Below, in pieces: positions 1 to 64,000 of a DNA stretch of 64,000 nt. Each line of letters starts with the position of its first letter. Positions within the stretch are counted from its first letter, which is position 1. A program made the position numbers and the translations under genes. Source of the stretch: Labilibaculum filiforme (GTDB lineage: Bacteria; Bacteroidota; Bacteroidia; Bacteroidales; Marinifilaceae). The stretch spans positions 248,001 to 312,000 of the forward strand of contig NZ_MVDD01000003.1 in assembly GCF_002843315.1 (NCBI RefSeq), written 5' to 3'. Under the pieces are notes generated by a model. It had not been told where the DNA came from, did not search any database, and saw nothing but the letters and a program-made list of their open reading frames with translations.

Positions 1-1292
1 GTACCCGCAAATCCGTAAATATGATTTACGGTAAAGGGACTGGTATTAGAAGTTAGGACTGTTCCATCACCAAAATCCCAGGATGCACTTGAAATATTAG
101 TAAGATCAGAACTTATAGTAAACTCGGTATTATCACCTAAACAGTTGAACTGATATGCAAACTCCAAGGTAAAAATACTAGTTACAAAATTTGGCAATCC
201 TAAACGACACCTTCTTCCTCCTAAATTTTTTGAGTCAGCCACAAAATTAGCCCCTACTCCCGCAGCATCAGGATTGTTAATCACATCTAAATTTAAGCTT
301 CCAGTATTCCCATCGGTATTTGTTTTAGCCATGTAAATTCTATTATCTGGAGCCAATTGCAAAGCACCATACAACCATGATCCAGAACCTATAATTTGGG
401 CAGATCCATTAATAGTTGCCTGATTATTTGACGATATATTAAATTGATACAAATCGCCACCTAAAAATGAACTCATATATAAATATTCGCCCGACGGAGA
501 GAATTCAATTCCATAAGGAGTAGAATAATTATTTAATTGAATTGGATTGGATACACTACCAGTTGCAGCACTAAAATCAAATAGCTCCACCCTATCTTGC
601 GTATAAATTGCTACCGCCAATTTTGATCCATTAGGAGAAGTCTTCATATAACCAATAGCGGATTTTCTATCGCTATTATGTCGTACGCCAACGGTGCTAA
701 TTACCGGGGTAGAAACGCCAGTTGCTGTGAATTGATACGCATAAAAATCGCGTGAATCCCAAACATGCATTATAATCCAAAAATCGGTACCATTAGCATG
801 TTTAACTGCAGTAATTTTTTCACAAACCTCATTTCCAAACAATACGGTATTTTTAACAGTTACAGCACCAAGGCCTCCATTTTGCGATAGATCCACGATT
901 GAATAATTTAAGCCATTCCGAAGTGCATTTTGATGAGCATCGACCGTAAAAATATAGTAGAGAATAGCACTTCCTGGTTGTTGAACAATTATTGAAGATT
1001 GAGTGGCAGAAGCGTTTCCATCTAAACCAGTTCCATTCGCCATTACCGCATGATTCTTATTGTAGACAGTAACTCCGTCGGTATAGAAAAGTAAGTCTCC
1101 TTGCACTGTACAAACAGTAGAGCAGCCTTCCTCAGTACTCAAGCTGCCATCGGTTAATGCCACCGCAGGATCAACATTAAAATCCAAACCTGCATTTTCG
1201 CCAAAATACCATATCCCAGCTTGCCCTTGACCAAACACTAAATTTGAGGCCAAAAAGAAATAAGAAAGTAGTAAACGAAATACAAGTTTCAT
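1..1292 (-). CDS. PKD-domain secreted surface protein, C-terminus cut by window edge
   Basis: The frame is open from an ATG at 1292 to the left window edge, about 430 codons, so the C-terminus is missing. It starts with a signal peptide (MKLVFRLLLSYFFLASNLVFGQ). A long region follows with the loose beta-propeller look of Bacteroidota proteins that carry a gliding/T9SS C-terminal domain (phrases such as YGIEFSPSGEYLYMSSF and QLAPDNRIYMAK). A PKD domain begins near residue 400 (SWDFGDGT, encoded around 65-85). Such proteins are usually exported by the type IX system and anchored at the surface, but the sorting domain would lie outside this window, so that part is inference. It is not obviously linked to the regulators upstream, because a strong hairpin lies between them. 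Confidence 0.75.
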   Translation of the reverse strand, partial: MKLVFRLLLSYFFLASNLVFGQGQAGIWYFGENAGLDFNVDPAVALTDGSLSTEEGCSTVCTVQGDLLFYTDGVTVYNKNHAVMANGTGLDGNASATQSSIIVQQPGSAILYYIFTVDAHQNALRNGLNYSIVDLSQNGGLGAVTVKNTVLFGNEVCEKITAVKHANGTDFWIIMHVWDSRDFYAYQFTATGVSTPVISTVGVRHNSDRKSAIGYMKTSPNGSKLAVAIYTQDRVELFDFSAATGSVSNPIQLNNYSTPYGIEFSPSGEYLYMSSFLGGDLYQFNISSNNQATINGSAQIIGSGSWLYGALQLAPDNRIYMAKTNTDGNTGSLNLDVINNPDAAGVGANFVADSKNLGGRRCRLGLPNFVTSIFTLEFAYQFNCLGDNTEFTISSDLTNISSASWDFGDGTVLTSNTSPFTVNHIYGFAG

Positions 1293-1419
1293 CTTTAATT
1301 TAAAATAGGTATCGGAAAAATACAAGCTGTTTAATTTTGCTTAAACCCTGATTATCTCCCACTTACATACAATTTACAAAATTTATCCTATCCAATAATC
1401 AGATACTGAATGTTATTAA

Positions 1420-1466
1420 ATAAAAATCAGGTAATAGTTTCATGATTCATGAATAATTACCTGATT
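1420..1466 (-). terminator. Hairpin terminator after the small HTH gene
   Basis: Perfect 11-bp arms AATCAGGTAAT (1425-1435) and ATTACCTGATT (1456-1466) enclose a smaller TTCATGA/TCATGAA palindrome. On the minus strand the outer stem is followed by a T-rich stretch, as expected for a terminator downstream of the gene ending at 1504. Confidence 0.6.
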
Positions 1467-1503
1467 ATTAATATTAGTTAAACGGCATTTGTCAAAAAAA
1501 AAA

Positions 1504-1692
1504 TTAACTAAGGCCTAAGTAATCAAAGAGTTTTGACTTTACAGTAGTAGTCAATGGTCGTTTCCCGTTAAGAATATAAGACAAATACACATCAGTTACT
1601 CCAATAATTTTAGCAACTTTCTTCTTCTTATCATCTAGAATTCTGAGTCTGTCTTTAATTCTAACTAAATCGTTCTGAACTTCCTGCTTCAT
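1504..1692 (-). CDS. Small helix-turn-helix (XRE-like) DNA-binding protein
   Basis: A 62-aa protein if started at the ATG at 1692. An in-frame TTG at 1716 would add eight residues, but the ATG is preferred. The N-terminal half is charged and helical. The C-terminal half reads KVAKIIGVTDVYLSYILNGK, the spacing of a lambda-repressor/XRE helix-turn-helix with recognition helix around DVYLSYILN. It is a stand-alone DNA-binding protein without an effector domain. It lies downstream of the pseudo-receiver gene in the same orientation with a 157-bp gap, so it may be cotranscribed from the sigma54 promoter at 2307-2323. Its target is unknown. Confidence 0.7.
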   Translation of the reverse strand: MKQEVQNDLVRIKDRLRILDDKKKKVAKIIGVTDVYLSYILNGKRPLTTTVKSKLFDYLGLS

Positions 1693-1849
1693 AACTTCAG
1701 TTTTAAAATTTAACAATTGAGATTAAGTTTTTTTTTAAACCTGAACCGAAAACAAGTGACGATTTCACTTGTTTTCGAGATTCAAATTCAATGTTTGTAA
1801 ATTTTTTAATCAATCTACATGGTTGGTTGAAAAGTGAATAGAGCAAATA

Positions 1850-2275
1850 TTAGTTCGGACTATAATCAAGTCCAGAACCAATAGCCTTTTTTAATTCGAA
1901 TAAACGAAGTTGTTTTTGTAACAATTCGTAATTCTTATAGAGTGCTTTTCGGTTTTCTAATTTGGAATTTTGTTCCTCTCGGTCCACCGTAATCACAACT
2001 TTGGTTTCTTTAAAATTATCATTAATGTATTTCAGCATATCTACATTCGATAAAGCTTTTAATGGCGTAATTACTAAATCAATTTTTGTCTGATTTAAAA
2101 TGATCTCCATCTCCACAGGATCATCGGCAAAATATGCTTTAGCATCTAAGCTCTGAATGTATTCTTTCAGCTCATCAATTAATGATCTATTTTCTTTTAT
2201 AAATAGGATATTCATAGCTTCTTCTGATGAAGGAAGAATTTTTAATGAGTCTCCTTCCAATATTAACACATCCAT
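1850..2275 (-). CDS. Degenerate (pseudo-) receiver domain protein
   Basis: 141 aa. From residue 21 (MNILFIKENRSLIDELKEYI) the chain follows the pattern of a response-regulator receiver: a beta1 strand, and a beta3 strand reading IDLVITPLKAL. The residues that make a receiver work are missing. The acidic pair after beta1 is replaced by K-E-N, the phospho-accepting Asp position is Pro (TPLK where TDLK is expected), and no conserved Lys is seen near the end. A basic, Leu-rich tail follows (LQKQLRLFELKKAIGSG). It therefore probably signals by protein contact rather than phosphorylation (inference). The ATG at 2275 is used; an internal ATG at 2215 would start exactly at beta1. A near-consensus sigma54 promoter lies 32-48 bp upstream. 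The neighbouring NtrC-type activator is the obvious candidate regulator. Confidence 0.75.
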   Translation of the reverse strand: MDVLILEGDSLKILPSSEEAMNILFIKENRSLIDELKEYIQSLDAKAYFADDPVEMEIILNQTKIDLVITPLKALSNVDMLKYINDNFKETKVVITVDREEQNSKLENRKALYKNYELLQKQLRLFELKKAIGSGLDYSPN

Positions 2276-2306
2276 ACATTAATCGTACTTAATAACGCCC
2301 TTTCTT

Positions 2307-2323
2307 AAGCAATCCTCGTACCA
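2307..2323 (-). promoter_or_regulatory. Sigma54 (-24/-12) promoter of the pseudo-receiver gene
   Basis: On the minus strand the sequence is TGGTACGAGGATTGCTT. Against the consensus TGGCACG-N4-TTGCW it differs only at the fourth base (T for C), with the invariant GG and GC correctly spaced by ten bases. A start point about 12 bases further on would lie near 2297, leaving a leader of about 22 bases before the ATG at 2275. The adjacent activator has the GAFTGA loop that contacts sigma54, which makes the call more likely than sequence alone would. Confidence 0.7.
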
Positions 2324-2389
2324 CAAACACCTTAACCCTATCAATCAACTACTTATGCTTATTTTGAGTTCGATTATTTTAAATAATAA

Positions 2390-2405
2390 TATCCGTTTAC
2401 GGATA
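2390..2405. promoter_or_regulatory. Palindromic operator/enhancer site 1 (TATCCG-N4-CGGATA)
   Basis: TATCCGTTTACGGATA is a palindrome with perfect 6-bp arms and a 4-bp spacer, centred about 100 bp upstream of the predicted sigma54 start site. That is the usual distance for an NtrC-family enhancer. The same arms recur at 2480-2495 and, with one mismatch each, at 2685-2700 and 6773-6788. Confidence 0.65.
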
Positions 2406-2479
2406 GTTAAGTTTAAGAAAACTAAAACGAAGTACCTAAGTGCCTGATACACTTACAACCATGATTTTTTTTGATGTTT

Positions 2480-2495
2480 TATCCGTTTTCGGATA
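2480..2495. promoter_or_regulatory. Palindromic operator/enhancer site 2
   Basis: TATCCGTTTTCGGATA has the same perfect arms as site 1 and lies exactly 90 bp from it. A further half-site CGGATA lies at 2506-2511. Paired sites are typical of enhancers on which NtrC-type activators form hexamers. Confidence 0.65.
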
Positions 2496-2684
2496 TGAAA
2501 AGAATCGGATAGAATGAGAAAATTTCCTAATTGTTGATTCTAAACTCGATTTGTATTTGAAACAACACTTAACCAATTAAGCTATACATTGATTTATAAA
2601 AGTCTATTAGCATAATAACTTATCAATTTTGATGATAAAAGCATAAAAGTTTTTAGTGTAAAGCGAAGAATACAGGGATTAAAT

Positions 2685-2700
2685 TATCCAAAATCGGATA
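2685..2700. promoter_or_regulatory. Palindromic operator/enhancer site 3 (one mismatch)
   Basis: TATCCAAAATCGGATA keeps five of six bases in the left arm and all of the right arm. It lies between the activator's stop codon and sites 1 and 2, about 395 bp from the predicted start site, still within looping range. Confidence 0.5.
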
Positions 2701-2727
2701 AAAAAAATATCTGGTAAGAACCAGATA

Positions 2728-4113
2728 TTAAACTTCAATTTTATATTTTTTTATTCGTCTATCGAGAGATTGCCATGTTATATTAAGCAAATCGGCAGCT
2801 CTAGACTTATTATTATTGGAACGTTCGAGTGCCTTTTTAATGCAATCCATCTCGACCAATTCCAAATCCAGATTTTCATCGGTTGAAAAGTTAATTTTTC
2901 TTGCTTCTTCTTTTGGATGAGTTAGTTGAAAATGAGATAAACTTAATCGGTTCGCATCGCAAATAATTACAGCTCGTTCTACCATATTTTTTAACTCCCG
3001 CACATTACCAGGAAACTCATAGGCTACTAATCGTCGAATAACAGCACCATCAATTTCATTTATATTTTTACCCATTACCCGATTAAAATATTTCACAAAA
3101 TAATCTAAAAGTAAAGGGATATCCTCTTTCCTATTCCGTAATGGCTCTAAATGAATGATAAATGAACTTATTCGGTGATACAAATCCAGACGAAATCCTT
3201 TTTCGGAATGAAGGCCATCAATATTTTGATTGGTAGCTGCAATTATTCTTGTATCGAATGGAATTTCGACATTCGAACCAACTTTCATAATTTTTCGATC
3301 CTCTAAAACTCTCAAAAATTTAGTTTGCAGATTAAGTTGCATATCGCCAATTTCATCCAAAAAAAGAGTCCCTTTATTCGCTGCTTCGAACCAACCAACT
3401 TTTGAATCGGAAGCTCCAGTAAATGCTCCTTTAGTATGTCCAAAAAACTCACTTTCAAATAGTGATTCAGGAATAGCACTACAATTTACTGCATAAAAAT
3501 AGTTCTCTTTTCGACTACTTAAATAATGTATAGCCCTAGCTACCAGCTCCTTACCTGTACCACTTTCTCCCGTTATCAGCACCGATGTATTATCTGTCTT
3601 AGCAACCTTACCAATCAGATTAATTAAATTTTTCATCTGTGGACTATCGCCGATGATTTCGTATCCCATTGCCTTATAGAACTCCTCTGATATAATAGAA
3701 TAGTTTCGCTTAACTTCTACTAAGTTTTTCTTTAGGTGTACAAATTTCTTTGTTCGTTCAATAGCATTTTCCACATCGCGCAAACGAAATGGTTTGGTGA
3801 AAAAATCGGAGGCTCCTAGGCGCATGGAATGAATAACAGAATCCATTTCGCTATATCCGCTAATCATAATCACTTCAATTTCAGGAAAATCGTGCTTTAC
3901 TTTTTCTAAAACATCGAGGCCACTCATTTCGGGTAAATTAATATCGATTATAGCAATATGAATCTCATACTTATCCATAATCGTAAAAGCTTCGGAAGGA
4001 CTACCGGCTTTAAATATGTTAAAATTAGGATCAATTAGAAACTCTTCTAACTCATCGCGAACCAGCTGTTCATCATCTAAAATTAATATTCTTAAATTAC
4101 TTATTGGCTCCAT
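2728..4113 (-). CDS. NtrC-family sigma54-dependent response regulator
   Basis: 461 aa with the standard three-domain layout. The N-terminal receiver (1-120) has the acidic pair DDE, phospho-acceptor Asp57 (AIIDINLPEMSG), Ser in SGYS and Lys in TKPF. The central AAA+ domain (about 150-385) has Walker A GESGTGKE, the sigma54-contacting GAFTGA loop and Walker B TLFLDEIGD. The C-terminal Fis-type helix-turn-helix ends NNNKSRAADLLNITWQSLDRR. All catalytic residues look intact, so this should be a working ATP-driven activator. It follows the kinase-like gene by 12 bp, evidently one operon. Palindromes TATCCG-N4-CGGATA on both sides of the pair are the likely binding sites (inference). Confidence 0.95.
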   Translation of the reverse strand: MEPISNLRILILDDEQLVRDELEEFLIDPNFNIFKAGSPSEAFTIMDKYEIHIAIIDINLPEMSGLDVLEKVKHDFPEIEVIMISGYSEMDSVIHSMRLGASDFFTKPFRLRDVENAIERTKKFVHLKKNLVEVKRNYSIISEEFYKAMGYEIIGDSPQMKNLINLIGKVAKTDNTSVLITGESGTGKELVARAIHYLSSRKENYFYAVNCSAIPESLFESEFFGHTKGAFTGASDSKVGWFEAANKGTLFLDEIGDMQLNLQTKFLRVLEDRKIMKVGSNVEIPFDTRIIAATNQNIDGLHSEKGFRLDLYHRISSFIIHLEPLRNRKEDIPLLLDYFVKYFNRVMGKNINEIDGAVIRRLVAYEFPGNVRELKNMVERAVIICDANRLSLSHFQLTHPKEEARKINFSTDENLDLELVEMDCIKKALERSNNNKSRAADLLNITWQSLDRRIKKYKIEV

Positions 4114-4125
4114 ATAGAGAGGTCT

Positions 4126-6603
4126 TTACTGTAGATTGATTACTTTTAAATTGCCTTGCTTTTCTAAATTTTCGAATTCTAATGGTAAAATCAATTTCAT
4201 TTCGGTGTATTCATTTTTTAAACTACTAACGGTTATTTGTCCATTCATTTTCTGTACAATGCCCTTACTAATATACAAGCCAAGCCCTGAACCAATACCT
4301 GATTGCTTCGTGGAAAAAAACGGCTCAAAAATATAGTTGAGATTATCCGGATCTATGCCACAACCATTATCCTTAATAGCTATTACAACATTTTCATTCG
4401 CCAAATCAGCAGTGATCTTTATCCATTCATCCTGCGATTTTGAACTTGATGTTGAATATTGAGACTCAATAGATTCGTAAGCATTATTTAATAAATCAAC
4501 AATAACCTTCTGAAGCTTGTGCTTACAACCCCTCACATACAAACCTTCGGAACATGTATTAACCGAAATTTGAACGGCACTTGTTTTATATTGATTTTTA
4601 ACCAAGTTTAAAGAATCGTTAAGAAGCCCCTTTATATCTATTTGTTCCTGAGAATTTTCCTTTTGTGAAGAGTTATAAATTCCTATTTGCGACAAGTACT
4701 TCTTGATGCGATCTATATCGGTAAACACTTGTGAACACTTTTCACGAATATACTCCTCATCGATTTTTTTCATGGATAAACGCAGAAGAATATTATCCAT
4801 AATCATGGATATCCCTGTTAATGGTTGATTAATTTCATTCACCATAGAACTAGCTAACTTCCCAAGCGATTCTAATTCCGATTTCTTCAAAAGCAACTGA
4901 CGATGAAAATCATTAATTTTCAGCTCCTTTTCCACTTTCTCTTTTAATTTGTTGGTTTTATCCTCAAATTCTTGTTCCTGACGTTTTAATCCAGTTATAA
5001 TATCCTTATAGTCCGTGGAATCATTCCCAACATCTCCATTGGTAACAATCTCCATCATAATACCTCTTACCCCTTTTTCATTATTCGCAAAAGTAGAGTG
5101 TGCCACTAAAACAATACGCCTTAAACTATGTTTTTTAGTAACAATCGATAATAATTCGAAGGCAAAACCTTTTTGTGTGGCAGATAAATTCAATATTTTT
5201 TTAATTTTCTTACTATCCTCCCCTTTAAAAAATTGCGTAAACTTTTCACCTTTGGCATTTTTTAATTCTTGGCACTCTAAAAATTTGCAGGCATAATCAT
5301 TTAAATAGCTTATCTGATTTTTTGCATTTAATTCGAAAATCGCCTTATCGCTATACGCATCATTTTCCAGACTTAAACTCTCTTTAAAACTTAATTCCAA
5401 AGCTTTTTTCTGAGAAATATCAGCAACTAAACCGTAAATATTAAAAACTTTTTCAATCTCGAGGTACTTGCAATACATTTCAATTTTGAAATATTTTACC
5501 TTCCCATTCTCGTAAAAATATCGATGTTCAAATTCAATTTTCTGGTTTTTTTCTGGAAGATTCAATAACATTCGTTCTATAGCATCTCTATCTTCAGCAT
5601 GAGTTCTGGATTTCATTTCCTCAAAAATATCTTCATCTTTTTTTGAAGAAATATTATAGATTCGCATAAACTCATCCGATCCCCGCATAATTTTGGAATA
5701 AGAATCCCATTCGAAACTACCTATTTTTGCTTTCTTTTGTACTCTTCTTAAAACGCTCTCCTTCTTAACTAATGAGTCTTTTATTTGCTTCCGCTCCGAC
5801 ACATCTCTACCAATTGCTAAAAAATGGGTATCATCAAATTCTATTTCTTTAAAAATAGTCCATTCCAAGTAGACCATATTTCCGGCAGAATTCACTATCT
5901 GTTCTTCAAAAGTTATTCGTTTTTCTTTTCCATTTAGTTTATCTATTCCTTGAATTAATTGGTCGCGTAAAACTAAATTAACCGAAGCTAAAGTGTCGCT
6001 AGAAATACCATCTATTGTGTAATTAAAAAAATCGGTAAATGCTTTATTTGCAAACTCGAGTCGTTGCTGACTATCCATTTTCAAAATAAGTTCGGATTGC
6101 CCCTCAATAATAGAGCGATAATTGGAAGCAAGATTACGTAAACGACTCTCCAACATATCCTTCTCGTTTAAAGCGAAAGTCAACTTCTTATTCTGCGACT
6201 CAATTAATTTTCTATTCGTATAAAGTTCTAGAAAAATAGTAACCTTATTAATAAGAATTGAATTGTTGAACGGTTTCCTTAGAAAGTCAACACCACCACA
6301 TTTGTAGGCCTTTGCTTCACTTTCTTTGTCCTGAAAAACTGCTGTAAGAAATATAATTGGGGTAGACTTGTTCACCTGACCACTACGAATTTTTTGAGCA
6401 AGCAAAAATCCATCCATTTGTGGCATTTGAACATCAAGAATAATAAGCGCATACTCCTTCTTCTCGATATCCTGCAAAGCCTTTATTGGTGATTCAATTA
6501 ATTCCAAATTAACGTTCAAGATTCCTAACAAGGCCTTTAGTAATTCCAAGTTTTCGGCACGATCGTCTACAATTAATAATTGGGGTGTAGAATCCAATTC
6601 CAT
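4126..6603 (-). CDS. REC-PAS sensor histidine kinase-like protein lacking the phospho-His
   Basis: 825 aa, with no membrane segments seen. Order: receiver (1-120, Asp57 in LILDVQMPQMDG, Lys in RKPF); a coiled linker; two or three PAS-like regions (about 165-280, 290-400, 415-520); a long coiled coil (530-575); a dimerisation helix; a C-terminal ATPase domain (690-815). The ATPase motifs are present (N box LLNNAYES, DNGCGI, FEPFFSTK, GSGLGLYIS). In the H box the sequence is LASSMVNEINQPL: Asn589 (codon AAT at 4837-4839) stands where family members have the phospho-accepting His (HEINQPL). As written it cannot autophosphorylate at that position. It may instead act as an ATP-dependent scaffold or rely on another kinase. 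It is the first gene of the operon with the NtrC-type regulator. Confidence 0.9.
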   Translation of the reverse strand: MELDSTPQLLIVDDRAENLELLKALLGILNVNLELIESPIKALQDIEKKEYALIILDVQMPQMDGFLLAQKIRSGQVNKSTPIIFLTAVFQDKESEAKAYKCGGVDFLRKPFNNSILINKVTIFLELYTNRKLIESQNKKLTFALNEKDMLESRLRNLASNYRSIIEGQSELILKMDSQQRLEFANKAFTDFFNYTIDGISSDTLASVNLVLRDQLIQGIDKLNGKEKRITFEEQIVNSAGNMVYLEWTIFKEIEFDDTHFLAIGRDVSERKQIKDSLVKKESVLRRVQKKAKIGSFEWDSYSKIMRGSDEFMRIYNISSKKDEDIFEEMKSRTHAEDRDAIERMLLNLPEKNQKIEFEHRYFYENGKVKYFKIEMYCKYLEIEKVFNIYGLVADISQKKALELSFKESLSLENDAYSDKAIFELNAKNQISYLNDYACKFLECQELKNAKGEKFTQFFKGEDSKKIKKILNLSATQKGFAFELLSIVTKKHSLRRIVLVAHSTFANNEKGVRGIMMEIVTNGDVGNDSTDYKDIITGLKRQEQEFEDKTNKLKEKVEKELKINDFHRQLLLKKSELESLGKLASSMVNEINQPLTGISMIMDNILLRLSMKKIDEEYIREKCSQVFTDIDRIKKYLSQIGIYNSSQKENSQEQIDIKGLLNDSLNLVKNQYKTSAVQISVNTCSEGLYVRGCKHKLQKVIVDLLNNAYESIESQYSTSSSKSQDEWIKITADLANENVVIAIKDNGCGIDPDNLNYIFEPFFSTKQSGIGSGLGLYISKGIVQKMNGQITVSSLKNEYTEMKLILPLEFENLEKQGNLKVINLQ

Positions 6604-6731
6604 AGGCTTTGAGTTAGTGGTATGCGCACTTAAAAAGAAAAACCCGAAAGGGCATTATTTCTTTCCTAGTAAGGTTGTTTAATCAAAATTAAAACTAAAG
6701 CATTAGAAAATCAACTGTTTTATGATTAAAG

Positions 6732-6746
6732 GCAAATTAACTTCCT
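6732..6746 (-). promoter_or_regulatory. Weak sigma54-like element upstream of the kinase operon
   Basis: On the minus strand GGAAGTTAATTTGCC keeps the GG-N10-GC spacing and the TTGC of a -12 element, but the -24 half is poor (AGGAAG rather than TGGCAC). It lies 130 bp before the kinase start codon and about 30 bp inside the palindrome at 6773-6788. It could support autoregulation but may be chance. Confidence 0.25.
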
Positions 6747-6772
6747 TAGGAATACCTATAAGTACGACCAAC

Positions 6773-6788
6773 TATCCGAAAACGGCTA
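6773..6788. promoter_or_regulatory. Palindromic operator/enhancer site 4 upstream of the kinase operon
   Basis: TATCCGAAAACGGCTA has a full left arm and one mismatch in the right arm relative to the sites at 2390 and 2480. It lies 170 bp upstream of the kinase start codon and directly after the stop codon of the upstream epimerase gene. Confidence 0.5.
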
Positions 6789-7667
6789 TTAAGAATTTGG
6801 CAATTTATTGCCTAATAATGAATTAAGAGTAGTAGATAAAGTAGGAAATTTAAAGGTGAAGCCAGCATTTAAAAGGCGTTTGGGCAGCACTTTTTGACCT
6901 GAAAGAAGAACACTTGCTCCTTTCCCAAATAAGACCCGAAGGAAAAAAGCCGGAACAGGTAAAACTGCAGGTCGTTTTAGAATCGAACTAAGTGTTTTGG
7001 TGAAATCTGTATTGGTAACTAATTCGGGTGCAGTTAAATTAAAAGTGCCTTCTACCTCCTTATTTAAAATTGCAAACATGTAGGCATTCAAAAGGTCGTT
7101 TATGTGTATAAAAGGAAAAGCCTGATGTCCATTTCCCAATTTGCCACCTAAACCGTATCGAAAGATCGGTAATACTTTTTCCAAAGCCCCTCCCTTATTG
7201 CTTAAAACAACACCCAACCTAAAAATTACGGTTCGAACCTCCTGCTTCTTAATTTCATTAGCCGCATTTTCCCAATCCTGACAAAGCTCCCCTAAAAAAT
7301 CGTTCGAATAATTTAAACCGTACTCGTCGTGAATATGTTTGGTATCGTAAATACCAACTGCTGAAGTAGAAATAAAAAGCTTTGGTTTGATCTCCATTAA
7401 AGCAATTGCGGCACTCAAATTTTTAGTAGTTGTAATTCGGCTAATCCGCAAAATCTCTTTGTTTTTCGAACTCCAACGACACAATACTGGTGCACCGGAA
7501 AGATGAATTATAAGTTCGCACGCATTCATGAATTTAGAAAGCTCCTGAACATTTCCGTAAAGAAGTTTTCTTGGAATTAAAACAATATCAGCATTCAGAT
7601 CCTCAACTAATTTTTTAATTAAATGAGCGCCTATTAAACCCGATCCTCCACTAATTCCAATTTTCAT
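6789..7667 (-). CDS. TIGR01777-family SDR epimerase (YfcH-like)
   Basis: 292 aa. The N-terminus MKIGISGGSGLIGAHLI is the GxxGxxG nucleotide-binding loop of the extended short-chain dehydrogenase family. Internal segments IIHLSGAPV, FISTSAVGIYDT, VIFRLGVVLS and FPFIHINDLLNAYMFAI match the YfcH/TIGR01777 group, whose substrate is not known. The C-terminus has the usual DUF1731-like tail (PVPAFFLRVLFGKGASVLLSGQKVLPKRL). Length is normal. It starts 11 bp after the end of cdaA, so it is probably the last gene of the folP-cdaA transcription unit. No functional link to the signalling genes is implied. Confidence 0.9.
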   Translation of the reverse strand: MKIGISGGSGLIGAHLIKKLVEDLNADIVLIPRKLLYGNVQELSKFMNACELIIHLSGAPVLCRWSSKNKEILRISRITTTKNLSAAIALMEIKPKLFISTSAVGIYDTKHIHDEYGLNYSNDFLGELCQDWENAANEIKKQEVRTVIFRLGVVLSNKGGALEKVLPIFRYGLGGKLGNGHQAFPFIHINDLLNAYMFAILNKEVEGTFNLTAPELVTNTDFTKTLSSILKRPAVLPVPAFFLRVLFGKGASVLLSGQKVLPKRLLNAGFTFKFPTLSTTLNSLLGNKLPNS

Positions 7668-7678
7668 TTTTCTTGTAT

Positions 7679-8470
7679 TTATAGAATAAAACTTGAGAAA
7701 TCGCCTTCTAAAAATGTTCGTAACTCATTTGGGGTAATCCTCACCTTAATATTTCCGCCCATTACATAGGAAATATTTCCAGTTTCTTCGGAAACCGTAA
7801 TCACATGAGAATCGGTTGCTTGAGTCATGCCAATAGCTGCTCGATGCCTTAATCCCAAACTACCTGGAATATTTGTATCATCGGTAACCGGTAAAATACA
7901 GCGAGCTGCAAGTATCCTATTATTTGCCCAAATTAGAGCTCCATCGTGAAGAGGCGAATTTTTAAAAAATATTGTTTCGATCAGATTCTTAGAAACTCTT
8001 GCTTTTAAAATTTGTCCTGTATCGGCATATGTTTGTAAATCTGTATTTTTTGCAACTACAATTAAAGCTCCTGTTTTTGTTTTTGCCATGTGCTCGCACG
8101 CGCTAACAATTGATCGAATTTCAATATCGGGAATCCCTCTTTCGTCTAGAGCAAACCAATTATTCAAATTAAATTTTTGGCTCATATTATATCTAGTTCC
8201 AAGTAGTAGAAGAAATCTTCTAATTTCCTGCTGAAATACAATAATTAAGGCAATCACTCCAACCCCTATAAATTGTCCGAGAATACTACTTAATAACTCC
8301 ATATTAAGAGCTCGAACCAACAACCACATAAGGTAAAAAAGAGATAATCCAACAAATATATTGATGGCAACTGTTCCCTTAATTAGCATGTAAACCTGAT
8401 AAAGCAAAAAGGCAACAAGTAATATATCCAGAATATCAAAAAGTCCAAGTGTTATAAATGCGGTGGTCAT
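7679..8470 (-). CDS. cdaA: Diadenylate cyclase (c-di-AMP synthase), CdaA type
   Basis: 263 aa. Three hydrophobic segments in the first 90 residues (LFDILDILLVAFLLYQVYML, INIFVGLSLFYLMWLLVRAL, LGQFIGVGVIALIIVF) anchor the protein in the inner membrane. The DisA_N catalytic domain follows, with both signature motifs visible: DGALIWANNRILAARCILPV and GLRHRAAIGM. It makes the second messenger c-di-AMP from two ATP, generally linked to potassium/osmotic and envelope homeostasis. It follows folP by 52 bp on the same strand, an arrangement common in Bacteroidota. No YbbR-type partner (CdaR) is next to it. Confidence 0.95.
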   Translation of the reverse strand: MTTAFITLGLFDILDILLVAFLLYQVYMLIKGTVAINIFVGLSLFYLMWLLVRALNMELLSSILGQFIGVGVIALIIVFQQEIRRFLLLLGTRYNMSQKFNLNNWFALDERGIPDIEIRSIVSACEHMAKTKTGALIVVAKNTDLQTYADTGQILKARVSKNLIETIFFKNSPLHDGALIWANNRILAARCILPVTDDTNIPGSLGLRHRAAIGMTQATDSHVITVSEETGNISYVMGGNIKVRITPNELRTFLEGDFSSFIL

Positions 8471-8522
8471 TTTTTATAATTAAATTCAGTATGCTAACAA
8501 AATTACAATTTTATTGGACAAA

Positions 8523-9398
8523 TTACTGCAATGAGGAATTGATCTTAGAATACAAATTCACACAATCCACTGCTTCTTTCACATCGTGCACTCTTAATAT
8601 ATTTGCTCCTTTATCAAGCGCTATCATATTTAAGGCAGTAGTTCCATTTAAACTGCTGGAAGGATCCCCTCCTATCAATTTATATATCATCGACTTGCGA
8701 GAAACTCCAACTAATATAGGCAAGCTTAATTGATGAAGCTCCTTTAGCTTGGCCATCAACTCGTAATTGTGCTCCAATGTTTTCCCAAATCCAAATCCAG
8801 GATCGATGATAATATCCTTTGCCCCAAATTCGTTTAAACTTTTAATTTGCGATCGAAAAAAAGCAACTATTTCGTTTAATAAATGATTGTAAGTTGGATT
8901 TTGTTGCATGGTTTGTGGTGTTCCCTTAATATGCATCATGATGTAAGGAACTTGTAATTCTCCAATAAGCGAGAACATATTTGCATCCATAGTTCCTCCC
9001 GAAATATCATTTATTATACATGCTCCAAAATCTGTAACAACACTTTTTGCTACTTCGGCCCTAAATGTATCGATGGACAATATTGCATTTGGAAATTCCT
9101 TACGAATACAAGTAACTGCCGGAATTAGTCGAAGTAGTTCCTCCTTTGCAACAACATCCGTAGCTCCTGGACGAGTTGAGAAAGCTCCCAGATCAATAAT
9201 TTCAGCACCTTCGCATAAAATTTGTTCACTTCGTTTTAAGATTGCTGTCTCTGTAAGATAAGATCCTCCATCGTAAAACGAGTCGGGAGTGAGATTCAAA
9301 ATCCCCATCACCAAAGGCTTTTGGAAATTTATTGATCGATCGCCACACTTAATAGAGAGATTATCGCTGTTAAAACAATTAGTTTTGTAATTTTGCAT
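8523..9398 (-). CDS. folP: Dihydropteroate synthase
   Basis: 291 aa, TIM-barrel enzyme of folate synthesis joining p-aminobenzoate to the pterin pyrophosphate. Visible signatures: MGILNLTPDSFYDGG (pterin/PPi loop), EIIDLGAFSTRPGA, ILSIDTFRAEVA, CIINDISGG, IIDPGFGFGKTLEHNYELM and VGVSRKSMI. The ATG at 9398 is chosen; a GTG one codon earlier would also be in frame. It lies in the same direction as cdaA and diverges from the DUF1599 gene across 100 bp. Confidence 0.97.
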   Translation of the reverse strand: MQNYKTNCFNSDNLSIKCGDRSINFQKPLVMGILNLTPDSFYDGGSYLTETAILKRSEQILCEGAEIIDLGAFSTRPGATDVVAKEELLRLIPAVTCIRKEFPNAILSIDTFRAEVAKSVVTDFGACIINDISGGTMDANMFSLIGELQVPYIMMHIKGTPQTMQQNPTYNHLLNEIVAFFRSQIKSLNEFGAKDIIIDPGFGFGKTLEHNYELMAKLKELHQLSLPILVGVSRKSMIYKLIGGDPSSSLNGTTALNMIALDKGANILRVHDVKEAVDCVNLYSKINSSLQ

Positions 9399-9498
9399 CA
9401 CCGATTTTTTTTGAACAAATTCCGAAGCAAAAGTAAAATAAAATACAATGGTTTAAGCTATTTTCTTACTTTTACGAGGGAAATTTCTAAAACAAATT

Positions 9499-10041
9499 AT
9501 GAATAAAACAGACCAGCAGTACAATTCGATTATTAAAATCTGTACAGATATCTTCACAAAAAAAATGCACGATTACGGAACCGCTTGGAGAATTCTTCGC
9601 CCTAGTTCCATAACCGATCAGATATACATTAAGGCACAACGAATCCGAAGCCTTGAAACCAAAGGAATAAGCAAGATTGAAGATAATATTCGCGATGAAT
9701 TTATCGGAATTGTAAACTATGCCATTATGGGCATTGTGCAATTAGAACTTGGCCCGTCGGAAGAAGAACTACCTGCTGATAAAGCGCTCGAAATTTACTC
9801 AACGCATTTTACGGAGGCAAAAGAATTAATGGAAGCCAAAAATCACGATTACGATGAAGCATGGCGAAGTATGCGGGTTAGCTCGTACACCGATTTAATT
9901 CTAATGAAAATTAACCGAACCAAACAAATTGAAGATCTGCAGGGAAAAACTTTAATATCAGAAGGAATTGATGCCAATTATTTCGATATGATTAACTACG
10001 CTGTATTTGGTTTGATTAAAATTGAGTTCGAAAACGCTTAA
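9499..10041 (+). CDS. DUF1599 (Nmad1-like) protein with two domain copies
   Basis: 180 aa built from two related halves: IIKICTDIFTKKMHDYGTAWRILRPSS (residues 9-35) and AKELMEAKNHDYDEAWRSMRVSS (about 109-131). Each is followed by a segment of the form TDxIxxKxxR and a second helix ending INYAV/VNYAI. This is the DUF1599 family, common in Bacteroidota. I recall that it has been grouped with nucleotide-modification-associated domains, but its activity is unknown. The stop is 16 bp before the next start, so it should be cotranscribed with the DoxX-like gene and tpiA. Confidence 0.85.
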   Translation: MNKTDQQYNSIIKICTDIFTKKMHDYGTAWRILRPSSITDQIYIKAQRIRSLETKGISKIEDNIRDEFIGIVNYAIMGIVQLELGPSEEELPADKALEIYSTHFTEAKELMEAKNHDYDEAWRSMRVSSYTDLILMKINRTKQIEDLQGKTLISEGIDANYFDMINYAVFGLIKIEFENA

Positions 10042-10057
10042 AAAAAATAGCTCTATT

Positions 10058-11311
10058 ATGAAAATAGTTCAGTTTATAAGTCGTCTTATTGTTGGTCTTA
10101 TTTTTGTCTTTTCAGGATTTGTAAAAGCAGTCGATCCAATGGGATCTACCTTCAAATTCACAGATTATTTCCTAGCTTTTGGCATGGATGCCTTAAAGGA
10201 GATTGCCTTTCCTTTAGCAATTCTTTTAGCCGCCCTCGAATTTACAGTAGGAATGGCCTTAATTTTTAACTGTAGAAAGAATATCACTGCTTGGTTAGCC
10301 CTGCTGTTCATGCTTTTCTTTACACCACTTACTTTTGTTTTGGCCCTAACTAATCCGGTAACCGATTGTGGTTGTTTTGGCGATGCTTTGGTACTTACAA
10401 ACTGGGAAACTTTCTGGAAAAACATTGTAATTCTTGCTTTCACTTTGGTAATCTTCTTTAAAAGAAAAGAAGCGGATAATAGTCAAGCAGTATGGGAACA
10501 AAATTTACTGATAGGATTTGCCCTTATTGTTTCTTTTGGTATCTCGACCTACTCTTATCGCCATCTACCACTTATCGATTTTAGACCTTATCATATTGGT
10601 GCAAATATTTCTGATGGAATGAAAATTCCGGAAGGAGCACCGGCTGACGAATACCGTAGCCTTTTTAGATACGAAAAAGATGGTGTAGTAAAAGAATTTG
10701 ACGAAAGTAATTATCCTTGGCAGGATACAACCTGGAAATATGTTGATTCTGAGCAAATTAAAATTAAAGAAGGTTATACTCCCCCTATTCATGATTTTAC
10801 TATCAGTAATGAAATAGATGGAGACATTACCAATATGGTTTTATCAAATAATGGATACACTTTCCTTTTGGTTTCTAAAAATCTTACTGAAATAGACGAA
10901 AGTTCTTTGGTTAAAATAAAGGAACTCTCCTTTTTCGCTTTCGAAAATAACATACAACTGGTTGGCTTGACTGCTTCGGGCGATAGAGCTATGCAAGAAT
11001 TTAAAAATACGAATGAGTTGCCTTTTGAATTTTACAATACCGATGAAATTCAACTAAAAACCATCATCCGTTCGAACCCTGGCTTGGTTTTACTTAAAAA
11101 TGGAACCATCCTTGATAAATGGCATTTTAGAGATTTCCCGAAAGTAGACCAGTTTCAAGGCGATCTTGCAGCCTACTCTATTACAAAACATCAAACACTA
11201 AATATCAATCTATTTATTATTAGTATTACATCAACTTTGCTTTTGCTACTTGTTCTTTTCAGTTGGATAAAAATAAGATTAGCAGCAGCAAAAAACAGAT
11301 TACGATTATGA
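10058..11311 (+). CDS. BT_3928-type DoxX/MauE-like membrane protein with a thioredoxin-like C-terminal part
   Basis: 417 aa from the ATG at 10058; the frame is open to a TTG at 10022, but the ATG begins the first membrane helix. Four hydrophobic segments occur in the first 140 residues (for example [22 protein letters not shown]), with a cysteine motif [11 protein letters not shown] typical of the MauE/DoxX branch. A periplasmic region resembling a thioredoxin fold without a clear CxxC follows ([24 protein letters not shown]...), and a final membrane helix lies at 385-405. It is probably an envelope redox or quinone-linked protein (family-based inference). The stop overlaps the tpiA start as ATGA, a sign of translational coupling. 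Confidence 0.85.
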
Positions 11312-12063
11312 GAAAGAAAATTGTTGCAGGAAACTGGAAAATGAACAATACACTGGAAGAAGGTATTGTGTTGGCGGGACAAATCAATGATTTAGTTGAA
11401 AAAACTGAGCTTAATGGTGTAGATGTTGTTATTGGTACTCCTTTTATTCACTTAACTGAAGTAAACAAGCTTGTTGGTGATAAAATTGGTGTTGCAGCTC
11501 AAAACTGTGCTGATGAAGTTAGCGGAGCCTACACAGGAGAAGTCTCAGCTGCCATGATTAAATCAACTGGTAGTAAATATGTAATTTTAGGTCACTCGGA
11601 ACGCAGAGAATACTATGGCGAAACCAGTGAAAAATTGGTTAAAAAAGTTGCGCTTAGTCTTCAAAACGGTTTAACTCCAATCTTCTGTTTTGGTGAAGTT
11701 TTAGAAGAGCGTCAATCAGAAAAGCATTTTGATGTTGTTAAAAGTCAAATTGCAGAAGGATTATTTCATTTATCACCAGAAGATTTCGGAAAAATTGTGT
11801 TGGCTTACGAACCAGTTTGGGCAATTGGAACAGGTGTGACTGCATCTTCGGCTCAGGCACAGGAAATGCACGCATTTATTCGTAAAACTTTAGTTGCTAA
11901 ATATGGTCAAGAAGTTGCTGATAACACATCTATTCTTTACGGTGGAAGTTGCAAGCCTTCTAATGCCAAAGAATTGTTTGAAAATGCTGATGTAGACGGA
12001 GGTCTAATTGGTGGTGCTTCTCTTAATGCAGAAGATTTTATGGGAATTATTACTGCTTTTTAA
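11308..12063 (+). CDS. tpiA: Triosephosphate isomerase
   Basis: 251 aa. The ATG at 11308 overlaps the previous stop; an upstream in-frame TTG at 11263 is rejected because the family begins [13 protein letters not shown]. Catalytic Lys (GNWKMN), His (ILGHSERR) and Glu ([13 protein letters not shown]), and the phosphate-binding loops [11 protein letters not shown] and GGLIGGASL, are all present. It interconverts dihydroxyacetone phosphate and glyceraldehyde 3-phosphate in the cytoplasm. A strong terminator follows at 12084. Confidence 0.98.
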
Positions 12064-12083
12064 TAGCGTAAACACATACTATT

Positions 12084-12118
12084 AAAGCCGATACAGCAGT
12101 GTCGGCTTTTGTTTTTTG
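12084..12118 (+). terminator. Rho-independent terminator after tpiA
   Basis: An 11-bp stem AAAGCCGATAC/GTGTCGGCTTT (one wobble) with loop AGCA is followed by TGTTTTTT. Confidence 0.85.
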
Positions 12119-12166
12119 ATCAGGATTAAATTAACTTGTTGCCCAGAACTATTTAAGACTCACACG

Positions 12167-13009
12167 ATGGATTATATCGAACTAAAATGCACAATTCAAC
12201 CATTCTCGGAAGAGATTGCCGAAATAATAATTGCAGAACTTGGCGAATTGGATTACGAAAGTTTTACACAAAGTGAAGATGGTATAGAAGCCTACATACA
12301 GGCTCCTCTGTTCGATATGGACGAGGTAAAACAACTTAGTATTAATCACCTTCCAAATGCTCCTTTTAACTTGAGCTATTCGCACAAAACCATTGAGTCG
12401 CAAGATTGGAATGCACTTTGGGAATCGAATTTTAGTCCGGTTATTATTTCCGATCAGGTGGTGATTAGAGCCTCTTTTCATACCGACACCCCCAAAGTTC
12501 CTTACGATATTGTAATTGATCCAAAAATGTCATTCGGAACCGGACACCACTCCACTACCTCCTTAATGGTTCAAACTATTTTAGAATTAAAATTAGAAGG
12601 TAAAAACGTGTTAGATATGGGATGTGGCACCAGCCTACTTGCTATTTTAGCTTCGAAACGAAATGCTGCTAAAGTTGATGCAATCGACATTGACGAATGG
12701 CCATACACCAATTCGTTAGAAAACATCAAAAATAATAAGGCCGAAAATGTATCCGTTTTTCTTGGTGATGCTGCTTTACTGGAAGGCAAACAATACGATG
12801 TTGTTTTGGCGAATATCAACAGAAATATCCTCATAAATGATATGAAACATTACGTGGCATGTCTTCCTGAAAATGGCGAATTAATTATGAGTGGATTCTA
12901 CACTGAAGATTTAAAATACATTCAAGAAGAAGCTGAAAAAAACAATTTAAAATATATTAGTCACAAAGTGGCATTAAATTGGGTTGCTGTTCGCTTCACC
13001 AAAAAATAA
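12167..13009 (+). CDS. prmA: Ribosomal protein L11 methyltransferase
   Basis: 280 aa from the ATG at 12167; the in-frame TTG at 12116 lies inside the preceding terminator and is rejected. The N-terminal substrate-recognition domain (1-110) is followed by a class I methyltransferase domain: FGTGHHSTTSLM, SAM loop NVLDMGCGTSLLAILA (usual GCGTG has Ser for the last Gly), acidic strand AIDIDEWPY, and VVLANINRNIL in place of the NPPF motif, as is normal for PrmA. It trimethylates L11 on the ribosome. Confidence 0.95.
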   Translation: MDYIELKCTIQPFSEEIAEIIIAELGELDYESFTQSEDGIEAYIQAPLFDMDEVKQLSINHLPNAPFNLSYSHKTIESQDWNALWESNFSPVIISDQVVIRASFHTDTPKVPYDIVIDPKMSFGTGHHSTTSLMVQTILELKLEGKNVLDMGCGTSLLAILASKRNAAKVDAIDIDEWPYTNSLENIKNNKAENVSVFLGDAALLEGKQYDVVLANINRNILINDMKHYVACLPENGELIMSGFYTEDLKYIQEEAEKNNLKYISHKVALNWVAVRFTKK

Positions 13010-13023
13010 AACACAAACTATTT

Positions 13024-13065
13024 TGCCGGTACCTGCTATTCCTCATAGAATACAGAGAACCGGCA
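13024..13065 (+). terminator. Hairpin after prmA
   Basis: Outer arms TGCCGGT/ACCGGCA enclose a small TATTC/GAATA stem; TCTTACTTTTT follows. A plausible but not strong terminator. Confidence 0.45.
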
Positions 13066-13127
13066 TCTTACTTTTTATAGCATTATGATTTCTTTTTAAG
13101 TTGCCATATGAAAATCCTATGCTAGGA

Positions 13128-13155
13128 ATATTCGTCTCAGTTTGTAGACGAATAT
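13128..13155 (+). other. Perfect inverted repeat upstream of the 1491-aa gene
   Basis: ATATTCGTCT and AGACGAATAT are perfect 10-bp arms with an 8-base loop, about 80-110 bp before the start codon at 13237. It has no T run, so an operator or a structured 5' leader is as likely as a terminator. Confidence 0.4.
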
Positions 13156-13236
13156 CTTTAACATAGACGCTTCATATCCCATCAAATTTGTTAAATTGCC
13201 TTTGCAAATATATCTACACCCGAAACTTCATTTATA

Positions 13237-16200
13237 ATGAATAAGCTACTCTTTTCCAGCATTCTTTTTTTTGGAATAGCAATTATAAGTCAGGCCGTAA
13301 GCGCCCAAAGTATCAAATCATTTTCTCATGATTCCATAGTCTTTCAGGATGAATTCTTAAAGTTTATGGATCATCCTACCAAAAAGAAAGAATTTAAGGA
13401 GTTTAAAGAGCAATTTCCTACCTTTTGGTTCTCACCAGAAATGACTAGTGAAAAACGAAGCAATATTTACCAGATATGCGACATCTTTCTAAACAAAAAA
13501 GCAAGGTCGTTTCCTGATTTTTATAACTATTTTGAAACGCTGATGCTGTTTCAGCAACAAAACCGCGACCAAAAGGATTATTCCAGTTGGGAAAAAGGTT
13601 TGTTGCTTCAGATGAGCGATCGAAAAAACAAACTAAGCGCGACCCAAGACTTTCTTATTCAGACCCAAAATCTTTTAAGAGATACCATACTTCACGAATC
13701 GTACGCCACCAAATGGAAATGTGAAAATGCTAATTTCAAATTCCTATTCGATAAAGAATTAACCATTCAGTTCGATAAGGCCGACTTATATTGTATTGCT
13801 CAACGCGATAGCTCTTGTATTTACAGTACGAGTGGAATTTATCATCCATTTGAAAAAATTTGGAAAGGGAAAAAAGGAAAAGTAACTTGGACCAGAGCAG
13901 GTAAAAGTAGTGCCGATGAATATGCAACATTCGATTCGTATTCTGTCGACACCGAAAAATCCTCCTTTCAGGTGGATACTGTTAGCTATTACAACAAAGA
14001 ACTATTCGACTCTAAAATAGAGGGCAGTCTTTCGGAGAAAATGAACTCTGTAAAAGATCCTGCCTTGGCTATTTATCCTCGTTTCGAATCGTTCGGAAAA
14101 GAAATAGAGATTAAAAACTTATTCACAAATTTAAATTACAAAGGAGGCATTGCCATTCATGGTGCAAAATTCCTTGGTAAAGGAAGTCCTGAATTTCCTT
14201 CAGTGATTGAACTATCCAGACACGACACCTTGTTTTTACGAGCACGCTCGGAACACTTTTCGTTCAATAACAATCGGGTGGTTGGAAAAGATACCGAAAT
14301 TGAAATTCTAATCGACACTTGCCAAATTTATCATCCTGGTTTATTGTTTCAATATTATCCCGACAAAAAAGAAGTCAATTTAATTCGCGATGGAGAAGGA
14401 ATTGCTTTGAGTCCCTACTTTAACACCTACCACAATATAATTATGGATTTTGGGATGTTGATATGGAATATGGACGAAAATTTAATGCACTTTGGAAGCA
14501 TGAAAGGTGCTACCAGTAGACAGGCTCACTTTGAGTCGATGAACTATTTTAGTTTGAACCGATTCATGAAAATACAGGGCATGGATCAGGAAAACCCACT
14601 GGTATCGCTTCGCAAATATGCCGATTACTGCTACGTAGAAACATTTACGGCCATGGAATATGCTAACTTTATTAAAAAGCCAGTGAACCAAGTGCGCCAA
14701 CAAATTATTGGCTTATCGTTTCAAGGCTTTGTTATTTACGACCGAAATACCGATGAAGTTAGCTTACAACAACGCCTTACCGATTACATTAAATCGGGAA
14801 TGGGACGACAGGATTACGATGTAATTCGATTTACCACCCAAACCGAAAATAACGAAGATGATGCTACCCTACGAATGGGAAGTTTTAATTTAGATATTAA
14901 TGGAGTAAAACATATTGCAGTAAGCGATTCTCAGAACGTGGTAATTTTCCCCAAGCATCAGAAAATTACTCTTAAAAAGAATCGTGACTTCCAGTTCGAC
15001 GGAAAAATTATGGCCGGATTGCTGGATATGTATGGCAAAGACTTTAATTTCTCGTACGAAAAATTCAAAATTGATCTCGACCTAATTGACTCCCTACAAA
15101 TAAATATTGTAAACGACTCGCTTTCTACCTACGGAAGAAGATACACAACCCAACTGGGAAGCGTATTGGAGAAAATTACCGGGAACTTATTAATCGATGA
15201 TCCCAATAATAAATCGGGAATGAATAACTACGATGAATATCCTATTTTTAATAGCTCTGATTCGTGTTTCGTGTACTACGACAGCAAAAAGATTCAGGAC
15301 GGAGTTTACAAAAAAGAGGAATTCTATTTCAAAGTAGACCCCTACACCATCAACAATATAAACGACTTTAAAAAAGAAGATATTTCGTTAAAAGGGGAAT
15401 TTGTTTCCGACAGTATATTCCCAACATTTCGTGAAACACTTAGTATTAATGACGATAATTCGTTAGGATTTTACCACCTAACTCCTGCAACAGGATTTTC
15501 CGCTTACGGAAAAGGAACTTTTACCGATACCATACACCTTTCGAATGAAGGCTTAATTGGCAACGGAGTACTAAACTATCTCAGCTCGACTACAAAATCG
15601 AAAAATTTTGTGTTTAGACCAGAAGTAATGACTACCCAAGCCGAAAGTTTCGAATTAAAAGAACTTGCTTCTCAAATGAATAATCCAGAAGTAAATGGCG
15701 AGAAAATTTTCGAGACATGGTATCCTTACAAGGAAGAACTTTACGTGAAAAGTACTGCCTTGCCTATTGATATGTACAAAAAACTAGCAACATTAGCCGG
15801 AACCCTAAAAATTACTCCGAAAGAAATTACTGGCGTTGGCGATATGGAATTGGTGAATGCAGAACTTCAGTCGGATTATTTTACCTACACACCAAAAACC
15901 ATTATAGCAGATACTGCTAGCTTTAAACTCAAAAATACCGATGCAGAAGGTTATGCCTTCGAAAGTACGGATGTAAAAGCACTTATCGACTTTAGAAACC
16001 GAACCGGACAATTTACGAGCACTACCGAAGGAAGTATTAGTGAGTTCCCATCGAACAAATATATCGCTTACATCAATAGCTTTGGTTGGGAAATGGATAA
16101 GCAGGAACTACTGTTTGGTAGCGAGAGCGAGACTACCCTAGCCAGCTTGTGGGAACAAAATAAAATGGAAACATTGCCTGAAACAGCCTATACCAAGTTA

Positions 16201-17712
16201 ATATCGACTAGTATCAAACAAGATTCCTTAAGCTTTTTTACGCCTTTGGCCAGATACAGCTCCATCGAACATACCATTAAAGCAAAATACGTAAGCGATT
16301 TAGCGGTTGCCGATGCAAAAATTTATCCCGACAAAGGAGAGGTAAACATCGAAAACGAGGGATTAATGCAAACACTTCGCAACTCGAAAGTGCTTGCCGA
16401 TACCATTAACTCCTATCATAACATCTTTAATGCTACAATTAATGTTCATGGTAAAAATTCCTATTCCGGATCGGGTAGCTATACGTATTTTGATGCCGAC
16501 GATAAGGAGCAGGATCTGGTTTTTGATGTGATTGATGTGGATAGCTTGGGGCAAACCATTGCCATGGGGAATTTACCGGAAGAAGAATCGTTTAGCTTGA
16601 GTCCCGATTTTGACTACAAAGGCAAAGTGAAACTCGAAGCTCGCGAAAAATCGCTTTTTTTTAATGGGCAGACAAAAATTCACAACCATTGTGAAAGTAT
16701 CGACGACAATTGGCTGGAGTTTAATTCACAAATTGATCCGAAAGAAATCTATATTCCTGTTGAATTATACGTTACCGACGATGAGAGTTTGAAGCTTTAC
16801 AATAGCTTTTTCTTAACGAACGATTCCATTCATATTTATTCGTCGTTTTTATCGCGCAGAATTTTTTATACCGATAACGTGCTACTCGAAGCAAAAGGTT
16901 TTCTTACCTACAAACCAAATTTGCAAGCCTATCAAATTGCACCAAAAGATAAACTAAAAGATTTAGACGCAAGTGGAAGTATTCTTTCCTTTTATCAGGG
17001 AAACTGTAATATGAGAGGCGAAGGACTAATTAATTTGGGTGCCGAATTAGGACAGATAAAACAAATTGCTTCGGGAGCCATCGAGCACAATTTAGCGAGC
17101 GATATTGTGACTTTGGATTTAATTTTTGGGGTAGATTATTTCATGAACGATCAAGCGATGAAAATTATGGAAAATGCTTTTATGCAAGCCAATTTAAAAC
17201 GTACGAATATTAATAAACAAGATTACACCCGTAAATTAGCCGAAATAATGGGGCGCAAAAAGGCCGAATTAGCAGTTCGAGAAATGGACGACTATGGTAC
17301 TTTTAAAAGTTTACCTAACGAACTTTTGCATACTATTTATTTCAATAATCTTGATTTTATTTGGAATAAAGAAACCAAAGCATATCAATCTATTGGCGAA
17401 ATAGGAATTGGAAATATTAACGACAAACAAATTAATAAAAGCATAAAAGGAAAAATAGAGCTGGACAAAAAACGAAGTGGCAACCGATTAACAATGTATT
17501 TGGAAATTGATAATTCTACTTGGTTTTATTTTGAATATCACCATGGGGTGATGTTTGTGCGCTCATCGAACGAAGAGTTTAATACGCTTATTCACGAAAG
17601 CAAGGAGGACAAACGCGAATTTAAAGATCCATTGAAGAAAAATCCGTATTCCTATATCATCTGTCCGCGTTCTCAAAAAACAAAATTCCTGAAAGAATTT
17701 AATATGGAATAA
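13237..17712 (+). CDS. Very large exported protein of unknown function
   Basis: 1491 aa with a signal peptide (KLLFSSILFFGIAIISQAVSAQS), so exported to the periplasm or beyond. I do not recognise a family. An alpha-rich N-terminal 130 residues is followed by about 1200 residues that read as repeated beta strands with little Cys (for example KSFQVDTVSYY, SLKGEFVSDSIFPTF, HLSNEGLIGNGVLNYL). This is the look of AsmA/TamB- or OstA-like elongated beta proteins, a comparison by texture only. The region 1215-1330 (DASGSILSFYQGNCNMRGEGLINLG onward) and an alpha-helical stretch around 1300 precede a conserved-looking end (YSYIICPRSQKTKFLKEFNME). It stands alone between two hairpins. Its size and isolation suggest an envelope assembly or transport role, but this is speculation. 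Confidence 0.9.
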   Translation: MNKLLFSSILFFGIAIISQAVSAQSIKSFSHDSIVFQDEFLKFMDHPTKKKEFKEFKEQFPTFWFSPEMTSEKRSNIYQICDIFLNKKARSFPDFYNYFETLMLFQQQNRDQKDYSSWEKGLLLQMSDRKNKLSATQDFLIQTQNLLRDTILHESYATKWKCENANFKFLFDKELTIQFDKADLYCIAQRDSSCIYSTSGIYHPFEKIWKGKKGKVTWTRAGKSSADEYATFDSYSVDTEKSSFQVDTVSYYNKELFDSKIEGSLSEKMNSVKDPALAIYPRFESFGKEIEIKNLFTNLNYKGGIAIHGAKFLGKGSPEFPSVIELSRHDTLFLRARSEHFSFNNNRVVGKDTEIEILIDTCQIYHPGLLFQYYPDKKEVNLIRDGEGIALSPYFNTYHNIIMDFGMLIWNMDENLMHFGSMKGATSRQAHFESMNYFSLNRFMKIQGMDQENPLVSLRKYADYCYVETFTAMEYANFIKKPVNQVRQQIIGLSFQGFVIYDRNTDEVSLQQRLTDYIKSGMGRQDYDVIRFTTQTENNEDDATLRMGSFNLDINGVKHIAVSDSQNVVIFPKHQKITLKKNRDFQFDGKIMAGLLDMYGKDFNFSYEKFKIDLDLIDSLQINIVNDSLSTYGRRYTTQLGSVLEKITGNLLIDDPNNKSGMNNYDEYPIFNSSDSCFVYYDSKKIQDGVYKKEEFYFKVDPYTINNINDFKKEDISLKGEFVSDSIFPTFRETLSINDDNSLGFYHLTPATGFSAYGKGTFTDTIHLSNEGLIGNGVLNYLSSTTKSKNFVFRPEVMTTQAESFELKELASQMNNPEVNGEKIFETWYPYKEELYVKSTALPIDMYKKLATLAGTLKITPKEITGVGDMELVNAELQSDYFTYTPKTIIADTASFKLKNTDAEGYAFESTDVKALIDFRNRTGQFTSTTEGSISEFPSNKYIAYINSFGWEMDKQELLFGSESETTLASLWEQNKMETLPETAYTKLISTSIKQDSLSFFTPLARYSSIEHTIKAKYVSDLAVADAKIYPDKGEVNIENEGLMQTLRNSKVLADTINSYHNIFNATINVHGKNSYSGSGSYTYFDADDKEQDLVFDVIDVDSLGQTIAMGNLPEEESFSLSPDFDYKGKVKLEAREKSLFFNGQTKIHNHCESIDDNWLEFNSQIDPKEIYIPVELYVTDDESLKLYNSFFLTNDSIHIYSSFLSRRIFYTDNVLLEAKGFLTYKPNLQAYQIAPKDKLKDLDASGSILSFYQGNCNMRGEGLINLGAELGQIKQIASGAIEHNLASDIVTLDLIFGVDYFMNDQAMKIMENAFMQANLKRTNINKQDYTRKLAEIMGRKKAELAVREMDDYGTFKSLPNELLHTIYFNNLDFIWNKETKAYQSIGEIGIGNINDKQINKSIKGKIELDKKRSGNRLTMYLEIDNSTWFYFEYHHGVMFVRSSNEEFNTLIHESKEDKREFKDPLKKNPYSYIICPRSQKTKFLKEFNME

Positions 17713-17719
17713 AATAGTA

Positions 17720-17741
17720 GGGGCGCAATATTTTGCGCCCC
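17720..17741. terminator. Bidirectional terminator between convergent genes
   Basis: GGGGCGCAA-TATT-TTGCGCCCC, a perfect 9-bp GC-rich stem, lies in the 34-bp gap between the stop codons at 17712 and 17747. Confidence 0.8.
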
Positions 17742-17746
17742 AATTC

Positions 17747-17944
17747 TTATTCTACGATTTCTTTTACTCGTCCCACCTGTCCATCTTCCAACATCACTTT
17801 AATACCATGAGGATGCATGTGCGAATTGGTTAGCAAATTTTTCACAACCCCTTCGGTTAGTTTTCCTGATCGCTGATCGGCTTTTAATACAATTCGAACC
17901 ACCAAGCCTGGGTGTATATCTGCTCTTTTCGTTCCGTCTTTCAT
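17747..17944 (-). CDS. ywbE: YwbE-family protein (DUF2196)
   Basis: 65 aa, full length for the family. It reads KRADIHPGLVVRIVLKADQRS then LTEGVVKNLLTNS and HPHGIKVMLEDGQVGRVKEI, the typical compact beta-barrel-like YwbE sequence. The molecular function is not established. It is a single gene, convergent with the 1491-aa gene. Confidence 0.9.
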   Translation of the reverse strand: MKDGTKRADIHPGLVVRIVLKADQRSGKLTEGVVKNLLTNSHMHPHGIKVMLEDGQVGRVKEIVE

Positions 17945-18212
17945 TTCTATATTTTTAAGTACATTAATTTCTTTATAGCACTGCCCTGTAAATGTAAAGC
18001 CTTTTTACGGATTATTACCTCACCAATTGGAAAATCCCCGAGCTAAAACAGGTAGCAATAAATGTTTATTACCTTATCCTTGCTACTTGATACCTGATAC
18101 TTGGAGCTTGCTCCTTGAATATTGCAATTATCATAAAGGATGTTTACTTTAGCAATTCGCAAATTTTACTTTAGCACACAACATCTTCGAAGCAAGAATT
18201 TTAAAATATCAC

Positions 18213-19331
18213 ATGAAAAAATATAGTTTCCTACTTAGCCTCTTCATTCTACTTATCGCTTGTAAAAAACACAGCACTACAATAGCACTTATCCCCAAAA
18301 ATAAGTTCGAAACAAAAATTGGAACAAAACAAGTTTCCTTATACAACCTAAAGAATCAAAAAGGAATGACTTGTCAGATTACCAATTTTGGAGCCCGTGT
18401 AGTTAGTTTATGGGTAAAAGATAAAAATGACATATTTACGGATATTGTTTTAGGATACGATAGCATTGAAGACTATCAAAAACCCGGTGCCAACTACATT
18501 GGAGCTACCATAGGCCGATATGCAAACAGAATTGCTGCAGGTAAATTTACCCTGAACGACAGTACCTATATTCTAGCTAAAAATAACGGAGAAAATCATG
18601 CTCATGGAGGAGTAAAAGGATTCAACAATGTAGTTTGGGATGCGAATCAATTATCCGAATCGGAACTACAACTCACCTATTTCTCGCCCGATGGCGAAGA
18701 AGGATATCCAGGAAATCTTACGGTTTCCCTACTCTACTCACTTAGCGAAGCAAACGAGCTAAAAATATCCTATACTGCAACTTGCGATCAAGAAACCCCA
18801 ATTAATCTCACCCATCATTCCTTTTTTAATTTGAATGGTGCTGGCGCTGGCGAAATTACCGATCACCTGCTAAGTATGCCTGCAACAAAATATATTCCGA
18901 TAACAGAAGATGCACTACCAACCGGTGAAATTCTGCCAGTACTAAACACACCATTCGATTTTACAGCAACCAAAACCATTGGAAAACACATTGGGGCAAA
19001 TTCGGAGCAATTAGTTTTCGGACATGGATACGATCATTGTTTTGTGTTAGAAGCAACAGGCGTAAAATTGGCGGCCAAACTAGAAGCTCCATCGGGCATT
19101 TGTATGGAAGTATATACCAGCGAACCAGGAATACAACTTTATACCGGCAACTTTTTGAACGGAGCAATTCATATTGGAAAAGGAGCAAAACATTACGAAC
19201 GAAGAACAGCACTTTGTTTGGAAGCACAACACTATCCCAATAGTCCGAACCAAGCTAATTTTCCAAGCACCATTCTTAAACCAGGAACCACCTATCAATC
19301 TACTACTAATTATAAGTTTGGAAATAAATAA
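18213..19331 (+). CDS. galM: Aldose 1-epimerase (galactose mutarotase), lipoprotein form
   Basis: 372 aa. The N-terminus MKKYSFLLSLFILLIACKK has a lipobox (LIAC), so the enzyme is probably a membrane-anchored periplasmic lipoprotein, common for GalM in Bacteroidota. Mutarotase signatures: ATIGRYANRIAAGKF, NNGENHAHGGVKGFNNVVWDA (first catalytic His), LTHHSFFNLNG (second His), GHGYDHCFVL (Asp) and the C-terminal ALCLEAQHYPNSPN (catalytic Glu). It interconverts alpha and beta sugar anomers. It stands alone, not in a galactose operon. Confidence 0.95.
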   Translation: MKKYSFLLSLFILLIACKKHSTTIALIPKNKFETKIGTKQVSLYNLKNQKGMTCQITNFGARVVSLWVKDKNDIFTDIVLGYDSIEDYQKPGANYIGATIGRYANRIAAGKFTLNDSTYILAKNNGENHAHGGVKGFNNVVWDANQLSESELQLTYFSPDGEEGYPGNLTVSLLYSLSEANELKISYTATCDQETPINLTHHSFFNLNGAGAGEITDHLLSMPATKYIPITEDALPTGEILPVLNTPFDFTATKTIGKHIGANSEQLVFGHGYDHCFVLEATGVKLAAKLEAPSGICMEVYTSEPGIQLYTGNFLNGAIHIGKGAKHYERRTALCLEAQHYPNSPNQANFPSTILKPGTTYQSTTNYKFGNK

Positions 19332-19598
19332 ATAAATAAAAGATTATCGAAACAGCGTTAAATCCATTTAAAACATAATGAGAGGGATTTATTTTGCAAT
19401 TAAAAAACTACAAATAAACTGAACTATCTATTATATAAACAACAACACAAATATTACAAGCATAAAATTAAATTATGTGGTTAAATAAAAAAGTGATACT
19501 TTCGTAAGGAATACTACATAAATCTCTTCTCTGCTATAAATAAAATAGCTACAGACTACTATTTAAAATTTATTTACCATTTAAAAACGTAAAAAGTA

Positions 19599-20066
19599 AT
19601 GACTACTACTAATTTACAGACTGTTAAAGCGAAGTACTCCATTAACGGTCAAATCATTTTTTCTTATACCAAACTTCGTTTTCAAAAAGACCTACAAGGC
19701 TTTGTCGTTCCCATTATTATTATTCCCATTTTATTTATTTCGACCCTTTTAAACTTTTACAGTGCTTACCGCGACCAAGACATTTACGAAATTATTTTTT
19801 TCGTGAGTATTTTGGTTAGCAGTATTGTGTTTACACTTATTGTATTCGCACAATACAAAGTAGCTAAAACCATGGATGGTAAAGAGTTTGACTTTCGCGA
19901 TATAAAAATGATACGTATTCGCGAATCGAGAAACATTGCCAAATTAGCCTTCGAGTTTACCAATGGCCAAAAGCACAAAATGTCGATAAAAAAAGACGAA
20001 GCCTATTCCGATTTTTTCAAGAACTTAAACTATGCCAACGTAAGCATTTCCACAACAAAAAGTTAA
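19599..20066 (+). CDS. Small two-helix membrane protein, unknown function
   Basis: 155 aa. Two adjacent membrane helices (VVPIIIIPILFISTLLNFYSAY at about 33-54 and YEIIFFVSILVSSIVFTLIVFA at about 61-82) lie between a short N-terminal cytosolic part and a 70-residue C-terminal domain rich in charged beta strands (DIKMIRIRESRNIAKLAFEFTNGQ). That shape resembles small PH-like membrane proteins, but I cannot assign a family. The 267-bp gap before it contains no gene, only an AT-rich stretch with a weak TAAATCC/GGATTTA hairpin soon after galM. Confidence 0.75.
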   Translation: MTTTNLQTVKAKYSINGQIIFSYTKLRFQKDLQGFVVPIIIIPILFISTLLNFYSAYRDQDIYEIIFFVSILVSSIVFTLIVFAQYKVAKTMDGKEFDFRDIKMIRIRESRNIAKLAFEFTNGQKHKMSIKKDEAYSDFFKNLNYANVSISTTKS

Positions 20067-20204
20067 AAAGGCAAAACTAAATTATTCCAACTTAAATCAT
20101 CTATTCTCCAAATTACCTTGTATTTGCTGCGATTGATTGCTGTGGAAACAAAAAATTGATTAATTTTATCTAAATAGATCAAACATTCCATAGTCAATCA
20201 TCAT

Positions 20205-22307
20205 ATGTATAATTATCAGTTTCTAAATAGAGATTTAAGTTGGTTATCCTTTAATAAAAGAGTACTACAGGAGGCGTCGAATAAGGCCTTACCTCTATAC
20301 GAGAGAATCAAATTTTTAGCCATCTACTCCTCCAACCTCGATGAATTTTATCGGGTGCGTTTGGGTACCTACAAACGATTTACCGAGCTTGACCCGGTAG
20401 ATAAGGATGTTTTAAGAGAGAATCCCGATGCAATATTGAAAAATATCAACGCCGAGGTCGATCGTCAGCAAAACGAATTTGGAACTATTTTTACACAGGA
20501 AATAATCCCTGCACTGGAAATGGAAGATATTATTCTGATACGAGATCAAACCTTAAGCGAAGAACATCATCAATTCGTGAAAGATTTTTTTCTAGACAAT
20601 TTATTGCCTCATGTGCAACCCATACTTCTATTAAAAAAGCAGATTCAACCTTTTCTTCAAAACAACGTAATTTATATTGCGGTGAAATTGTTTAAGAAAA
20701 GCAAAGAAGAAGGTACTCCAAAAGCTCGTCGTGCCCGATACGCCATTATAAAAGTTCCCAGTCATCGATTTCCTCGCTTTATAGAGTTGCCCGATGATGA
20801 TGGTAAACATTTTATCATGTTTCTGGATGACATCATTAAATTGCGAATGAAGTTGCTATTTCCTGGTTATAAAATAGATTGTAGCTATAGTTTTAAACTA
20901 AGTCGCGATGCCGATTTATTGATTGAAGATGAGTATTCGGGCGATTTAATTAAAATGATTGAGAACAGTTTAAAAAAACGGGAAACAGGTTCTCCATCGC
21001 GTTTTTTATACGATGCCAAGATACCAAAGGACTTTCTGAAATTTTTAAAAGACTCTTTTAACCTGCAAAATAACGACATGGTGAAAGGAGCCCGATACCA
21101 TAACTTTCAGGATTTTTTCGCTTTTCCAAATCCAAAATTTCCGGAACTGGAACAGGAAGCTTTTCATCCCTTAAAAGTGGATGTTTTGCATACAAACAAA
21201 TCCGTTTTTAAAAGTATTCGATTAAAAGATCAGATTCTTCATTTTCCGTATCAGTCGTACGAATACGTAATTCGCTTTTTAAACGAAGCTGCTGTTGATC
21301 CGAAAGTATTCGAAATTAAAGCAACTCAATATCGGGTTGCCGATAATTCGGCAGTGGTAAATGCTTTAATTAATGCTGCTCTAAATGGAAAAAAAGTAAC
21401 TGTTTTTGTAGAAGTGAAAGCTCGTTTCGACGAGGAAGCGAATCTTCGATCGGCAAGTGAAATGCGAAAAGCGGGTGTAAAAATTATTGACAGCATTCCA
21501 GGTTTAAAAGTGCATGCGAAACTGGCTTTGGTACTACGCAAAGGCGACAAAAAAGATTACGCCTTTTTAAGTACCGGAAATTTTAACGAAAAAACAGCCA
21601 AAATATATACCGATCATGGTTTACTAACCTCCGATGAGGTAATGATTACCGAACTGAAACAACTTTTCGATTATCTGGAAAATCAGACCGAAGGATACGA
21701 ATTTAAAAAGCTTTTGGTAGGACGATTTAATTTGCGAAGAAGTTTAATTGAACTGATTGATCAGGAAATTCAGAACGTAAAAAATGGAAACAAAGGCTAT
21801 ATTATTCTGAAAATGAATGGTCTTCAGGAGAGAGATATGATTTCTAAACTGTATGAGGCTAGCGAAAAAGGAGTGAAAATAGACCTTATTATTCGAGGAA
21901 TTTGTTGCTTAAAACCCAACAAAACTTACGCAAAAAATATTCGGATTATTCGTATTGTCGATCAGTTTTTGGAACACGGAAGAATTTTCTATTTTCACAA
22001 TTTAGGAGAAGACCTGCTATACCTTTCTTCGGCCGATTGGATGAATAGAAATTTGCACCGACGAATTGAGTGTGCTTTTCCTATTCAGGATAAAAAGATA
22101 AAAAAGGAGATAATTGACCTATTAAATATTCAATTAAAGGACAATGTAAGCGCCCGACTTTTAGATGGGAAATTGAATAACTTACCCATATTAAGCAATG
22201 GAAAAATGAAGGACATTCAATCGCAACAAGAAATTTTCCGCTATTTAAATAAAAAAGAACTGGCGAATCAAACTAGAAAACTTAAAGCGAAAAAAAAGAC
22301 GGAATAA
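20205..22307 (+). CDS. ppk1: Polyphosphate kinase 1
   Basis: 700 aa, normal length. It opens YQFLNRDLSWLSFNKRVLQEA as PPK1 does. The two phospholipase-D-like catalytic domains are intact: IPGLKVHAKLALVLRK contains the phospho-accepting His, AFLSTGNFNEKTAKIYTDHGL the nucleotide/polyP loop, and VDQFLEHGRIFYFHN the second His motif. It reversibly polymerises ATP gamma-phosphate into polyphosphate. It is followed 34 bp later by a SixA-type phosphatase, a frequent neighbour in this phylum, so the two are likely cotranscribed. Confidence 0.97.
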   Translation: MYNYQFLNRDLSWLSFNKRVLQEASNKALPLYERIKFLAIYSSNLDEFYRVRLGTYKRFTELDPVDKDVLRENPDAILKNINAEVDRQQNEFGTIFTQEIIPALEMEDIILIRDQTLSEEHHQFVKDFFLDNLLPHVQPILLLKKQIQPFLQNNVIYIAVKLFKKSKEEGTPKARRARYAIIKVPSHRFPRFIELPDDDGKHFIMFLDDIIKLRMKLLFPGYKIDCSYSFKLSRDADLLIEDEYSGDLIKMIENSLKKRETGSPSRFLYDAKIPKDFLKFLKDSFNLQNNDMVKGARYHNFQDFFAFPNPKFPELEQEAFHPLKVDVLHTNKSVFKSIRLKDQILHFPYQSYEYVIRFLNEAAVDPKVFEIKATQYRVADNSAVVNALINAALNGKKVTVFVEVKARFDEEANLRSASEMRKAGVKIIDSIPGLKVHAKLALVLRKGDKKDYAFLSTGNFNEKTAKIYTDHGLLTSDEVMITELKQLFDYLENQTEGYEFKKLLVGRFNLRRSLIELIDQEIQNVKNGNKGYIILKMNGLQERDMISKLYEASEKGVKIDLIIRGICCLKPNKTYAKNIRIIRIVDQFLEHGRIFYFHNLGEDLLYLSSADWMNRNLHRRIECAFPIQDKKIKKEIIDLLNIQLKDNVSARLLDGKLNNLPILSNGKMKDIQSQQEIFRYLNKKELANQTRKLKAKKKTE

Positions 22308-22340
22308 TTACATTATCACTAAACCCAAAATCCTCAAACC

Positions 22341-22844
22341 ATGAAACGACTTATTCTTGTAAGACATGCCAAAACGGAAGGTATTCGTTACGATATTTCT
22401 GACTATCAGCGGAATTTGATTGATAGAGGAATCAGCGATTCGAAATTAATTGCCAACAAGCTGTTTTTAAAGAATAATATTCCCGATTTGATGATTTCTA
22501 GTCCGGCCAACCGAGCTATTGAAACCTCTTTATTGTTTGCGAATGTTTTGCACTACCCGCTTGATAAAATTGAGCAAAACGACGATTTATACGATGGATT
22601 TACAACACACGAATTTTTAGATTTACTTCATAAACTTGGAAAAGACCATGAAACAATTATGGTGGTTGGACACAACCCAAGTATCGAATATTTAGCCTTT
22701 AACCTGACAGAAGAATTCTATCACAGCGTTCCCACATGCACGGTTATTGGTATTGATTTTCAGATTCAGAATTGGTCCGACATTGAGGCTAGAACTGGAA
22801 AATTGGCTTTTTACGAATATCCAAAAAAATATAAGGAGGTATAA
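22341..22844 (+). CDS. SixA-like histidine phosphatase
   Basis: 167 aa of the histidine phosphatase superfamily. The catalytic RHG-type motif is LVRHAKTEG (phospho-His intermediate), and the distal catalytic His is in VVGHNPSIEYLAFNL. SixA proteins dephosphorylate phospho-His on phosphotransfer proteins. A small-molecule or polyphosphate role is also possible given ppk1 just upstream. It ends at a strong shared terminator. Confidence 0.85.
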   Translation: MKRLILVRHAKTEGIRYDISDYQRNLIDRGISDSKLIANKLFLKNNIPDLMISSPANRAIETSLLFANVLHYPLDKIEQNDDLYDGFTTHEFLDLLHKLGKDHETIMVVGHNPSIEYLAFNLTEEFYHSVPTCTVIGIDFQIQNWSDIEARTGKLAFYEYPKKYKEV

Positions 22845-22879
22845 TAAATTAGTCCCTAATTATAAAGAAACTATAAGAT

Positions 22880-22907
22880 ATACCTTCCCAATCGGGAAGG
22901 TATTTTT
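22880..22907. terminator. Bidirectional terminator between sixA-like gene and topB
   Basis: ATACCTTCCC-AATC-GGGAAGGTAT, a perfect 10-bp stem followed by TTTT, between convergent stops at 22844 and 22911. Confidence 0.9.
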
Positions 22908-22910
22908 AGT

Positions 22911-25274
22911 TTATTGTTTTCCAAAAATAATCTTTCCCTGATTATCCAAAATCAATTTACCATCAACAATTTCTTGCGATTGAGGATCTTTAAAGCCTTT
23001 AATCAAAGACGTTTTCCCTTGGGTAGCTAAAGATTTTATTTGAGCTTCGCTCAATTTTTTCTCCATAAAAACAAAAGGGACAATAAACTTGCAACCATTT
23101 CGGTAATTGGAGCAACCGTAAGCTGCATTTCCTTTTAAAAGTGTACCTGTTTTGCAAACCGGACAGTGCCAAACTTCATCCTCTTCGGCAATAAATTCGA
23201 TACTGAAATCGGGTGCAAAACCTAATTGTCCGTTTTGCTTCTTCCCATCTATTTCGAATCCTTTAATTTTAGGGGTTATTTTTTTCAATACCAATCCCTC
23301 TACCTGCTTATCGGTTAATTTCTTGCCTTCGAATTCGAAAGGAATAAGAATTTTACATCCATTGGCCCAATTGGAGCATCCCCAAGCATTATTGCCTTTT
23401 AAAATTTTCCCATCGCCACATTTCGGACAGCTTAATTCTTTTTTATTTGTTGGTTTTGTCTTGGCTTTTTTCTTTTCTTTTTCTTTCTCTTTTTCCTCAT
23501 CAATTACTTCTATCTGACTGATGTTTTTCCTCGATTTTACATCCCAAACAATTCCTACCACCATATTTTTAAGCTCGGCCATAAATTGATTCACTTCGTA
23601 GTTCCCCAGCTCAATTTCATGAAGTTTTTTCTCCCATTGTCCGGTTAGCTCTGCCGATTTTAATAGCTCATTCTGAATGGTATCAATTAGCTGAACTCCC
23701 GTAATAGTTGCCTCGAGTCGTTTCTTTTCTCTTTTTATGTATTTCCGTTTAAATAGTGTTTCAATGATATTTGCACGGGTAGAAGGTCGTCCAATTCCAT
23801 TCTCCTTCATTAAATCCCTCAACTCGTCATCGTCCACCTGTTTCCCTGCAGTTTCCATTGCCCGTAGTAAGGTAGCTTCCGAATAATACTTTGGTGCTTG
23901 AGTTTGCTTCTCCGCCAAATCGGGTGTATGCTCACCGCTCTCCCCTTTCACAAAGTCTGGAAGAATAACCCCATCACCAATATTACCATCTTTCGCATAT
24001 AAAACACGCCAACCTGGATCCAAAATCTGCTTACCCGTTGCTTTAAAATCTATAGTGGTCACCTTTCCCATAACGGTGGTGTTACTCACTTTACAATCTG
24101 GATAAAATACCGAAATAAACCTACGTGTTACCATGTCGTAAACTTGCTTTTCGTCGTACGATAAAGCAGAAGGAGTAACTCCGGTAGGAATAATAGCGTG
24201 GTGATCGGTCACCTTTTTATCATCAAAAACCTTTTTCGATTTTTTAATTTTCGTTTTTAAAAGCGGTTCGGTAAATTCACTAAACGAAGTTAATTTTTGA
24301 AGAATGGCAGGTATTTTTTTATACAAATCGTCCGTAAGGTAAGTAGTATCTACTCTTGGATAAGTGGTTAATTTCTTTTCGTATAAACTCTGAATCATCC
24401 GCAAAGTATCTTCTGCCGAAAAACCAAGTTTACGGTTACAGTCTACTTGTAGCGAGGTTAAATCGTATAATCGGGGAGGCAGTTCTGTTCCTTTTTTCTT
24501 CTCAATAGAAACAATCTCGAATGGCTCCGAACTAATTTTTTCTAAAAACTCGAGCCCTTGCTCCTTTTGTTCGAATCGCCCATGCGTTGCACCAAAACTT
24601 ACCTCACGATAAGTGGTTTTAAGCTCCCAATAGGTTTGAGGAACAAAATTATCGATCTCTTTTTGCCGATTTACAATCAAAGCCAAAGTTGGTGTTTGCA
24701 CCCTACCAATAGAAAGTACCGATTTACCATTGGCATATTTCAAAGTATATAGTCGGGTGGCATTAATACCCAGCAACCAGTCACCAATCGATCGCGATGA
24801 TCCGGCGGCATATAATTTATCAAACTCTTTACTATCGCGTAAATTTTCAAAGCCTTCCCGAATAGCTTCTTCTGTTAGCGATGATATCCATAGTCGTTTA
24901 ACAGGCACTTTACACTTTGCTTTGTGCAAAACCCATCGCTGAATTACCTCTCCTTCTATTCCCGCATCACCACAGTTCACCACTTCGGTAGCTCCGGCAA
25001 TTAATTTCTTAAGAGTGTCGAATTGCTTTTGCACCCCTTTATCGGGGATTACCCGAATACCAAAACGTGGCGGAATTATAGGTAAATCATTTAAATGCCA
25101 ATATTTCCAATTAAGATCGTATTCATGAGGTTCCTTTAATCCACACAAATGCCCAAAAGTCCACGATATTTGATATCCATTTCCTTCGAAATATCCATCT
25201 TTTTTACTTTTAGCGCCTAAAATAAGGGCTATTTCACGTGCTACACTTGGTTTCTCTGCTATACAAACTATCAT
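22911..25274 (-). CDS. topB: DNA topoisomerase III (type IA)
   Basis: 787 aa. The TOPRIM domain starts MIVCIAEKPSVAREIA and has the acidic motif NCGDAGIEGE. The active-site Tyr lies in KLTTYPRVDTTYL, and the family motif SIGRVQTPTLALIV is present. The C-terminus carries two four-cysteine zinc-ribbon-like repeats, LSCPKCGDGKILKGNNAWGC and WHCPVCKTGTLLKGNAAYGC, each followed by NGCKxxxPF. It decatenates single-stranded DNA links. The gene is followed by a strong terminator, and a single-domain response regulator lies just upstream. Confidence 0.95.
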   Translation of the reverse strand: MIVCIAEKPSVAREIALILGAKSKKDGYFEGNGYQISWTFGHLCGLKEPHEYDLNWKYWHLNDLPIIPPRFGIRVIPDKGVQKQFDTLKKLIAGATEVVNCGDAGIEGEVIQRWVLHKAKCKVPVKRLWISSLTEEAIREGFENLRDSKEFDKLYAAGSSRSIGDWLLGINATRLYTLKYANGKSVLSIGRVQTPTLALIVNRQKEIDNFVPQTYWELKTTYREVSFGATHGRFEQKEQGLEFLEKISSEPFEIVSIEKKKGTELPPRLYDLTSLQVDCNRKLGFSAEDTLRMIQSLYEKKLTTYPRVDTTYLTDDLYKKIPAILQKLTSFSEFTEPLLKTKIKKSKKVFDDKKVTDHHAIIPTGVTPSALSYDEKQVYDMVTRRFISVFYPDCKVSNTTVMGKVTTIDFKATGKQILDPGWRVLYAKDGNIGDGVILPDFVKGESGEHTPDLAEKQTQAPKYYSEATLLRAMETAGKQVDDDELRDLMKENGIGRPSTRANIIETLFKRKYIKREKKRLEATITGVQLIDTIQNELLKSAELTGQWEKKLHEIELGNYEVNQFMAELKNMVVGIVWDVKSRKNISQIEVIDEEKEKEKEKKKAKTKPTNKKELSCPKCGDGKILKGNNAWGCSNWANGCKILIPFEFEGKKLTDKQVEGLVLKKITPKIKGFEIDGKKQNGQLGFAPDFSIEFIAEEDEVWHCPVCKTGTLLKGNAAYGCSNYRNGCKFIVPFVFMEKKLSEAQIKSLATQGKTSLIKGFKDPQSQEIVDGKLILDNQGKIIFGKQ

Positions 25275-25314
25275 GCTTTACTCTCTTGTTTAAGGCAATA
25301 TATTCTTGCTTATT

Positions 25315-25719
25315 TTATTTTCTTCTTTCTTTATTCAGCCACTTCTCCACCATCATAAACAATTCTATCTTCGAAACTGGTTTAAGAATAAAATCATCCA
25401 TTCCAGCTTCCGCAGATTTCACTTGATCATCCGAAAAAGCATTTGCTGTCATGGCAATAATAGGTCTATCAAACCCATTCTTACGCAATTCAACAGTTGC
25501 CTGATAACCATCAATAATTGGCATTTGCAAATCCATAAATACCATTAAAACAGATTCTTTATTTTTCTCATAAAAATCAAGAGCTTCCTTACCATTTTTT
25601 ACCCAATCGGTAGGAATTTTATCCATTTCCAGCAAACGAGATATGATTCTACCATTTATAAAATCGTCCTCAACTAATAAAATTCTTCCATTGCCGAGCT
25701 CTGACTTTTCTTTGTCCAT
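25315..25719 (-). CDS. Stand-alone receiver (CheY-like) response regulator
   Basis: 134 aa, only a receiver domain: acidic pair in LLVEDDFING, phospho-acceptor Asp in VFMDLQMPIIDGYQA, Thr in AMTANAF, Lys in ILKPVS. The sequence is of the type usually found as the C-terminal receiver of hybrid kinases. It has no output domain, so it probably works as a phosphotransfer partner or by contact. No kinase is adjacent; it lies 64 bp downstream of the surface phosphoesterase gene and 40 bp upstream of topB in the same direction. Confidence 0.9.
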   Translation of the reverse strand: MDKEKSELGNGRILLVEDDFINGRIISRLLEMDKIPTDWVKNGKEALDFYEKNKESVLMVFMDLQMPIIDGYQATVELRKNGFDRPIIAMTANAFSDDQVKSAEAGMDDFILKPVSKIELFMMVEKWLNKERRK

Positions 25720-25782
25720 TATGTCGTTTTTATATTTTCCATGTAAATATGTATTGTTTTATTCAATTATCATATTAAATTC

Positions 25783-28700
25783 TTAAAACAAGTATTTAAA
25801 TTCGATAGAAACAATATCATCTTCCTTTGAATGGCTAAAATTAGCAGTAATTACCATTAATTTATAAGGTGCAAGCCAAATTCCTCCTCCATAGCCATGA
25901 TGCCACTTGTCAGAACTCTCATTATCAACCCATACACGTCCAAAATCATTAAAACCTAAAACACCCACTTCACCACCTAAAAAATAGGATTTGAATCGAG
26001 CTAAACGAAATCGCAAATCGGTATTTTGATAAAGCATATCGTCTCCCGCAAACCGATCCTGTTTATAGCCTCGCAAATTCGATTTTAGCCCCAATTTATT
26101 GGCCTGATAAAATGAATATCCACTACTATTGTGAGCTGCTCCGGCACGCATTGCCAATATGGTTCTTTGCGGTCTTCCAAAACTAAGATACATTCGCATA
26201 TCGGTTTCCATTTTATGAAAATCGTGATCGTGCTGTTCCAATCCCTTATAATATTTCCAACTAGATGTCCAATAAATTCCCCTTGATGGAAGAATTGCAT
26301 TATCGCGAGAATCCCACAAATAACCGAAACTAAGACCAATATATCTTCGAGTATTAAAATCGGTTAAAGGATTCAAATCATTCTCTGAATTTGCAAAATC
26401 ACTTACAAAACGATTGGGTGTGGCCTTTAGTTCTAATTGCTGATAAAAGGAACCAATAGAAACAGTAAGATTTTCACCAAACTCACGTTTAAATTGCGGA
26501 TGAATAAAAAACTGAGCCATTCGAATTCGATTGTAAACCCCATCATCCGATTTATAATTTACGGTTTCATTCCCTAACCCGAAATAGTTTCCCTGGAAAT
26601 TAGGCGTATTGTAATGAATGCTTGCTAAAAAATCCGTTTTTCGAAACACTTGTTTAAACTCTCCCGAATATTTCAATTCTACCGAAGGATACGCAAATGC
26701 ATAATTGATAATAAATTTATGATACGATCCGTATGGTTCTTTCTTAAACCCTTGGCTTTTAAGATTTACGCCTGCACCCAAAACAAGTCCATCGTCGCTT
26801 ACAAAATTTAGATTTGCTCCCGGACTAACTACATCGTATTTAAATGACTTTCTGTCGTAGGTATTTACTTCCGAACTTTTCCCAAATCTTTTTTTATAGG
26901 CTCCATCTCCTTTTATACTAGTGTTCGATTTATCGTAAATTAGTAAATTTTGTTTTTCAGTATCATACAACTTGAACTTGTCTTTTCCTTTTCCTCCAAC
27001 AATACGAAGCTTCACTCCATTTTCAGCATTTCCATATGCCTCAAACTTATCTTTATCGCCAAGTCCGAATATTCTTACCTCATTGGTTTCATCCTTATTA
27101 AAAGTTCTGCTATACAAAAGTTCCTTTTTGTTCCCTTTCTTACTTAGTCGGTAACTGTCAACTGTTAATTGTCCGTTTTCCATCCAGTTAATTTCAAAAC
27201 TCTCTCTATCATTTGTCCCTACTATATCCACTTCTTTCGCCAAAAAATCATAAAACTCCTCTGCTAAATCTGGCAGTTTATCTCTTCTCGCTATTAACTT
27301 TTGTATAATTTCCTCGCCCGAAATGGCATAAACCTCTTTTGGCAAGCCTTTCACCGATTCCCGAATAAGTTCATCACTTAATTTAGACTGAAGCTCTTGA
27401 GCCATTTCAATCCAGTCCTTTCTGCCTTTCGACTGTAAAAAATTCCGATCGAAATAACGAGCATTAAAACCTAATCCAACCACGTTATCAACAATGCTAT
27501 CAAAAGATTGAAATTTTGGCATCGCCCATTTCCTTCTAATTAACCAAGGAATAGCTCCATCGCTATAGAAAAAAGCCTGATCGCGATCCCTGGGAATCGG
27601 TCTTGCATAAGTTTTACCGTCTTTTTTAAAGGTTGCCCATCTCCACTGATCATCGTGACGATCCCAGTCATTTATGAAAATATCGAACAAGCGAGAACGC
27701 AAAACTGCTGTTTCGTCAATTTCAAGATCCGTATTTTTAAAACGCTTTTCCAGCAACTTGTCTGTCCCTAAAACATCCTCGGCATTTCCAAAATTATCCA
27801 TATCAGACATATCGCCGTTGGGACGCTCCTCGAAAAGAAAAAGTTCATTTTTAAAACCATCTTGATAAATTCCTAAACGCGGATCATCGGGAACATAAAC
27901 AATTTTAGGATTGGTATGATAAACGCCCACTGCTTTTGCCATTTTGGGAACCGCTAAAGCCGCGTAGGGATAGGATTCCGAAATTCCATCTTGAACAATT
28001 TTAGCCGCAAAAGTTCCTTCCATACCATCCGGAATTGCCTTTTCGGTGTACTTTTCTACCGATCGTAACACGTATTGTTTTCCATCTTTGGCCTTTAATC
28101 GTAAGGATCTTGTTTGTTGTCCACCTCCTCGTTTTATAATTTTTAAACCTCCTTTTTCGGTAGCAATATCAAATACCGGAACACTTATTGGAGTTGCCCA
28201 GTCTTTCCGATAATTTTGTCCTAACAGCTGTATTTTAAGCTTCTTATCTGTTTCGTAAACAGTACTTGCAGCAATGGTAATGGTACTATCCGAATAATTA
28301 ATTTCTTTGTATTTATTAATCAAATCTTCTTCGGTAGGAACTTGCTTGGTATAAAGTTTTTCTCGAAAAGCCAAATGAGCTTCCTGGTCTCCGTCGGCAC
28401 CAACCGACCAAAATTCTAGCCAAACCTCATCATTGGAGTAAAAATTTATCCGCGAAAAACCAACTTCACGAATAGCAACATCCATTTTATTTTTCGACAC
28501 ATAATCGCTCTTACTTCCCGAACCCGAAACCACAAAAAAGGAATCATCCTTTTTGGTAAACTGCAAACTATTATCGTGAGCTGCAACGTTTATAATATTA
28601 TCGTAACCAACTCCTACTTTATGAGACATATACCGCATTTGTTTGTAAAAAGGGTAGGCAAAATCCTGCGGCGTTCCAAAAAGCTTTCGATAAATCTCTA

Positions 28701-29397
28701 CCGGACCAGGAAAAGCAAAATTTCCAGCATGCTTTCCCGCACTGTACATTGGATGATGCGTGGCAAATACAATTTTCTTATTCTTATTTCGCTTGATCGC
28801 ATCATTTAGTAGAATTAAAAAGTCATCATTACTTTCTAAATCACACTCTGTTTCGGGCTTATTCCCCAAATGAAGCCACCATTGCGAATCTACAATTAAC
28901 AGCACCACCTCATCGGTTAAGTCAATTTCAACCGGTCCCGGACAACCTCCCGATGGAAGAAAAACATCTCCTCGGCCCAGATAATCCTCCACGAATGTCT
29001 CTAAATTTAATAAAGCTTCCCATCCCCTACGCCGACCTTCATTCCATTCTTTTTCTCCAGGAATAAAAATAAGTTCTCCTTTAAAATCTTTTACCGAATT
29101 CAACAACTTCACCAAAGTAGGATCGCCAGTTTCTATATCATCAATTTCATCTTCCAAATATCCTTTCGACACGGTATTTCCCAAAAATACAAGTGTTCCT
29201 TTCGAACCAACTTCATTCATTTGGCTTTTTAGCATCTTGATATTTGGATCTACTATAGCCGCTTCGCCAATATCACCAATAAAAAAAATAGAATGATCAA
29301 GCAAAATAGAATCAGGAGCTTTCGGAAGTTCCATTTTTTGAGCAAATACAGTATTTACAGAAATAAAAACACTGATATATAATAGTATTCTCTTCAT
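25783..29397 (-). CDS. Metallophosphoesterase / kinase-like / outer-membrane beta-barrel fusion protein
   Basis: 1204 aa from the ATG at 29397; a TTG four codons upstream is rejected. Signal peptide KRILLYISVFISVNTVFAQ. Residues about 30-330 form a calcineurin-like phosphoesterase with altered motifs (FFIGDIGEA, LVFLGNTVSKG, FIPGEKEWNEG where GNHD is usual, ATHHPMYSAG, VSGSGSKS). Residues about 400-700 read like an atypical kinase fold: GKQYVLRSVEKY, a helix AALAVPKMAKAVG, catalytic-loop-like NDWDRHDDQW (D579-R580-H581) and PRDRDQAFF (D604, D606). The last 350 residues are a BamA/D15-like beta barrel ending in an aromatic residue (SIEFKYLF). It is presumably inserted in the outer membrane with its enzymatic parts on one side. 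The kinase comparison is mine, by motif only. Confidence 0.85.
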   Translation of the reverse strand: MKRILLYISVFISVNTVFAQKMELPKAPDSILLDHSIFFIGDIGEAAIVDPNIKMLKSQMNEVGSKGTLVFLGNTVSKGYLEDEIDDIETGDPTLVKLLNSVKDFKGELIFIPGEKEWNEGRRRGWEALLNLETFVEDYLGRGDVFLPSGGCPGPVEIDLTDEVVLLIVDSQWWLHLGNKPETECDLESNDDFLILLNDAIKRNKNKKIVFATHHPMYSAGKHAGNFAFPGPVEIYRKLFGTPQDFAYPFYKQMRYMSHKVGVGYDNIINVAAHDNSLQFTKKDDSFFVVSGSGSKSDYVSKNKMDVAIREVGFSRINFYSNDEVWLEFWSVGADGDQEAHLAFREKLYTKQVPTEEDLINKYKEINYSDSTITIAASTVYETDKKLKIQLLGQNYRKDWATPISVPVFDIATEKGGLKIIKRGGGQQTRSLRLKAKDGKQYVLRSVEKYTEKAIPDGMEGTFAAKIVQDGISESYPYAALAVPKMAKAVGVYHTNPKIVYVPDDPRLGIYQDGFKNELFLFEERPNGDMSDMDNFGNAEDVLGTDKLLEKRFKNTDLEIDETAVLRSRLFDIFINDWDRHDDQWRWATFKKDGKTYARPIPRDRDQAFFYSDGAIPWLIRRKWAMPKFQSFDSIVDNVVGLGFNARYFDRNFLQSKGRKDWIEMAQELQSKLSDELIRESVKGLPKEVYAISGEEIIQKLIARRDKLPDLAEEFYDFLAKEVDIVGTNDRESFEINWMENGQLTVDSYRLSKKGNKKELLYSRTFNKDETNEVRIFGLGDKDKFEAYGNAENGVKLRIVGGKGKDKFKLYDTEKQNLLIYDKSNTSIKGDGAYKKRFGKSSEVNTYDRKSFKYDVVSPGANLNFVSDDGLVLGAGVNLKSQGFKKEPYGSYHKFIINYAFAYPSVELKYSGEFKQVFRKTDFLASIHYNTPNFQGNYFGLGNETVNYKSDDGVYNRIRMAQFFIHPQFKREFGENLTVSIGSFYQQLELKATPNRFVSDFANSENDLNPLTDFNTRRYIGLSFGYLWDSRDNAILPSRGIYWTSSWKYYKGLEQHDHDFHKMETDMRMYLSFGRPQRTILAMRAGAAHNSSGYSFYQANKLGLKSNLRGYKQDRFAGDDMLYQNTDLRFRLARFKSYFLGGEVGVLGFNDFGRVWVDNESSDKWHHGYGGGIWLAPYKLMVITANFSHSKEDDIVSIEFKYLF

Positions 29398-29442
29398 TAT
29401 TTCATTCAAATTTTAATTACAATCTTCTTTGTTGTTGGTAAT

Positions 29443-30375
29443 TTAATTTTGGTAGCTGAACTGGTAAATGTTGGCAGCTCGGCCTTTTCCTTCATTAGAA
29501 ATAAACATCGTTCCATCCGGAGAAAAACAGATTCCTTCGGGTTGTCTAAATAGCTTTCGTTTCAGTTTTACCACGGCCAAAATATCCCCTTCGGGATTAA
29601 GAACTAGAAGTAGTTTCCCCACCGAACCTAACACATATAAATTATTCGTAATAGGATGCACTGCAACTGCCGAGGGTTGAAAGGTAACATCACCTTCTGA
29701 TGGATTAATATGCTCCAATAAAGTAACCGCAAAACTTGTGTACCCATCAAATTTTAGAATATTTCTTATTTCTTTTTGATCTATCAAAAAAGCAGGCAAA
29801 TCGGATAACTTATTTGAATCCAATGAAAATTTATAAATTGCCCGCTTCCCTTTAAATTTATTATTGGTTGCTGGTTTTCCTTTACAAGCTATTAAAAGAC
29901 TATTACTTTTGGAATCGTAACCTAGTCCTTCTGTATCATTTCCCGCATTCAATTTCGTATTCGTTTTCACGGATAAAATATCCTTCTTTTTCATATGATC
30001 AACGGTAAAAACATTTCCATCCGATCGCAGCACAAAAACTTGATCGTTTACCACCTCAATTCCTTCATAATCACCTGATCGATCGAACTCATATTTTTTA
30101 GTGATCTCTTTCTTTTTTAAGCTAAACTTATAAATAGTTCCTTTCTCATCATTCACACAAAGCAAGCTATGATCATTAAAGTAGGCTAATCCTGAAATCT
30201 CCCTCAACTCATTTTTCAAATCATAGCGCTCATCGGCCTCCAAAATGGAATAGGGAAAATGGTAGTTATTATCAACTTCGTATACCAATTTTGAATCTGT
30301 AGTTTTTTGTTTACACGATTCGAAAAAAACAAGACAACTTGAAAGGCTAACATAGAAAATTAAAAAATTACGCAT
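29443..30375 (-). CDS. SdiA-regulated-domain lipoprotein
   Basis: 310 aa from the ATG at 30375, which gives a clean lipoprotein signal (FYVSLSSCLVFFESCKQ, lipobox FESC); an ATG at 30465 would add 30 residues before the signal and is rejected. The body is a beta-propeller of the SdiA-regulated/YjiK type: ISGLAYFNDHSLLCVNDEKG, DYEGIEVVNDQVFVLRSDG, NDTEGLGYDSKSNSLLIACKG, PSAVAVHPITNNLYVLGSVG and FRQPEGICFSPDGTMFISNEG. Such proteins bind calcium or ligands at the cell surface, function unknown. It precedes the phosphoesterase/barrel gene by 45 bp, so the two are likely cotranscribed. Confidence 0.9.
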   Translation of the reverse strand: MRNFLIFYVSLSSCLVFFESCKQKTTDSKLVYEVDNNYHFPYSILEADERYDLKNELREISGLAYFNDHSLLCVNDEKGTIYKFSLKKKEITKKYEFDRSGDYEGIEVVNDQVFVLRSDGNVFTVDHMKKKDILSVKTNTKLNAGNDTEGLGYDSKSNSLLIACKGKPATNNKFKGKRAIYKFSLDSNKLSDLPAFLIDQKEIRNILKFDGYTSFAVTLLEHINPSEGDVTFQPSAVAVHPITNNLYVLGSVGKLLLVLNPEGDILAVVKLKRKLFRQPEGICFSPDGTMFISNEGKGRAANIYQFSYQN

Positions 30376-30555
30376 TTTTGAAAGTATCGCTGGAGTTATT
30401 ATTTTGGAATCTAAAATTACATAAATAAGGCTCAATTCCCAACAAAAAAGAGCTAAGCAAGGCATTATTATCCAAATTTAAGACCGTTTTCCACTATAAT
30501 GACTATATTTATTCATTACAATTTCATTTAGTCAACATCAGAAAAAAAAAGAGAA

Positions 30556-31749
30556 ATGAATATCATCCACGAAGCGGAAACATTTGTTACTAATTTAATC
30601 CAAAGTACCCACCAACCTATATTCACCTACCACAACTTGGAACACACTCAAAATGTGGTAAAACAGGCAAAAAAAATTGGCTTGGAAACAGGATTATCTC
30701 CCGACGAAATGGAAAATCTTATTTTAGCAGCTTGGTTTCACGATACTGGTTACTACGAAAACTTTGCCAAACATGAAGAAATAAGCGCTTCACATGCCAG
30801 AAAATTTCTCGAAGAAAAAAATTACCCAGAAGAAAAAATCAAACAAGTTGTTGATGCTATTCTTCATACTAAAATGCCACATATCCCTTGTGACGAAAAA
30901 GTATGTAACGTACTTTGCGATGCCGATTTACACCACTTATCCACAAAAAGTTACATCAAAACTTCCGAAAAATTAAAGGAAGAAAGAGGCGGAATTCTTC
31001 AGCATGAAATTCACCCAAAAATGTATTGGGAAGAAACCTTACGTTTTTTAAAAGAGCATCATTACCATACTGAATACGGCAAAAAAGTACTCTCCAAAAA
31101 AAAGGAAGTAAACTATCAGAAAGTGGTTGAAAAAGTAGCTGGATTTCAAAGCAAAGAAATTAAGAAGCTTACCGAAATGGTAAGTAAATTAGAGCAACAA
31201 AACGTGAAGCTAAAAACTCCACAACGTGGCATCGAAACCATGTTTAAGGTAACATCCAGAAATCAAATAAATCTAAGTTCTATTGCGGATAAAAAAGCCA
31301 ACTTGATGATCTCCGTTAACTCCATCATTATATCCGCTATCTTCTTTATTTTCAAAAATATAATGGACGTTCCTCACTTTATCATCCCCTGTATCATTCT
31401 TTTAATCGTATGCCTTTTCACCATTACCTATTCTGTTTTGGCAACCCGACCTATTGTTACATCGGGAACCTTCTCGCAGGAGGATATTAAAAAGAAGCGA
31501 GTAAATTTAATGTTCTTTGGGAATTTTCACAAAATGGCACTTACCGATTATTCGGATGCGTTGAAAGGAATGATGTCGGACTACGATGATTTGTATGATA
31601 GTTTAATTAAAGATCAGTATTTTTTGGGAAAAGTTTTGGGCCGGAAATATCGTTTTCTACGAATCTCTTATACTATTTTTATGTTTGGCCTTATCTTTTC
31701 TGTTCTGGCCTTTATTCTTGCCGCTGTTTATCAACCGATGGTTTGGTAA
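30556..31749 (+). CDS. HD-domain phosphohydrolase fused to a Pycsar-effector-like (PycTM/DUF5706) membrane domain
   Basis: 397 aa. Residues 1-180 are an HD phosphohydrolase: metal ligands in FTYHNLEHTQNV, the H62-D63 pair in AAWFHDTGYY, a further His in ILHTKMPHIPC and Asp in LCDADLHHLS. After a coiled coil, residues 230-397 form a membrane module that starts SRNQINLSSIADKKANLMISVNS and has three hydrophobic helices (about 258-276, 283-305, 375-395). The second part matches my recollection of the domain now called PycTM (Pycsar effector). In Pycsar defence a pyrimidine cyclase makes cCMP/cUMP that activates such effectors. No cyclase is near this gene, and the HD half may hydrolyse a nucleotide signal instead. 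Single gene; role uncertain. Confidence 0.85.
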   Translation: MNIIHEAETFVTNLIQSTHQPIFTYHNLEHTQNVVKQAKKIGLETGLSPDEMENLILAAWFHDTGYYENFAKHEEISASHARKFLEEKNYPEEKIKQVVDAILHTKMPHIPCDEKVCNVLCDADLHHLSTKSYIKTSEKLKEERGGILQHEIHPKMYWEETLRFLKEHHYHTEYGKKVLSKKKEVNYQKVVEKVAGFQSKEIKKLTEMVSKLEQQNVKLKTPQRGIETMFKVTSRNQINLSSIADKKANLMISVNSIIISAIFFIFKNIMDVPHFIIPCIILLIVCLFTITYSVLATRPIVTSGTFSQEDIKKKRVNLMFFGNFHKMALTDYSDALKGMMSDYDDLYDSLIKDQYFLGKVLGRKYRFLRISYTIFMFGLIFSVLAFILAAVYQPMVW

Positions 31750-31829
31750 TTTTTTATTTCAAAAAAATCTCTGAAAAGAAATACATGAGCTAACTTTACG
31801 GAATCATTTTTTTTTACTTGCATAAGCTT

Positions 31830-32531
31830 ATGAACTTATTTTACACACCCGATATCCAGAATAAATTTTATCAGTTAGATGAAATTGAATCGAAACATTG
31901 CGTAAGAGTACTTCGACTGAAAGAGGACGACATAATTCATCTAATTGATGGAAAAGGCTCTCTATTTAAAGCAAAAATAATCGACGCACATCCCAAACGA
32001 TGCACCGTAGAGTGTATTGAAACTCAGACTGAATTTGGGAAACTAGATTACAAATTACACATGGCTCTGGCTTCCACAAAAAACATGGATCGAACAGAAT
32101 GGTTTATGGAAAAATGTACCGAAATAGGTATTCATGAATTCACTCCTCTACTCTGCCAGCATTCCGAACGAAAAGTAGTAAAACACGAGCGTTTATTTAA
32201 AGTAATCACAGCTGCCGTAAAACAATCACTGAAGGCTTATCATCCAATTTTAAATGAACAAACCAAGTTTTCCGACCTAGTTACGGCTCCGTTCGATGGC
32301 GAAAAATACATTGCTCACTGTAACGATGGTGAAAAAACTCATCTTAAAAATCTTTATAAAGCCAAACAAAATGCCTTAATTTTAATTGGCCCCGAAGGCG
32401 ATTTTAGTATGGAGGAAGTAAATTTGGCAAAAGAAAATGGTTTTCAGGAGATCAGTCTGGGAAAAAGTCGTTTAAGAACCGAAACTGCCGGAGTGGTAGC
32501 ATGCAATATTATTAGTTTAGAAAATCAATAA
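31830..32531 (+). CDS. rsmE: 16S rRNA (uracil-1498-N3)-methyltransferase
   Basis: 233 aa from the ATG at 31830 (the frame is open from a TTG four codons upstream). An N-terminal PUA-like domain (HCVRVLRLKEDDIIHLIDGKG) is followed by a SPOUT methyltransferase domain with the knot motifs DRTEWFMEKCTEIGIHEFTP, ILIGPEGDFS and ISLGKSRLRTETAG. It methylates U1498 of 16S rRNA in the assembled small subunit. The next gene starts 7 bp after its stop. Confidence 0.96.
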   Translation: MNLFYTPDIQNKFYQLDEIESKHCVRVLRLKEDDIIHLIDGKGSLFKAKIIDAHPKRCTVECIETQTEFGKLDYKLHMALASTKNMDRTEWFMEKCTEIGIHEFTPLLCQHSERKVVKHERLFKVITAAVKQSLKAYHPILNEQTKFSDLVTAPFDGEKYIAHCNDGEKTHLKNLYKAKQNALILIGPEGDFSMEEVNLAKENGFQEISLGKSRLRTETAGVVACNIISLENQ

Positions 32532-32538
32532 AATTTTA

Positions 32539-33195
32539 ATGAGTAAAATTATCCATATCGCATTTTTTTTGCTCCTTAGCTTGTGCTCTTTTTCGCAAAA
32601 CACAAGTGTTCGAATTGGTTTACTAAAATACAATGGCGGAGGCGATTGGTATGCAAATCCAGGATCGTTACCTAACCTTATCGAGTTTTGTAACCAAAAT
32701 AACATTGCAACTATTTATAAAGATCCCAATACTGTTGAAGTAGGGAGCTCTGACCTATTCTCCTATCCCTTTGTTCACCTAACCGGGCATGGGAATATTG
32801 TTTTAAACAATCAGGAAGTGGCAAATTTAAGAAAATACCTTGAAGGTGGTGGTTTTTTACATGTTGACGACAACTATGGCTTAAATGCTTACTTCCGTCG
32901 CGAAATTAAAAAGGTATTTCCCAATGAAGATTTAGTTGAGTTGCCCTTTTCGCATCCAATTTATCATCAGGTGTACGAATTTCCTACCGGATTACCCAAA
33001 ATTCACGAACACGATGCGAAAGCTCCTCAAGGTTTTGGTATTTTTCACAAAGGAAGACTGGTGTGCTTCTACACTTTCGAGACCGATTTGGGAGATGGAT
33101 GGGAAGACCCTTCGGTTCACAACGATACAGAAATCAATCATCAAAATGCGCTAAAAATGGGTGCTAATATTATTTCCTACTCCTTTAGTAATTAG
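32539..33195 (+). CDS. DUF4159 exported protein
   Basis: 218 aa with a signal peptide (IIHIAFFLLLSLCSFSQ). The mature part is a single alpha/beta domain with VRIGLLKYNGGGDWYANP, FVHLTGHGNIVL, LRKYLEGGGFLHVDDNYG, FPNEDLVELPFSHPIYH and CFYTFETDLGDGWEDP, which are DUF4159 signatures. The fold resembles a class I glutamine amidotransferase/flavodoxin-like domain, but no catalytic role is known. It is often found in Bacteroidota with MoxR/VWA gene clusters; here it follows rsmE in an operon instead. Confidence 0.9.
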   Translation: MSKIIHIAFFLLLSLCSFSQNTSVRIGLLKYNGGGDWYANPGSLPNLIEFCNQNNIATIYKDPNTVEVGSSDLFSYPFVHLTGHGNIVLNNQEVANLRKYLEGGGFLHVDDNYGLNAYFRREIKKVFPNEDLVELPFSHPIYHQVYEFPTGLPKIHEHDAKAPQGFGIFHKGRLVCFYTFETDLGDGWEDPSVHNDTEINHQNALKMGANIISYSFSN

Positions 33196-33325
33196 AATTA
33201 TTCTTAATTACCTTATTCTCATACAATAAACAAATCTTACTTCTCTTTTGGTTTGAATTTATCTTAACAAAATGATACCTTAAAGTGATATTACATTGTT
33301 TTCAGTCACTTAAGATATTTACATT

Positions 33326-34528
33326 ATGGCAAAATCAAATTCAACGAAAGGAATTATTGGAATTCTAACAGGAGGTGGTGATGTTCCAGGATTAAATCCC
33401 GCCATTCGAGCCGTAACCATTAGGGCTATTCGAGAAGGTTATCAAGTAATCGGTATTCGTAAAGGATGGAGAGGTTTAATTGATCTTGTTCGTGATAAGA
33501 AGACAGATAACAGTGAAAACTTTATTCCTTTAACCGAAGAATTGGTTAACAAAGTAGGTAGAACTGGTGGTACATTCCTTCACACCTCAAGAGTTAATCC
33601 GTCGAAAACTTCAAAAGATAGAATTCCTACTCACCTGAAAGAAAAATACAATAACGATGTGAATGATTTAACCGAAGAAGTTCTTGCTAATTTAGCCTTT
33701 CTAAACATCGATTATTTAATTCCAATTGGTGGCGACGATACCTTAAGCTATGGAGTGCGATTGTACAAAGAAGGTTTTAAAGTTATTGCCATCCCAAAAA
33801 CAATGGATAATGACGTCCCTGGAACTGACTACTGTATTGGATTTAGTACCTGCATTACTCGAACAATTTCCTTAACACACAGCTTAAGAACCTCGGCTGG
33901 CTCGCACGAAAGATTACTTGTATTGGAAGTTTTTGGTCGATATGCTGGTTTTACAGCAATTCTACCAACACTTGCCGGTGCCGCAAATCGATGCGTTATT
34001 CCCGAATATAATTTCGATATAGAACGCCTCACCGAATTATTGATTCAAGATCGTTTTTCAAATCCAAGCCGCTATTCAGTAGTGCTAATTTCCGAAGGTG
34101 CAAGTTTTTCAGGTCAGGATATGATTTTTCAGGATGATGTAAGAGACGATTACGGACATAGAAAGTTAGGTGGAATTGGTGACCGCGTATCCGAACATCT
34201 AAAACAACTATCCCCCAAATACAATAACTCCAAACCAATTAATGTTATTAATCAAAAATTAGGATATATGGTTCGTTGTGGTGATCCTGACGCTATTGAT
34301 TCTATTGTTCCAATGGCTTTTGGAAATCTCGCCTTAGATTTAATTATTAAAGGAGTTCACGGCAGATTAATTACACTTCGAAATGGAAGGTATGACAATG
34401 CTCCGATAGATATCGTAACCAGTTCTAAAAAATTAGTTGATGTAGAAAGGTATTACAATATCGACCGATTAAGACCTAAATACAATAGCTTCGAAATGCA
34501 ACCATTATTTTTAATGACTGGATTGTAA
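33326..34528 (+). CDS. pfp: 6-phosphofructokinase with pyrophosphate-type signature residues
   Basis: 400 aa. N-terminal GIIGILTGGGDVPGLNPAIRA and the sugar-binding MDND loop identify a phosphofructokinase. Two positions separate phosphate donors in this family: ATP enzymes read GGDGS and PGTIDND, pyrophosphate enzymes GGDDS and PKTxDND. Here the sequence is GGDDT (Asp138) and PKTMDND (Lys158), so the donor is probably pyrophosphate, making the step reversible and saving ATP. This is a family-based inference; I also considered pfkA, which the residues argue against. Further segments: LEVFGRYAGFTAILPTLAG and LISEGASFSG. Single gene with its own terminator. Confidence 0.9.
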   Translation: MAKSNSTKGIIGILTGGGDVPGLNPAIRAVTIRAIREGYQVIGIRKGWRGLIDLVRDKKTDNSENFIPLTEELVNKVGRTGGTFLHTSRVNPSKTSKDRIPTHLKEKYNNDVNDLTEEVLANLAFLNIDYLIPIGGDDTLSYGVRLYKEGFKVIAIPKTMDNDVPGTDYCIGFSTCITRTISLTHSLRTSAGSHERLLVLEVFGRYAGFTAILPTLAGAANRCVIPEYNFDIERLTELLIQDRFSNPSRYSVVLISEGASFSGQDMIFQDDVRDDYGHRKLGGIGDRVSEHLKQLSPKYNNSKPINVINQKLGYMVRCGDPDAIDSIVPMAFGNLALDLIIKGVHGRLITLRNGRYDNAPIDIVTSSKKLVDVERYYNIDRLRPKYNSFEMQPLFLMTGL

Positions 34529-34556
34529 GAAGAAAAAATGTTTAGTACATTTGAGG

Positions 34557-34587
34557 AACCTTTCGGAATCGGAAGGTTTCTATTTTT
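34557..34587 (+). terminator. Terminator after the phosphofructokinase gene
   Basis: AACCTTTCG-GAAT-CGGAAGGTT, a 9-bp stem with one wobble, followed by TCTATTTTT. Confidence 0.75.
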
Positions 34588-34651
34588 ACAAGAAATCCCA
34601 AACCATTTTTGAATCCTCTCCAAGGCTTATTTTATCACAACACAAATTATT

Positions 34652-35293
34652 ATGCTGGAATATAACATTTTAGGCATTCAATTACTTGAATGGATTGGCT
34701 ATGCAGCCTCGGTATTGGTATTGGTTTCTTTAACGATGACATCCATTGTAAAATTGAGATGGTACAATTTAGCAGGAGCTATTCTTTTCTCTGCTTACGG
34801 ATTTTTAATCGGTTCTTTACCCGTAGGAATCATGAATTTCTTAATTGTTTGTGCAAACCTGTATAATCTGCAAAAAATGTACAAACAAAAAGAAGATTTT
34901 AAAATTATTGAAATAAAAGAAAATGATGAGTTGTTAAACTACTTTCTTAACTCCTACCAAAAGGACATTAAGATTTTCTTTCCTGATTTTAAAATGAACA
35001 AAGAACAATTAGGAATGTTTGTATTGAGAGACATGGCGGTTGCAGGAATTTTTATCGGATCTAAAGACCAATCGGGATTACGAATTGAATTGGATTATGC
35101 ACTGCCTCAATACCGCGACTTTAAAGTAGGCGCTTACCTATACAATCAACTAAGTAATATTTTATACAAACACAATATAGATTCCGTGTATTGCGACACC
35201 AAAATAAATCTAAAATACATGGAAAAAATGGGATTCGAAGCCTCCGAAATAGATGGCCACTCCATTATGCAAAAAACATTAAAAAAGCCCTAA
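34652..35293 (+). CDS. YgjV-like membrane domain fused to a GNAT-like acetyltransferase domain
   Basis: 213 aa. Residues 1-75 have three closely packed helices (LLEWIGYAASVLVLVSLTM, LAGAILFSAYGFLIGSLP, IMNFLIVCANLYNL), the pattern of the YgjV-type membrane family. Residues 85-213 look like an acetyltransferase of the GNAT fold: a beta strand FKIIEI, the pair LGMFVLRDMAVAGIFIGSK, a helix region ALPQYRDFKVGAYLYNQLSN and the terminal MEKMGFEAS motif. Neither substrate is known. The stop codon lies in the loop of the terminator shared with the convergent RHH gene. Confidence 0.8.
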   Translation: MLEYNILGIQLLEWIGYAASVLVLVSLTMTSIVKLRWYNLAGAILFSAYGFLIGSLPVGIMNFLIVCANLYNLQKMYKQKEDFKIIEIKENDELLNYFLNSYQKDIKIFFPDFKMNKEQLGMFVLRDMAVAGIFIGSKDQSGLRIELDYALPQYRDFKVGAYLYNQLSNILYKHNIDSVYCDTKINLKYMEKMGFEASEIDGHSIMQKTLKKP

Positions 35294-35308
35294 TAGGGCT
35301 TTTTTTTA
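35281..35308. terminator. Bidirectional terminator overlapping the stop codon
   Basis: AAAAAAGCCC-TAATA-GGGCTTTTTT; the TAA of the YgjV/GNAT gene forms part of the loop and the T run overlaps the last codons of the convergent gene. Confidence 0.85.
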
Positions 35309-35491
35309 TTCTTCCAATGTATCGGTATCTTTCAACCCTTTATCCTTTTTTCGTCCTGCGTCATTCAAGGCTTTATTTAAAATCCATTCTATCTGTCCAT
35401 TTGTACTACGAAATTCATCAACAGCCCACTTTTCTAACTTTTTATACATTTCAGGATCAATACGCAAAACAAATGATTTCTTTTTTGCCAT
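35306..35491 (-). CDS. Arc-type ribbon-helix-helix DNA-binding protein
   Basis: 61 aa. KKKSFVLRIDPEMYKKLEKWAVDEFRSTNGQIEWILNKAL is a complete ribbon-helix-helix domain of the Arc/MetJ type: a beta strand that pairs in the dimer, then two helices. It starts 10 bp after the stop of the SPFH gene on the same strand and is almost certainly cotranscribed with it, a pairing common in this phylum. It may autoregulate the operon (inference). Confidence 0.9.
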   Translation of the reverse strand: MAKKKSFVLRIDPEMYKKLEKWAVDEFRSTNGQIEWILNKALNDAGRKKDKGLKDTDTLEE

Positions 35492-35501
35492 AATTAATCA
35501 A

Positions 35502-36356
35502 TTATTGATACAAACTTCCAGTATTCACGACAGGAGTTACATCTTTATCGGAACAAAGAACAACCATTAAATTACTAACCATTGTTGCCTTCTTATCCTC
35601 ATCCAAATCTACTATATTTTTCTGTGCTAGTTGATCCAAAGCCATATCAACCATACTAACGGCTCCTTCAACAATTTTAAATCGTGCCGCAACTACTGCA
35701 GTAGCCTGCTGGCGACGCAACATTGCTCCAGCAATTTCAGAAGCATAAGCAAGATAATTAATTCTTGCCTCCATCACTTCAATCCCCGCAATTTCAAGTC
35801 GGTCGGTTAATTCTCGCTCCAATAACTCACTTACATCATTACCTCCCGAACGTAAAGTAATTTCTGCCTGCTCGTCTTCAAAATTATCATAGGGATAAGA
35901 ACCTGCCATATTCCGAATTGCTGCTTCCGATTGAATATTTACAAAATGCTCGAAATTATCAACATCAAAAGCTGCTTTGTAAGTATCGCGAACTCTCCAA
36001 ACCAAAACAACACCAATCATAATTGGATTTCCAATTTTATCATTCACCTTTATTGGATCACTATCCAAATTACGAGCTCTCAGGCTTACTTTCTTTTTTA
36101 CCATAAACGGATTTACCCAAAAGAACCCATTCTCCAATATGGTACCCTTATAAGCTCCAAACAACACTAAAACTGCCGACTCGTTTGGATTAACAATAGT
36201 AAACCCAGGTATCATCGCAATAATCAAAGGAATAAAAATCACAAAAAATGGATTTCTTATTAAGAATAATCCAAATACACCTATTGCCAGCATTGCAAGG
36301 GTAACAAAAATCATAATAAAACCAGATTTTGCGGAAAAACTCTTTTCTTCTCTCAT
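35502..36356 (-). CDS. SPFH/band-7 (prohibitin-like) membrane protein
   Basis: 284 aa. Two adjacent membrane helices lie near the N-terminus (GFIMIFVTLAMLAIGVFGLFLI and FFVIFIPLIIAMIPGFTIV). The SPFH domain follows: VNPNESAVLVLFGAYKGTI, FFWVNPFMVKKKVSLRARNLDS, VGVVLVWRVRDT-type strands, and the helical region ELTDRLEIAGIEVMEARINYLAYASEIAGAMLRRQQA. Such proteins oligomerise at the cytoplasmic membrane and organise microdomains. The partner small RHH gene follows immediately. Confidence 0.95.
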   Translation of the reverse strand: MREEKSFSAKSGFIMIFVTLAMLAIGVFGLFLIRNPFFVIFIPLIIAMIPGFTIVNPNESAVLVLFGAYKGTILENGFFWVNPFMVKKKVSLRARNLDSDPIKVNDKIGNPIMIGVVLVWRVRDTYKAAFDVDNFEHFVNIQSEAAIRNMAGSYPYDNFEDEQAEITLRSGGNDVSELLERELTDRLEIAGIEVMEARINYLAYASEIAGAMLRRQQATAVVAARFKIVEGAVSMVDMALDQLAQKNIVDLDEDKKATMVSNLMVVLCSDKDVTPVVNTGSLYQ

Positions 36357-36422
36357 AATAATTTAATTTGATATCATTTTGATATCAATATACATCTTTT
36401 TTTTTATTCTCAAAAAAATAAT

Positions 36423-36454
36423 AAAAAAAAAACCGAAGTATAAATACTCCGGTT
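36423..36454 (-). terminator. Terminator downstream of the sigma-factor locus
   Basis: On the minus strand AACCGGAGTAT-TT-ATACTTCGGTT (one mismatch) is followed by a run of T residues interrupted once, just after the stop codon at 36460. Confidence 0.85.
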
Positions 36455-36459
36455 AGCTC

Positions 36460-36699
36460 TTAGTTTAATGTAATTTCCGCAATATCTGAACAGTTCAGAT
36501 TTACATTTTTTGTGGACTGACGAAATCCTAAAATACGTTGAAGAAGATTTTTTTGAGATTTTACCTTAAACTTGTCGAGATATTCAACCAAGTCGGCAGA
36601 TTCGAATACATTAGAAGAAGCAATTCGATCCATAAGTAAGATCCTATCTTGTCTTGTATTTTTACGGTCTAATTTTAAAAGAGTATAAACATCGTTCAT
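36460..36699 (-). CDS. Small protein downstream of the ECF sigma factor
   Basis: 79 aa from the ATG at 36699 (a TTG two codons upstream is in frame). It is mostly helical and charged: YTLLKLDRKNTRQDRILLMDRIASSNVFESADLVEYLDKFK, then a Gln/Asn-rich tail. No membrane helix and no Cys pair are present, so it is not a standard zinc anti-sigma factor. It lies 116 bp downstream of the sigma-factor gene on the same strand and before a shared strong terminator. A regulatory role is possible, but I do not recognise a family. Confidence 0.7.
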   Translation of the reverse strand: MNDVYTLLKLDRKNTRQDRILLMDRIASSNVFESADLVEYLDKFKVKSQKNLLQRILGFRQSTKNVNLNCSDIAEITLN

Positions 36700-36815
36700 A
36701 GGCAAATAATTAATTGTATTTCCCTATTAACGCATAAAATATTCTTTTAGTATCTCGTAAGTAAAAATACAGAATATCTAATATCTTCCAATCTATTCCT
36801 TTTTTCCAGCATATA

Positions 36816-37409
36816 CTATAAAGTAAGACTCATATTTCTTTCTTCGATTGTTTTCCGCATATTAATTAAAGCGTACCTCATCCTACCCAAAGCGGTATTA
36901 ATACTCACGTCAGTTTGTTCAGCAATCTCCTTAAAGCTTAAGCCTTTATAATGCCTCAAAATAACCACTTCTTTTTGATCATCAGGCAGCTCATCCACCA
37001 AACTACGCACATCTGCGTGAATCTGACTTAGGATCAGTTCATCTTCGTAATTTCCTTCGCAATACTTGGGAGTATTTAGAATATCCAATTCATAATCATC
37101 TTTTGAAAAGGTATTGTTCTGCTTCTCTTTTCTAAAATGATCAATAATTAAATTGTGAGCAATTCTTAGCACCCAAGCCAAAAATTTCCCATTGTCTTGA
37201 TATTTTCCCATACGAAGGGATCGGATTACCTTTATAAAGGTATCCTGAAATAAGTCCTCGGAAAGCTGATGATTTTTTACGATTAGATAGATGTAAGTAT
37301 AAACCCTGTCCCTATGTCGGATTACAAGAGTATCTATACTATCTTCATTACCATCAATGAATTGCTTAACGAGATCATAATCAGTTGGATTAATCTTTCT
37401 CAATTTCAC
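36816..37409 (-). CDS. ECF-type RNA polymerase sigma factor
   Basis: 197 aa. Region 2 (VKQFIDGNEDSIDTLVIRHRDRVYTYIYLIVKNHQLSEDLFQDTFIKV) and region 4 (LPDDQKEVVILRHYKGLSFKEIAEQTDVSINTALGRMRYAL) are complete, joined by an acidic linker. The start is a GTG at 37409: a stop codon lies three codons upstream in frame and no suitable ATG exists. The group is one of the general Bacteroidota ECF factors without an adjacent FecR or membrane anti-sigma factor. It is divergent from uvrA. Confidence 0.93.
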   Translation of the reverse strand: MKLRKINPTDYDLVKQFIDGNEDSIDTLVIRHRDRVYTYIYLIVKNHQLSEDLFQDTFIKVIRSLRMGKYQDNGKFLAWVLRIAHNLIIDHFRKEKQNNTFSKDDYELDILNTPKYCEGNYEDELILSQIHADVRSLVDELPDDQKEVVILRHYKGLSFKEIAEQTDVSINTALGRMRYALINMRKTIEERNMSLTL

Positions 37410-37518
37410 AGCTATTTAATAAAACAGTGTAAAAATTATTCTATAAGCAATGTCTCCTTTTTAATTGATGGTGAATAAATATTTCTAACAGTTTGCAAGA
37501 AACTAATTTTTAATGAGA

Positions 37519-37549
37519 TTTGAAAATGTTTAGAAGTTAAATAACTTTG
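37519..37549 (+). promoter_or_regulatory. Bacteroidota housekeeping promoter of uvrA
   Basis: TTTG at 37519-37522, then a 19-bp spacer, then TAACTTTG at 37542-37549: a perfect match to TTTG-N19-TAnnTTTG. The start codon of uvrA is 55 bp downstream. Confidence 0.8.
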
Positions 37550-37604
37550 TAGATTCGATTTTAATAAACTTATAAGAGACCGAATCTGTAGTCGGATTAG
37601 AAAT

Positions 37605-40409
37605 ATGGCGGACAAAAATTCAGAAAAATACATTTATATAAAAGGAGCAAAGGTTCATAATCTTAAAAATATTGACCTTAAAATCCCTAGAAATAAGTTT
37701 ATTGTGATCACCGGACTTTCGGGATCCGGAAAATCATCTTTAGCATTTGACACTCTTTATGCTGAAGGGCAACGAAGATATGTTGAAAGTTTATCTTCTT
37801 ATGCCAGGCAATTTTTAGGACGGATTGACAAGCCTGAGGTAGATTTTATAAAAGGAATACCTCCTGCTATTGCCATCGAACAAAAGGTAAATACCCGTAA
37901 CCCTCGATCGACCGTAGGAACATCAACAGAAATTTACGATTACCTTAAACTTCTTTTTGCGAGAATTGGGAAAACCTATTCCCCGATTTCGAATACTCTT
38001 GTTAAAAAGCACTCCATTACCGATGTTGTGAAGTTTATTCTTAGCCAGGAAGATGCAGTACCTGTAATGATACTAACGGAAATGCACAATGGTGACCGAA
38101 GTAAAAAAGAACAATTGGAAGTTTTATCTCAACAGGGTTTTTCTAGAATAGAAAGCAAAGGTGAAATTCATAAAATATTTGAAGTACTTGAGAATCCTAA
38201 ACTTCTTCCTAAAAATAATCCTATTCATATCGTAATTGACAGAATAAGGGTTTCATCTGATGAAGATACCCAAAACAGATTAGCTGATTCACTTCAAACT
38301 GCATTCTACGAAGGAAAAGGGGAATGTCTGCTCTCTATTAATGGTAGTGCTGAATACAAATCCTTCTCGAATCGTTTCGAGGCCGATGGAATTGAATTTG
38401 AAGACCCTAATGTTCACACCTTCAGCTTTAACAATCCTCTTGGTGCTTGCCCTACTTGCGAAGGCTTTGGGAAAGTAATCGGTATTGATGAAGATCTGGT
38501 AATTCCGAACAAAACACTCAGTATTTACGATGATGCTGTTGTTTGCTGGAAAGGTGAAAAAATGCAGGAATGGAAAAATAAATTAATTTACGCGGCTGAT
38601 AAATTTAATTTTCCCATACATCGTCCTTACTTTGAATTAAGCGATGCTGAAAAATTATTACTCTGGACCGGAAATAAACACTTTAAAGGATTAAATGATT
38701 TTTTTAAGTACCTGGAAGCAAAACAATATAAAATTCAGTACCGAGTAATGTTATCTCGTTACCGAGGAAAAACAGTTTGCCCGGACTGCAGAGGCACCCG
38801 ATTGAAAAAAGAGGCTGGCTATGTAAAAATAGATGGAAAAAACATTCAGGATTTGGTGTTGATGCCACTAACTGAACTTAAGGGGTTTTTCCAGAATTTA
38901 CAATTGGATAAAACCGATGAAAAAATTGCAAGTCGTTTACTAATAGACATCAACAATCGAATTAATTTCTTATCGGACGTTGGATTGGGATACCTCACCC
39001 TTAATCGTTTGTCGAGCAGTCTATCTGGAGGAGAATCTCAACGAATTAATTTAGCTACCTCGCTAGGAAGTAGCTTGGTTGGCTCTCTTTATATTCTCGA
39101 TGAACCAAGTATCGGACTTCATTCTCGCGATACCGAATTACTGATTAAAGTACTTAAACAATTACGCGATTTAGGAAATACGGTTATCGTAGTTGAACAT
39201 GATGAAGATATTATTTTAGCTGCTGATGAACTTATCGATATTGGACCATATGCCGGCCGACTAGGTGGAGAAGTAGTATTTCAAGGAGCTCTTAATCAAT
39301 TAAAAGAAGCTTCGGAAAGCTTAACGGCTCAGTACATATCGGAAAAAATGATGATTCCCGTACCAACGGTAAGAAAAAAGTGGAATAACTATATTGAAAT
39401 AATTGGCGCAAGAGAAAATAATTTAAAAGGCCTCAATATCAAATTTCCATTAAATATCATGTCGGTAATTACTGGTGTTAGTGGATCTGGAAAATCTTCG
39501 CTTGTAAAAACAATTTTGTATCCTGCATTAAAAAAACATTACGGCGGTTATTCCGATAAAAGTGGGCATTTTGATGCTCTTAAAGGCGATCTTCATTTAA
39601 TTAAGGATATCGAATTTGTTGATCAAAATCCAATTGGAAAATCATCCCGATCGAATCCGGTTACCTACTTAAAAGCATACGACGAAATTCGAAAGCTATT
39701 CGCCGATCAAAAAGCATCGAAATATAGTGGTTTTAAACCTTCTCATTTCTCTTTTAATATTGATGGCGGTAGATGCGATGAATGCCAAGGAGAAGGTATT
39801 ATTAAGGTAGAAATGCAATTTATGGCTGACATTTACCTACAATGCGAAAGTTGCAAGGGAAAAAGGTTTAAAGATGATATTTTGCAAGTTCGATACAATA
39901 AAAAAAATATTCACGACGTCCTGCAAATGACTGTCAACGAATCGGTAGAATTCTTCTCTCAAGGAAAAAGCACTACCGAAAAGAAAATTGTTCAGCGTTT
40001 ACAACCTTTAGTAGATGTAGGATTGGGATATGTGAAATTAGGCCAATCGTCAAGCACATTAAGTGGTGGCGAAAGTCAGAGAGTAAAACTAGCTTCCTTT
40101 TTAGCAAAAGAAAAAGCAGAACCTTGTTTGTTTGTATTCGACGAACCAACCACCGGACTGCATTTTCATGATATTAATAAATTAATGGATGCTTTTAATG
40201 CCCTGATATCAAGAGGACACACACTTATTATTATTGAACACAATATGGAAATAATTAAATGTGCCGATTGGCTAATTGATTTAGGTCCCGAAGGTGGAAT
40301 TAACGGAGGCCAGATTGTTTTTGAAGGTATTCCGGAAGATATTATTAAATGTTCGAGTTCCTATACAGGACAGTATTTAAAAGAAAAACTAAGTAAAAAA
40401 GGTTCCTAA
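37605..40409 (+). CDS. uvrA: Excinuclease ABC subunit A
   Basis: 934 aa. Two ABC ATPase modules: Walker [17 protein letters not shown] and [16 protein letters not shown], signatures [16 protein letters not shown] and [16 protein letters not shown], Walker [12 protein letters not shown] and [11 protein letters not shown]. Zinc-binding cysteines are in CPTCEGFGK with [10 protein letters not shown], and in CDECQGEGI with [10 protein letters not shown]. It recognises DNA damage with UvrB in nucleotide excision repair. UvrB is not nearby. Bacteroidota often carry more than one UvrA paralogue, so this may not be the only copy. Confidence 0.97.
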
Positions 40410-40425
40410 CGGAACCTTTTTTTTT
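40395..40425 (+). terminator. Terminator of uvrA
   Basis: AAAAAAGGTTCC-TAAC-GGAACCTTTTTT with further T residues; the uvrA stop codon lies within it and the convergent gene ends directly beyond. Confidence 0.9.
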
Positions 40426-40855
40426 ATAATTTTAATCCAAACAATATGGATACACAACCGCTTTCGGATTGTAATTGAGCATCTTCCTTCCGAATAAAAT
40501 CTAACGATATAATTAGTGTTTTAGCCTCGTCCAATTCAAAATCAAAGTAATCGCTGAAATTACTTTCCTCATTATCAAAAATCAAATTCAGATCTGAATC
40601 TGTAATTCGAAAATGAATGGTAGGCAGGTTATTTTCACCAGCAACGACGATTCTGTATTTTTGACCGCTAAAAAAAGCTTTGTGCAATTCAACCTCTTCC
40701 TCCTGATGAAGCACCACTCCATTGTAATTGCCATCGTGCAGATAGCCTGCCAATTTTGGTTTACATTGCTCTTTTGCAAAATCGCGGCACTGGGAGAACC
40801 CAAAGTTTAAGGAAAATAAAAGTGCGAAAAAGGGAAACAGTAAATAATACTTCAT
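40424..40855 (-). CDS. Small exported protein, unknown function
   Basis: 143 aa with a signal peptide (YYLLFPFFALLFSLNFGFSQ). The mature protein has four Cys (CRDFAKEQCK near the start, SGC near the end) and a beta-rich middle (HKAFFSGQKYRIVVAGENNLPTIHFRITDSDLNLIFDNE) that resembles a carbohydrate- or peptide-binding jelly-roll strand pattern. It lies 40 bp downstream of a lipoprotein gene on the same strand and probably shares its transcript. Confidence 0.8.
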   Translation of the reverse strand: MKYYLLFPFFALLFSLNFGFSQCRDFAKEQCKPKLAGYLHDGNYNGVVLHQEEEVELHKAFFSGQKYRIVVAGENNLPTIHFRITDSDLNLIFDNEESNFSDYFDFELDEAKTLIISLDFIRKEDAQLQSESGCVSILFGLKL

Positions 40856-40895
40856 ATTAGAAATGCTGAATGTTTAAGTCTTCAATTACTTTATA

Positions 40896-41753
40896 CTAAT
40901 TCACTAAATAATCTCTCATATCACCAATTTTTGCAACTAATTGTACAAAAACCAATTGATCAACAGAATCAATTAAGCCAGTACCATCTTGCATTTCAGA
41001 AGTTTCCATGCTCATTTCAAATAACTTTTCGAGTTGCAATATGTCTAAATAAATAGGTTTAACAATTGGGTCGGATTGATTTTCTCGTAAAACCATCTTA
41101 ATACTTTCTAAAGACAATTTTTGATCTAAGATTTGCTTTATTAACTCCTGATGAGATTCCTCATTTGGATCAACACTTTGTGTTGCTAGATACATACTTT
41201 CCACCCATCCGCCAATTAACATCAATGCAGCCAATGAATACCTATCCTGCTCGCGCAATTGTTGGCTCGACTCCATATATATCTCCGAAATAATATCAAT
41301 AATTAACTCCTTATTGGTTACATTACTTTCCAACAAACGAATTTTATCTTGTCCAACAGTTTTAAGCACCCCTAAAGATTCAGCCAGATTTCTTGATACA
41401 TTCATGTATTCAATTGAGATTTGGAATTGCTCATTTAAACTGGCATAACTTAAATCGGCACAATATACACCTAGTGCGATCGCTCTTGATGGACTTGTTG
41501 AATACCCTGGTAAATTATCCTTTGCATTCATCAAATCTTCCCTGAAACGAACTCCTGAATTTTTTATCAACAATGAAATTTCGATTGGGCTAGGTAATAC
41601 AAAGAATATTTTCTTCATTTTTTCCGAATTCTCTTGCATCAATTGGTGCTCCAACATTTCGGATTCGGATACCTGCTCCTTATTTTTAGATGAAAATAAA
41701 TTGCATGAATTAAACAGTAGTAAAATACAAAAACTCCAAATTATTTTTCTCAT
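40896..41753 (-). CDS. Helical lipoprotein, unknown function
   Basis: 285 aa from the ATG at 41753, which gives a lipoprotein signal IIWSFCILLLFNSCNLF (lipobox FNSC); the frame is open 8 codons further but that would spoil the signal. The mature part is almost wholly helical and acidic: MEHQLMQENSEKMKKIFFVLPSP-like start, YCADLSYASLNEQFQISIEYMN, MLIGGWVESMYLA. It reads like a stacked helical-repeat protein. I do not recognise a named family. Confidence 0.85.
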   Translation of the reverse strand: MRKIIWSFCILLLFNSCNLFSSKNKEQVSESEMLEHQLMQENSEKMKKIFFVLPSPIEISLLIKNSGVRFREDLMNAKDNLPGYSTSPSRAIALGVYCADLSYASLNEQFQISIEYMNVSRNLAESLGVLKTVGQDKIRLLESNVTNKELIIDIISEIYMESSQQLREQDRYSLAALMLIGGWVESMYLATQSVDPNEESHQELIKQILDQKLSLESIKMVLRENQSDPIVKPIYLDILQLEKLFEMSMETSEMQDGTGLIDSVDQLVFVQLVAKIGDMRDYLVN

Positions 41754-42169
41754 TGAACCTAGTCTGTAGATTAACATCTTTTTTTCAACAAACTTAAATT
41801 ACAATTTTTCAAGAATATAATAGCCTTTTTTCTTAATAATTTCACAACATTATGAACTAAAGAAAAAATATCATTTCCTATCGACACCATGCAATCCTCC
41901 TACACAGCCACTTACAACTAGTTGCAATACTCAGGTATCTTTTTATTTTCCCCCAATAAAAATTTACTTTCAATCATATAACTACCAGCCCTTTATTGAT
42001 AAGTGACCATAGAATAGGAACTTGTGTTTTTTTAGCAAATAAGTCCAGAAAAGATTCTTGTCATTTCAACCATAACTATTAAAATCACAATTATTAAACG
42101 GTTGACTTTAATGAGGGAATTAAAACGAATAAAAATTATTAGTTTTGCAGGGAATAAATCAATATTTTA
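41754..42169. other. 416-bp gene-free stretch between divergent genes
   Basis: No ORF of note in either strand. It is AT-rich. A good -7 element TAGTTTTG lies at 42140-42147, 23 bp before the HEAT-repeat gene start, but there is no TTG at the proper distance upstream. No other structure was seen. Confidence 0.5.
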
Positions 42170-42691
42170 ATGAGCAATATTAGTAAAAAAGATTTACGCA
42201 ACTCCATAATTGCAGGACTTGGCTCTGTGGAGGATAAAGTGATACTCGATTCAATCAATCAATTGCGAGAAGAAGGTAAGCCTGAAGATGTAAACATTCT
42301 GCTGGATTTAATGGTCTCTACTACCTCGAATGAGATACAAACCACCATTCATCAATTTCTTGCAGACCTAAAAAGTCAGGAAGCTGAAAAATTTATAGTT
42401 GAAGCAATCCGGAACGACAAATACCTTGCAATAAGAAAGAATCTAGTTTCAGTTTGCTGGGAAAGCAGTGTTAATTTCTCCAATAGTATTTCCACTTTCG
42501 TTGATTTACTGATTGAAGCAGATTTTGAAACTTCTTTTGAAGCTTTTACGGTGATTGAGAATTTGAGTGAGAAGATTTCGGATGAAATAAAGCCCATTGA
42601 ACAGGCAAAACTTAAGAATGCTATTGCGGCAGCATCTCTGGAAAAAAAGGGAATGCTTCATGAAGCAATTCATTTAATCGATCAGTTATAA
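42170..42691 (+). CDS. HEAT-repeat-like cytoplasmic protein
   Basis: 173 aa, all helical, with no signal peptide. Paired helices such as KVILDSINQLREEGKPEDVNILLDLMVS, NEIQTTIHQFLADLKSQEAEKFIVEAI and AIRKNLVSVCWESS fit HEAT-type repeats used for protein contacts. Partner unknown. It ends at a strong terminator shared with the convergent dehydrogenase gene. Confidence 0.8.
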   Translation: MSNISKKDLRNSIIAGLGSVEDKVILDSINQLREEGKPEDVNILLDLMVSTTSNEIQTTIHQFLADLKSQEAEKFIVEAIRNDKYLAIRKNLVSVCWESSVNFSNSISTFVDLLIEADFETSFEAFTVIENLSEKISDEIKPIEQAKLKNAIAAASLEKKGMLHEAIHLIDQL

Positions 42692-42695
42692 TAAG

Positions 42696-42726
42696 AAAAA
42701 AGCCGCTTAAAAAGCGGCTTTTATTT
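42696..42726. terminator. Bidirectional terminator
   Basis: AAAAAGCCGCTT-AAA-AAGCGGCTTTTATTTT between convergent stops at 42691 and 42728. Confidence 0.9.
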
Positions 42727-42727
42727 T

Positions 42728-43732
42728 CTATATTAAAACGTCCTTTTCATTACTCGAAAAGTACTTCATAAACTGAGCTCTTTCATACAAACCAGGATTT
42801 TGTATGCTGCCATAGTTAAGGCTACCACGGAATTCATCAACAGTTTTAAAATTCTTTCTGGTCATCCAACTACTTATATCTTCCAATATTTTAGTAATTT
42901 GATCGAATCCATGTTCGTATACAGTAGAACAAATCTGTACCGTTTTAGCACCTGCCAATAGTTGCTTTATTGCAGCCTCGCCATTATGAATTCCTGTTGA
43001 AGCAGAAATATCAAGCCCTTTAATTTTATCGGATAACATTCCAACAAAACGAAGAGATTTGCGAATATCACTAGCCGAGCTTAGAACTTCGGCACTAGTA
43101 ATTTTCATTTTCTCAATATCAATATCTGGTTCATAAAATCTATTAAATAAGACCAAAGCATCTGCTCCATCGGCATTTAAACGATTTGCAACAGAAAATA
43201 GGTTGGTGAAATAAATTCCAACTTTCATAGAAATAGGGATATTCACTTCCTTTTTCACTGCATTAAATATGTTGTAATATAAATTTTCGTATTGAGACGA
43301 ACTCATGTTTCTATCATTTGGAACGATAAACACATTTAGCTCAATAGCATCTGCACCAGCTTTTTCAATTTCTTTCGCAAAGGAGGTCCAATCTGATGAA
43401 GATGTGCAATTAATACTCGCAATAACTGGAATAGAAACAGCCGCTTTAGCCTCCTTGATTAGAGTCAAATAATTCGAAACGGAATTCCCTTTTATATAAG
43501 TCTGAATATAATCTTCGGCTTCAGGATAATTTACATTTGAAGTATCTTTGCCAATCAAATGTTTTGTTTCATTGCTTATTTGCTCTTCGAACAGAGATTT
43601 TAAAACAACTGCACCAGCACCTTTTTCCTCAATTATTTTAATTTTTCTTACCGAATTTGTAAGTCCGGAACTGCTAACAATTAAAGGATTCTTTAATTGC
43701 AAACCCATATAGGTAGTTTCAAGATTAATCAT
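42728..43732 (-). CDS. Dihydroorotate dehydrogenase-like flavoprotein
   Basis: 334 aa TIM-barrel of the class 1 dihydroorotate dehydrogenase family: TYMGLQLKNPLIVSSSGLTNS, AGAVVLKSLFEEQI, IPVIASINCTSSSDWTSFAKEIEKAGADAIELN, ISMKVGIYFTNL, ADALVLFNRFYEPDID, STGIHNGEAAIKQLLAGAKTVQICS. This is the divergent group commonly labelled dihydroorotate dehydrogenase-like. The true pyrD reaction is not certain because the usual catalytic loop (Cys or Ser in an NxSCPN motif) reads INCTSSSDW and ELNVFIVPND. It probably binds FMN. Confidence 0.85.
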   Translation of the reverse strand: MINLETTYMGLQLKNPLIVSSSGLTNSVRKIKIIEEKGAGAVVLKSLFEEQISNETKHLIGKDTSNVNYPEAEDYIQTYIKGNSVSNYLTLIKEAKAAVSIPVIASINCTSSSDWTSFAKEIEKAGADAIELNVFIVPNDRNMSSSQYENLYYNIFNAVKKEVNIPISMKVGIYFTNLFSVANRLNADGADALVLFNRFYEPDIDIEKMKITSAEVLSSASDIRKSLRFVGMLSDKIKGLDISASTGIHNGEAAIKQLLAGAKTVQICSTVYEHGFDQITKILEDISSWMTRKNFKTVDEFRGSLNYGSIQNPGLYERAQFMKYFSSNEKDVLI

Positions 43733-43839
43733 GCTACTTTGATTTTTAATATTTTCAATCGTTGTTGAACAAATATAGTAAATTCACCAGAGAAATCTGC
43801 ATCCTCAGGTCTGTCTTAAATGATAAAACTATTCTAAAA

Positions 43840-44505
43840 TTAATATCTCGAACCGAAGATATTACTTCCAACCCTTATCATGGTACTTCCCTCGTCTATT
43901 GCCAGCATATAATCGCCCGACATTCCCATTGATATTTCTTTAAATTCATCGTTATTTAGAAACTGATCTGCTTTTAACTTCGTAAAAACAGCCTTTAAAT
44001 TACCGAACTCTTTTCGAATAATAGCTTCCTCATCAGTATAGGTAGCCATTCCCATAACGCCTACAATCTGAATTGATTTTAACGCTTTAAAATCTTCTGA
44101 ATCGAGTAGTATTTTTGCCTCGGCTAAATTAAGTCCAAATTTGGTTTCTTCCGAAGCGATATGAAACTGCAACAAGCAATTAATTACTCTGCTATTCTTT
44201 TCTGCCTGTTTATTAATTTCTTTTAACAGCTTAAGGCTGTCAACAGCATGAATTAGCTGCACAAAGGGTGCAATATACTTTACTTTATTTGTTTGAAGAT
44301 GACCAATAAAATGCCATTGGATATCCTTTGGAAGTTCATTATATTTTTGAGCTAGCTCCTGTGGTTTATTTTCCCCAAAAATACGATATCCGCCATTGTA
44401 GGCTTCCTGAATATCGCTCATTGGTTTGGTTTTAGAAACAGCTACTAATTGTACTTTCGCAGGAATTTTTTCGAGAATTGCATTTATATTTTGAGATATG
44501 CTCAT
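43840..44505 (-). CDS. yggS: YggS-family PLP homeostasis protein
   Basis: 221 aa. Fold-type III PLP-binding protein: LVAVSKTKPMSDIQEAYNGGYRIFGENKPQEL contains the Lys that binds pyridoxal phosphate, WHFIGHLQTNKVKYI, LLQFHIASEETKFGL, and SMGMSGDYMLAIDEGSTMIRVGSNIFGSR at the end. It buffers PLP and affects amino acid pools; no enzymatic activity is established. It is upstream of the dehydrogenase-like gene by 107 bp and downstream of the OmpR-type regulator by 71 bp, all on the same strand. Confidence 0.96.
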   Translation of the reverse strand: MSISQNINAILEKIPAKVQLVAVSKTKPMSDIQEAYNGGYRIFGENKPQELAQKYNELPKDIQWHFIGHLQTNKVKYIAPFVQLIHAVDSLKLLKEINKQAEKNSRVINCLLQFHIASEETKFGLNLAEAKILLDSEDFKALKSIQIVGVMGMATYTDEEAIIRKEFGNLKAVFTKLKADQFLNNDEFKEISMGMSGDYMLAIDEGSTMIRVGSNIFGSRY

Positions 44506-44576
44506 ACCAAATTGCAGATTTTAAATTTACGATTCAAAATTACAATTTTTATATATTTTCAGGTAGTATTTAGACT

Positions 44577-45275
44577 TTAATTATTTTCAGATAAAATAAA
44601 GCCTACGCCATGCACATTTTCAATTTTTATAGAAGTATCTAATTTTAAATGCTTTCTTAATTTAGTGATAAAAACATCCAGACTTCTTCCCATAAAATAA
44701 TCATTCTCTCCCCAAACATTTACTAAGATATCTTCTCTTCGTAATACATTGTTTTTACTTTGCAGTAATAAGTACAAAACGTCACCTTCTTTTTGGGTGA
44801 TACGAGTAATTTTCCCATTTAAGGTCAAAGTAAGATTTGCATGGTCGTAAACAAATTTACCAACATTAAATACTTGTTCTTTAGGTTCCGAATTTATAGT
44901 TACCCGTTTTAAAACTGCATTAATTCTTCGTACCAACTCATCTTCATCAAATGGTTTGGTAATGTAATCGTCTCCCCCTAAGTCAAAGCCTTTTAATTTA
45001 TCTTCTTTCAAAGATTTTGCGGTTAAAAAGATAATGGGAATGTTTTGATTTATTTTTCGAATTTTCTTAGCCAGAGTAAAACCATCCATCTTAGGCATCA
45101 TGCAATCCAATAAACAAAGGTCGAAGTTAGAATTAGAAAAGGTCTCAAATCCTTTTTCCCCATCGCGGGCCAAAGAAACTGAAAAACCCTCCATAACAAG
45201 AAACTCATTTAGAACCATTCCTAAATTAGAATCATCTTCAACAAGTAATATATTTTTTACACTCGACTTGGTCAT
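44577..45275 (-). CDS. rprY: OmpR-family response regulator (RprY-like)
   Basis: 232 aa. Receiver with EDD acidic triad, phospho-acceptor Asp in LCLLDCMMPKMDGF, Thr in FLTAKS and Lys in ITKPFDE. The winged-helix DNA-binding domain covers about 125-232 (LTLTLNGKITRITQKEGDVLYLLLQSKNNVLRRE, then NDYFMGRSLDVFITKLRKHLK). The closest named pair is RprXY of Bacteroides; the symbol is by similarity and gene order. It starts 9 bp after the sensor kinase gene, so the two form an operon. Confidence 0.9.
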   Translation of the reverse strand: MTKSSVKNILLVEDDSNLGMVLNEFLVMEGFSVSLARDGEKGFETFSNSNFDLCLLDCMMPKMDGFTLAKKIRKINQNIPIIFLTAKSLKEDKLKGFDLGGDDYITKPFDEDELVRRINAVLKRVTINSEPKEQVFNVGKFVYDHANLTLTLNGKITRITQKEGDVLYLLLQSKNNVLRREDILVNVWGENDYFMGRSLDVFITKLRKHLKLDTSIKIENVHGVGFILSENN

Positions 45276-45284
45276 AAAATAATT

Positions 45285-46553
45285 TTAAATTAATGGAAGA
45301 ACAATAGTAAAGGTACTGCCAAACTTTCTTTTACTCAAAACATTTATGCTTCCCTTGTGAGCATCAATAATCATTTTTGAATACGACAAGCCGATTCCAA
45401 ATCCTTTTACATCATGTAAATCACCTGTAGGAGCTCTATAATATCTGTCAAAAACATGTTTCTGCTCCTCTTTGGTCATGCCAATTCCCTTATCGGATAT
45501 GGCTATATATAGTTGCCCGTTTGCATTTTTAGTCTCCACCCTTATATCCGGCTTAGATTCTGAATACTTAACGGCATTATCCAATAAGTTAAGCAATACA
45601 TTTTGAAGTAAGTCTCTATCGCCACAAACCATATCATTCGCAGCTGATAAAGAATAGGTAATCTTCCCTTTTCTTTCGCTTAGTTGTACCGAAAGACAAT
45701 CTGCACATTCTTCCAATAAACTATGAATAGGCAATTCATCTTCATTCAACTTTAACTCGCCCCTTTCCATACACGCCAATTTCAACAGCTGATCTACCTG
45801 ACTCTTTAAACGATTATTCTCCGAGAAAATCATATTTGAATAATGCAGTATCTGTTCCGAATTGCCATGTACCTTCTCTCGCTTTAACATGCCGCTAGCT
45901 AAAGAAATAGTTGCCATTGGAGTTTTAAACTCATGAGCAATATTATTAATCAGATCGGTGGTTCTACCTAATATTTTTTTGTCGTTAATTAATGATAAAA
46001 CAGTAATTCCGAAAAATGTACACAAAATTAAAATAAGAATTAAGGAGGTTATAAACATACTTCCCATACTATCCATCAGGTTTTTCTCCCTTTTTTGGAA
46101 ATAGACATTTAGAATTGCTTTGTCGTGGCTCAATGCTTTACGAAGACTATAATAAAAACATTTGCTTTTAGGCTGTTCGTCGGCAGTACTTAATACCTCA
46201 ATGGTGTATGGCGATTGTATTTGGTAATTTTTAAATTGCTGATGAATAATCGAATCCAGTTTGCTCACCTCCATCTTTAAACGTTCGCTATCTAAAGCAT
46301 CATACTCCGATTTAGACATGAATTTCCGCATCTTTTCGCAACTCTCCTGATTTTTTGTAAATTCATCAACAGACTCGTGCAATGCCAAACCAACCCGATG
46401 GTTGAATTGTTCTTCATTTAAACTTCTTGCCCGATTGATCCATCGAATTTGAATCAGCAAAAGAAGTAGCAGAACAATTATCGAAATGGCAATAAATATC
46501 TGAATTCTATAGGGTTTTATTTTCTGTAATATTTTATTAATAGATAAATTCAT
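45285..46553 (-). CDS. rprX: Membrane sensor histidine kinase (RprX-like)
   Basis: 422 aa from the ATG at 46553 (a TTG two codons upstream is rejected). TM1 (IQIFIAISIIVLLLLLLIQI, about 17-36), a periplasmic sensor of about 130 residues with two Cys, TM2 (FITSLILILILCTFFGITVL, about 168-190), then a HisKA domain with the phospho-His in NNIAHEFKTPMATISLASG and an intact ATPase domain (NLLDNAVKYS, ISDKGIGM, DVKGFGIGLSYSKMI). Signal unknown. The divergent neighbour encodes a Cys/Lys-rich exported protein, which may be a target. Confidence 0.93.
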   Translation of the reverse strand: MNLSINKILQKIKPYRIQIFIAISIIVLLLLLLIQIRWINRARSLNEEQFNHRVGLALHESVDEFTKNQESCEKMRKFMSKSEYDALDSERLKMEVSKLDSIIHQQFKNYQIQSPYTIEVLSTADEQPKSKCFYYSLRKALSHDKAILNVYFQKREKNLMDSMGSMFITSLILILILCTFFGITVLSLINDKKILGRTTDLINNIAHEFKTPMATISLASGMLKREKVHGNSEQILHYSNMIFSENNRLKSQVDQLLKLACMERGELKLNEDELPIHSLLEECADCLSVQLSERKGKITYSLSAANDMVCGDRDLLQNVLLNLLDNAVKYSESKPDIRVETKNANGQLYIAISDKGIGMTKEEQKHVFDRYYRAPTGDLHDVKGFGIGLSYSKMIIDAHKGSINVLSKRKFGSTFTIVLPLI

Positions 46554-46741
46554 GTACAAATGCTTTCTGTAACTTCTTTATTTCATGATGGTTTTGACAG
46601 CTCAAATTTAATTGAATTTTTAATTAATAAGAATGCTTTAACAATTCATTAACAAGAGACAAAAAGATCTTTTACGTTCTTTATATTCCAATTCAGAATT
46701 AAAGACTAAAACGAATTAATTAACATTTTAAATTTAAAAGC

Positions 46742-47059
46742 ATGAAAAAGTTATTATTTGGACTTCTATTTGTATTTGCAATAAGCTTGGCAAGTGTTGC
46801 CAGCCAACCAACTACTCTACTTGTAGATAATGAAATTTCGATGACTCAGGATTTGCCACAAGATCAGGAGAAAAAAGTTGAGAAGAAAAAATGTGATAAA
46901 GACTGTACAAAAGAAGCTAAGGCAGACAAAAAAGCTTGTTGCACAAAAGAAGCTAAAGCAAAAAAAGATTGCAAAAAAGACTGTGAAAAAACTGCTTGTA
47001 CTAAAGAAGCTAAAAAATGTGATGCGAATTGCAAAAAAGAATGTTGCAAAAAATCATAA
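46742..47059 (+). CDS. Small exported Cys/Lys-rich low-complexity protein
   Basis: 105 aa. Signal peptide MKKLLFGLLFVFAISLASVAS, a short acidic linker, then about 55 residues made almost only of Lys, Cys, Asp, Glu, Ala and Thr. Eleven cysteines occur as CxxxC and CC, with the phrase C-TKEAK repeated three times. It could bind metal ions or form disulfide-linked material in the envelope; neither is shown. It is transcribed away from the RprXY-like pair across 188 bp and has its own strong terminator. An ORF in the plus-1 frame is only a shadow caused by the Lys-rich composition. Confidence 0.85.
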   Translation: MKKLLFGLLFVFAISLASVASQPTTLLVDNEISMTQDLPQDQEKKVEKKKCDKDCTKEAKADKKACCTKEAKAKKDCKKDCEKTACTKEAKKCDANCKKECCKKS

Positions 47060-47079
47060 CTACAACATTACTATTTGTT

Positions 47080-47109
47080 AACCCTTCAATTTAATTGAAG
47101 GGTTTTTTT
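47080..47109 (+). terminator. Terminator after the Cys/Lys-rich gene
   Basis: AACCCTTCAAT-TTA-ATTGAAGGGTT followed by TTTTT. Confidence 0.92.
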
Positions 47110-47174
47110 ATGCAGTTTGGTACAATTTATGCTACTTTTATTCTGTAATTTACAAGAATTAAAACTGCATTGAG

Positions 47175-47753
47175 ATGAAAAATTTACTTTTATTAGTGAT
47201 TGGCCTTATTAGTTTTTCTGGAGTGTTTTCTCAGAATGTAGAACGATACATGCAATATCATGACAATGGAAGAAATCTAATTTTGCAAGGCGAATATGAA
47301 AAAGCTATTCTATACCTAGACACCGCTATTACTATAATGCCATACTATTCGACCATTTTTCAGGATCGTGGGTATGCAAAAATGCAACTAAAAAAATACG
47401 AGGAAGCAATTCTTGATTTTGAGCATGTGTTAGATAAAAAACCATACCTATCCGAAGTACACCTGCAAAGAGGAATGGCGCTTTACCATTTACATCGTTT
47501 AAACGAAGCTGAATACGACCTTTTAGAAGTCCTTAACAGCAATCCGAATAAAAGTAGAGAGGTAATTATTTATTTGGACAACATACAAAAAGAACGGGAA
47601 ATAATTGCACAACAGAACTACAACGAAATGTTGCAATCTATTCGATACAGAGCAGAAAATGAACGAATAAATCGCGCCCGACATCGCGAAGAAGTGATTT
47701 GGAACACAGTTGTTCCATTAGCCTTTTGGACAACGGTTTTTTTAACCTGGTAA
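47175..47753 (+). CDS. Exported TPR-repeat protein
   Basis: 192 aa. Signal peptide (LLLLVIGLISFSGVFSQ), then about three tetratricopeptide repeats: GRNLILQGEYEKAILYLDTAITIMP, FQDRGYAKMQLKKYEEAILDFEHVLDKKP, VHLQRGMALYHLHRLNEAEYDLLEVLNSNP. An Arg/Glu/Asn-rich helix and a C-terminal hydrophobic segment (TVVPLAFWTTVFLTW) follow. It is probably a periplasmic scaffold. Its end is 15 bp from that of the convergent antiporter gene. Confidence 0.88.
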   Translation: MKNLLLLVIGLISFSGVFSQNVERYMQYHDNGRNLILQGEYEKAILYLDTAITIMPYYSTIFQDRGYAKMQLKKYEEAILDFEHVLDKKPYLSEVHLQRGMALYHLHRLNEAEYDLLEVLNSNPNKSREVIIYLDNIQKEREIIAQQNYNEMLQSIRYRAENERINRARHREEVIWNTVVPLAFWTTVFLTW

Positions 47754-47768
47754 ATCAGCCTTCTATTT

Positions 47769-49766
47769 TTAGTTGATTTTCTTTTGAATGAATGAGATCG
47801 ATTTTCCCATAAAACGTGCTTTGTTATAACTTGGCAAATTGGCATTTTCCATTTTCAATCGAACTTTTTCGATACTATCCACCGAACCAACTAAGGTTAG
47901 TACATCTCCTAATCGAAGTCGTGTATATCCGGTAGAAATTAAGGTATTATCATTCCGTTTGGTAGCCAATATTATAACATCGGTTGGTATTTGAATATCC
48001 CGCAAGGAAGTACCGTGTAATTCTTCATTTTGCATTTCAACATCAACAGTATCCTGATCTTTTTCCAAACCAAGCAATAAAGTGGTAGCAATAGGCGATC
48101 GCACCAAATGCTCCATTAAACTAACCATTACCGTGGCAGGCTCAACAATTAAGGCTCCTAGTTCATGAAATTTGTTTACGTAACTTCTTTCATTTACCCG
48201 AACCACCATATCGCGTGTTCCAAAATGCTCATAAGCCAACTCACAAACCTTAAGGTTATCGTCATCTTGATTCATTAATACGATAGCATCCGCTTTATCC
48301 ACTTCGAGCCTTTTTAATTCAGCAAGACTTAATTCTTTTGCAAGTACAACATCTACTCCTTGGTACAATAAACTTGCTCTTTCCTCACTCCGAGTTACCA
48401 ATTTAACGATCCAATCGTGTTCGGTTAACTGCCGTGCCAAAGCTAGCGACTGACCTTCCAATCCGAAAATAACGGCCTTTTGTATTTTGCTTTCGTGAAG
48501 CAATTCCTTCTTTTTATGACTCTCGCCAACCATTAAAATAAACCATTTAAACAGTGGAGGACCACAAATCTCATTTAAAACAATAACTCCTATTAATATA
48601 GCACCAAACTGAGCTCCCCAATCGGGATATTTAGCCGCAACTACAGAAACCAGACCAATTGCAACCCCAGCTTGAGTAACATAGGGCATCCATGAAAACC
48701 GGTTCACTTTAAAAGGATCGCCACCTAAAGTACCACCAATAAATGCCCCAATTGCCATACTAATTAGTCTTATACTAAAAAACAGCAAGGCAATGCCCCA
48801 TGTTTGAGCCAAAACATCTAAAGAAACAGATGCTCCGGTAAGTGTATAAAAAACAATATAGACAGTAGGGACAACCAATTCGATAATTTTAACGAATTCT
48901 CTTCGATAGCTTCCAAAATTGACCACAACAAAGCTTCCAATAATACAGATTAACAATGGTTCGATATAAACATGAAAACCAAGCAAAATTTGACTTTGTA
49001 CATCAACAAAATGAGCCAGCAAATAAATACAATATCCCAAGGCAACTAAAAGAGTGGCTTTAAGCAAAGTAGGTATTCCACGTGCTAAAAGCCAATTCAT
49101 GGTCTGCCCTAATACAAAACCAATTAAAAGAGAACAACACAATTCGCCAATTAGAATTACAACAAGCCAAATATTAAATGGCACTTTGGTAATTAAGGCG
49201 CCTGCAACAGCAAAACAAATTGTAAACAAAATAATTACTAAAACATCTTTTATTACAGTAACACCAATAGCCGTTTGGGTAAAAGGTCCTTTCGCCCTCA
49301 TCTCATTAATTACCGCAATTGCCGATGCTGGTGACCGGGTAATAAAAATGGTTCCTATTAGTAAGGATATGGCGAGTTTTATTTGCCAGTCGAGCGCTGC
49401 CATAAACGATAATCGATTCGATAAAAAGTAGATGGCAACAACGCTTAAACCAAAGGTGAAGAAAAGCTGGCTAAAAGTCATCCATTTAATACTTCTCATT
49501 CTTCCTTTCAGTTCCTTAAGATAAAGTTCGGCTCCTGCAGAGAATGCAATAAAAGCTAGGCACATTTCATTAATGAAATTTAATTGTGTTATCGCTTTTC
49601 GCGGAATAAAGTTCAGAATAAATGGACCGGAAAGTATCCCTATAAAAAGAAGACCTGTAATTACAGGCAGTTTAAGCTTTGGAAAGTGCAAAGATATTCT
49701 ATTTGCAGCAATGGCAACAATCACAAAACCAACAATTAAAGCTAATATTTCTAAATAGTAATTCAT
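47769..49766 (-). CDS. CPA2-family cation:proton antiporter with RCK (TrkA) domains
   Basis: 665 aa. The first 390 residues hold about twelve membrane helices of the KefB/CPA2 type, with TRSPASAIAVINEM resembling the ion-binding helix. Residues about 415-540 form a TrkA-N/RCK nucleotide-binding domain (AVIFGLEGQSLALARQLTEHDWIVKLVTRSEE, ADAIVLMNQDDDNLKVCELAYEHFG), where GxGxxG is replaced by GLEGQS. A TrkA-C domain ends the protein. It probably exchanges K+ or Na+ for protons. c-di-AMP (cdaA is also in this window) commonly binds such RCK_C domains, but a link is inference. Confidence 0.92.
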   Translation of the reverse strand: MNYYLEILALIVGFVIVAIAANRISLHFPKLKLPVITGLLFIGILSGPFILNFIPRKAITQLNFINEMCLAFIAFSAGAELYLKELKGRMRSIKWMTFSQLFFTFGLSVVAIYFLSNRLSFMAALDWQIKLAISLLIGTIFITRSPASAIAVINEMRAKGPFTQTAIGVTVIKDVLVIILFTICFAVAGALITKVPFNIWLVVILIGELCCSLLIGFVLGQTMNWLLARGIPTLLKATLLVALGYCIYLLAHFVDVQSQILLGFHVYIEPLLICIIGSFVVVNFGSYRREFVKIIELVVPTVYIVFYTLTGASVSLDVLAQTWGIALLFFSIRLISMAIGAFIGGTLGGDPFKVNRFSWMPYVTQAGVAIGLVSVVAAKYPDWGAQFGAILIGVIVLNEICGPPLFKWFILMVGESHKKKELLHESKIQKAVIFGLEGQSLALARQLTEHDWIVKLVTRSEERASLLYQGVDVVLAKELSLAELKRLEVDKADAIVLMNQDDDNLKVCELAYEHFGTRDMVVRVNERSYVNKFHELGALIVEPATVMVSLMEHLVRSPIATTLLLGLEKDQDTVDVEMQNEELHGTSLRDIQIPTDVIILATKRNDNTLISTGYTRLRLGDVLTLVGSVDSIEKVRLKMENANLPSYNKARFMGKSISFIQKKIN

Positions 49767-50009
49767 TCAGTCAGATTAAGATTTGTTTCAGAGGCACATT
49801 TACTTCTACATTCGCTTATTAATAGTAATAATAAAGTTTGGATAAAATTCATACTCAAGACCAACTTCGCATTATTTTTTTTATCCTAAGAATAAAGTAA
49901 AATATAGGTTTTAAGATAAGGAAATATATCTTTCGATACAACGAAGCTTGCTACTTAAGCCCTTATTTGTACAAGTAATTTCGCAGAAAACACCCTTCTA
50001 AAATTCCAA

Positions 50010-50111
50010 TTAAAAATAATATTGCATTCGGATTCCGGTGCTTTCCAATTCCAATTTTAGTTGTTCATATCCGAACACAAACTGTCCGATTCCTAAGCCA
50101 ATTAAGACTAG
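50010..50111 (-). pseudogene. Remnant of the C-terminus of an outer-membrane beta-barrel protein
   Basis: On the minus strand a 33-codon stretch after an in-frame stop reads LVLIGLGIGQFVFGYEQLKL and continues to GIRMQYYF before a stop. Alternating residues and the terminal aromatic Phe are the mark of a beta-barrel end. Nothing before it is open. The rest of the 496-bp gap (49767-50262) between the antiporter and the next gene holds no other ORF and no clear structure. Confidence 0.35.
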
Positions 50112-50262
50112 CTAAAAATAATAAAATTAAACTTACCCCCTAAATTACAACACCTTACAATTAATGGCACAAATACTGATATATTATCCTCGTAATTACT
50201 CTCTGAAATGCTAAAGATCATAATTTGAATATCATGTAAAACACCTTATAAATTCGTTTCCC

Positions 50263-51234
50263 ATGAAAAAATATAGTTTTATATACCTCCTGCTATTTTT
50301 AAGCATGCCATTAATTTCTTGTTCGCTAAGCATGGCATCGCCCTATGAGCTTCCAGAAATAGAAGCAATTTTTATGGAAACCAAAGCCTTGTGCTCTGAA
50401 GATAATGGTATGTTATGGGGAAGAACTTTGGATGTTCCCATTCTTTTAGTAGATAAAGAAAATGGCATCATCTACTCCAACAGACCTAGCGAAAAACTAG
50501 GTTTAACCTCCTATCGTGAAATATACACAGGCATTCTTCCTGATTTTATAGCTGTAGTAAAAGGACCTGTAAAAATTGAAAATCAAATTTGGGCAGTAAT
50601 TCCGCTTCCATTGCCTAGCGATAAAACAGAAAGACAATGCATTCTACTTCATGAAGCATTTCATTGCCTGCAACCCGAAATGGATTTAAAACCCGAACCT
50701 TATAGCAATCAGCATTTGGACGAAATGGAAGCCCGTTTTTGGTTAAAGTTAGAGTGGAAAGCCCTTGAGTTAGCATTAAAAAATGAAGGAGAAAACAAAA
50801 GACAGGCAATTACCGACGCCATTTGTTTTAGATTTTACCGAAGAGCTTTGTACAGCAAATGTACTGGATGCGAGAATCGCTTTGAAATTCATGAAGGATT
50901 GGCGGAATATACTGCGCAAAAAATATGCAGAACAGATAGTGATTTAAAATTATACCTTCAAGATAAATTACATGAAATTTGGCAAAGCACCTCTTTCGTG
51001 AACTGTTTCGCTTACTTTTCGGGACCGGTTTATGCGTACCTATTAGATGGCACGGAGACAAATTGGAGGTTAAATTTAGGCGCCAGTGATGATATTGCCA
51101 TACTCGTGCAATCGGCTTATGATATTGCTTTGCCATTTGACATTTACATGGAAGCCGAAGAAAGATCGGTACTTTATAACGGGGCACAAATAATGGGGGA
51201 AGAATTAGACCGCGAAATGGCTTTCAACAAATAG
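50263..51234 (+). CDS. Lipoprotein with a HExxH zinc-protease motif
   Basis: 323 aa. Lipoprotein signal (FIYLLLFLSMPLISC, Cys20). ILLHEAFHCLQPE contains H130-E131-x-x-H134, and IHEGLAEYTAQ (E211, E215) can supply the third ligand of a gluzincin-type metallopeptidase. A CTGC pair at 200-203 may form a structural disulfide. The remaining sequence (LEEMEARFWLKLEWKALELA-like helices) is unlike any named peptidase I know. It presumably faces the periplasm or surface. Single gene; the substrate is unknown. Confidence 0.82.
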   Translation: MKKYSFIYLLLFLSMPLISCSLSMASPYELPEIEAIFMETKALCSEDNGMLWGRTLDVPILLVDKENGIIYSNRPSEKLGLTSYREIYTGILPDFIAVVKGPVKIENQIWAVIPLPLPSDKTERQCILLHEAFHCLQPEMDLKPEPYSNQHLDEMEARFWLKLEWKALELALKNEGENKRQAITDAICFRFYRRALYSKCTGCENRFEIHEGLAEYTAQKICRTDSDLKLYLQDKLHEIWQSTSFVNCFAYFSGPVYAYLLDGTETNWRLNLGASDDIAILVQSAYDIALPFDIYMEAEERSVLYNGAQIMGEELDREMAFNK

Positions 51235-51346
51235 CAGGAATTATAGTATCGAGAAACAGCAAATTGGATAGCGATTCGTGCTACCCAATTTGCTATTTAC
51301 ATTGGTTCCTGATTTACGTACCTTTAACTAGTAAAAAACTAGAGCT

Positions 51347-51616
51347 ATGAATATATTACTAGAACAAGGTTGGAGCGAAATAGACAGTAGATTGGTGAAA
51401 AACTATGTTCTTCCCAATTTTATCGAAGCTGTAAATTTTATTAATTTAGTGGCCCTGGAGGCTGAAAATATAAATCACCACCCAGATATAAAACTGTACA
51501 ACTATAAAAATGTACGGCTTATTTTAACCACAAAATCAAAAGGTAAAATCACCAAAAAAGACATTCTGCTTGCAAAAAGCATCGATAATGTGTTTGAATC
51601 GATGAAAGTATTTTAA
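51347..51616 (+). CDS. phhB: Pterin-4a-carbinolamine dehydratase
   Basis: 89 aa. WSEIDSRLVKNYVLPNFIEAVNFINLVALEAENINHHPDIKLYNYKNVRLILTT is the complete family domain, with the His-His-Pro-Asp cluster of the active site. It recycles 4a-hydroxy-tetrahydrobiopterin, the cofactor of phenylalanine hydroxylase, and in many bacteria has a second role in folate or molybdopterin metabolism. The gene ends within the end of convergent pheA (4-bp overlap of stops), a suggestive neighbour for phenylalanine metabolism although no hydroxylase gene is visible here. Confidence 0.93.
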   Translation: MNILLEQGWSEIDSRLVKNYVLPNFIEAVNFINLVALEAENINHHPDIKLYNYKNVRLILTTKSKGKITKKDILLAKSIDNVFESMKVF

Positions 51617-52452
51617 GTGATTACAATACCAGTATTATAAGTTCCCAAAATCTGCATTCCTCTCGTGTAAGTTTCTATATTGTCGAGAGCATCGCGAAAT
51701 TGTCGAGGGCCCTGAAACTCCAAATCGACATGAAAAAAGTATTGCCAATTGACACCAGGAATTGGCAATGATTGAATTTTTGAGAGGTTGATATTCTGCT
51801 TGGCGAAACATTCTAAAATATACGATAAGCTTCCTGGTTTATGACTCGTACTAAAATATAGCGAGGCCTTATTATATCCACCATTAGGAACTAAATCCTT
51901 CTTTCTTTTTAAAATAAAAAATCGGGTTTGATTGTCTTTAATGCTTTCAATTTCTTCTGCAAGAATTTCTAAGCCATACAATTCGGCAGGATAATCGCCG
52001 GCAATAGCCCCTACTCCCTTCAACTGATTATCTCTTACATTTTTTGCACTAAGAGCGGTATCCTCCATTTCTACTAATTTAATATGGGGATAATTCCGAA
52101 AGAAATCGCGACACTGATGAATTGCCATTGGATGAGAATGAACCTCTTTTAAATCTTCGATTTTTTGCCCCGGCAAAGCCATTAAATTTTGCTTAATTCT
52201 TAAGAATATTTCTCCCTCGATTACCAGCCCCGAATCCTGAAGGAGTCCGTAATTTTGCAGGATACTGCCCGCTATTGAGTTTTCAATCGCCATAATACCG
52301 CCATCGCTAACCGATTCATCTTGAATTAAGCCTACCAATGTGGCGAAATTGCCAGCAGGAATAATCTCAACATCTTCCCCATAATAGGCATTTGCAGCCA
52401 AATGGTGAAAGCATCCTTCCACTCCTTGAATTACAATTTTTCTTTTGTTCAT
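51613..52452 (-). CDS. pheA: Prephenate dehydratase
   Basis: 279 aa, without a fused chorismate mutase. Catalytic domain: VIQGVEGCFHHLAANAYYG, GGIMAIENSIAGSILQNYGLL, SHPMAIHQCRDFF, VGAIAGDYPAELYGL, and DNQTRFFILKRK with the catalytic Thr in TRF. The C-terminal ACT domain (KPGSLSYILECFAKQNINLSKIQSLPIPG) should bind phenylalanine for feedback inhibition. It makes phenylpyruvate, the last committed step to phenylalanine. The 300-bp leader upstream contains two Phe-rich leader peptides and two terminators, so expression is probably controlled by attenuation as well. Confidence 0.97.
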   Translation of the reverse strand: MNKRKIVIQGVEGCFHHLAANAYYGEDVEIIPAGNFATLVGLIQDESVSDGGIMAIENSIAGSILQNYGLLQDSGLVIEGEIFLRIKQNLMALPGQKIEDLKEVHSHPMAIHQCRDFFRNYPHIKLVEMEDTALSAKNVRDNQLKGVGAIAGDYPAELYGLEILAEEIESIKDNQTRFFILKRKKDLVPNGGYNKASLYFSTSHKPGSLSYILECFAKQNINLSKIQSLPIPGVNWQYFFHVDLEFQGPRQFRDALDNIETYTRGMQILGTYNTGIVIT

Positions 52453-52474
52453 GCTTATAGTTAGATTTTAAATC

Positions 52475-52506
52475 AAAAAAAAAGCCCGATTAAATAAGGA
52501 CTCTTT
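52475..52506 (-). terminator. pheA attenuator 2 (leader terminator)
   Basis: Minus strand AAAGAGTCC-N10-GGGCTTTTT forms nine pairs (two G-U) and runs into nine T residues, ending 23 bp before the pheA start codon. TAAGGA at the end of leader peptide 2 can pair with TCCTTA in this hairpin and so prevent it. Confidence 0.65.
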
Positions 52507-52523
52507 ATGAATAGTTTACGATT

Positions 52524-52595
52524 TTATTTCCTTAGAATCCTGCACTTCTCGTGGTTAAAGAAGAAAAAAATAAAAAACCAAATCGTAAAAAACAC
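52524..52595 (-). CDS. Second Phe-rich leader peptide of pheA
   Basis: 23 codons from a GTG at 52595 to TAA at 52524-52526. The peptide begins MFFTIWFFIFFFFN and contains eight Phe in its first thirteen residues, then ends HEKCRILRK. There is no ATG, so GTG initiation is inferred. The last codons contain TAAGGA, complementary to the 5' side of the terminator at 52475-52506. TCTTTA within the Phe codons can pair with the same TAAGGA (one G-U), giving the 1:2 versus 2:3 alternatives of classical attenuation. Confidence 0.6.
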   Translation of the reverse strand: MFFTIWFFIFFFFNHEKCRILRK

Positions 52596-52610
52596 TGTTC
52601 TTATATAGTC

Positions 52611-52637
52611 AAAAAAAAAGAGCCCTTATAGAGGCTC
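52611..52637 (-). terminator. pheA attenuator 1 (leader terminator)
   Basis: Minus strand GAGCC-N8-GGCTC (one extra T-G pair is possible inside) followed by nine T residues. CCTCTA inside its 5' half (52629-52634) is the exact complement of TAGAGG at the stop codon of leader peptide 1 (52667-52672), so an antiterminator can form. Confidence 0.6.
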
Positions 52638-52669
52638 ATCATCATTTAATAGTACGTGAAAGTCCTCCT

Positions 52670-52723
52670 CTAACAACAGCTGCTAAAAAAGAAAAATCGC
52701 TCGATATGCATATTATTATCCAT
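52670..52723 (-). CDS. pheL: First Phe-rich leader peptide of pheA (pheL-like)
   Basis: 17 aa, MDNNMHIERFFFFSSCC, with four consecutive Phe codons (TTT TTC TTT TTT) followed eight codons after the first by the stop TAG. An alternative in-frame ATG lies at 52711. It begins about 17 bases after the predicted transcription start and precedes a terminator with an alternative antiterminator pairing. This is the layout of the enteric pheL leader, though the peptide sequence itself is different. Confidence 0.7.
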   Translation of the reverse strand: MDNNMHIERFFFFSSCC

Positions 52724-52744
52724 AGTTTTTGTACTAATTCTTTT

Positions 52745-52778
52745 CAAAGGTAAAAAAATATTCCATACTACCTTACAA
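52745..52778 (-). promoter_or_regulatory. Promoter of the pheA leader transcript
   Basis: On the minus strand TTG (52776-52778) and TACCTTTG (52745-52752) match the Bacteroidota -33 and TAnnTTTG -7 elements with a 23-bp spacer, at the long end of the accepted range. The predicted start is near 52739, just before leader peptide 1. The rest of the gap to 52964 has no gene or clear structure. Confidence 0.6.
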
Positions 52779-52964
52779 TTATCCAACTCATGCAAACACA
52801 AAGCCCAAACAGAAGGCTAACTACTTTCCAAAGCCATTTTTAAAAGTTTTTACCCCTCCTAATTTTATCCTACCTTTAATTTTAACAGATCAATAACAAA
52901 GCAACCTGCACTTTCTCCTTCAATAGTAGTATATTTAATACCTGAATGTCTTAATATCCAAAAA

Positions 52965-53459
52965 ATGAAATTACCAATACGTCTTATTCTATTTGCATCG
53001 CTTCTTTTTTCGTCGCAATTAGCTGTTACACAGGAAATAAAAACTTACAATTTTGATGAGTTAGAACCAATCTTTCATTTCCAAAACGATACCACTTACG
53101 TGATTAATTTTTGGGCCATGTGGTGCAAACCTTGCGTTGAAGAGCTTCCCGAATTTGAAGATATCCGTAAAGATTACGCCAATAAAAAGGTGAAAGTAAT
53201 ATTGGTTAGTCTTGATTTTGGGAAAAATGTAAACGATCGATTAAACAGTTTTTTAGAACGAAAAGATATAAATGCGGAGGTAGTAATTCTCGACGATCCG
53301 GATGCTGACAAGTGGATTGGGAAGGTAGACGAAAAATGGGATGGTGCCTTACCGGCTACTATTATCTATAAAAAAGAAAAGAAAATAGTTTTTACCCGTC
53401 AGGTATCGTACGACGAACTTTCGGGTACCATAGATAAATTAAATAATCAAACGAATTAA
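52965..53459 (+). CDS. TlpA-like periplasmic thiol-disulfide reductase
   Basis: 164 aa. Signal peptide (LPIRLILFASLLFSSQLAVTQ) and a thioredoxin fold with YVINFWAMWCKPCVEELPEFEDI, the CKPC active site. The cis-Pro loop is in GALPATIIYK. It is probably periplasmic. It is followed 11 bp later by a second redoxin, so they form an operon. A role in cytochrome or disulfide maturation is a family-level guess. Confidence 0.92.
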   Translation: MKLPIRLILFASLLFSSQLAVTQEIKTYNFDELEPIFHFQNDTTYVINFWAMWCKPCVEELPEFEDIRKDYANKKVKVILVSLDFGKNVNDRLNSFLERKDINAEVVILDDPDADKWIGKVDEKWDGALPATIIYKKEKKIVFTRQVSYDELSGTIDKLNNQTN

Positions 53460-53470
53460 AGTTTATAGTT

Positions 53471-54067
53471 ATGAAGAAGATATTGATTTTAGGTCTTTTT
53501 GTATTGGCCACAATTGGAATTCAGGCGCAAGGCTACCAAGTTGGTGATGATGCGAAAGATTTCAAATTAAAAAATGTAGATGGAAAACTAGTTTCGCTTG
53601 CCGATTATAAGGATGCAAAAGGTTTTATTGTAATTTTTACTTGTAACCATTGTCCGTATTCGGTAGCCTACGAAGATCGGATTATCGAAATTGATAAAAA
53701 ATACAAAACAAAAGGATATCCTGTAATAGCTATCAATCCAAATGATCCCGAATTATATGAAAGCGATTCTTTTGAGAATATGATTCAACGATCGAAAGAG
53801 AAAGGATTTACTTTTCCTTATTTAATAGACGAAACTCAGGACATTTATAAAGCATTCGGAGCAAGCAAAACGCCTCATGTTTTTATTTTAAGTAATGCAA
53901 AAGGAAAATATACGGTAGAATATATTGGAGCAATCGATAATAACTACAAAGATGCAAGCGCAGTTACCAGTACTTATGTTGAAACTGCTGTTGACGCTTT
54001 ACTGGCGAATAAAAAACCAGCCGTAACAGCTACAAAAGCAATTGGATGCAGCATTAAATCCAAATAA
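53471..54067 (+). CDS. Peroxiredoxin/thioredoxin-like exported protein
   Basis: 198 aa. Signal peptide (ILGLFVLATIGIQAQ), then an AhpC/TSA-like fold: GDDAKDFKLKNVDGKLVSLADYKDAKGFIVIFTCNHCPYSVAYEDRI with CNHC at the redox centre, and SKTPHVFIL as the cis-Pro loop. A conserved-looking C-terminal AIGCSIK supplies a third Cys that could resolve the disulfide. It is the second gene of the redoxin pair. Confidence 0.92.
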   Translation: MKKILILGLFVLATIGIQAQGYQVGDDAKDFKLKNVDGKLVSLADYKDAKGFIVIFTCNHCPYSVAYEDRIIEIDKKYKTKGYPVIAINPNDPELYESDSFENMIQRSKEKGFTFPYLIDETQDIYKAFGASKTPHVFILSNAKGKYTVEYIGAIDNNYKDASAVTSTYVETAVDALLANKKPAVTATKAIGCSIKSK

Positions 54068-54097
54068 GTAAAGTCTAAATAATAAGGAGTTACAAGG

Positions 54098-54224
54098 GGG
54101 TGTCCGAAAAGTTCAATTTTATTGTCATTCTGAGCTTGTCGAAGAATCTTTAACATTGAATAACAGATGTTTCGACTTCGCTCAACATGACGTCTCTAAG
54201 TAAAGCTTTACTTTTCGGACATCC
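54098..54224. repeat. Dispersed repeat with 14-bp inverted ends
   Basis: Ends GGGTGTCCGAAAAG and its near-perfect inverse CTTTTCGGACATCC bound about 100 bp that contains GTCATTCTGAGCTTGTCGAAG and TTCGACTTCGCTCAACATGA. Such text is, to my recollection, scattered through many Bacteroidota genomes. It could be a small non-autonomous mobile element or a structured intergenic repeat. It does not encode a protein. Confidence 0.6.
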
Positions 54225-54330
54225 TCTTCTTGTTTTCGGAAAGCTAAGGTTTCAACACTTATTGCTGATTTATCTGCGCAAGCAGTTTAAAAAACATTTC
54301 GCCCAGCCTTAAAAATAAACCTGGCATTCT

Positions 54331-54903
54331 CTATTTCATCTCCTCCCAATCGCCATCAAAAAGAATGGTATTTAAAGGCCGTCGCAGGCGCTTCCCCGAT
54401 TCCATTTCTCGAATATTATCGGGCAATTGCGCAGGATCGCCCAAATAACCAACAGCAATCATCGTTACCACATCAAATTGATCTGGAATTTCGAACATTT
54501 CCCGTGCTTTTTCGACATGAAAGCCCGCCATTTGATGCAAGTACAAACCCATGCCAGTTGCTTGTGCCGACATATTACCAATGGCTAAACCCAAATCGTG
54601 ACGAGCATGCCAATTTTCTTTTTGATTCTGTGCAAACTTTTTGGAAGCCAAGGTGAGAATAATCATGGGTGCAGTTTTTACCCACATTTTATTAAACTCT
54701 ACCAAACAAGACAAAAGCTGTTCGTAGCGTTCAGGATACTCTTTTACAGCATAAATAAAACGCCAGGGTTGCTCATTAAAACAGGAAGCGGCGAAGGATG
54801 CTGCCTCGAATAAGCTCTGAACCTTTTCGGGCTCAATCTCTTTATTGGAAAAAGCTCGGGGACTCCATCGCTTATCGACTAACTCGTGAATTTTGTGGCT
54901 CAT
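54331..54903 (-). CDS. Nitroreductase-family FMN oxidoreductase
   Basis: 190 aa from the ATG at 54903, preferred over an upstream ATG at 54966 because the family begins directly with the helix HKIHELVDKRWSPRAFSNKEI. FMN-contacting segments: RWSPRAF, ASFAASCFNEQPWRFIYA (the usual S-x-N-x-Q-PW), LGLAIGNMSAQATGMGLYLHQM, and MIAVGYLGDPAQLP. It probably reduces nitro- or quinone compounds with NAD(P)H. Single gene. Confidence 0.93.
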   Translation of the reverse strand: MSHKIHELVDKRWSPRAFSNKEIEPEKVQSLFEAASFAASCFNEQPWRFIYAVKEYPERYEQLLSCLVEFNKMWVKTAPMIILTLASKKFAQNQKENWHARHDLGLAIGNMSAQATGMGLYLHQMAGFHVEKAREMFEIPDQFDVVTMIAVGYLGDPAQLPDNIREMESGKRLRRPLNTILFDGDWEEMK

Positions 54904-55113
54904 GTTATAGGTTGTTTTGTGAATATTAAGTGATATATAGTAACAAAACAGGAAGATACAATGCAAGCTAACTTGGCTATCTCTTCCTTTTTTTGCCTTG
55001 ATACAGCAGAAGATTATTTTCTTTAAAGATACTTTTTGAAATTAAATTGGTCTTGCTTGTTTGGGAAGCTCAACGCTTTTGAAGGTAATACTATTTTAAC
55101 AAAAATTAAGGAC

Positions 55114-55140
55114 TTGCTTGTATTTTATTGTCTATATTTG
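55114..55140 (+). promoter_or_regulatory. Promoter of the membrane metallophosphoesterase gene
   Basis: TTG at 55114-55116, a 16-bp spacer, then a perfect -7 element TATATTTG (55133-55140), 41 bp before the start codon at 55182. Confidence 0.5.
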
Positions 55141-55181
55141 AGCCTAATTTATAATCAATGAACCACTTATAAAATAATTAT

Positions 55182-56447
55182 ATGAAGGCAAGTGTCTATC
55201 TATTGATTCCTCTGTTACTATTTATGCTGCTTGTAGATATTTACACCTATCGTGGTATAAAACCTCTGATTGCCAAAATAAAATACAGCCTGGCAAAACA
55301 AGCATTAAGCATCGTATTTTGGGGGATTTCGGCCTTGGTTTTTGCTGGTTTTACCCTCTTTATGTTCGGAATTAAGCATGTGCAACAAGCCGAAACTTAT
55401 ATCTATGTTGGATATTTGGTTGCTGGGTTTTCCTTGTTCTACATTCCGAAATTTGTATTTATACTTTTCGTTCTATTAAAAGATATACTAGGGGCGATTG
55501 CAGGAATCATGAATTGGTTCGGGGAGAGAAAGAAAAAGAGTGTATCACAATTTAATTCAACGAAAAAAATGGAGAGATCCGAATTTTTATACCAAATGGG
55601 ATTGGTGTTAGCAGCAATTCCGTTTGCATCTATCCTATATGGAGTTACCAAAGGAAAATTTAACTACCGGGTAATGCGGGAAAAGATCCATTTCGACCAC
55701 CTTCCCCAATCGTTTAAAGGACTAAAAATTGTTCAAATATCGGACATTCACCTGGGAAGTTTCAATAAAAACTTTGAGCAAATTGCCAAAGCAGTAAATC
55801 TGATAAATGAACAAGAACCAGACTTGATTTTATTCACCGGCGATTTGGTAAATAACTTTGCGGAAGAAACAGAAGGCTGGGCTCCGGTACTATCCAAAAT
55901 GAATGCCAAAATTGGAAAATACTCGATACTAGGAAACCACGATTATGGAGATTATTCGTATTGGAAATTTGCTGCCGACAAAGCTGAAAATTTGCAAGCA
56001 ATTAAAAATTTTCATAATGAGATGGGCTTTCAGTTGCTTTTAAACGAATCGGAAACAATTACAATTAATGGAGAACAAATAGCCTTGGTTGGTGTCGAAA
56101 ATTGGGGAAAACCACCATTTCCACAACATGGCGATTTACAAAAAGCAACAAAAGAATCGGCGAATATTCCCTTCAAAATTTTAATGAGTCACGACCCTTC
56201 GCATTGGGACGAGCAGGTTTTGAATACGGATATAGCTCTTACCTTTTCGGGACATACCCACGGCATGCAATTCGGCCTAGAGCGCGCAGGTATTAAATGG
56301 AGTCCGGTACAATACAAATACCCACGCTGGGGCGGATTGTACCAAGAAAAGAAGCAATACCTATACGTAAATCGTGGTTTTGGTTACATTGGTTTCCCAG
56401 GGCGAATTGGTATGCCACCGGAAATTACATTGGTAGAACTGGCTTAA
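55182..56447 (+). CDS. Membrane-anchored metallophosphoesterase (YkuE-like)
   Basis: 421 aa. Four hydrophobic segments in the first 155 residues, the last (FLYQMGLVLAAIPFASILYG) perhaps a twin-helix anchor. The calcineurin-like domain follows with all five motifs: VQISDIHLGSF, ILFTGDLVNNF, SILGNHDYGDY, ILMSHDPSHW and LTFSGHTHGMQFG, so both metal sites are intact. Related proteins cleave UDP-2,3-diacylglucosamine or other phosphodiesters at the membrane surface; the substrate here is unknown. A strong terminator follows. Confidence 0.95.
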   Translation: MKASVYLLIPLLLFMLLVDIYTYRGIKPLIAKIKYSLAKQALSIVFWGISALVFAGFTLFMFGIKHVQQAETYIYVGYLVAGFSLFYIPKFVFILFVLLKDILGAIAGIMNWFGERKKKSVSQFNSTKKMERSEFLYQMGLVLAAIPFASILYGVTKGKFNYRVMREKIHFDHLPQSFKGLKIVQISDIHLGSFNKNFEQIAKAVNLINEQEPDLILFTGDLVNNFAEETEGWAPVLSKMNAKIGKYSILGNHDYGDYSYWKFAADKAENLQAIKNFHNEMGFQLLLNESETITINGEQIALVGVENWGKPPFPQHGDLQKATKESANIPFKILMSHDPSHWDEQVLNTDIALTFSGHTHGMQFGLERAGIKWSPVQYKYPRWGGLYQEKKQYLYVNRGFGYIGFPGRIGMPPEITLVELA

Positions 56448-56476
56448 AAAAAACCTCGGTTAAAACAATATACAAT

Positions 56477-56508
56477 AAGGATGCGCGCTGGCGTGTCCTT
56501 TTTTTTTA
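56477..56508 (+). terminator. Terminator after the metallophosphoesterase gene
   Basis: AAGGATGCGC-GCTG-GCGTGTCCTT (ten pairs, two G-U) followed by nine T. Confidence 0.88.
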
Positions 56509-57017
56509 TTCGATACTGGTATTGCTGCAAATACAAGCTAAGAAGTCTCCTCCCCCCTAGGGCGTCTCTGTTGTTTAGAGGAAATATTTTCACCCTGCTT
56601 TCCCAAGCAAGAGTTTATTTATAAACCTAAGCCCCCTCTGTCCTTCGAACATTTCCCCTTAAAAAGGAAGAATTCTATACTTTCACTTTTGCATGTATTT
56701 TCAAATTGAATTTTTCCCTTGAAAGGGTACCCTTACACAGTGAAGATCGGGAACGCAATTTGAAATAATATTGTGAACAAAGTGCCGACAGACAAAAAGG
56801 TGTTAATTCATATTATTATTCATTGTATAGATCTTATTGCTCTTGATTTTTTTTTAAGCAACAAGATGTTTGTAAAGACTAGCTTGTGGTAAGGAGACGT
56901 GGACCTCAAATGTTTTTTCTACCCAAGGATACTTCGCGTCATTAAAATAGCGTGTGTATTTTGTGGTGCTATTGATATCCTCGAAAATATCTTTCGGTAA
57001 AACTGTCTGTAAGTAGA
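56509..57017. other. Gene-free stretch before the tandem array
   Basis: No credible ORF. It includes text of the dispersed-repeat kind (CCCCCTCTGTCCTTCGAAC at about 56633-56651) and a TTTTCCCTTGAAAGGG palindrome near 56712-56727. It marks the change from core genes to the accessory right end. Confidence 0.4.
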
Positions 57018-57540
57018 ATAAGCTCTCGACAATATGCAAAGACATTTCTCAGCCTAAAATAAGTTTCCCTCAATAGAAAATGGTCATTTCGACTCTCGAA
57101 TAATCGCCCAATAATTTGTAAAAGCCTATTTGACCGTAAAAATGATCTCTCGACGAAATGTAAAGCCATTTTTGATGCTCAAATTAACTCTCGACAATAT
57201 GTAAAAGCATTTTTGGTTCTAGAATGACCTCTCGTGGCTTGAAAATTAACTTTTTGTTGCTCGAATAATCTCTCGACGAAATGCAAAGTCGTTTTTGGCG
57301 CTCGAATAAGCTCTCGACGAAATGTAAAGCCATTTTTGACGCTCAAATTAACTCTCGACAATATGTAAAAGCATTTTTGGTGCTAGAATGACCTCTCGCG
57401 GTTTGAAAATTAACTTTTTGTTGCTCGAATAAGCTCTCGACGAAATGTAATGGCATTTTTGGCACCAAAATAAGCTCTCGACAATATGTAATGCCGTTTT
57501 TGGCGCTCCAATAAGCTCTCGCCGAAATGTAATCCTCTAT
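57018..57540. repeat. 41-bp tandem repeat array (about 13 units)
   Basis: The word CTCTCG recurs at 57147, 57188, 57229, 57270, 57311, 57352, 57393, 57434, 57475 and 57516, exactly 41 bp apart each time, with two or three worn units to the left beginning at 57023. A typical unit is AATAAG-CTCTCGACGAAATGTAA-AGCCATTTTTGGCGCTCG. Every fourth unit is most alike, giving a 164-bp higher-order period (57147 and 57311). Since 41 is not a multiple of three, the short minus-strand ORFs inside are by-products. Each unit carries one A/T tract at the same phase. Confidence 0.9.
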
Positions 57541-57753
57541 ATTTATAGTAATACTACCCATGTAAAATAATCATCCTGATTCTTTTGATTGGATATTATT
57601 GTTTTGTAGATTCGTTCATTGAATATAATAAGTGTTCATTACTGCCCTATATGGGTCGGTAAACACACTTTTTTAAATAGTAAAAACGAAATAAAGCCCA
57701 TAGCACTTACTAACTAGTTGTACAGCATTAAGGCAGACCGAATCCACAGAAAT

Positions 57754-58314
57754 ATGAGAATTTTAACGACCATATTATTATTAGGAATTTTTTTGACTAC
57801 GAATGCTCAGAAAACGATTACCTATGAAAAGCTCCAAGATGAATTAATAAATTCTTCTGTACCTGATATCATTTCGATTTATTCATATCACTTGGAACAA
57901 AAAGCGGAATTATATTTGATTGATTTGGTTAAGGACAGCATATTGTCAGAACCTCCATTATATAACTCAGAGACTAAAAAGCAACTGACCGCTGAAATTG
58001 TAACGATTCCAGAAATAAGAAAACGGATTGTTGATTCTTTAAACTCAAATGGATTCTTGGACATTTTGTATTTAAGAACTGATACTGTTTATACTAATAT
58101 TAGGACTCCAAATGATTATTTTGTAATTGACAAACCTTTGATTGTTGTTGAAATCTTGCATGGATATGATAGTGGGATTATGCAGTCATATATAAAAGTA
58201 GATGATAAGGAGCAAGTTGATAAATTACTTGCAATAATCAATGATATTTTGAGTAAGAAACAGCGGAAAGTATTTAAGCAATACCGTGAAAACATAAAAA
58301 ATCTGGAAAATTGA
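57754..58314 (+). CDS. Exported protein of unknown function (accessory)
   Basis: 186 aa from the ATG at 57754 (open from a TTG at 57718, which would precede the signal peptide). Signal peptide ILTTILLLGIFLTTNAQ. The mature part is mixed alpha/beta (VPDIISIYSYHLEQKAELYLIDLVKDS, KPLIVVEILHGYDSGIMQSYIKVDD) with no Cys and no motif I recognise. Its stop overlaps the next gene's start (TTGA), so the two are translationally coupled. Confidence 0.75.
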   Translation: MRILTTILLLGIFLTTNAQKTITYEKLQDELINSSVPDIISIYSYHLEQKAELYLIDLVKDSILSEPPLYNSETKKQLTAEIVTIPEIRKRIVDSLNSNGFLDILYLRTDTVYTNIRTPNDYFVIDKPLIVVEILHGYDSGIMQSYIKVDDKEQVDKLLAIINDILSKKQRKVFKQYRENIKNLEN

Positions 58315-58544
58315 AGATTGAAAGAAAACGATTAAAAATATCGGGATTAGTACTGATTATTATTTCAACAGGATTGCTAATTAGAGAATTGATACAGTAT
58401 GACAAACTTCCTGGAATGGATGACCCAATTAGTCAGGTCGCAGATTTTTTTAAGTATAAGGAAAATGCCGTTACGAATGGAATCATATGGACTGGATTAA
58501 TAATTTTAGGATTAATTATATATTTGAAAAATAGAAGGAAATAG
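58311..58544 (+). CDS. Small two-helix membrane protein coupled to the preceding gene
   Basis: 77 aa. The start is a TTG at 58311 that overlaps the previous stop; no suitable ATG exists because the first helix begins ten residues in. Helix 1 ISGLVLIIISTGLLIREL, helix 2 NGIIWTGLIILGLIIYL, a positively charged tail LKNRRK. No family recognised. It is followed within 10 bp by a long palindromic element. Confidence 0.65.
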   Translation: MKIERKRLKISGLVLIIISTGLLIRELIQYDKLPGMDDPISQVADFFKYKENAVTNGIIWTGLIILGLIIYLKNRRK

Positions 58545-58548
58545 AGAA

Positions 58549-58761
58549 TAACGCTGTACAACAATGTATAAAAAACATAAGTGGCTCAGTGGTTTACGGA
58601 ACTTTGGAGCATTTAATGAGCTCCGCCAAATCTGCGATTTGACGGTTTGTTTAAAAACTCTAAATTTGTGTCTAATCGCAAATTTGTCTAAGTGCAACTT
58701 GACAGGTAAGAGCTTCGAAATCACTTACGTTTCATATGCCAACGTTGTAAACCATATTTAG
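58549..58761. repeat. Palindromic intergenic element A
   Basis: From TAACGCTGTACAACAATG to AACGTTGTAAACCATATTTAGC. Internal complementary arms include AAATCTGCGATT with AATCGCAAATTT (one mismatch) and GGAGC with GCTCC. The next gene starts 35 bp beyond it. Text of this type recurs, as far as I recall, after small genes in other Bacteroidota. Confidence 0.6.
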
Positions 58762-58795
58762 CACCAGCTACATTAACTAATGAATTTGTGAAAGA

Positions 58796-59420
58796 ATGAA
58801 GTTTGAGAAAAACATATTTATCAAATTATTAAGTTGGTTTTGGGTTTTCATATTAATCCAAAGCTTAAATATGGCAGAATTAAGTGCTCAGACGAATATT
58901 GAACTAGAAATGAAAATTTACGGTGTAAACAAGGTTCAATTGAAACATATTGACTCGTATAAATTAATTGCATCTATCAAGAATAAAGGAACTAGACCGA
59001 TTGAACTAAATAATACAATAATTAACTCTGGGTATTTCTTTGAAAATGGGGTCTGTTGGGAATTACAGAAGCAATAATGATATTTTTATTCCATACGATT
59101 CATTACATACCTTCAAGATAGTTGATGTAAATTATTTTGGTATTTCATTTGATCATGGTTCTACTATAGTAGATACTCTTCATCAATATGAGTTTCATCC
59201 TTTTGAAGTATATACACCAAATGAATCAGGAGTATTTAGAGTTCGGTTGATATACAAATGTTTAGATTCTCCTGATAAATATTCTAATTGGTTCTACATT
59301 TATGGTTATAAGAGGAAGAGGGAATGGAAAAATCAAGTAGACTCAATTAGTAGAAAAATACAGTTTACAACAACTAAGCGTTCGTGTGGCAGGAACTGCC
59401 CAATAGGTACGGGGCGTTGA
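58796..59420 (+). pseudogene. Frameshifted exported protein gene
   Basis: An exported protein (signal peptide FWVFILIQSLNMAELSAQ) is open in one frame to a stop at 59077. A second frame, shifted by one base and overlapping from 59040, continues with matching character. Joined near 59065 the protein would read about FFENGVCWELQK then NNDIFIPYDSLHTFKIVD, about 205 aa in all. The family is unknown; the middle looks like a beta-sandwich. The second half also runs on into the adjoining 540-bp element (from 59369), so its natural end was probably lost. A sequencing error cannot be excluded. Confidence 0.6.
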
Positions 59421-59911
59421 CGTAACCGATGACATTATTGCTACTTTATGGGGAATGGTGTAAGTGAAAACCTTTTTAGAAAGGGAATTTAATATGGAAA
59501 GATTTTTAAATGCAGTAATTTCAAAAAATAATATAAAGTTGTAGATCCGTCTATAGCTTTTTTTGTGTTTTAGATTTAGAATAGTTGACAATGGCACATA
59601 GCTATGGCGTTAGCTTGTGTAGGTTTTGAGTTCGAAATCTTAGATTCCTTAAAGGTGATACATATCGCCAACGCAATAGCCTCAGATTACAAATCTGAGG
59701 AAGCAAGCAACGCACATCTTCATTAAGAATAAACTAATCTTATTTGCATGAATTACTGCTAATAATAGATTTAAATCTGACTCAGATAAGAACTTGTTTT
59801 CTGTCTGGAAATTTTAAAAGCAATATCGATTTTTATGTATCCTTAAAACCGCTATATTTAACATTTAATTGAGCAGTTTGTTGATTTTTTAGACAAACTG
59901 CCGTTAGCGGT
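59369..59911. repeat. 540-bp direct repeat, copy 1
   Basis: Nearly identical to 61271-61809 in the same direction (I estimate above 90 per cent by eye). It contains a palindrome CCTCAGATT-ACA-AATCTGAGG (59680-59700) and a terminal nested hairpin ACCGCTA (59848)/TAGCGGT (59905) enclosing CAGTTTGT/ACAAACTG. It also holds a 16-codon plus-strand ORF (59494-59544, MERFLNAVISKNN...) preceded by AAAGGGA and followed by a short hairpin and T7. The element ends 45 bp before the next gene. Confidence 0.85.
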
Positions 59912-59955
59912 AAGTAACAAAAACTACACTGTAGTAAATTATAAGATTAATATCA

Positions 59956-61257
59956 ATGAAGCAAAGAAGAATGAAGTTAGTAGTATTTATGTGTTGTATG
60001 TTAGGAGGATTTTTCCTTTCATGTTCACATAATAGTCAGAATAATTTAAGCTTAGATAAAGAATTAAATAAGTTATTAATTACTAAAGATTATTTTAACT
60101 TAAAGAATCGACTTGAAAAATCAGAAGGTAATTTATCGAAAGACAGATTCTTATATTATCAAGCTCATTGTCTTGATGTTTTTAATAATAGTGAGTTGTC
60201 TCAGGAAAGTATTAACCTATTGTTAAATGAGTATAAGAGTAGGCTTAATGATACTATAATGGCTGATTTATTAGAAATACAATCAAGGAATTATGGTCGA
60301 ATGTTTCAATATAAAAAAGTGATTGAAGTTAGCCACAAACTATTAGACGAATATCCTGAATTATTAGATAGTGCGAAGACTAAAAACTATAAAGAAAATA
60401 TAGAACTTTATGGTAAGGTTGCTGATATAGAACCAACAATTATTCATAAGGAAGGAAATGTGAAAATTAAATCATCACGAAATACAGCTTTAAATTATGT
60501 TACAGTACCTGTGAAAAGTGGTGGTATAAGTAAAGACTTCTTATTTGATACTGGTGCTGAAATGTCATGTGTTTCTATGTCAAAAGCTAAACAAATGGGA
60601 ATGACTATTTATGAAACTGATATTACTGTTGAAACGTCATCATTTGAAGTTAAGGCCAACCTTGCCGTTGCGGATAGTTTATATATAGGCGATATTTTAT
60701 TTGAGCGTGTTCTTCTTTTAGTAGTTCCAATTATGAATATTCCTGAGTTAGATTTTCTTATTAGTGGTATTATTGGCGTTCCTGAAATGCGCTTAATGGA
60801 GGAGGTTCATATTAAAAAAGATGGAAGTATATTTATTCCAAAAACAGAGCAAGAATTTACATCGCAAAATATGTTTTATGAGGGTCTGTCAGGGGAGTAT
60901 CCTATTGTTAGGCTAAACTCGGGAACGGATACTTTAAATATGGCTTTGGATTACGGAGCTAATCAATCATATTTATCTCAAAAATATCTAAAGGAACACA
61001 AACAAGAAATCGAAAAAAAATGCGAATCTAATGAAACTTCAGATTATGGACTAGGAGGGAAAAAGAAATTAAGAAGTTATATAATAAAGGATTTACCATA
61101 TGAAATTGGAAATAAGAAAAGTGTTTTATCAAGTATACTCGTTAAAGATTCCCCTACACATAAAGATGAATTTGACGGATTAATAGGACAAGATATATTC
61201 TTACCTTTTGAACAAATAAAAATTAATTTTAAAAGTATGTATTTGGTAGTCGAATAA
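59956..61257 (+). CDS. Lipoprotein with two retropepsin-like aspartic protease domains
   Basis: 433 aa. Lipoprotein signal (MCCMLGGFFLSC, Cys23). A helical region of about 130 residues is followed by two related beta domains. The first has FLFDTGAEMSCVS (D198-T-G-A) and DFLISGIIGVPEM; the second has ALDYGANQSYLS (D332-Y-G-A) and FDGLIGQDIFLPF. This is the single-chain arrangement of bacterial gag-like aspartyl proteases, with Tyr replacing Thr in the second motif. It probably acts in the periplasm. It lies between the two direct repeats, so it could be lost or moved as a unit. Confidence 0.85.
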   Translation: MKQRRMKLVVFMCCMLGGFFLSCSHNSQNNLSLDKELNKLLITKDYFNLKNRLEKSEGNLSKDRFLYYQAHCLDVFNNSELSQESINLLLNEYKSRLNDTIMADLLEIQSRNYGRMFQYKKVIEVSHKLLDEYPELLDSAKTKNYKENIELYGKVADIEPTIIHKEGNVKIKSSRNTALNYVTVPVKSGGISKDFLFDTGAEMSCVSMSKAKQMGMTIYETDITVETSSFEVKANLAVADSLYIGDILFERVLLLVVPIMNIPELDFLISGIIGVPEMRLMEEVHIKKDGSIFIPKTEQEFTSQNMFYEGLSGEYPIVRLNSGTDTLNMALDYGANQSYLSQKYLKEHKQEIEKKCESNETSDYGLGGKKKLRSYIIKDLPYEIGNKKSVLSSILVKDSPTHKDEFDGLIGQDIFLPFEQIKINFKSMYLVVE

Positions 61258-61270
61258 ATACCAGCCACTA

Positions 61271-61809
61271 ACAACTAAGCCTTCGAGTAGCAACAACTGC
61301 CCAATAGGTACGGGGCGTTGACGTAACCGATGACAGAATTCTGACTCTTATGGGGAATGGTGTAAGTGAAAACCTTTTTAGAAAGGGAATTTAATATGGA
61401 AAGATTTTTAAATGCAGTAATTTCAAAGAATAATAGAAAGTTGTAGATCCGTCTACAGCTTTTTTTGTGTTTTAGATTTAGAATAGTTGACAATGGCACA
61501 TAGCTATGGCAGTAGCTTGTGTAGGTTTTGAGTTCGAAATCTTAGATTCCTTAAAGGTGATACATATCGCCAACGCAATAGCCTCAGATTACAAATCTGA
61601 GGAAGCAACCAACGTACATTTTCATTAAGAACAAACTAATCTTATTTGCATGAATTACTGCTAATAATAGAGTTAAATCTGACTCAGATAAGAACTTATT
61701 TTCGGTCAGAAAATAAACATACTTTCAATTTTTATGTATCCTAAAAACCGCTATATTTAACATTTAATTGAGCAGTTTGTTGAGTTTTTAGACAAACTGC
61801 CGTTAGCGG
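61271..61809. repeat. 540-bp direct repeat, copy 2
   Basis: Same internal layout as copy 1. Differences include the first 30 bases, a few indels near 61343, and GTAGA-TCCG-TCTAC, where copy 1 has GTAGA-TCCG-TCTAT. The 16-codon ORF is kept (61396-61446) with one replaced residue. The next gene begins 33 bp after it. Confidence 0.85.
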
Positions 61810-61842
61810 CAACCCTTAATAACAATATATAAAGAAAGAAAT

Positions 61843-62604
61843 ATGTATAAAACTATTTTATTTTTTATTATTCTAATGACTTCAATCCAACTTTCAGCTC
61901 AAAATAGTAAAGTAGAAGTCACAACAAGACATGGCAAAGTATGCCTAATAGTTAAATCTGTTGTTCTCTCTACTCAAGGAGACGTTTTAAATATCATATC
62001 GCCAAATTATATAGATAGTAAAAATGTTATCAACATAATCCAGACTGTTAATGAATGTAGAAGTATTCAAGAAAATTCATCAAGCTCAAGGAGTACCCAT
62101 CAGGGAATCGAAAACATAGAATCAGGAGAGTATTCTTATGACATACGTGGTAGAGTTGTTAGAATGGGTTCTTATGATATTTCATATGACATACATGATA
62201 GAATTGATAGAGTTGGCTCTTATGATATTTCATACGATATAAATGGTAAAATTGATAGAGTAGGTAATTTAGATATTTCATATGACATACGTGACCGGAT
62301 AGATAAAATAGGTTCTACTGATATCTCATATGATATTCACGGTAGAATTGATGAAGTAGGCTCAATTGATATTACATATGACATATATGAACGAATAGAC
62401 AAAATAGGTTCTACTGATATCTCATATGATATTCACAATAGAGTAGATGAAGTAGGCTCAATTGATATTTCATATGACACACATGACCGAATAGATAAAA
62501 TAGGTTCTACTGATATTTCATATGATATACACGATAGAGTTGAAAGAGTAGGTAATTTAGGTATTTCATATGACATACATGGTAGAATAAAAGAGATTAA
62601 ATAA
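61843..62604 (+). CDS. Exported protein with ten 16-residue YDI repeats
   Basis: 253 aa. Signal peptide (ILFFIILMTSIQLSAQ), an 80-residue unique part, then about ten tandem copies of the unit YDISYDIHDRIDRVGS (from about residue 98 to the end), each 48 bp. Position 1 varies (Y, L, T, I), and two unit types alternate in places (..DKIGST.. and ..DEVGSI..). This is the mark of recent duplication of 96-bp pairs. The YDxxxR spacing recalls YD/RHS-type repeats, which form beta structures, but the unit is shorter. It is presumably at the cell surface, with variable copy number. Confidence 0.85.
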   Translation: MYKTILFFIILMTSIQLSAQNSKVEVTTRHGKVCLIVKSVVLSTQGDVLNIISPNYIDSKNVINIIQTVNECRSIQENSSSSRSTHQGIENIESGEYSYDIRGRVVRMGSYDISYDIHDRIDRVGSYDISYDINGKIDRVGNLDISYDIRDRIDKIGSTDISYDIHGRIDEVGSIDITYDIYERIDKIGSTDISYDIHNRVDEVGSIDISYDTHDRIDKIGSTDISYDIHDRVERVGNLGISYDIHGRIKEIK

Positions 62605-62621
62605 ATTTTGAACATTTCTAA

Positions 62622-62876
62622 ATAAAATACCAAATAAATGGGAAAATATGGCAAGTTAGTTGGGATATAAAACCTGAAAAAAACAAGATTATGCCTTTAA
62701 ACAATTCTTCTCTCGTTGAGAAACAAAATATAGACGACAATAGGTTCCCTCTCTATCCAACACAAAATATGTGGAATTTCTTACTTCTTGATAAAATAAA
62801 CGGCAACATTTGGCAAGTTCGTTGGTCAACAAAATCAGAAGAAGGAGAAATTATATCAATTCGGGAAGTAATTTAG
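62622..62876 (+). pseudogene. Truncated gene for a small conserved protein
   Basis: The frame is open from 62622, just after a stop, to 62876. The first Met (62691) is well inside it. The translation contains INGKIWQVSWD early and INGNIWQVRWS late, and between them RFPLYPTQNMWNFLLLD, which should precede each WQV segment. So the first repeat lacks its beginning, and the gene looks like a fragment that lost its 5' end. I recall RxxxYPTxNMWxFxLLD...WQVQW as a widespread small-protein motif of unknown function. Confidence 0.5.
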
Positions 62877-62888
62877 TTTATGAAAAAA

Positions 62889-63029
62889 AACGAACGCACA
62901 ATGCGTGGTCATAAAACATTGGGGCTTATGTGGTTATTCAAACATTCTACCACGCATCAAGTTCGGTGTAACTGGACAGGTAAGTAGCCCGCAATCCCCA
63001 ACAATTCATACCGCCGAACGTTATTGGCA
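62889..63029. repeat. Palindromic intergenic element C
   Basis: From AACGAACGCACAATGCG to CGAACGTTATTGG. Two arm pairs interleave: ATGCGTGG (62901-62908) with CCACGCAT (62950-62957), and TTGGGG (62919-62924) with CCCCAA (62996-63001). The next gene starts 37 bp after the element. Confidence 0.6.
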
Positions 63030-63065
63030 ATTAAAATAATGACAACTGCTTTATAAAATACAAAA

Positions 63066-63806
63066 ATGAAAATTGGAATAGTACAATTAGAACCAGCAAA
63101 AGGAAATATTGAAAGAAATATTGAGATACATATAGATTGGATAAAAAAAGGGATTAATCATCATACAGCCTTGATTGTTTTTCCTGAGTTATCCTTGACT
63201 GGATATGAACCAGAATTAGCTAGCTCTCTTGCTACTAACCAAAACGATAAGAGGCTAGATTGTTTTCAAAAGTTAAGCGACGAAAATAACATTGCTATTG
63301 GAGTTGGATTACCAACAAGAAATTTGGATGAGTTAAATATTAGTATGATAATATTTCAACCTTTGAAAGATAGAATAACATACTCGAAACAGTATTTATA
63401 TCCAACGGAAGTGTCAATTTTTACAGCCAGATTTAATCCAATAGTTCTTGAGTGTGAAACTGAAATTGTTGCACCTGCTATATGCTACGAGTTATCAAAT
63501 AAGGAACATTATGAATTTGCAGCCGAAAATAATGCTACTGTATATATGGCAAGCGTTTTGAATTCTGTAAACGGTGTAGATTCAGACTTAAAAAAATTGA
63601 GTGACATTGCTAGAAATTATAAAATGGTGACTTTTATGGCTAATTTCATTGGAGAATCAGGTGGATACAAATGTGCTGGAAAGTCAACGATTTGGAATGA
63701 TAACGGGGAAATGATTAAACAATTAGGGGACAAAGAAGAAGGATTAATTATTTATGATACAAAAACTAGAGAAGTATTAACTACCACTAGTCGAGTAGAC
63801 AGATGA
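63066..63806 (+). CDS. Carbon-nitrogen hydrolase (nitrilase superfamily)
   Basis: 246 aa. The catalytic triad is complete: Glu41 in VFPELSLTGYEP, Lys108 in TYSKQYLYPTE and Cys140 in APAICYELS. It begins MKIGIVQLEPAKGNIERN as these enzymes do and is slightly short at the C-terminus. It would hydrolyse an amide or nitrile; the branch cannot be fixed from sequence alone. It is the last complete gene, downstream of palindromic element C. Confidence 0.9.
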   Translation: MKIGIVQLEPAKGNIERNIEIHIDWIKKGINHHTALIVFPELSLTGYEPELASSLATNQNDKRLDCFQKLSDENNIAIGVGLPTRNLDELNISMIIFQPLKDRITYSKQYLYPTEVSIFTARFNPIVLECETEIVAPAICYELSNKEHYEFAAENNATVYMASVLNSVNGVDSDLKKLSDIARNYKMVTFMANFIGESGGYKCAGKSTIWNDNGEMIKQLGDKEEGLIIYDTKTREVLTTTSRVDR

Positions 63807-64000
63807 CAGTCTATTGACCGCCGCTCTGCCTTTCACACCACCAGATACTTCGCAGGCGCCGCATAAACCAAGCGGGTCTTCCCGATAAAAATCGGGAAAG
63901 GCTGTATACGATCCCGAATGATCGGGATTAAGTTATGGGAATTGAAAATCGACGCAGTCAAATAAAGAAACACGTCTAACAGGCGTGATTTGTTTGTAAA
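63807..64000. other. GC-richer right edge with two CCCGAT hairpins
   Basis: TTCCCGAT-AAAA-ATCGGGAA (63879-63898) and ATCCCGA-ATGA-TCGGGAT (63911-63928) are perfect stems, followed by ACACGTCTAACAGGCGTG. Composition is unlike the genes to the left. On the minus strand GGTGGTGTGAAAGG (63823-63836 region) faintly recalls the RNA tail of group II introns, but I cannot support that. It may be the edge of another element lying outside the window. Confidence 0.35.

Follow-up and report, generated by a model that had tools for sequence, protein, structure and literature searches.

Two Phe-codon leader units in series ahead of pheA in Labilibaculum filiforme, probable tandem attenuators of a type spread through Bacteroidia

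Attenuation through a leader peptide is textbook knowledge in proteobacteria and actinobacteria. In the enteric pheL-pheA system (RF01859, Phe_leader), a Phe-rich leader peptide, an antiterminator and a terminator precede pheA. Serial gates that respond to the same signal are known in another form, from the Bacillus pyr operon with its three PyrR attenuators and from tandem T-boxes, and these are read by a protein or by tRNA with no leader peptide. Lopatovskaya is said to have surveyed amino acid attenuation comparatively in 2010, perhaps with Bacteroidetes included, and a study of ermB reportedly deals with two leader peptides. For Flavobacterium psychrophilum, the relevant section of PMC9723704 presents strong indications that amino acid operons are attenuated through leader peptides, and the 5′ element it describes at pheA is shared with other Flavobacteriaceae and has no Rfam hit. 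Leader-like sORFs of Bacteroides thetaiotaomicron are described in the corresponding part of PMC7366714.

The DNA analyzed here, the window, is a stretch of 64,000 nt from Labilibaculum filiforme (assembly GCF_002843315.1, contig NZ_MVDD01000003.1, positions 248,001 to 312,000 of the forward strand), and coordinates are those of the window. On its minus strand pheA, encoding prephenate dehydratase, occupies 51613–52452 (ATG at 52452; PF00800, PDT, 3.9e-51). It is a lone gene with a convergent neighbor, a pterin-4a-carbinolamine dehydratase gene on the plus strand (51347–51616), which closes the pheA unit. The same convergent neighbor is present in 16 of 16 loci (L001–L016) of what is here called the clade, namely the pheA locus of the window and 15 others with 78–92% PheA identity. 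Phe hydroxylase (PF00351), sought in the window genome to account for the neighboring pterin dehydratase, gave no match there. Pfam calls no ACT domain in PheA, though by eye residues ~195–250 are ACT-like; the ESRP motif of ACT domains reads QSLP in the window protein, and Phe may accordingly be a poor feedback inhibitor of the enzyme. A scan of viral contigs revealed no pheA relatives in them. To be called a candidate leader unit, a short ORF had to hold four or more Phe, Tyr or Trp in 7 codons and to have an intrinsic terminator no more than 140 nt further on. The window, scanned in 212 tiles, yielded four candidates, two of which are the pheA pair; units were called in 4 of 522 shuffled pheA upstream sequences and in 8 of 2557 tiles from the flanks of 80 loci (L101–L180).

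Upstream of pheA the initial annotation had listed, in order on the minus strand, a promoter, a leader peptide, a hairpin with T9, a second, GTG-started peptide, a second hairpin with T9 and then the gene, and the corresponding sequence elements are all present. The promoter motif (52745–52778) has TTG at 52778–52776, then 23 nt, and at 52752–52745 TACCTTTG, a −7 box of the Bacteroidota type. All 15 clade loci counted have TAnnTTTG starting 28–32 nt ahead of leader 1, with a TTG 17–25 nt upstream of it in just seven of the 15. A sigma-70 scan is little informative for this phylum. A peptide overlapping the −7 box, MEYFFTFEKN, was a spurious pick of early versions of the detector. Leader 1 (52670–52723, minus strand) starts with ATG at 52723, encodes MDNNMHIERFFFFSSCC (Phe4) and ends with TAG at 52672–52670. 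Overlapping this stop codon is the 5′ arm of the putative antiterminator 1, TAGAGG (52667–52672), with its partner CCTCTA at 52634–52629. Terminator 1 (52611–52637, minus strand) is the hairpin GAGCCTCTATAAGGGCTC (52637–52620) followed by T9; the segment folds at −9.3 kcal/mol and the hairpin is detected by a simple terminator scan. The complementary words to which the annotation had drawn attention are there, and the helix they would form, though credible, is a weak one (p 0.145 in comparison with shuffles, in the window genome alone). Relatives in the genus, which includes Labilibaculum euxinus (L101), retain AGAGG/CCTCT; in the genus loci L002, L004, L005, L008 and L101 the helix is 5 bp only (p 0.26–0.44).

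Leader 2 (52524–52595, minus strand) is read from GTG at 52595 as (V)FFTIWFFIFFFFNHEKCRILRK to the stop codon TAA at 52526–52524, and Phe accounts for eight of its first 13 residues, as initially counted. The GTG exists, but in the 13 other aligned genomes leader 2 starts with an ATG that is ATA here (52604–52602), three codons 5′ of the GTG. A GTG start is therefore a derived guess, and the start codon of leader 2 in the window genome is uncertain; all its Phe codons are retained. The 5′ arm of antiterminator 2, AGGATTCT (52534–52541), is within the coding tail of leader 2 and its partner, AGAGTCCT, is at 52504–52497, giving 8 bp (p 0.08 against shuffles, taken alone), so that by themselves neither of the two antiterminator helices in the window is significant. 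The six-base complement first noticed in this unit, TAAGGA/TCCTTA, is present but not conserved: what relatives keep is CAGGATTCT:AGAGTCCTG, to which AGGATTCT:AGAGTCCT corresponds in the window. Terminator 2 (52475–52506, minus strand), AAAGAGTCCTTATTTAATCGGGCTTTTT, has its hairpin at 52506–52479 and T9 at 52483–52475, and the segment folds at −7.6 kcal/mol. The stem in relatives is of the AGAGTCC type, and the window hairpin retains seven of nine aligned pairs, two of the seven being G-U. The simple terminator scan missed this hairpin, whose loop is above the limit of 8 set in the scan. With its ATG gone and a terminator weaker than that of relatives, unit 2 looks weakened in the window genome.

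From the parts, their conservation, the mutual exclusion of the folds, the match between codons and genes and the lack of a promoter motif between the units, all obtained by computation, we consider it very likely that pheA is controlled by two ribosome-mediated transcription attenuators in series, served by one promoter and both sensing charged tRNA-Phe. The computable parts support the pheL-like reading proposed at the outset. Each unit has a short ORF with a run of Phe codons, an intrinsic terminator between leader and gene (the weaker one in unit 2) and, in silico, an antiterminator that excludes the terminator, being free on stalling and masked when the ribosome is at the stop codon. When Phe is plentiful, the ribosome would reach the leader stop codon and cover the 5′ arm of the antiterminator, and with that arm masked the terminator hairpin would form and RNA polymerase would leave. 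When Phe is short, the ribosome would stall at the Phe run, the antiterminator would form and polymerase would pass. Translation of the leaders, termination and the response to Phe are presumed here, as is the multiplication of the two gates: as polymerase would have to pass both, the basal leak should equal the two single leaks multiplied together, and the pair would widen the range without a second signal.

For the folding, 227 units were taken as RNA up to the 3′ arm of the terminator with the ribosome placed at one of two sites, the run or the stop codon (the folding and helix tests exclude L003, L006 and L160). Mean pairing of the 5′ arm of the terminator was 0.76 with the ribosome stalled and 0.21 with it at the stop codon. 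In controls with the segment from run to terminator shuffled, the values were 0.49 and 0.36, and because the controls differ too the contrast is partly geometric. It went in the predicted direction by more than 0.2 in 219 of the 227 units and in the opposite direction in one; both units of the window behaved as predicted (0.92 stalled and 0.20 at the stop codon for unit 1, 0.77 and 0.29 for unit 2). Compared with shuffles, the best single helix reached p 0.05 for 79 of 106 single units; among tandem units it did so for 23 of 43 in first and 28 of 43 in second position, and among aro units for 5 of 6. These figures sum to 135 of 198, and the count over all units is only 136 of 201, even after unit selection; it is not the case that 54 of 198 helices beat p 0.005. 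Run and terminator are mostly 40–68 nt apart, a narrow range (L160 left out). In tandem loci the tail past the run is mostly 2–4 codons in first units and mostly 6–14 in second units. A short tail in unit 1 is combined with a long one in unit 2 in 40 of 45 loci, the order being opposite in L045, L060 and L069 and the lengths equal in L033 and L044. The asymmetry is only a tendency, by which the antiterminator arm tends to be at or after the stop codon in unit 1 and inside the ORF in unit 2.

All 15 clade loci that are readable upstream, the window's among them, carry both units (the upstream sequence of L007 ends just short of terminator 2 and is excluded), and the Phe runs, whose comparison in relatives had been suggested, are conserved. 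Compensatory change was also to be looked for, and one case was found. In L009 and L010 a C of the shared arm has become T and a G of the 3′ arm of terminator 2 has become A, turning a C-G pair into U-A, and L010 has in addition A for G in the unit-2 antiterminator arm, so that in L010 the matched changes preserve both unit-2 helices. Over the cells of 13 distinct rows, standard pairs make up 97.4% in terminator 2 and 96.6% in antiterminator 2, compared with 19–62% and 30–54% in the respective slid controls. Two-sided change is confined to just one pair in each unit-2 helix, a count equaled by 141 of 500 shuffles for the terminator and 83 of 500 for the antiterminator, and support from covariation is thin. 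These counts are for unit 2 only, as MAFFT misplaces the loop of unit 1. The spacers between the units in L002–L006 and L101 are ~90 to 210 nt longer than in the window and hold repeated pieces and palindromes, for instance CCCGAAAGCTTTCGGG in L003.

The state of unit 2 bears on whether both gates operate in this particular genome. Only unit 1 might work here, with unit 2 decaying since the loss of its ATG and its hairpin serving as a weak constitutive terminator or as nothing. This genome is the only one of the 14 aligned with ATA for ATG, two pairs of the terminator 2 stem are lost besides the two that have become G-U, and the hairpin escaped the scan. Yet a GTG is available three codons on with every Phe codon downstream of it, the frame, the run, the 8-bp antiterminator and T9 are all retained, and unit 2 folds as predicted in both ribosome positions. 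We regard decay of unit 2 as unlikely and think it more probable that both units work as attenuators.

That the two are in series is suggested by the lack of a second promoter motif. As far as DNA sequence goes, two leader ORFs with no −7 box between them lie upstream of pheA. TAnnTTTG is within 90 nt of the first leader in 126 of 178 cases as against 94 of 890 shuffles, and none of 44 tandem loci has a motif of this one type in the stretch from terminator 1 to leader 2 (L003 and L160 are excluded from the −7 box counts). Its absence there, together with its presence ahead of leader 1 throughout the clade, speaks against the two units being alternatives transcribed from two promoters instead of serial gates, which the longer spacers of L002–L006 might accommodate but which we judge quite improbable.

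The two serial attenuators appear to read the same signal. Both units are Phe-based in 14 of 14 clade tandem loci, with one Tyr in unit 2 of L009 and L010, two Tyr ahead of the run in unit 1 of L015, and Trp in unit 2 of seven of the 14, L009 and L010 counted in. Of the tandem loci outside the clade, 30 of 30 have both amino acids, Phe and Tyr, in each unit, the downstream genes having been read for 22 of them (this comparison was made without L003, L006 and L160). The same codon set in both units points to gain or suppression of leak and not to an AND gate for two signals.

Leader codon content follows the gene content of the operon. Outside the clade pheA is in most cases the first gene of an operon that also holds aspC, tyrA and/or aroF, and its leaders have Phe and Tyr. 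Tyr makes up no more than 20% of Phe plus Tyr in 18 of 18 lone pheA loci versus 3 of 96 aro-operon loci, the low-Tyr exceptions among the latter being L045, L139 and L175. Fifteen of the 18 lone loci are of the window's clade; the rest are L032 (10 Phe, 0 Tyr), L035 (6 and 1) and L052 (4 and 1). A tree yields three independent contrasts. They go the way expected in almost all of 200 random pairings, a few pairings holding one tie, and with three contrasts p 0.05 is out of reach (L003, L007, L026, L037 and L056 were excluded here, and the values for L006 and L160 were assigned manually). A further lineage, L086 and L097, agrees, with 6 Phe and 0 Tyr each. There ilvD and a gene for a TPP enzyme come after pheA, with no aspC, tyrA or aroF within the 5 kb read; the names ilvD/ilvB come from Pfam for L097 and were assigned by eye for L086.

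The codon match also bears on the idea that the U-rich stretches act directly, by UTP-sensing pausing as in pyrBI, with the peptides incidental. Phe runs are indeed T runs, and pyrBI-type attenuation employs a U-rich leader according to the pertinent part of PMC3641672. Tyr codons, however, enter the run where aspC, tyrA or aroF is downstream and are absent or nearly so elsewhere, indels in leader 1 among relatives are of 3 nt, and the distance from run to terminator is kept narrow, so that a direct role of this sort is very improbable. That a riboswitch or T-box, the standard alternatives at amino acid genes, sets the terminators instead of a leader peptide is hardly credible, as units of ~110–135 nt are accounted for by the peptides and no Rfam family, T-box (RF00230) included, reached the gathering threshold in any of the sequences searched, namely the window, 20 pheA loci and five aro, his and trp loci.

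Serial attenuators that sense charged tRNA-Phe remain the preferred reading, and how far such units extend can be gauged from pheA loci with at least 400 nt of upstream sequence. Among 174 of these, 150 have a unit: one in 104, two in 46; 24 have none. L003 and L101, which are one contig, are both counted; in L006 the first unit was mis-picked, the true one being visible on inspection, and the first "unit" of L160 is a TTG artefact. Outside the 174 are L007, L063, L145, L173, L174 and L180, with less than 330 nt upstream. In L026, one of the 24 unit-less loci, a leader-like peptide is present and no terminator was called; the unit-less L041, L042, L046, L059 and L142 also have no aro gene directly downstream, and the two units of L096 appear only with a 900-nt window. 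An order-level draw, with 68 of 73 places filled and 67 readable, gave 43 single, 10 double and 14 without a unit. In a phylum draw, 32 members of the class gave 27 single, one double and four without, and outside class Bacteroidia one of 38 had a unit (L261), the 38 being taken from 95 matching genomes and 28 of them being the best-scoring. The initial annotation had thought such units unusual in Bacteroidota. For a single unit the reverse is true in class Bacteroidia, where 28 of 32 members carry a unit and one is the norm, while the serial pair is, as it expected, less common, though recurrent. Tandem pairs are found in Chitinophaga (L102 and L103, with one unit in L104, L105 and L113), Hymenobacter (L115, L117 and L129, with one unit in L107) and Phaeodactylibacter (L119). 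Mapped on a quick tree of PheA from 131 loci, the tandem state changes 13 times or more, and so it recurs or is often lost.

The aro operon of the window genome, separate from pheA, has its own pair. On another contig Pfam identifies aspC-tyrA-aroF/CM-aroB-aroA, preceded by tandem Phe/Tyr/Trp leaders, MKQLIITMKTFSTYFYYFWYFYYPQR and MTNLGLAFRYYYFYFWYNNDRAGCLIPNFK, each with a terminator (L190, G000:C16:4000-20000, at 8215–8515 of the reverse complement). The clade yielded 18 close tyrA loci; 15 of them were read, and all 15 show a tandem pair of this type. From the same region of L190 trpE heads the opposite way, and upstream of it on the plus strand is MIGMINKYWWWHSCELSKPEQR, a single leader for trp whose terminator is strong. 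A his leader, MIFTAIHHHHHYTYQSVS, with a terminator, is upstream of hisG (L263) and is also single, both having been counted by eye within the stretches read. With his and trp single and aro and pheA tandem, the tandem arrangement is here a Phe/aromatic trait among the attenuators examined. A candidate structured RNA of Bacteroidetes, Bacteroid-trp RNA (RF01692), is listed in PMC2864571, and its name suggests a role at trp genes; it has no threshold match in the trp or aro loci of the window genome. We think it rather probable that a pheA attenuator is class-wide in Bacteroidia, that in many lineages it has become two same-signal gates in series, and that its codons are retuned when pheA leaves or joins an aromatic operon, the split in the present case having given a Phe-only pair at pheA and a Phe/Tyr/Trp pair at aspC-tyrA-aroF-aroB-aroA.

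Compared with enteric pheL-pheA, the gene, the Phe-rich leader peptide, the antiterminator and the terminator are alike, but here there are two serial units, the host is one of the Bacteroidota and no sequence relation is seen; unit 2 matches RF01859 weakly (E 0.044, 25.9 bits, with a family threshold of 55 bits). PyrR attenuators and tandem T-boxes resemble the pheA pair as same-signal gates in series, and differ from it in that the pair has leader peptides. The F. psychrophilum element concerns the same gene in the same phylum, and the section on pheA in PMC9723704 describes no tandem pair, class-wide range or match of codons to operons. In Salmonella mgtCBR, two short ORFs in one leader are each part of an attenuator, sensing ATP-linked and proline signals, with structures unlike intrinsic terminators, as set out in the relevant part of PMC3641672; unlike these, the pheA units read the same amino acid or amino acids and end in terminators of the intrinsic type. 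In the open-licence literature searched we found no serial leader attenuators for the same amino acid and no class-wide pheA attenuator in Bacteroidia. If the reading is right, doubling in series would be an evolved way of multiplying the range of attenuation with no regulator protein, and a widespread and little described control of aromatic amino acid synthesis would operate in an important class of bacteria from gut, soil and sea. Leader codons that follow operon content are natural experiments, by which mechanism and evolution are testable in many species, and same-signal serial gates would allow it to be measured whether attenuators multiply. The pheA arrangement is real and conserved, and in its anatomy it is two classical attenuators placed in series.
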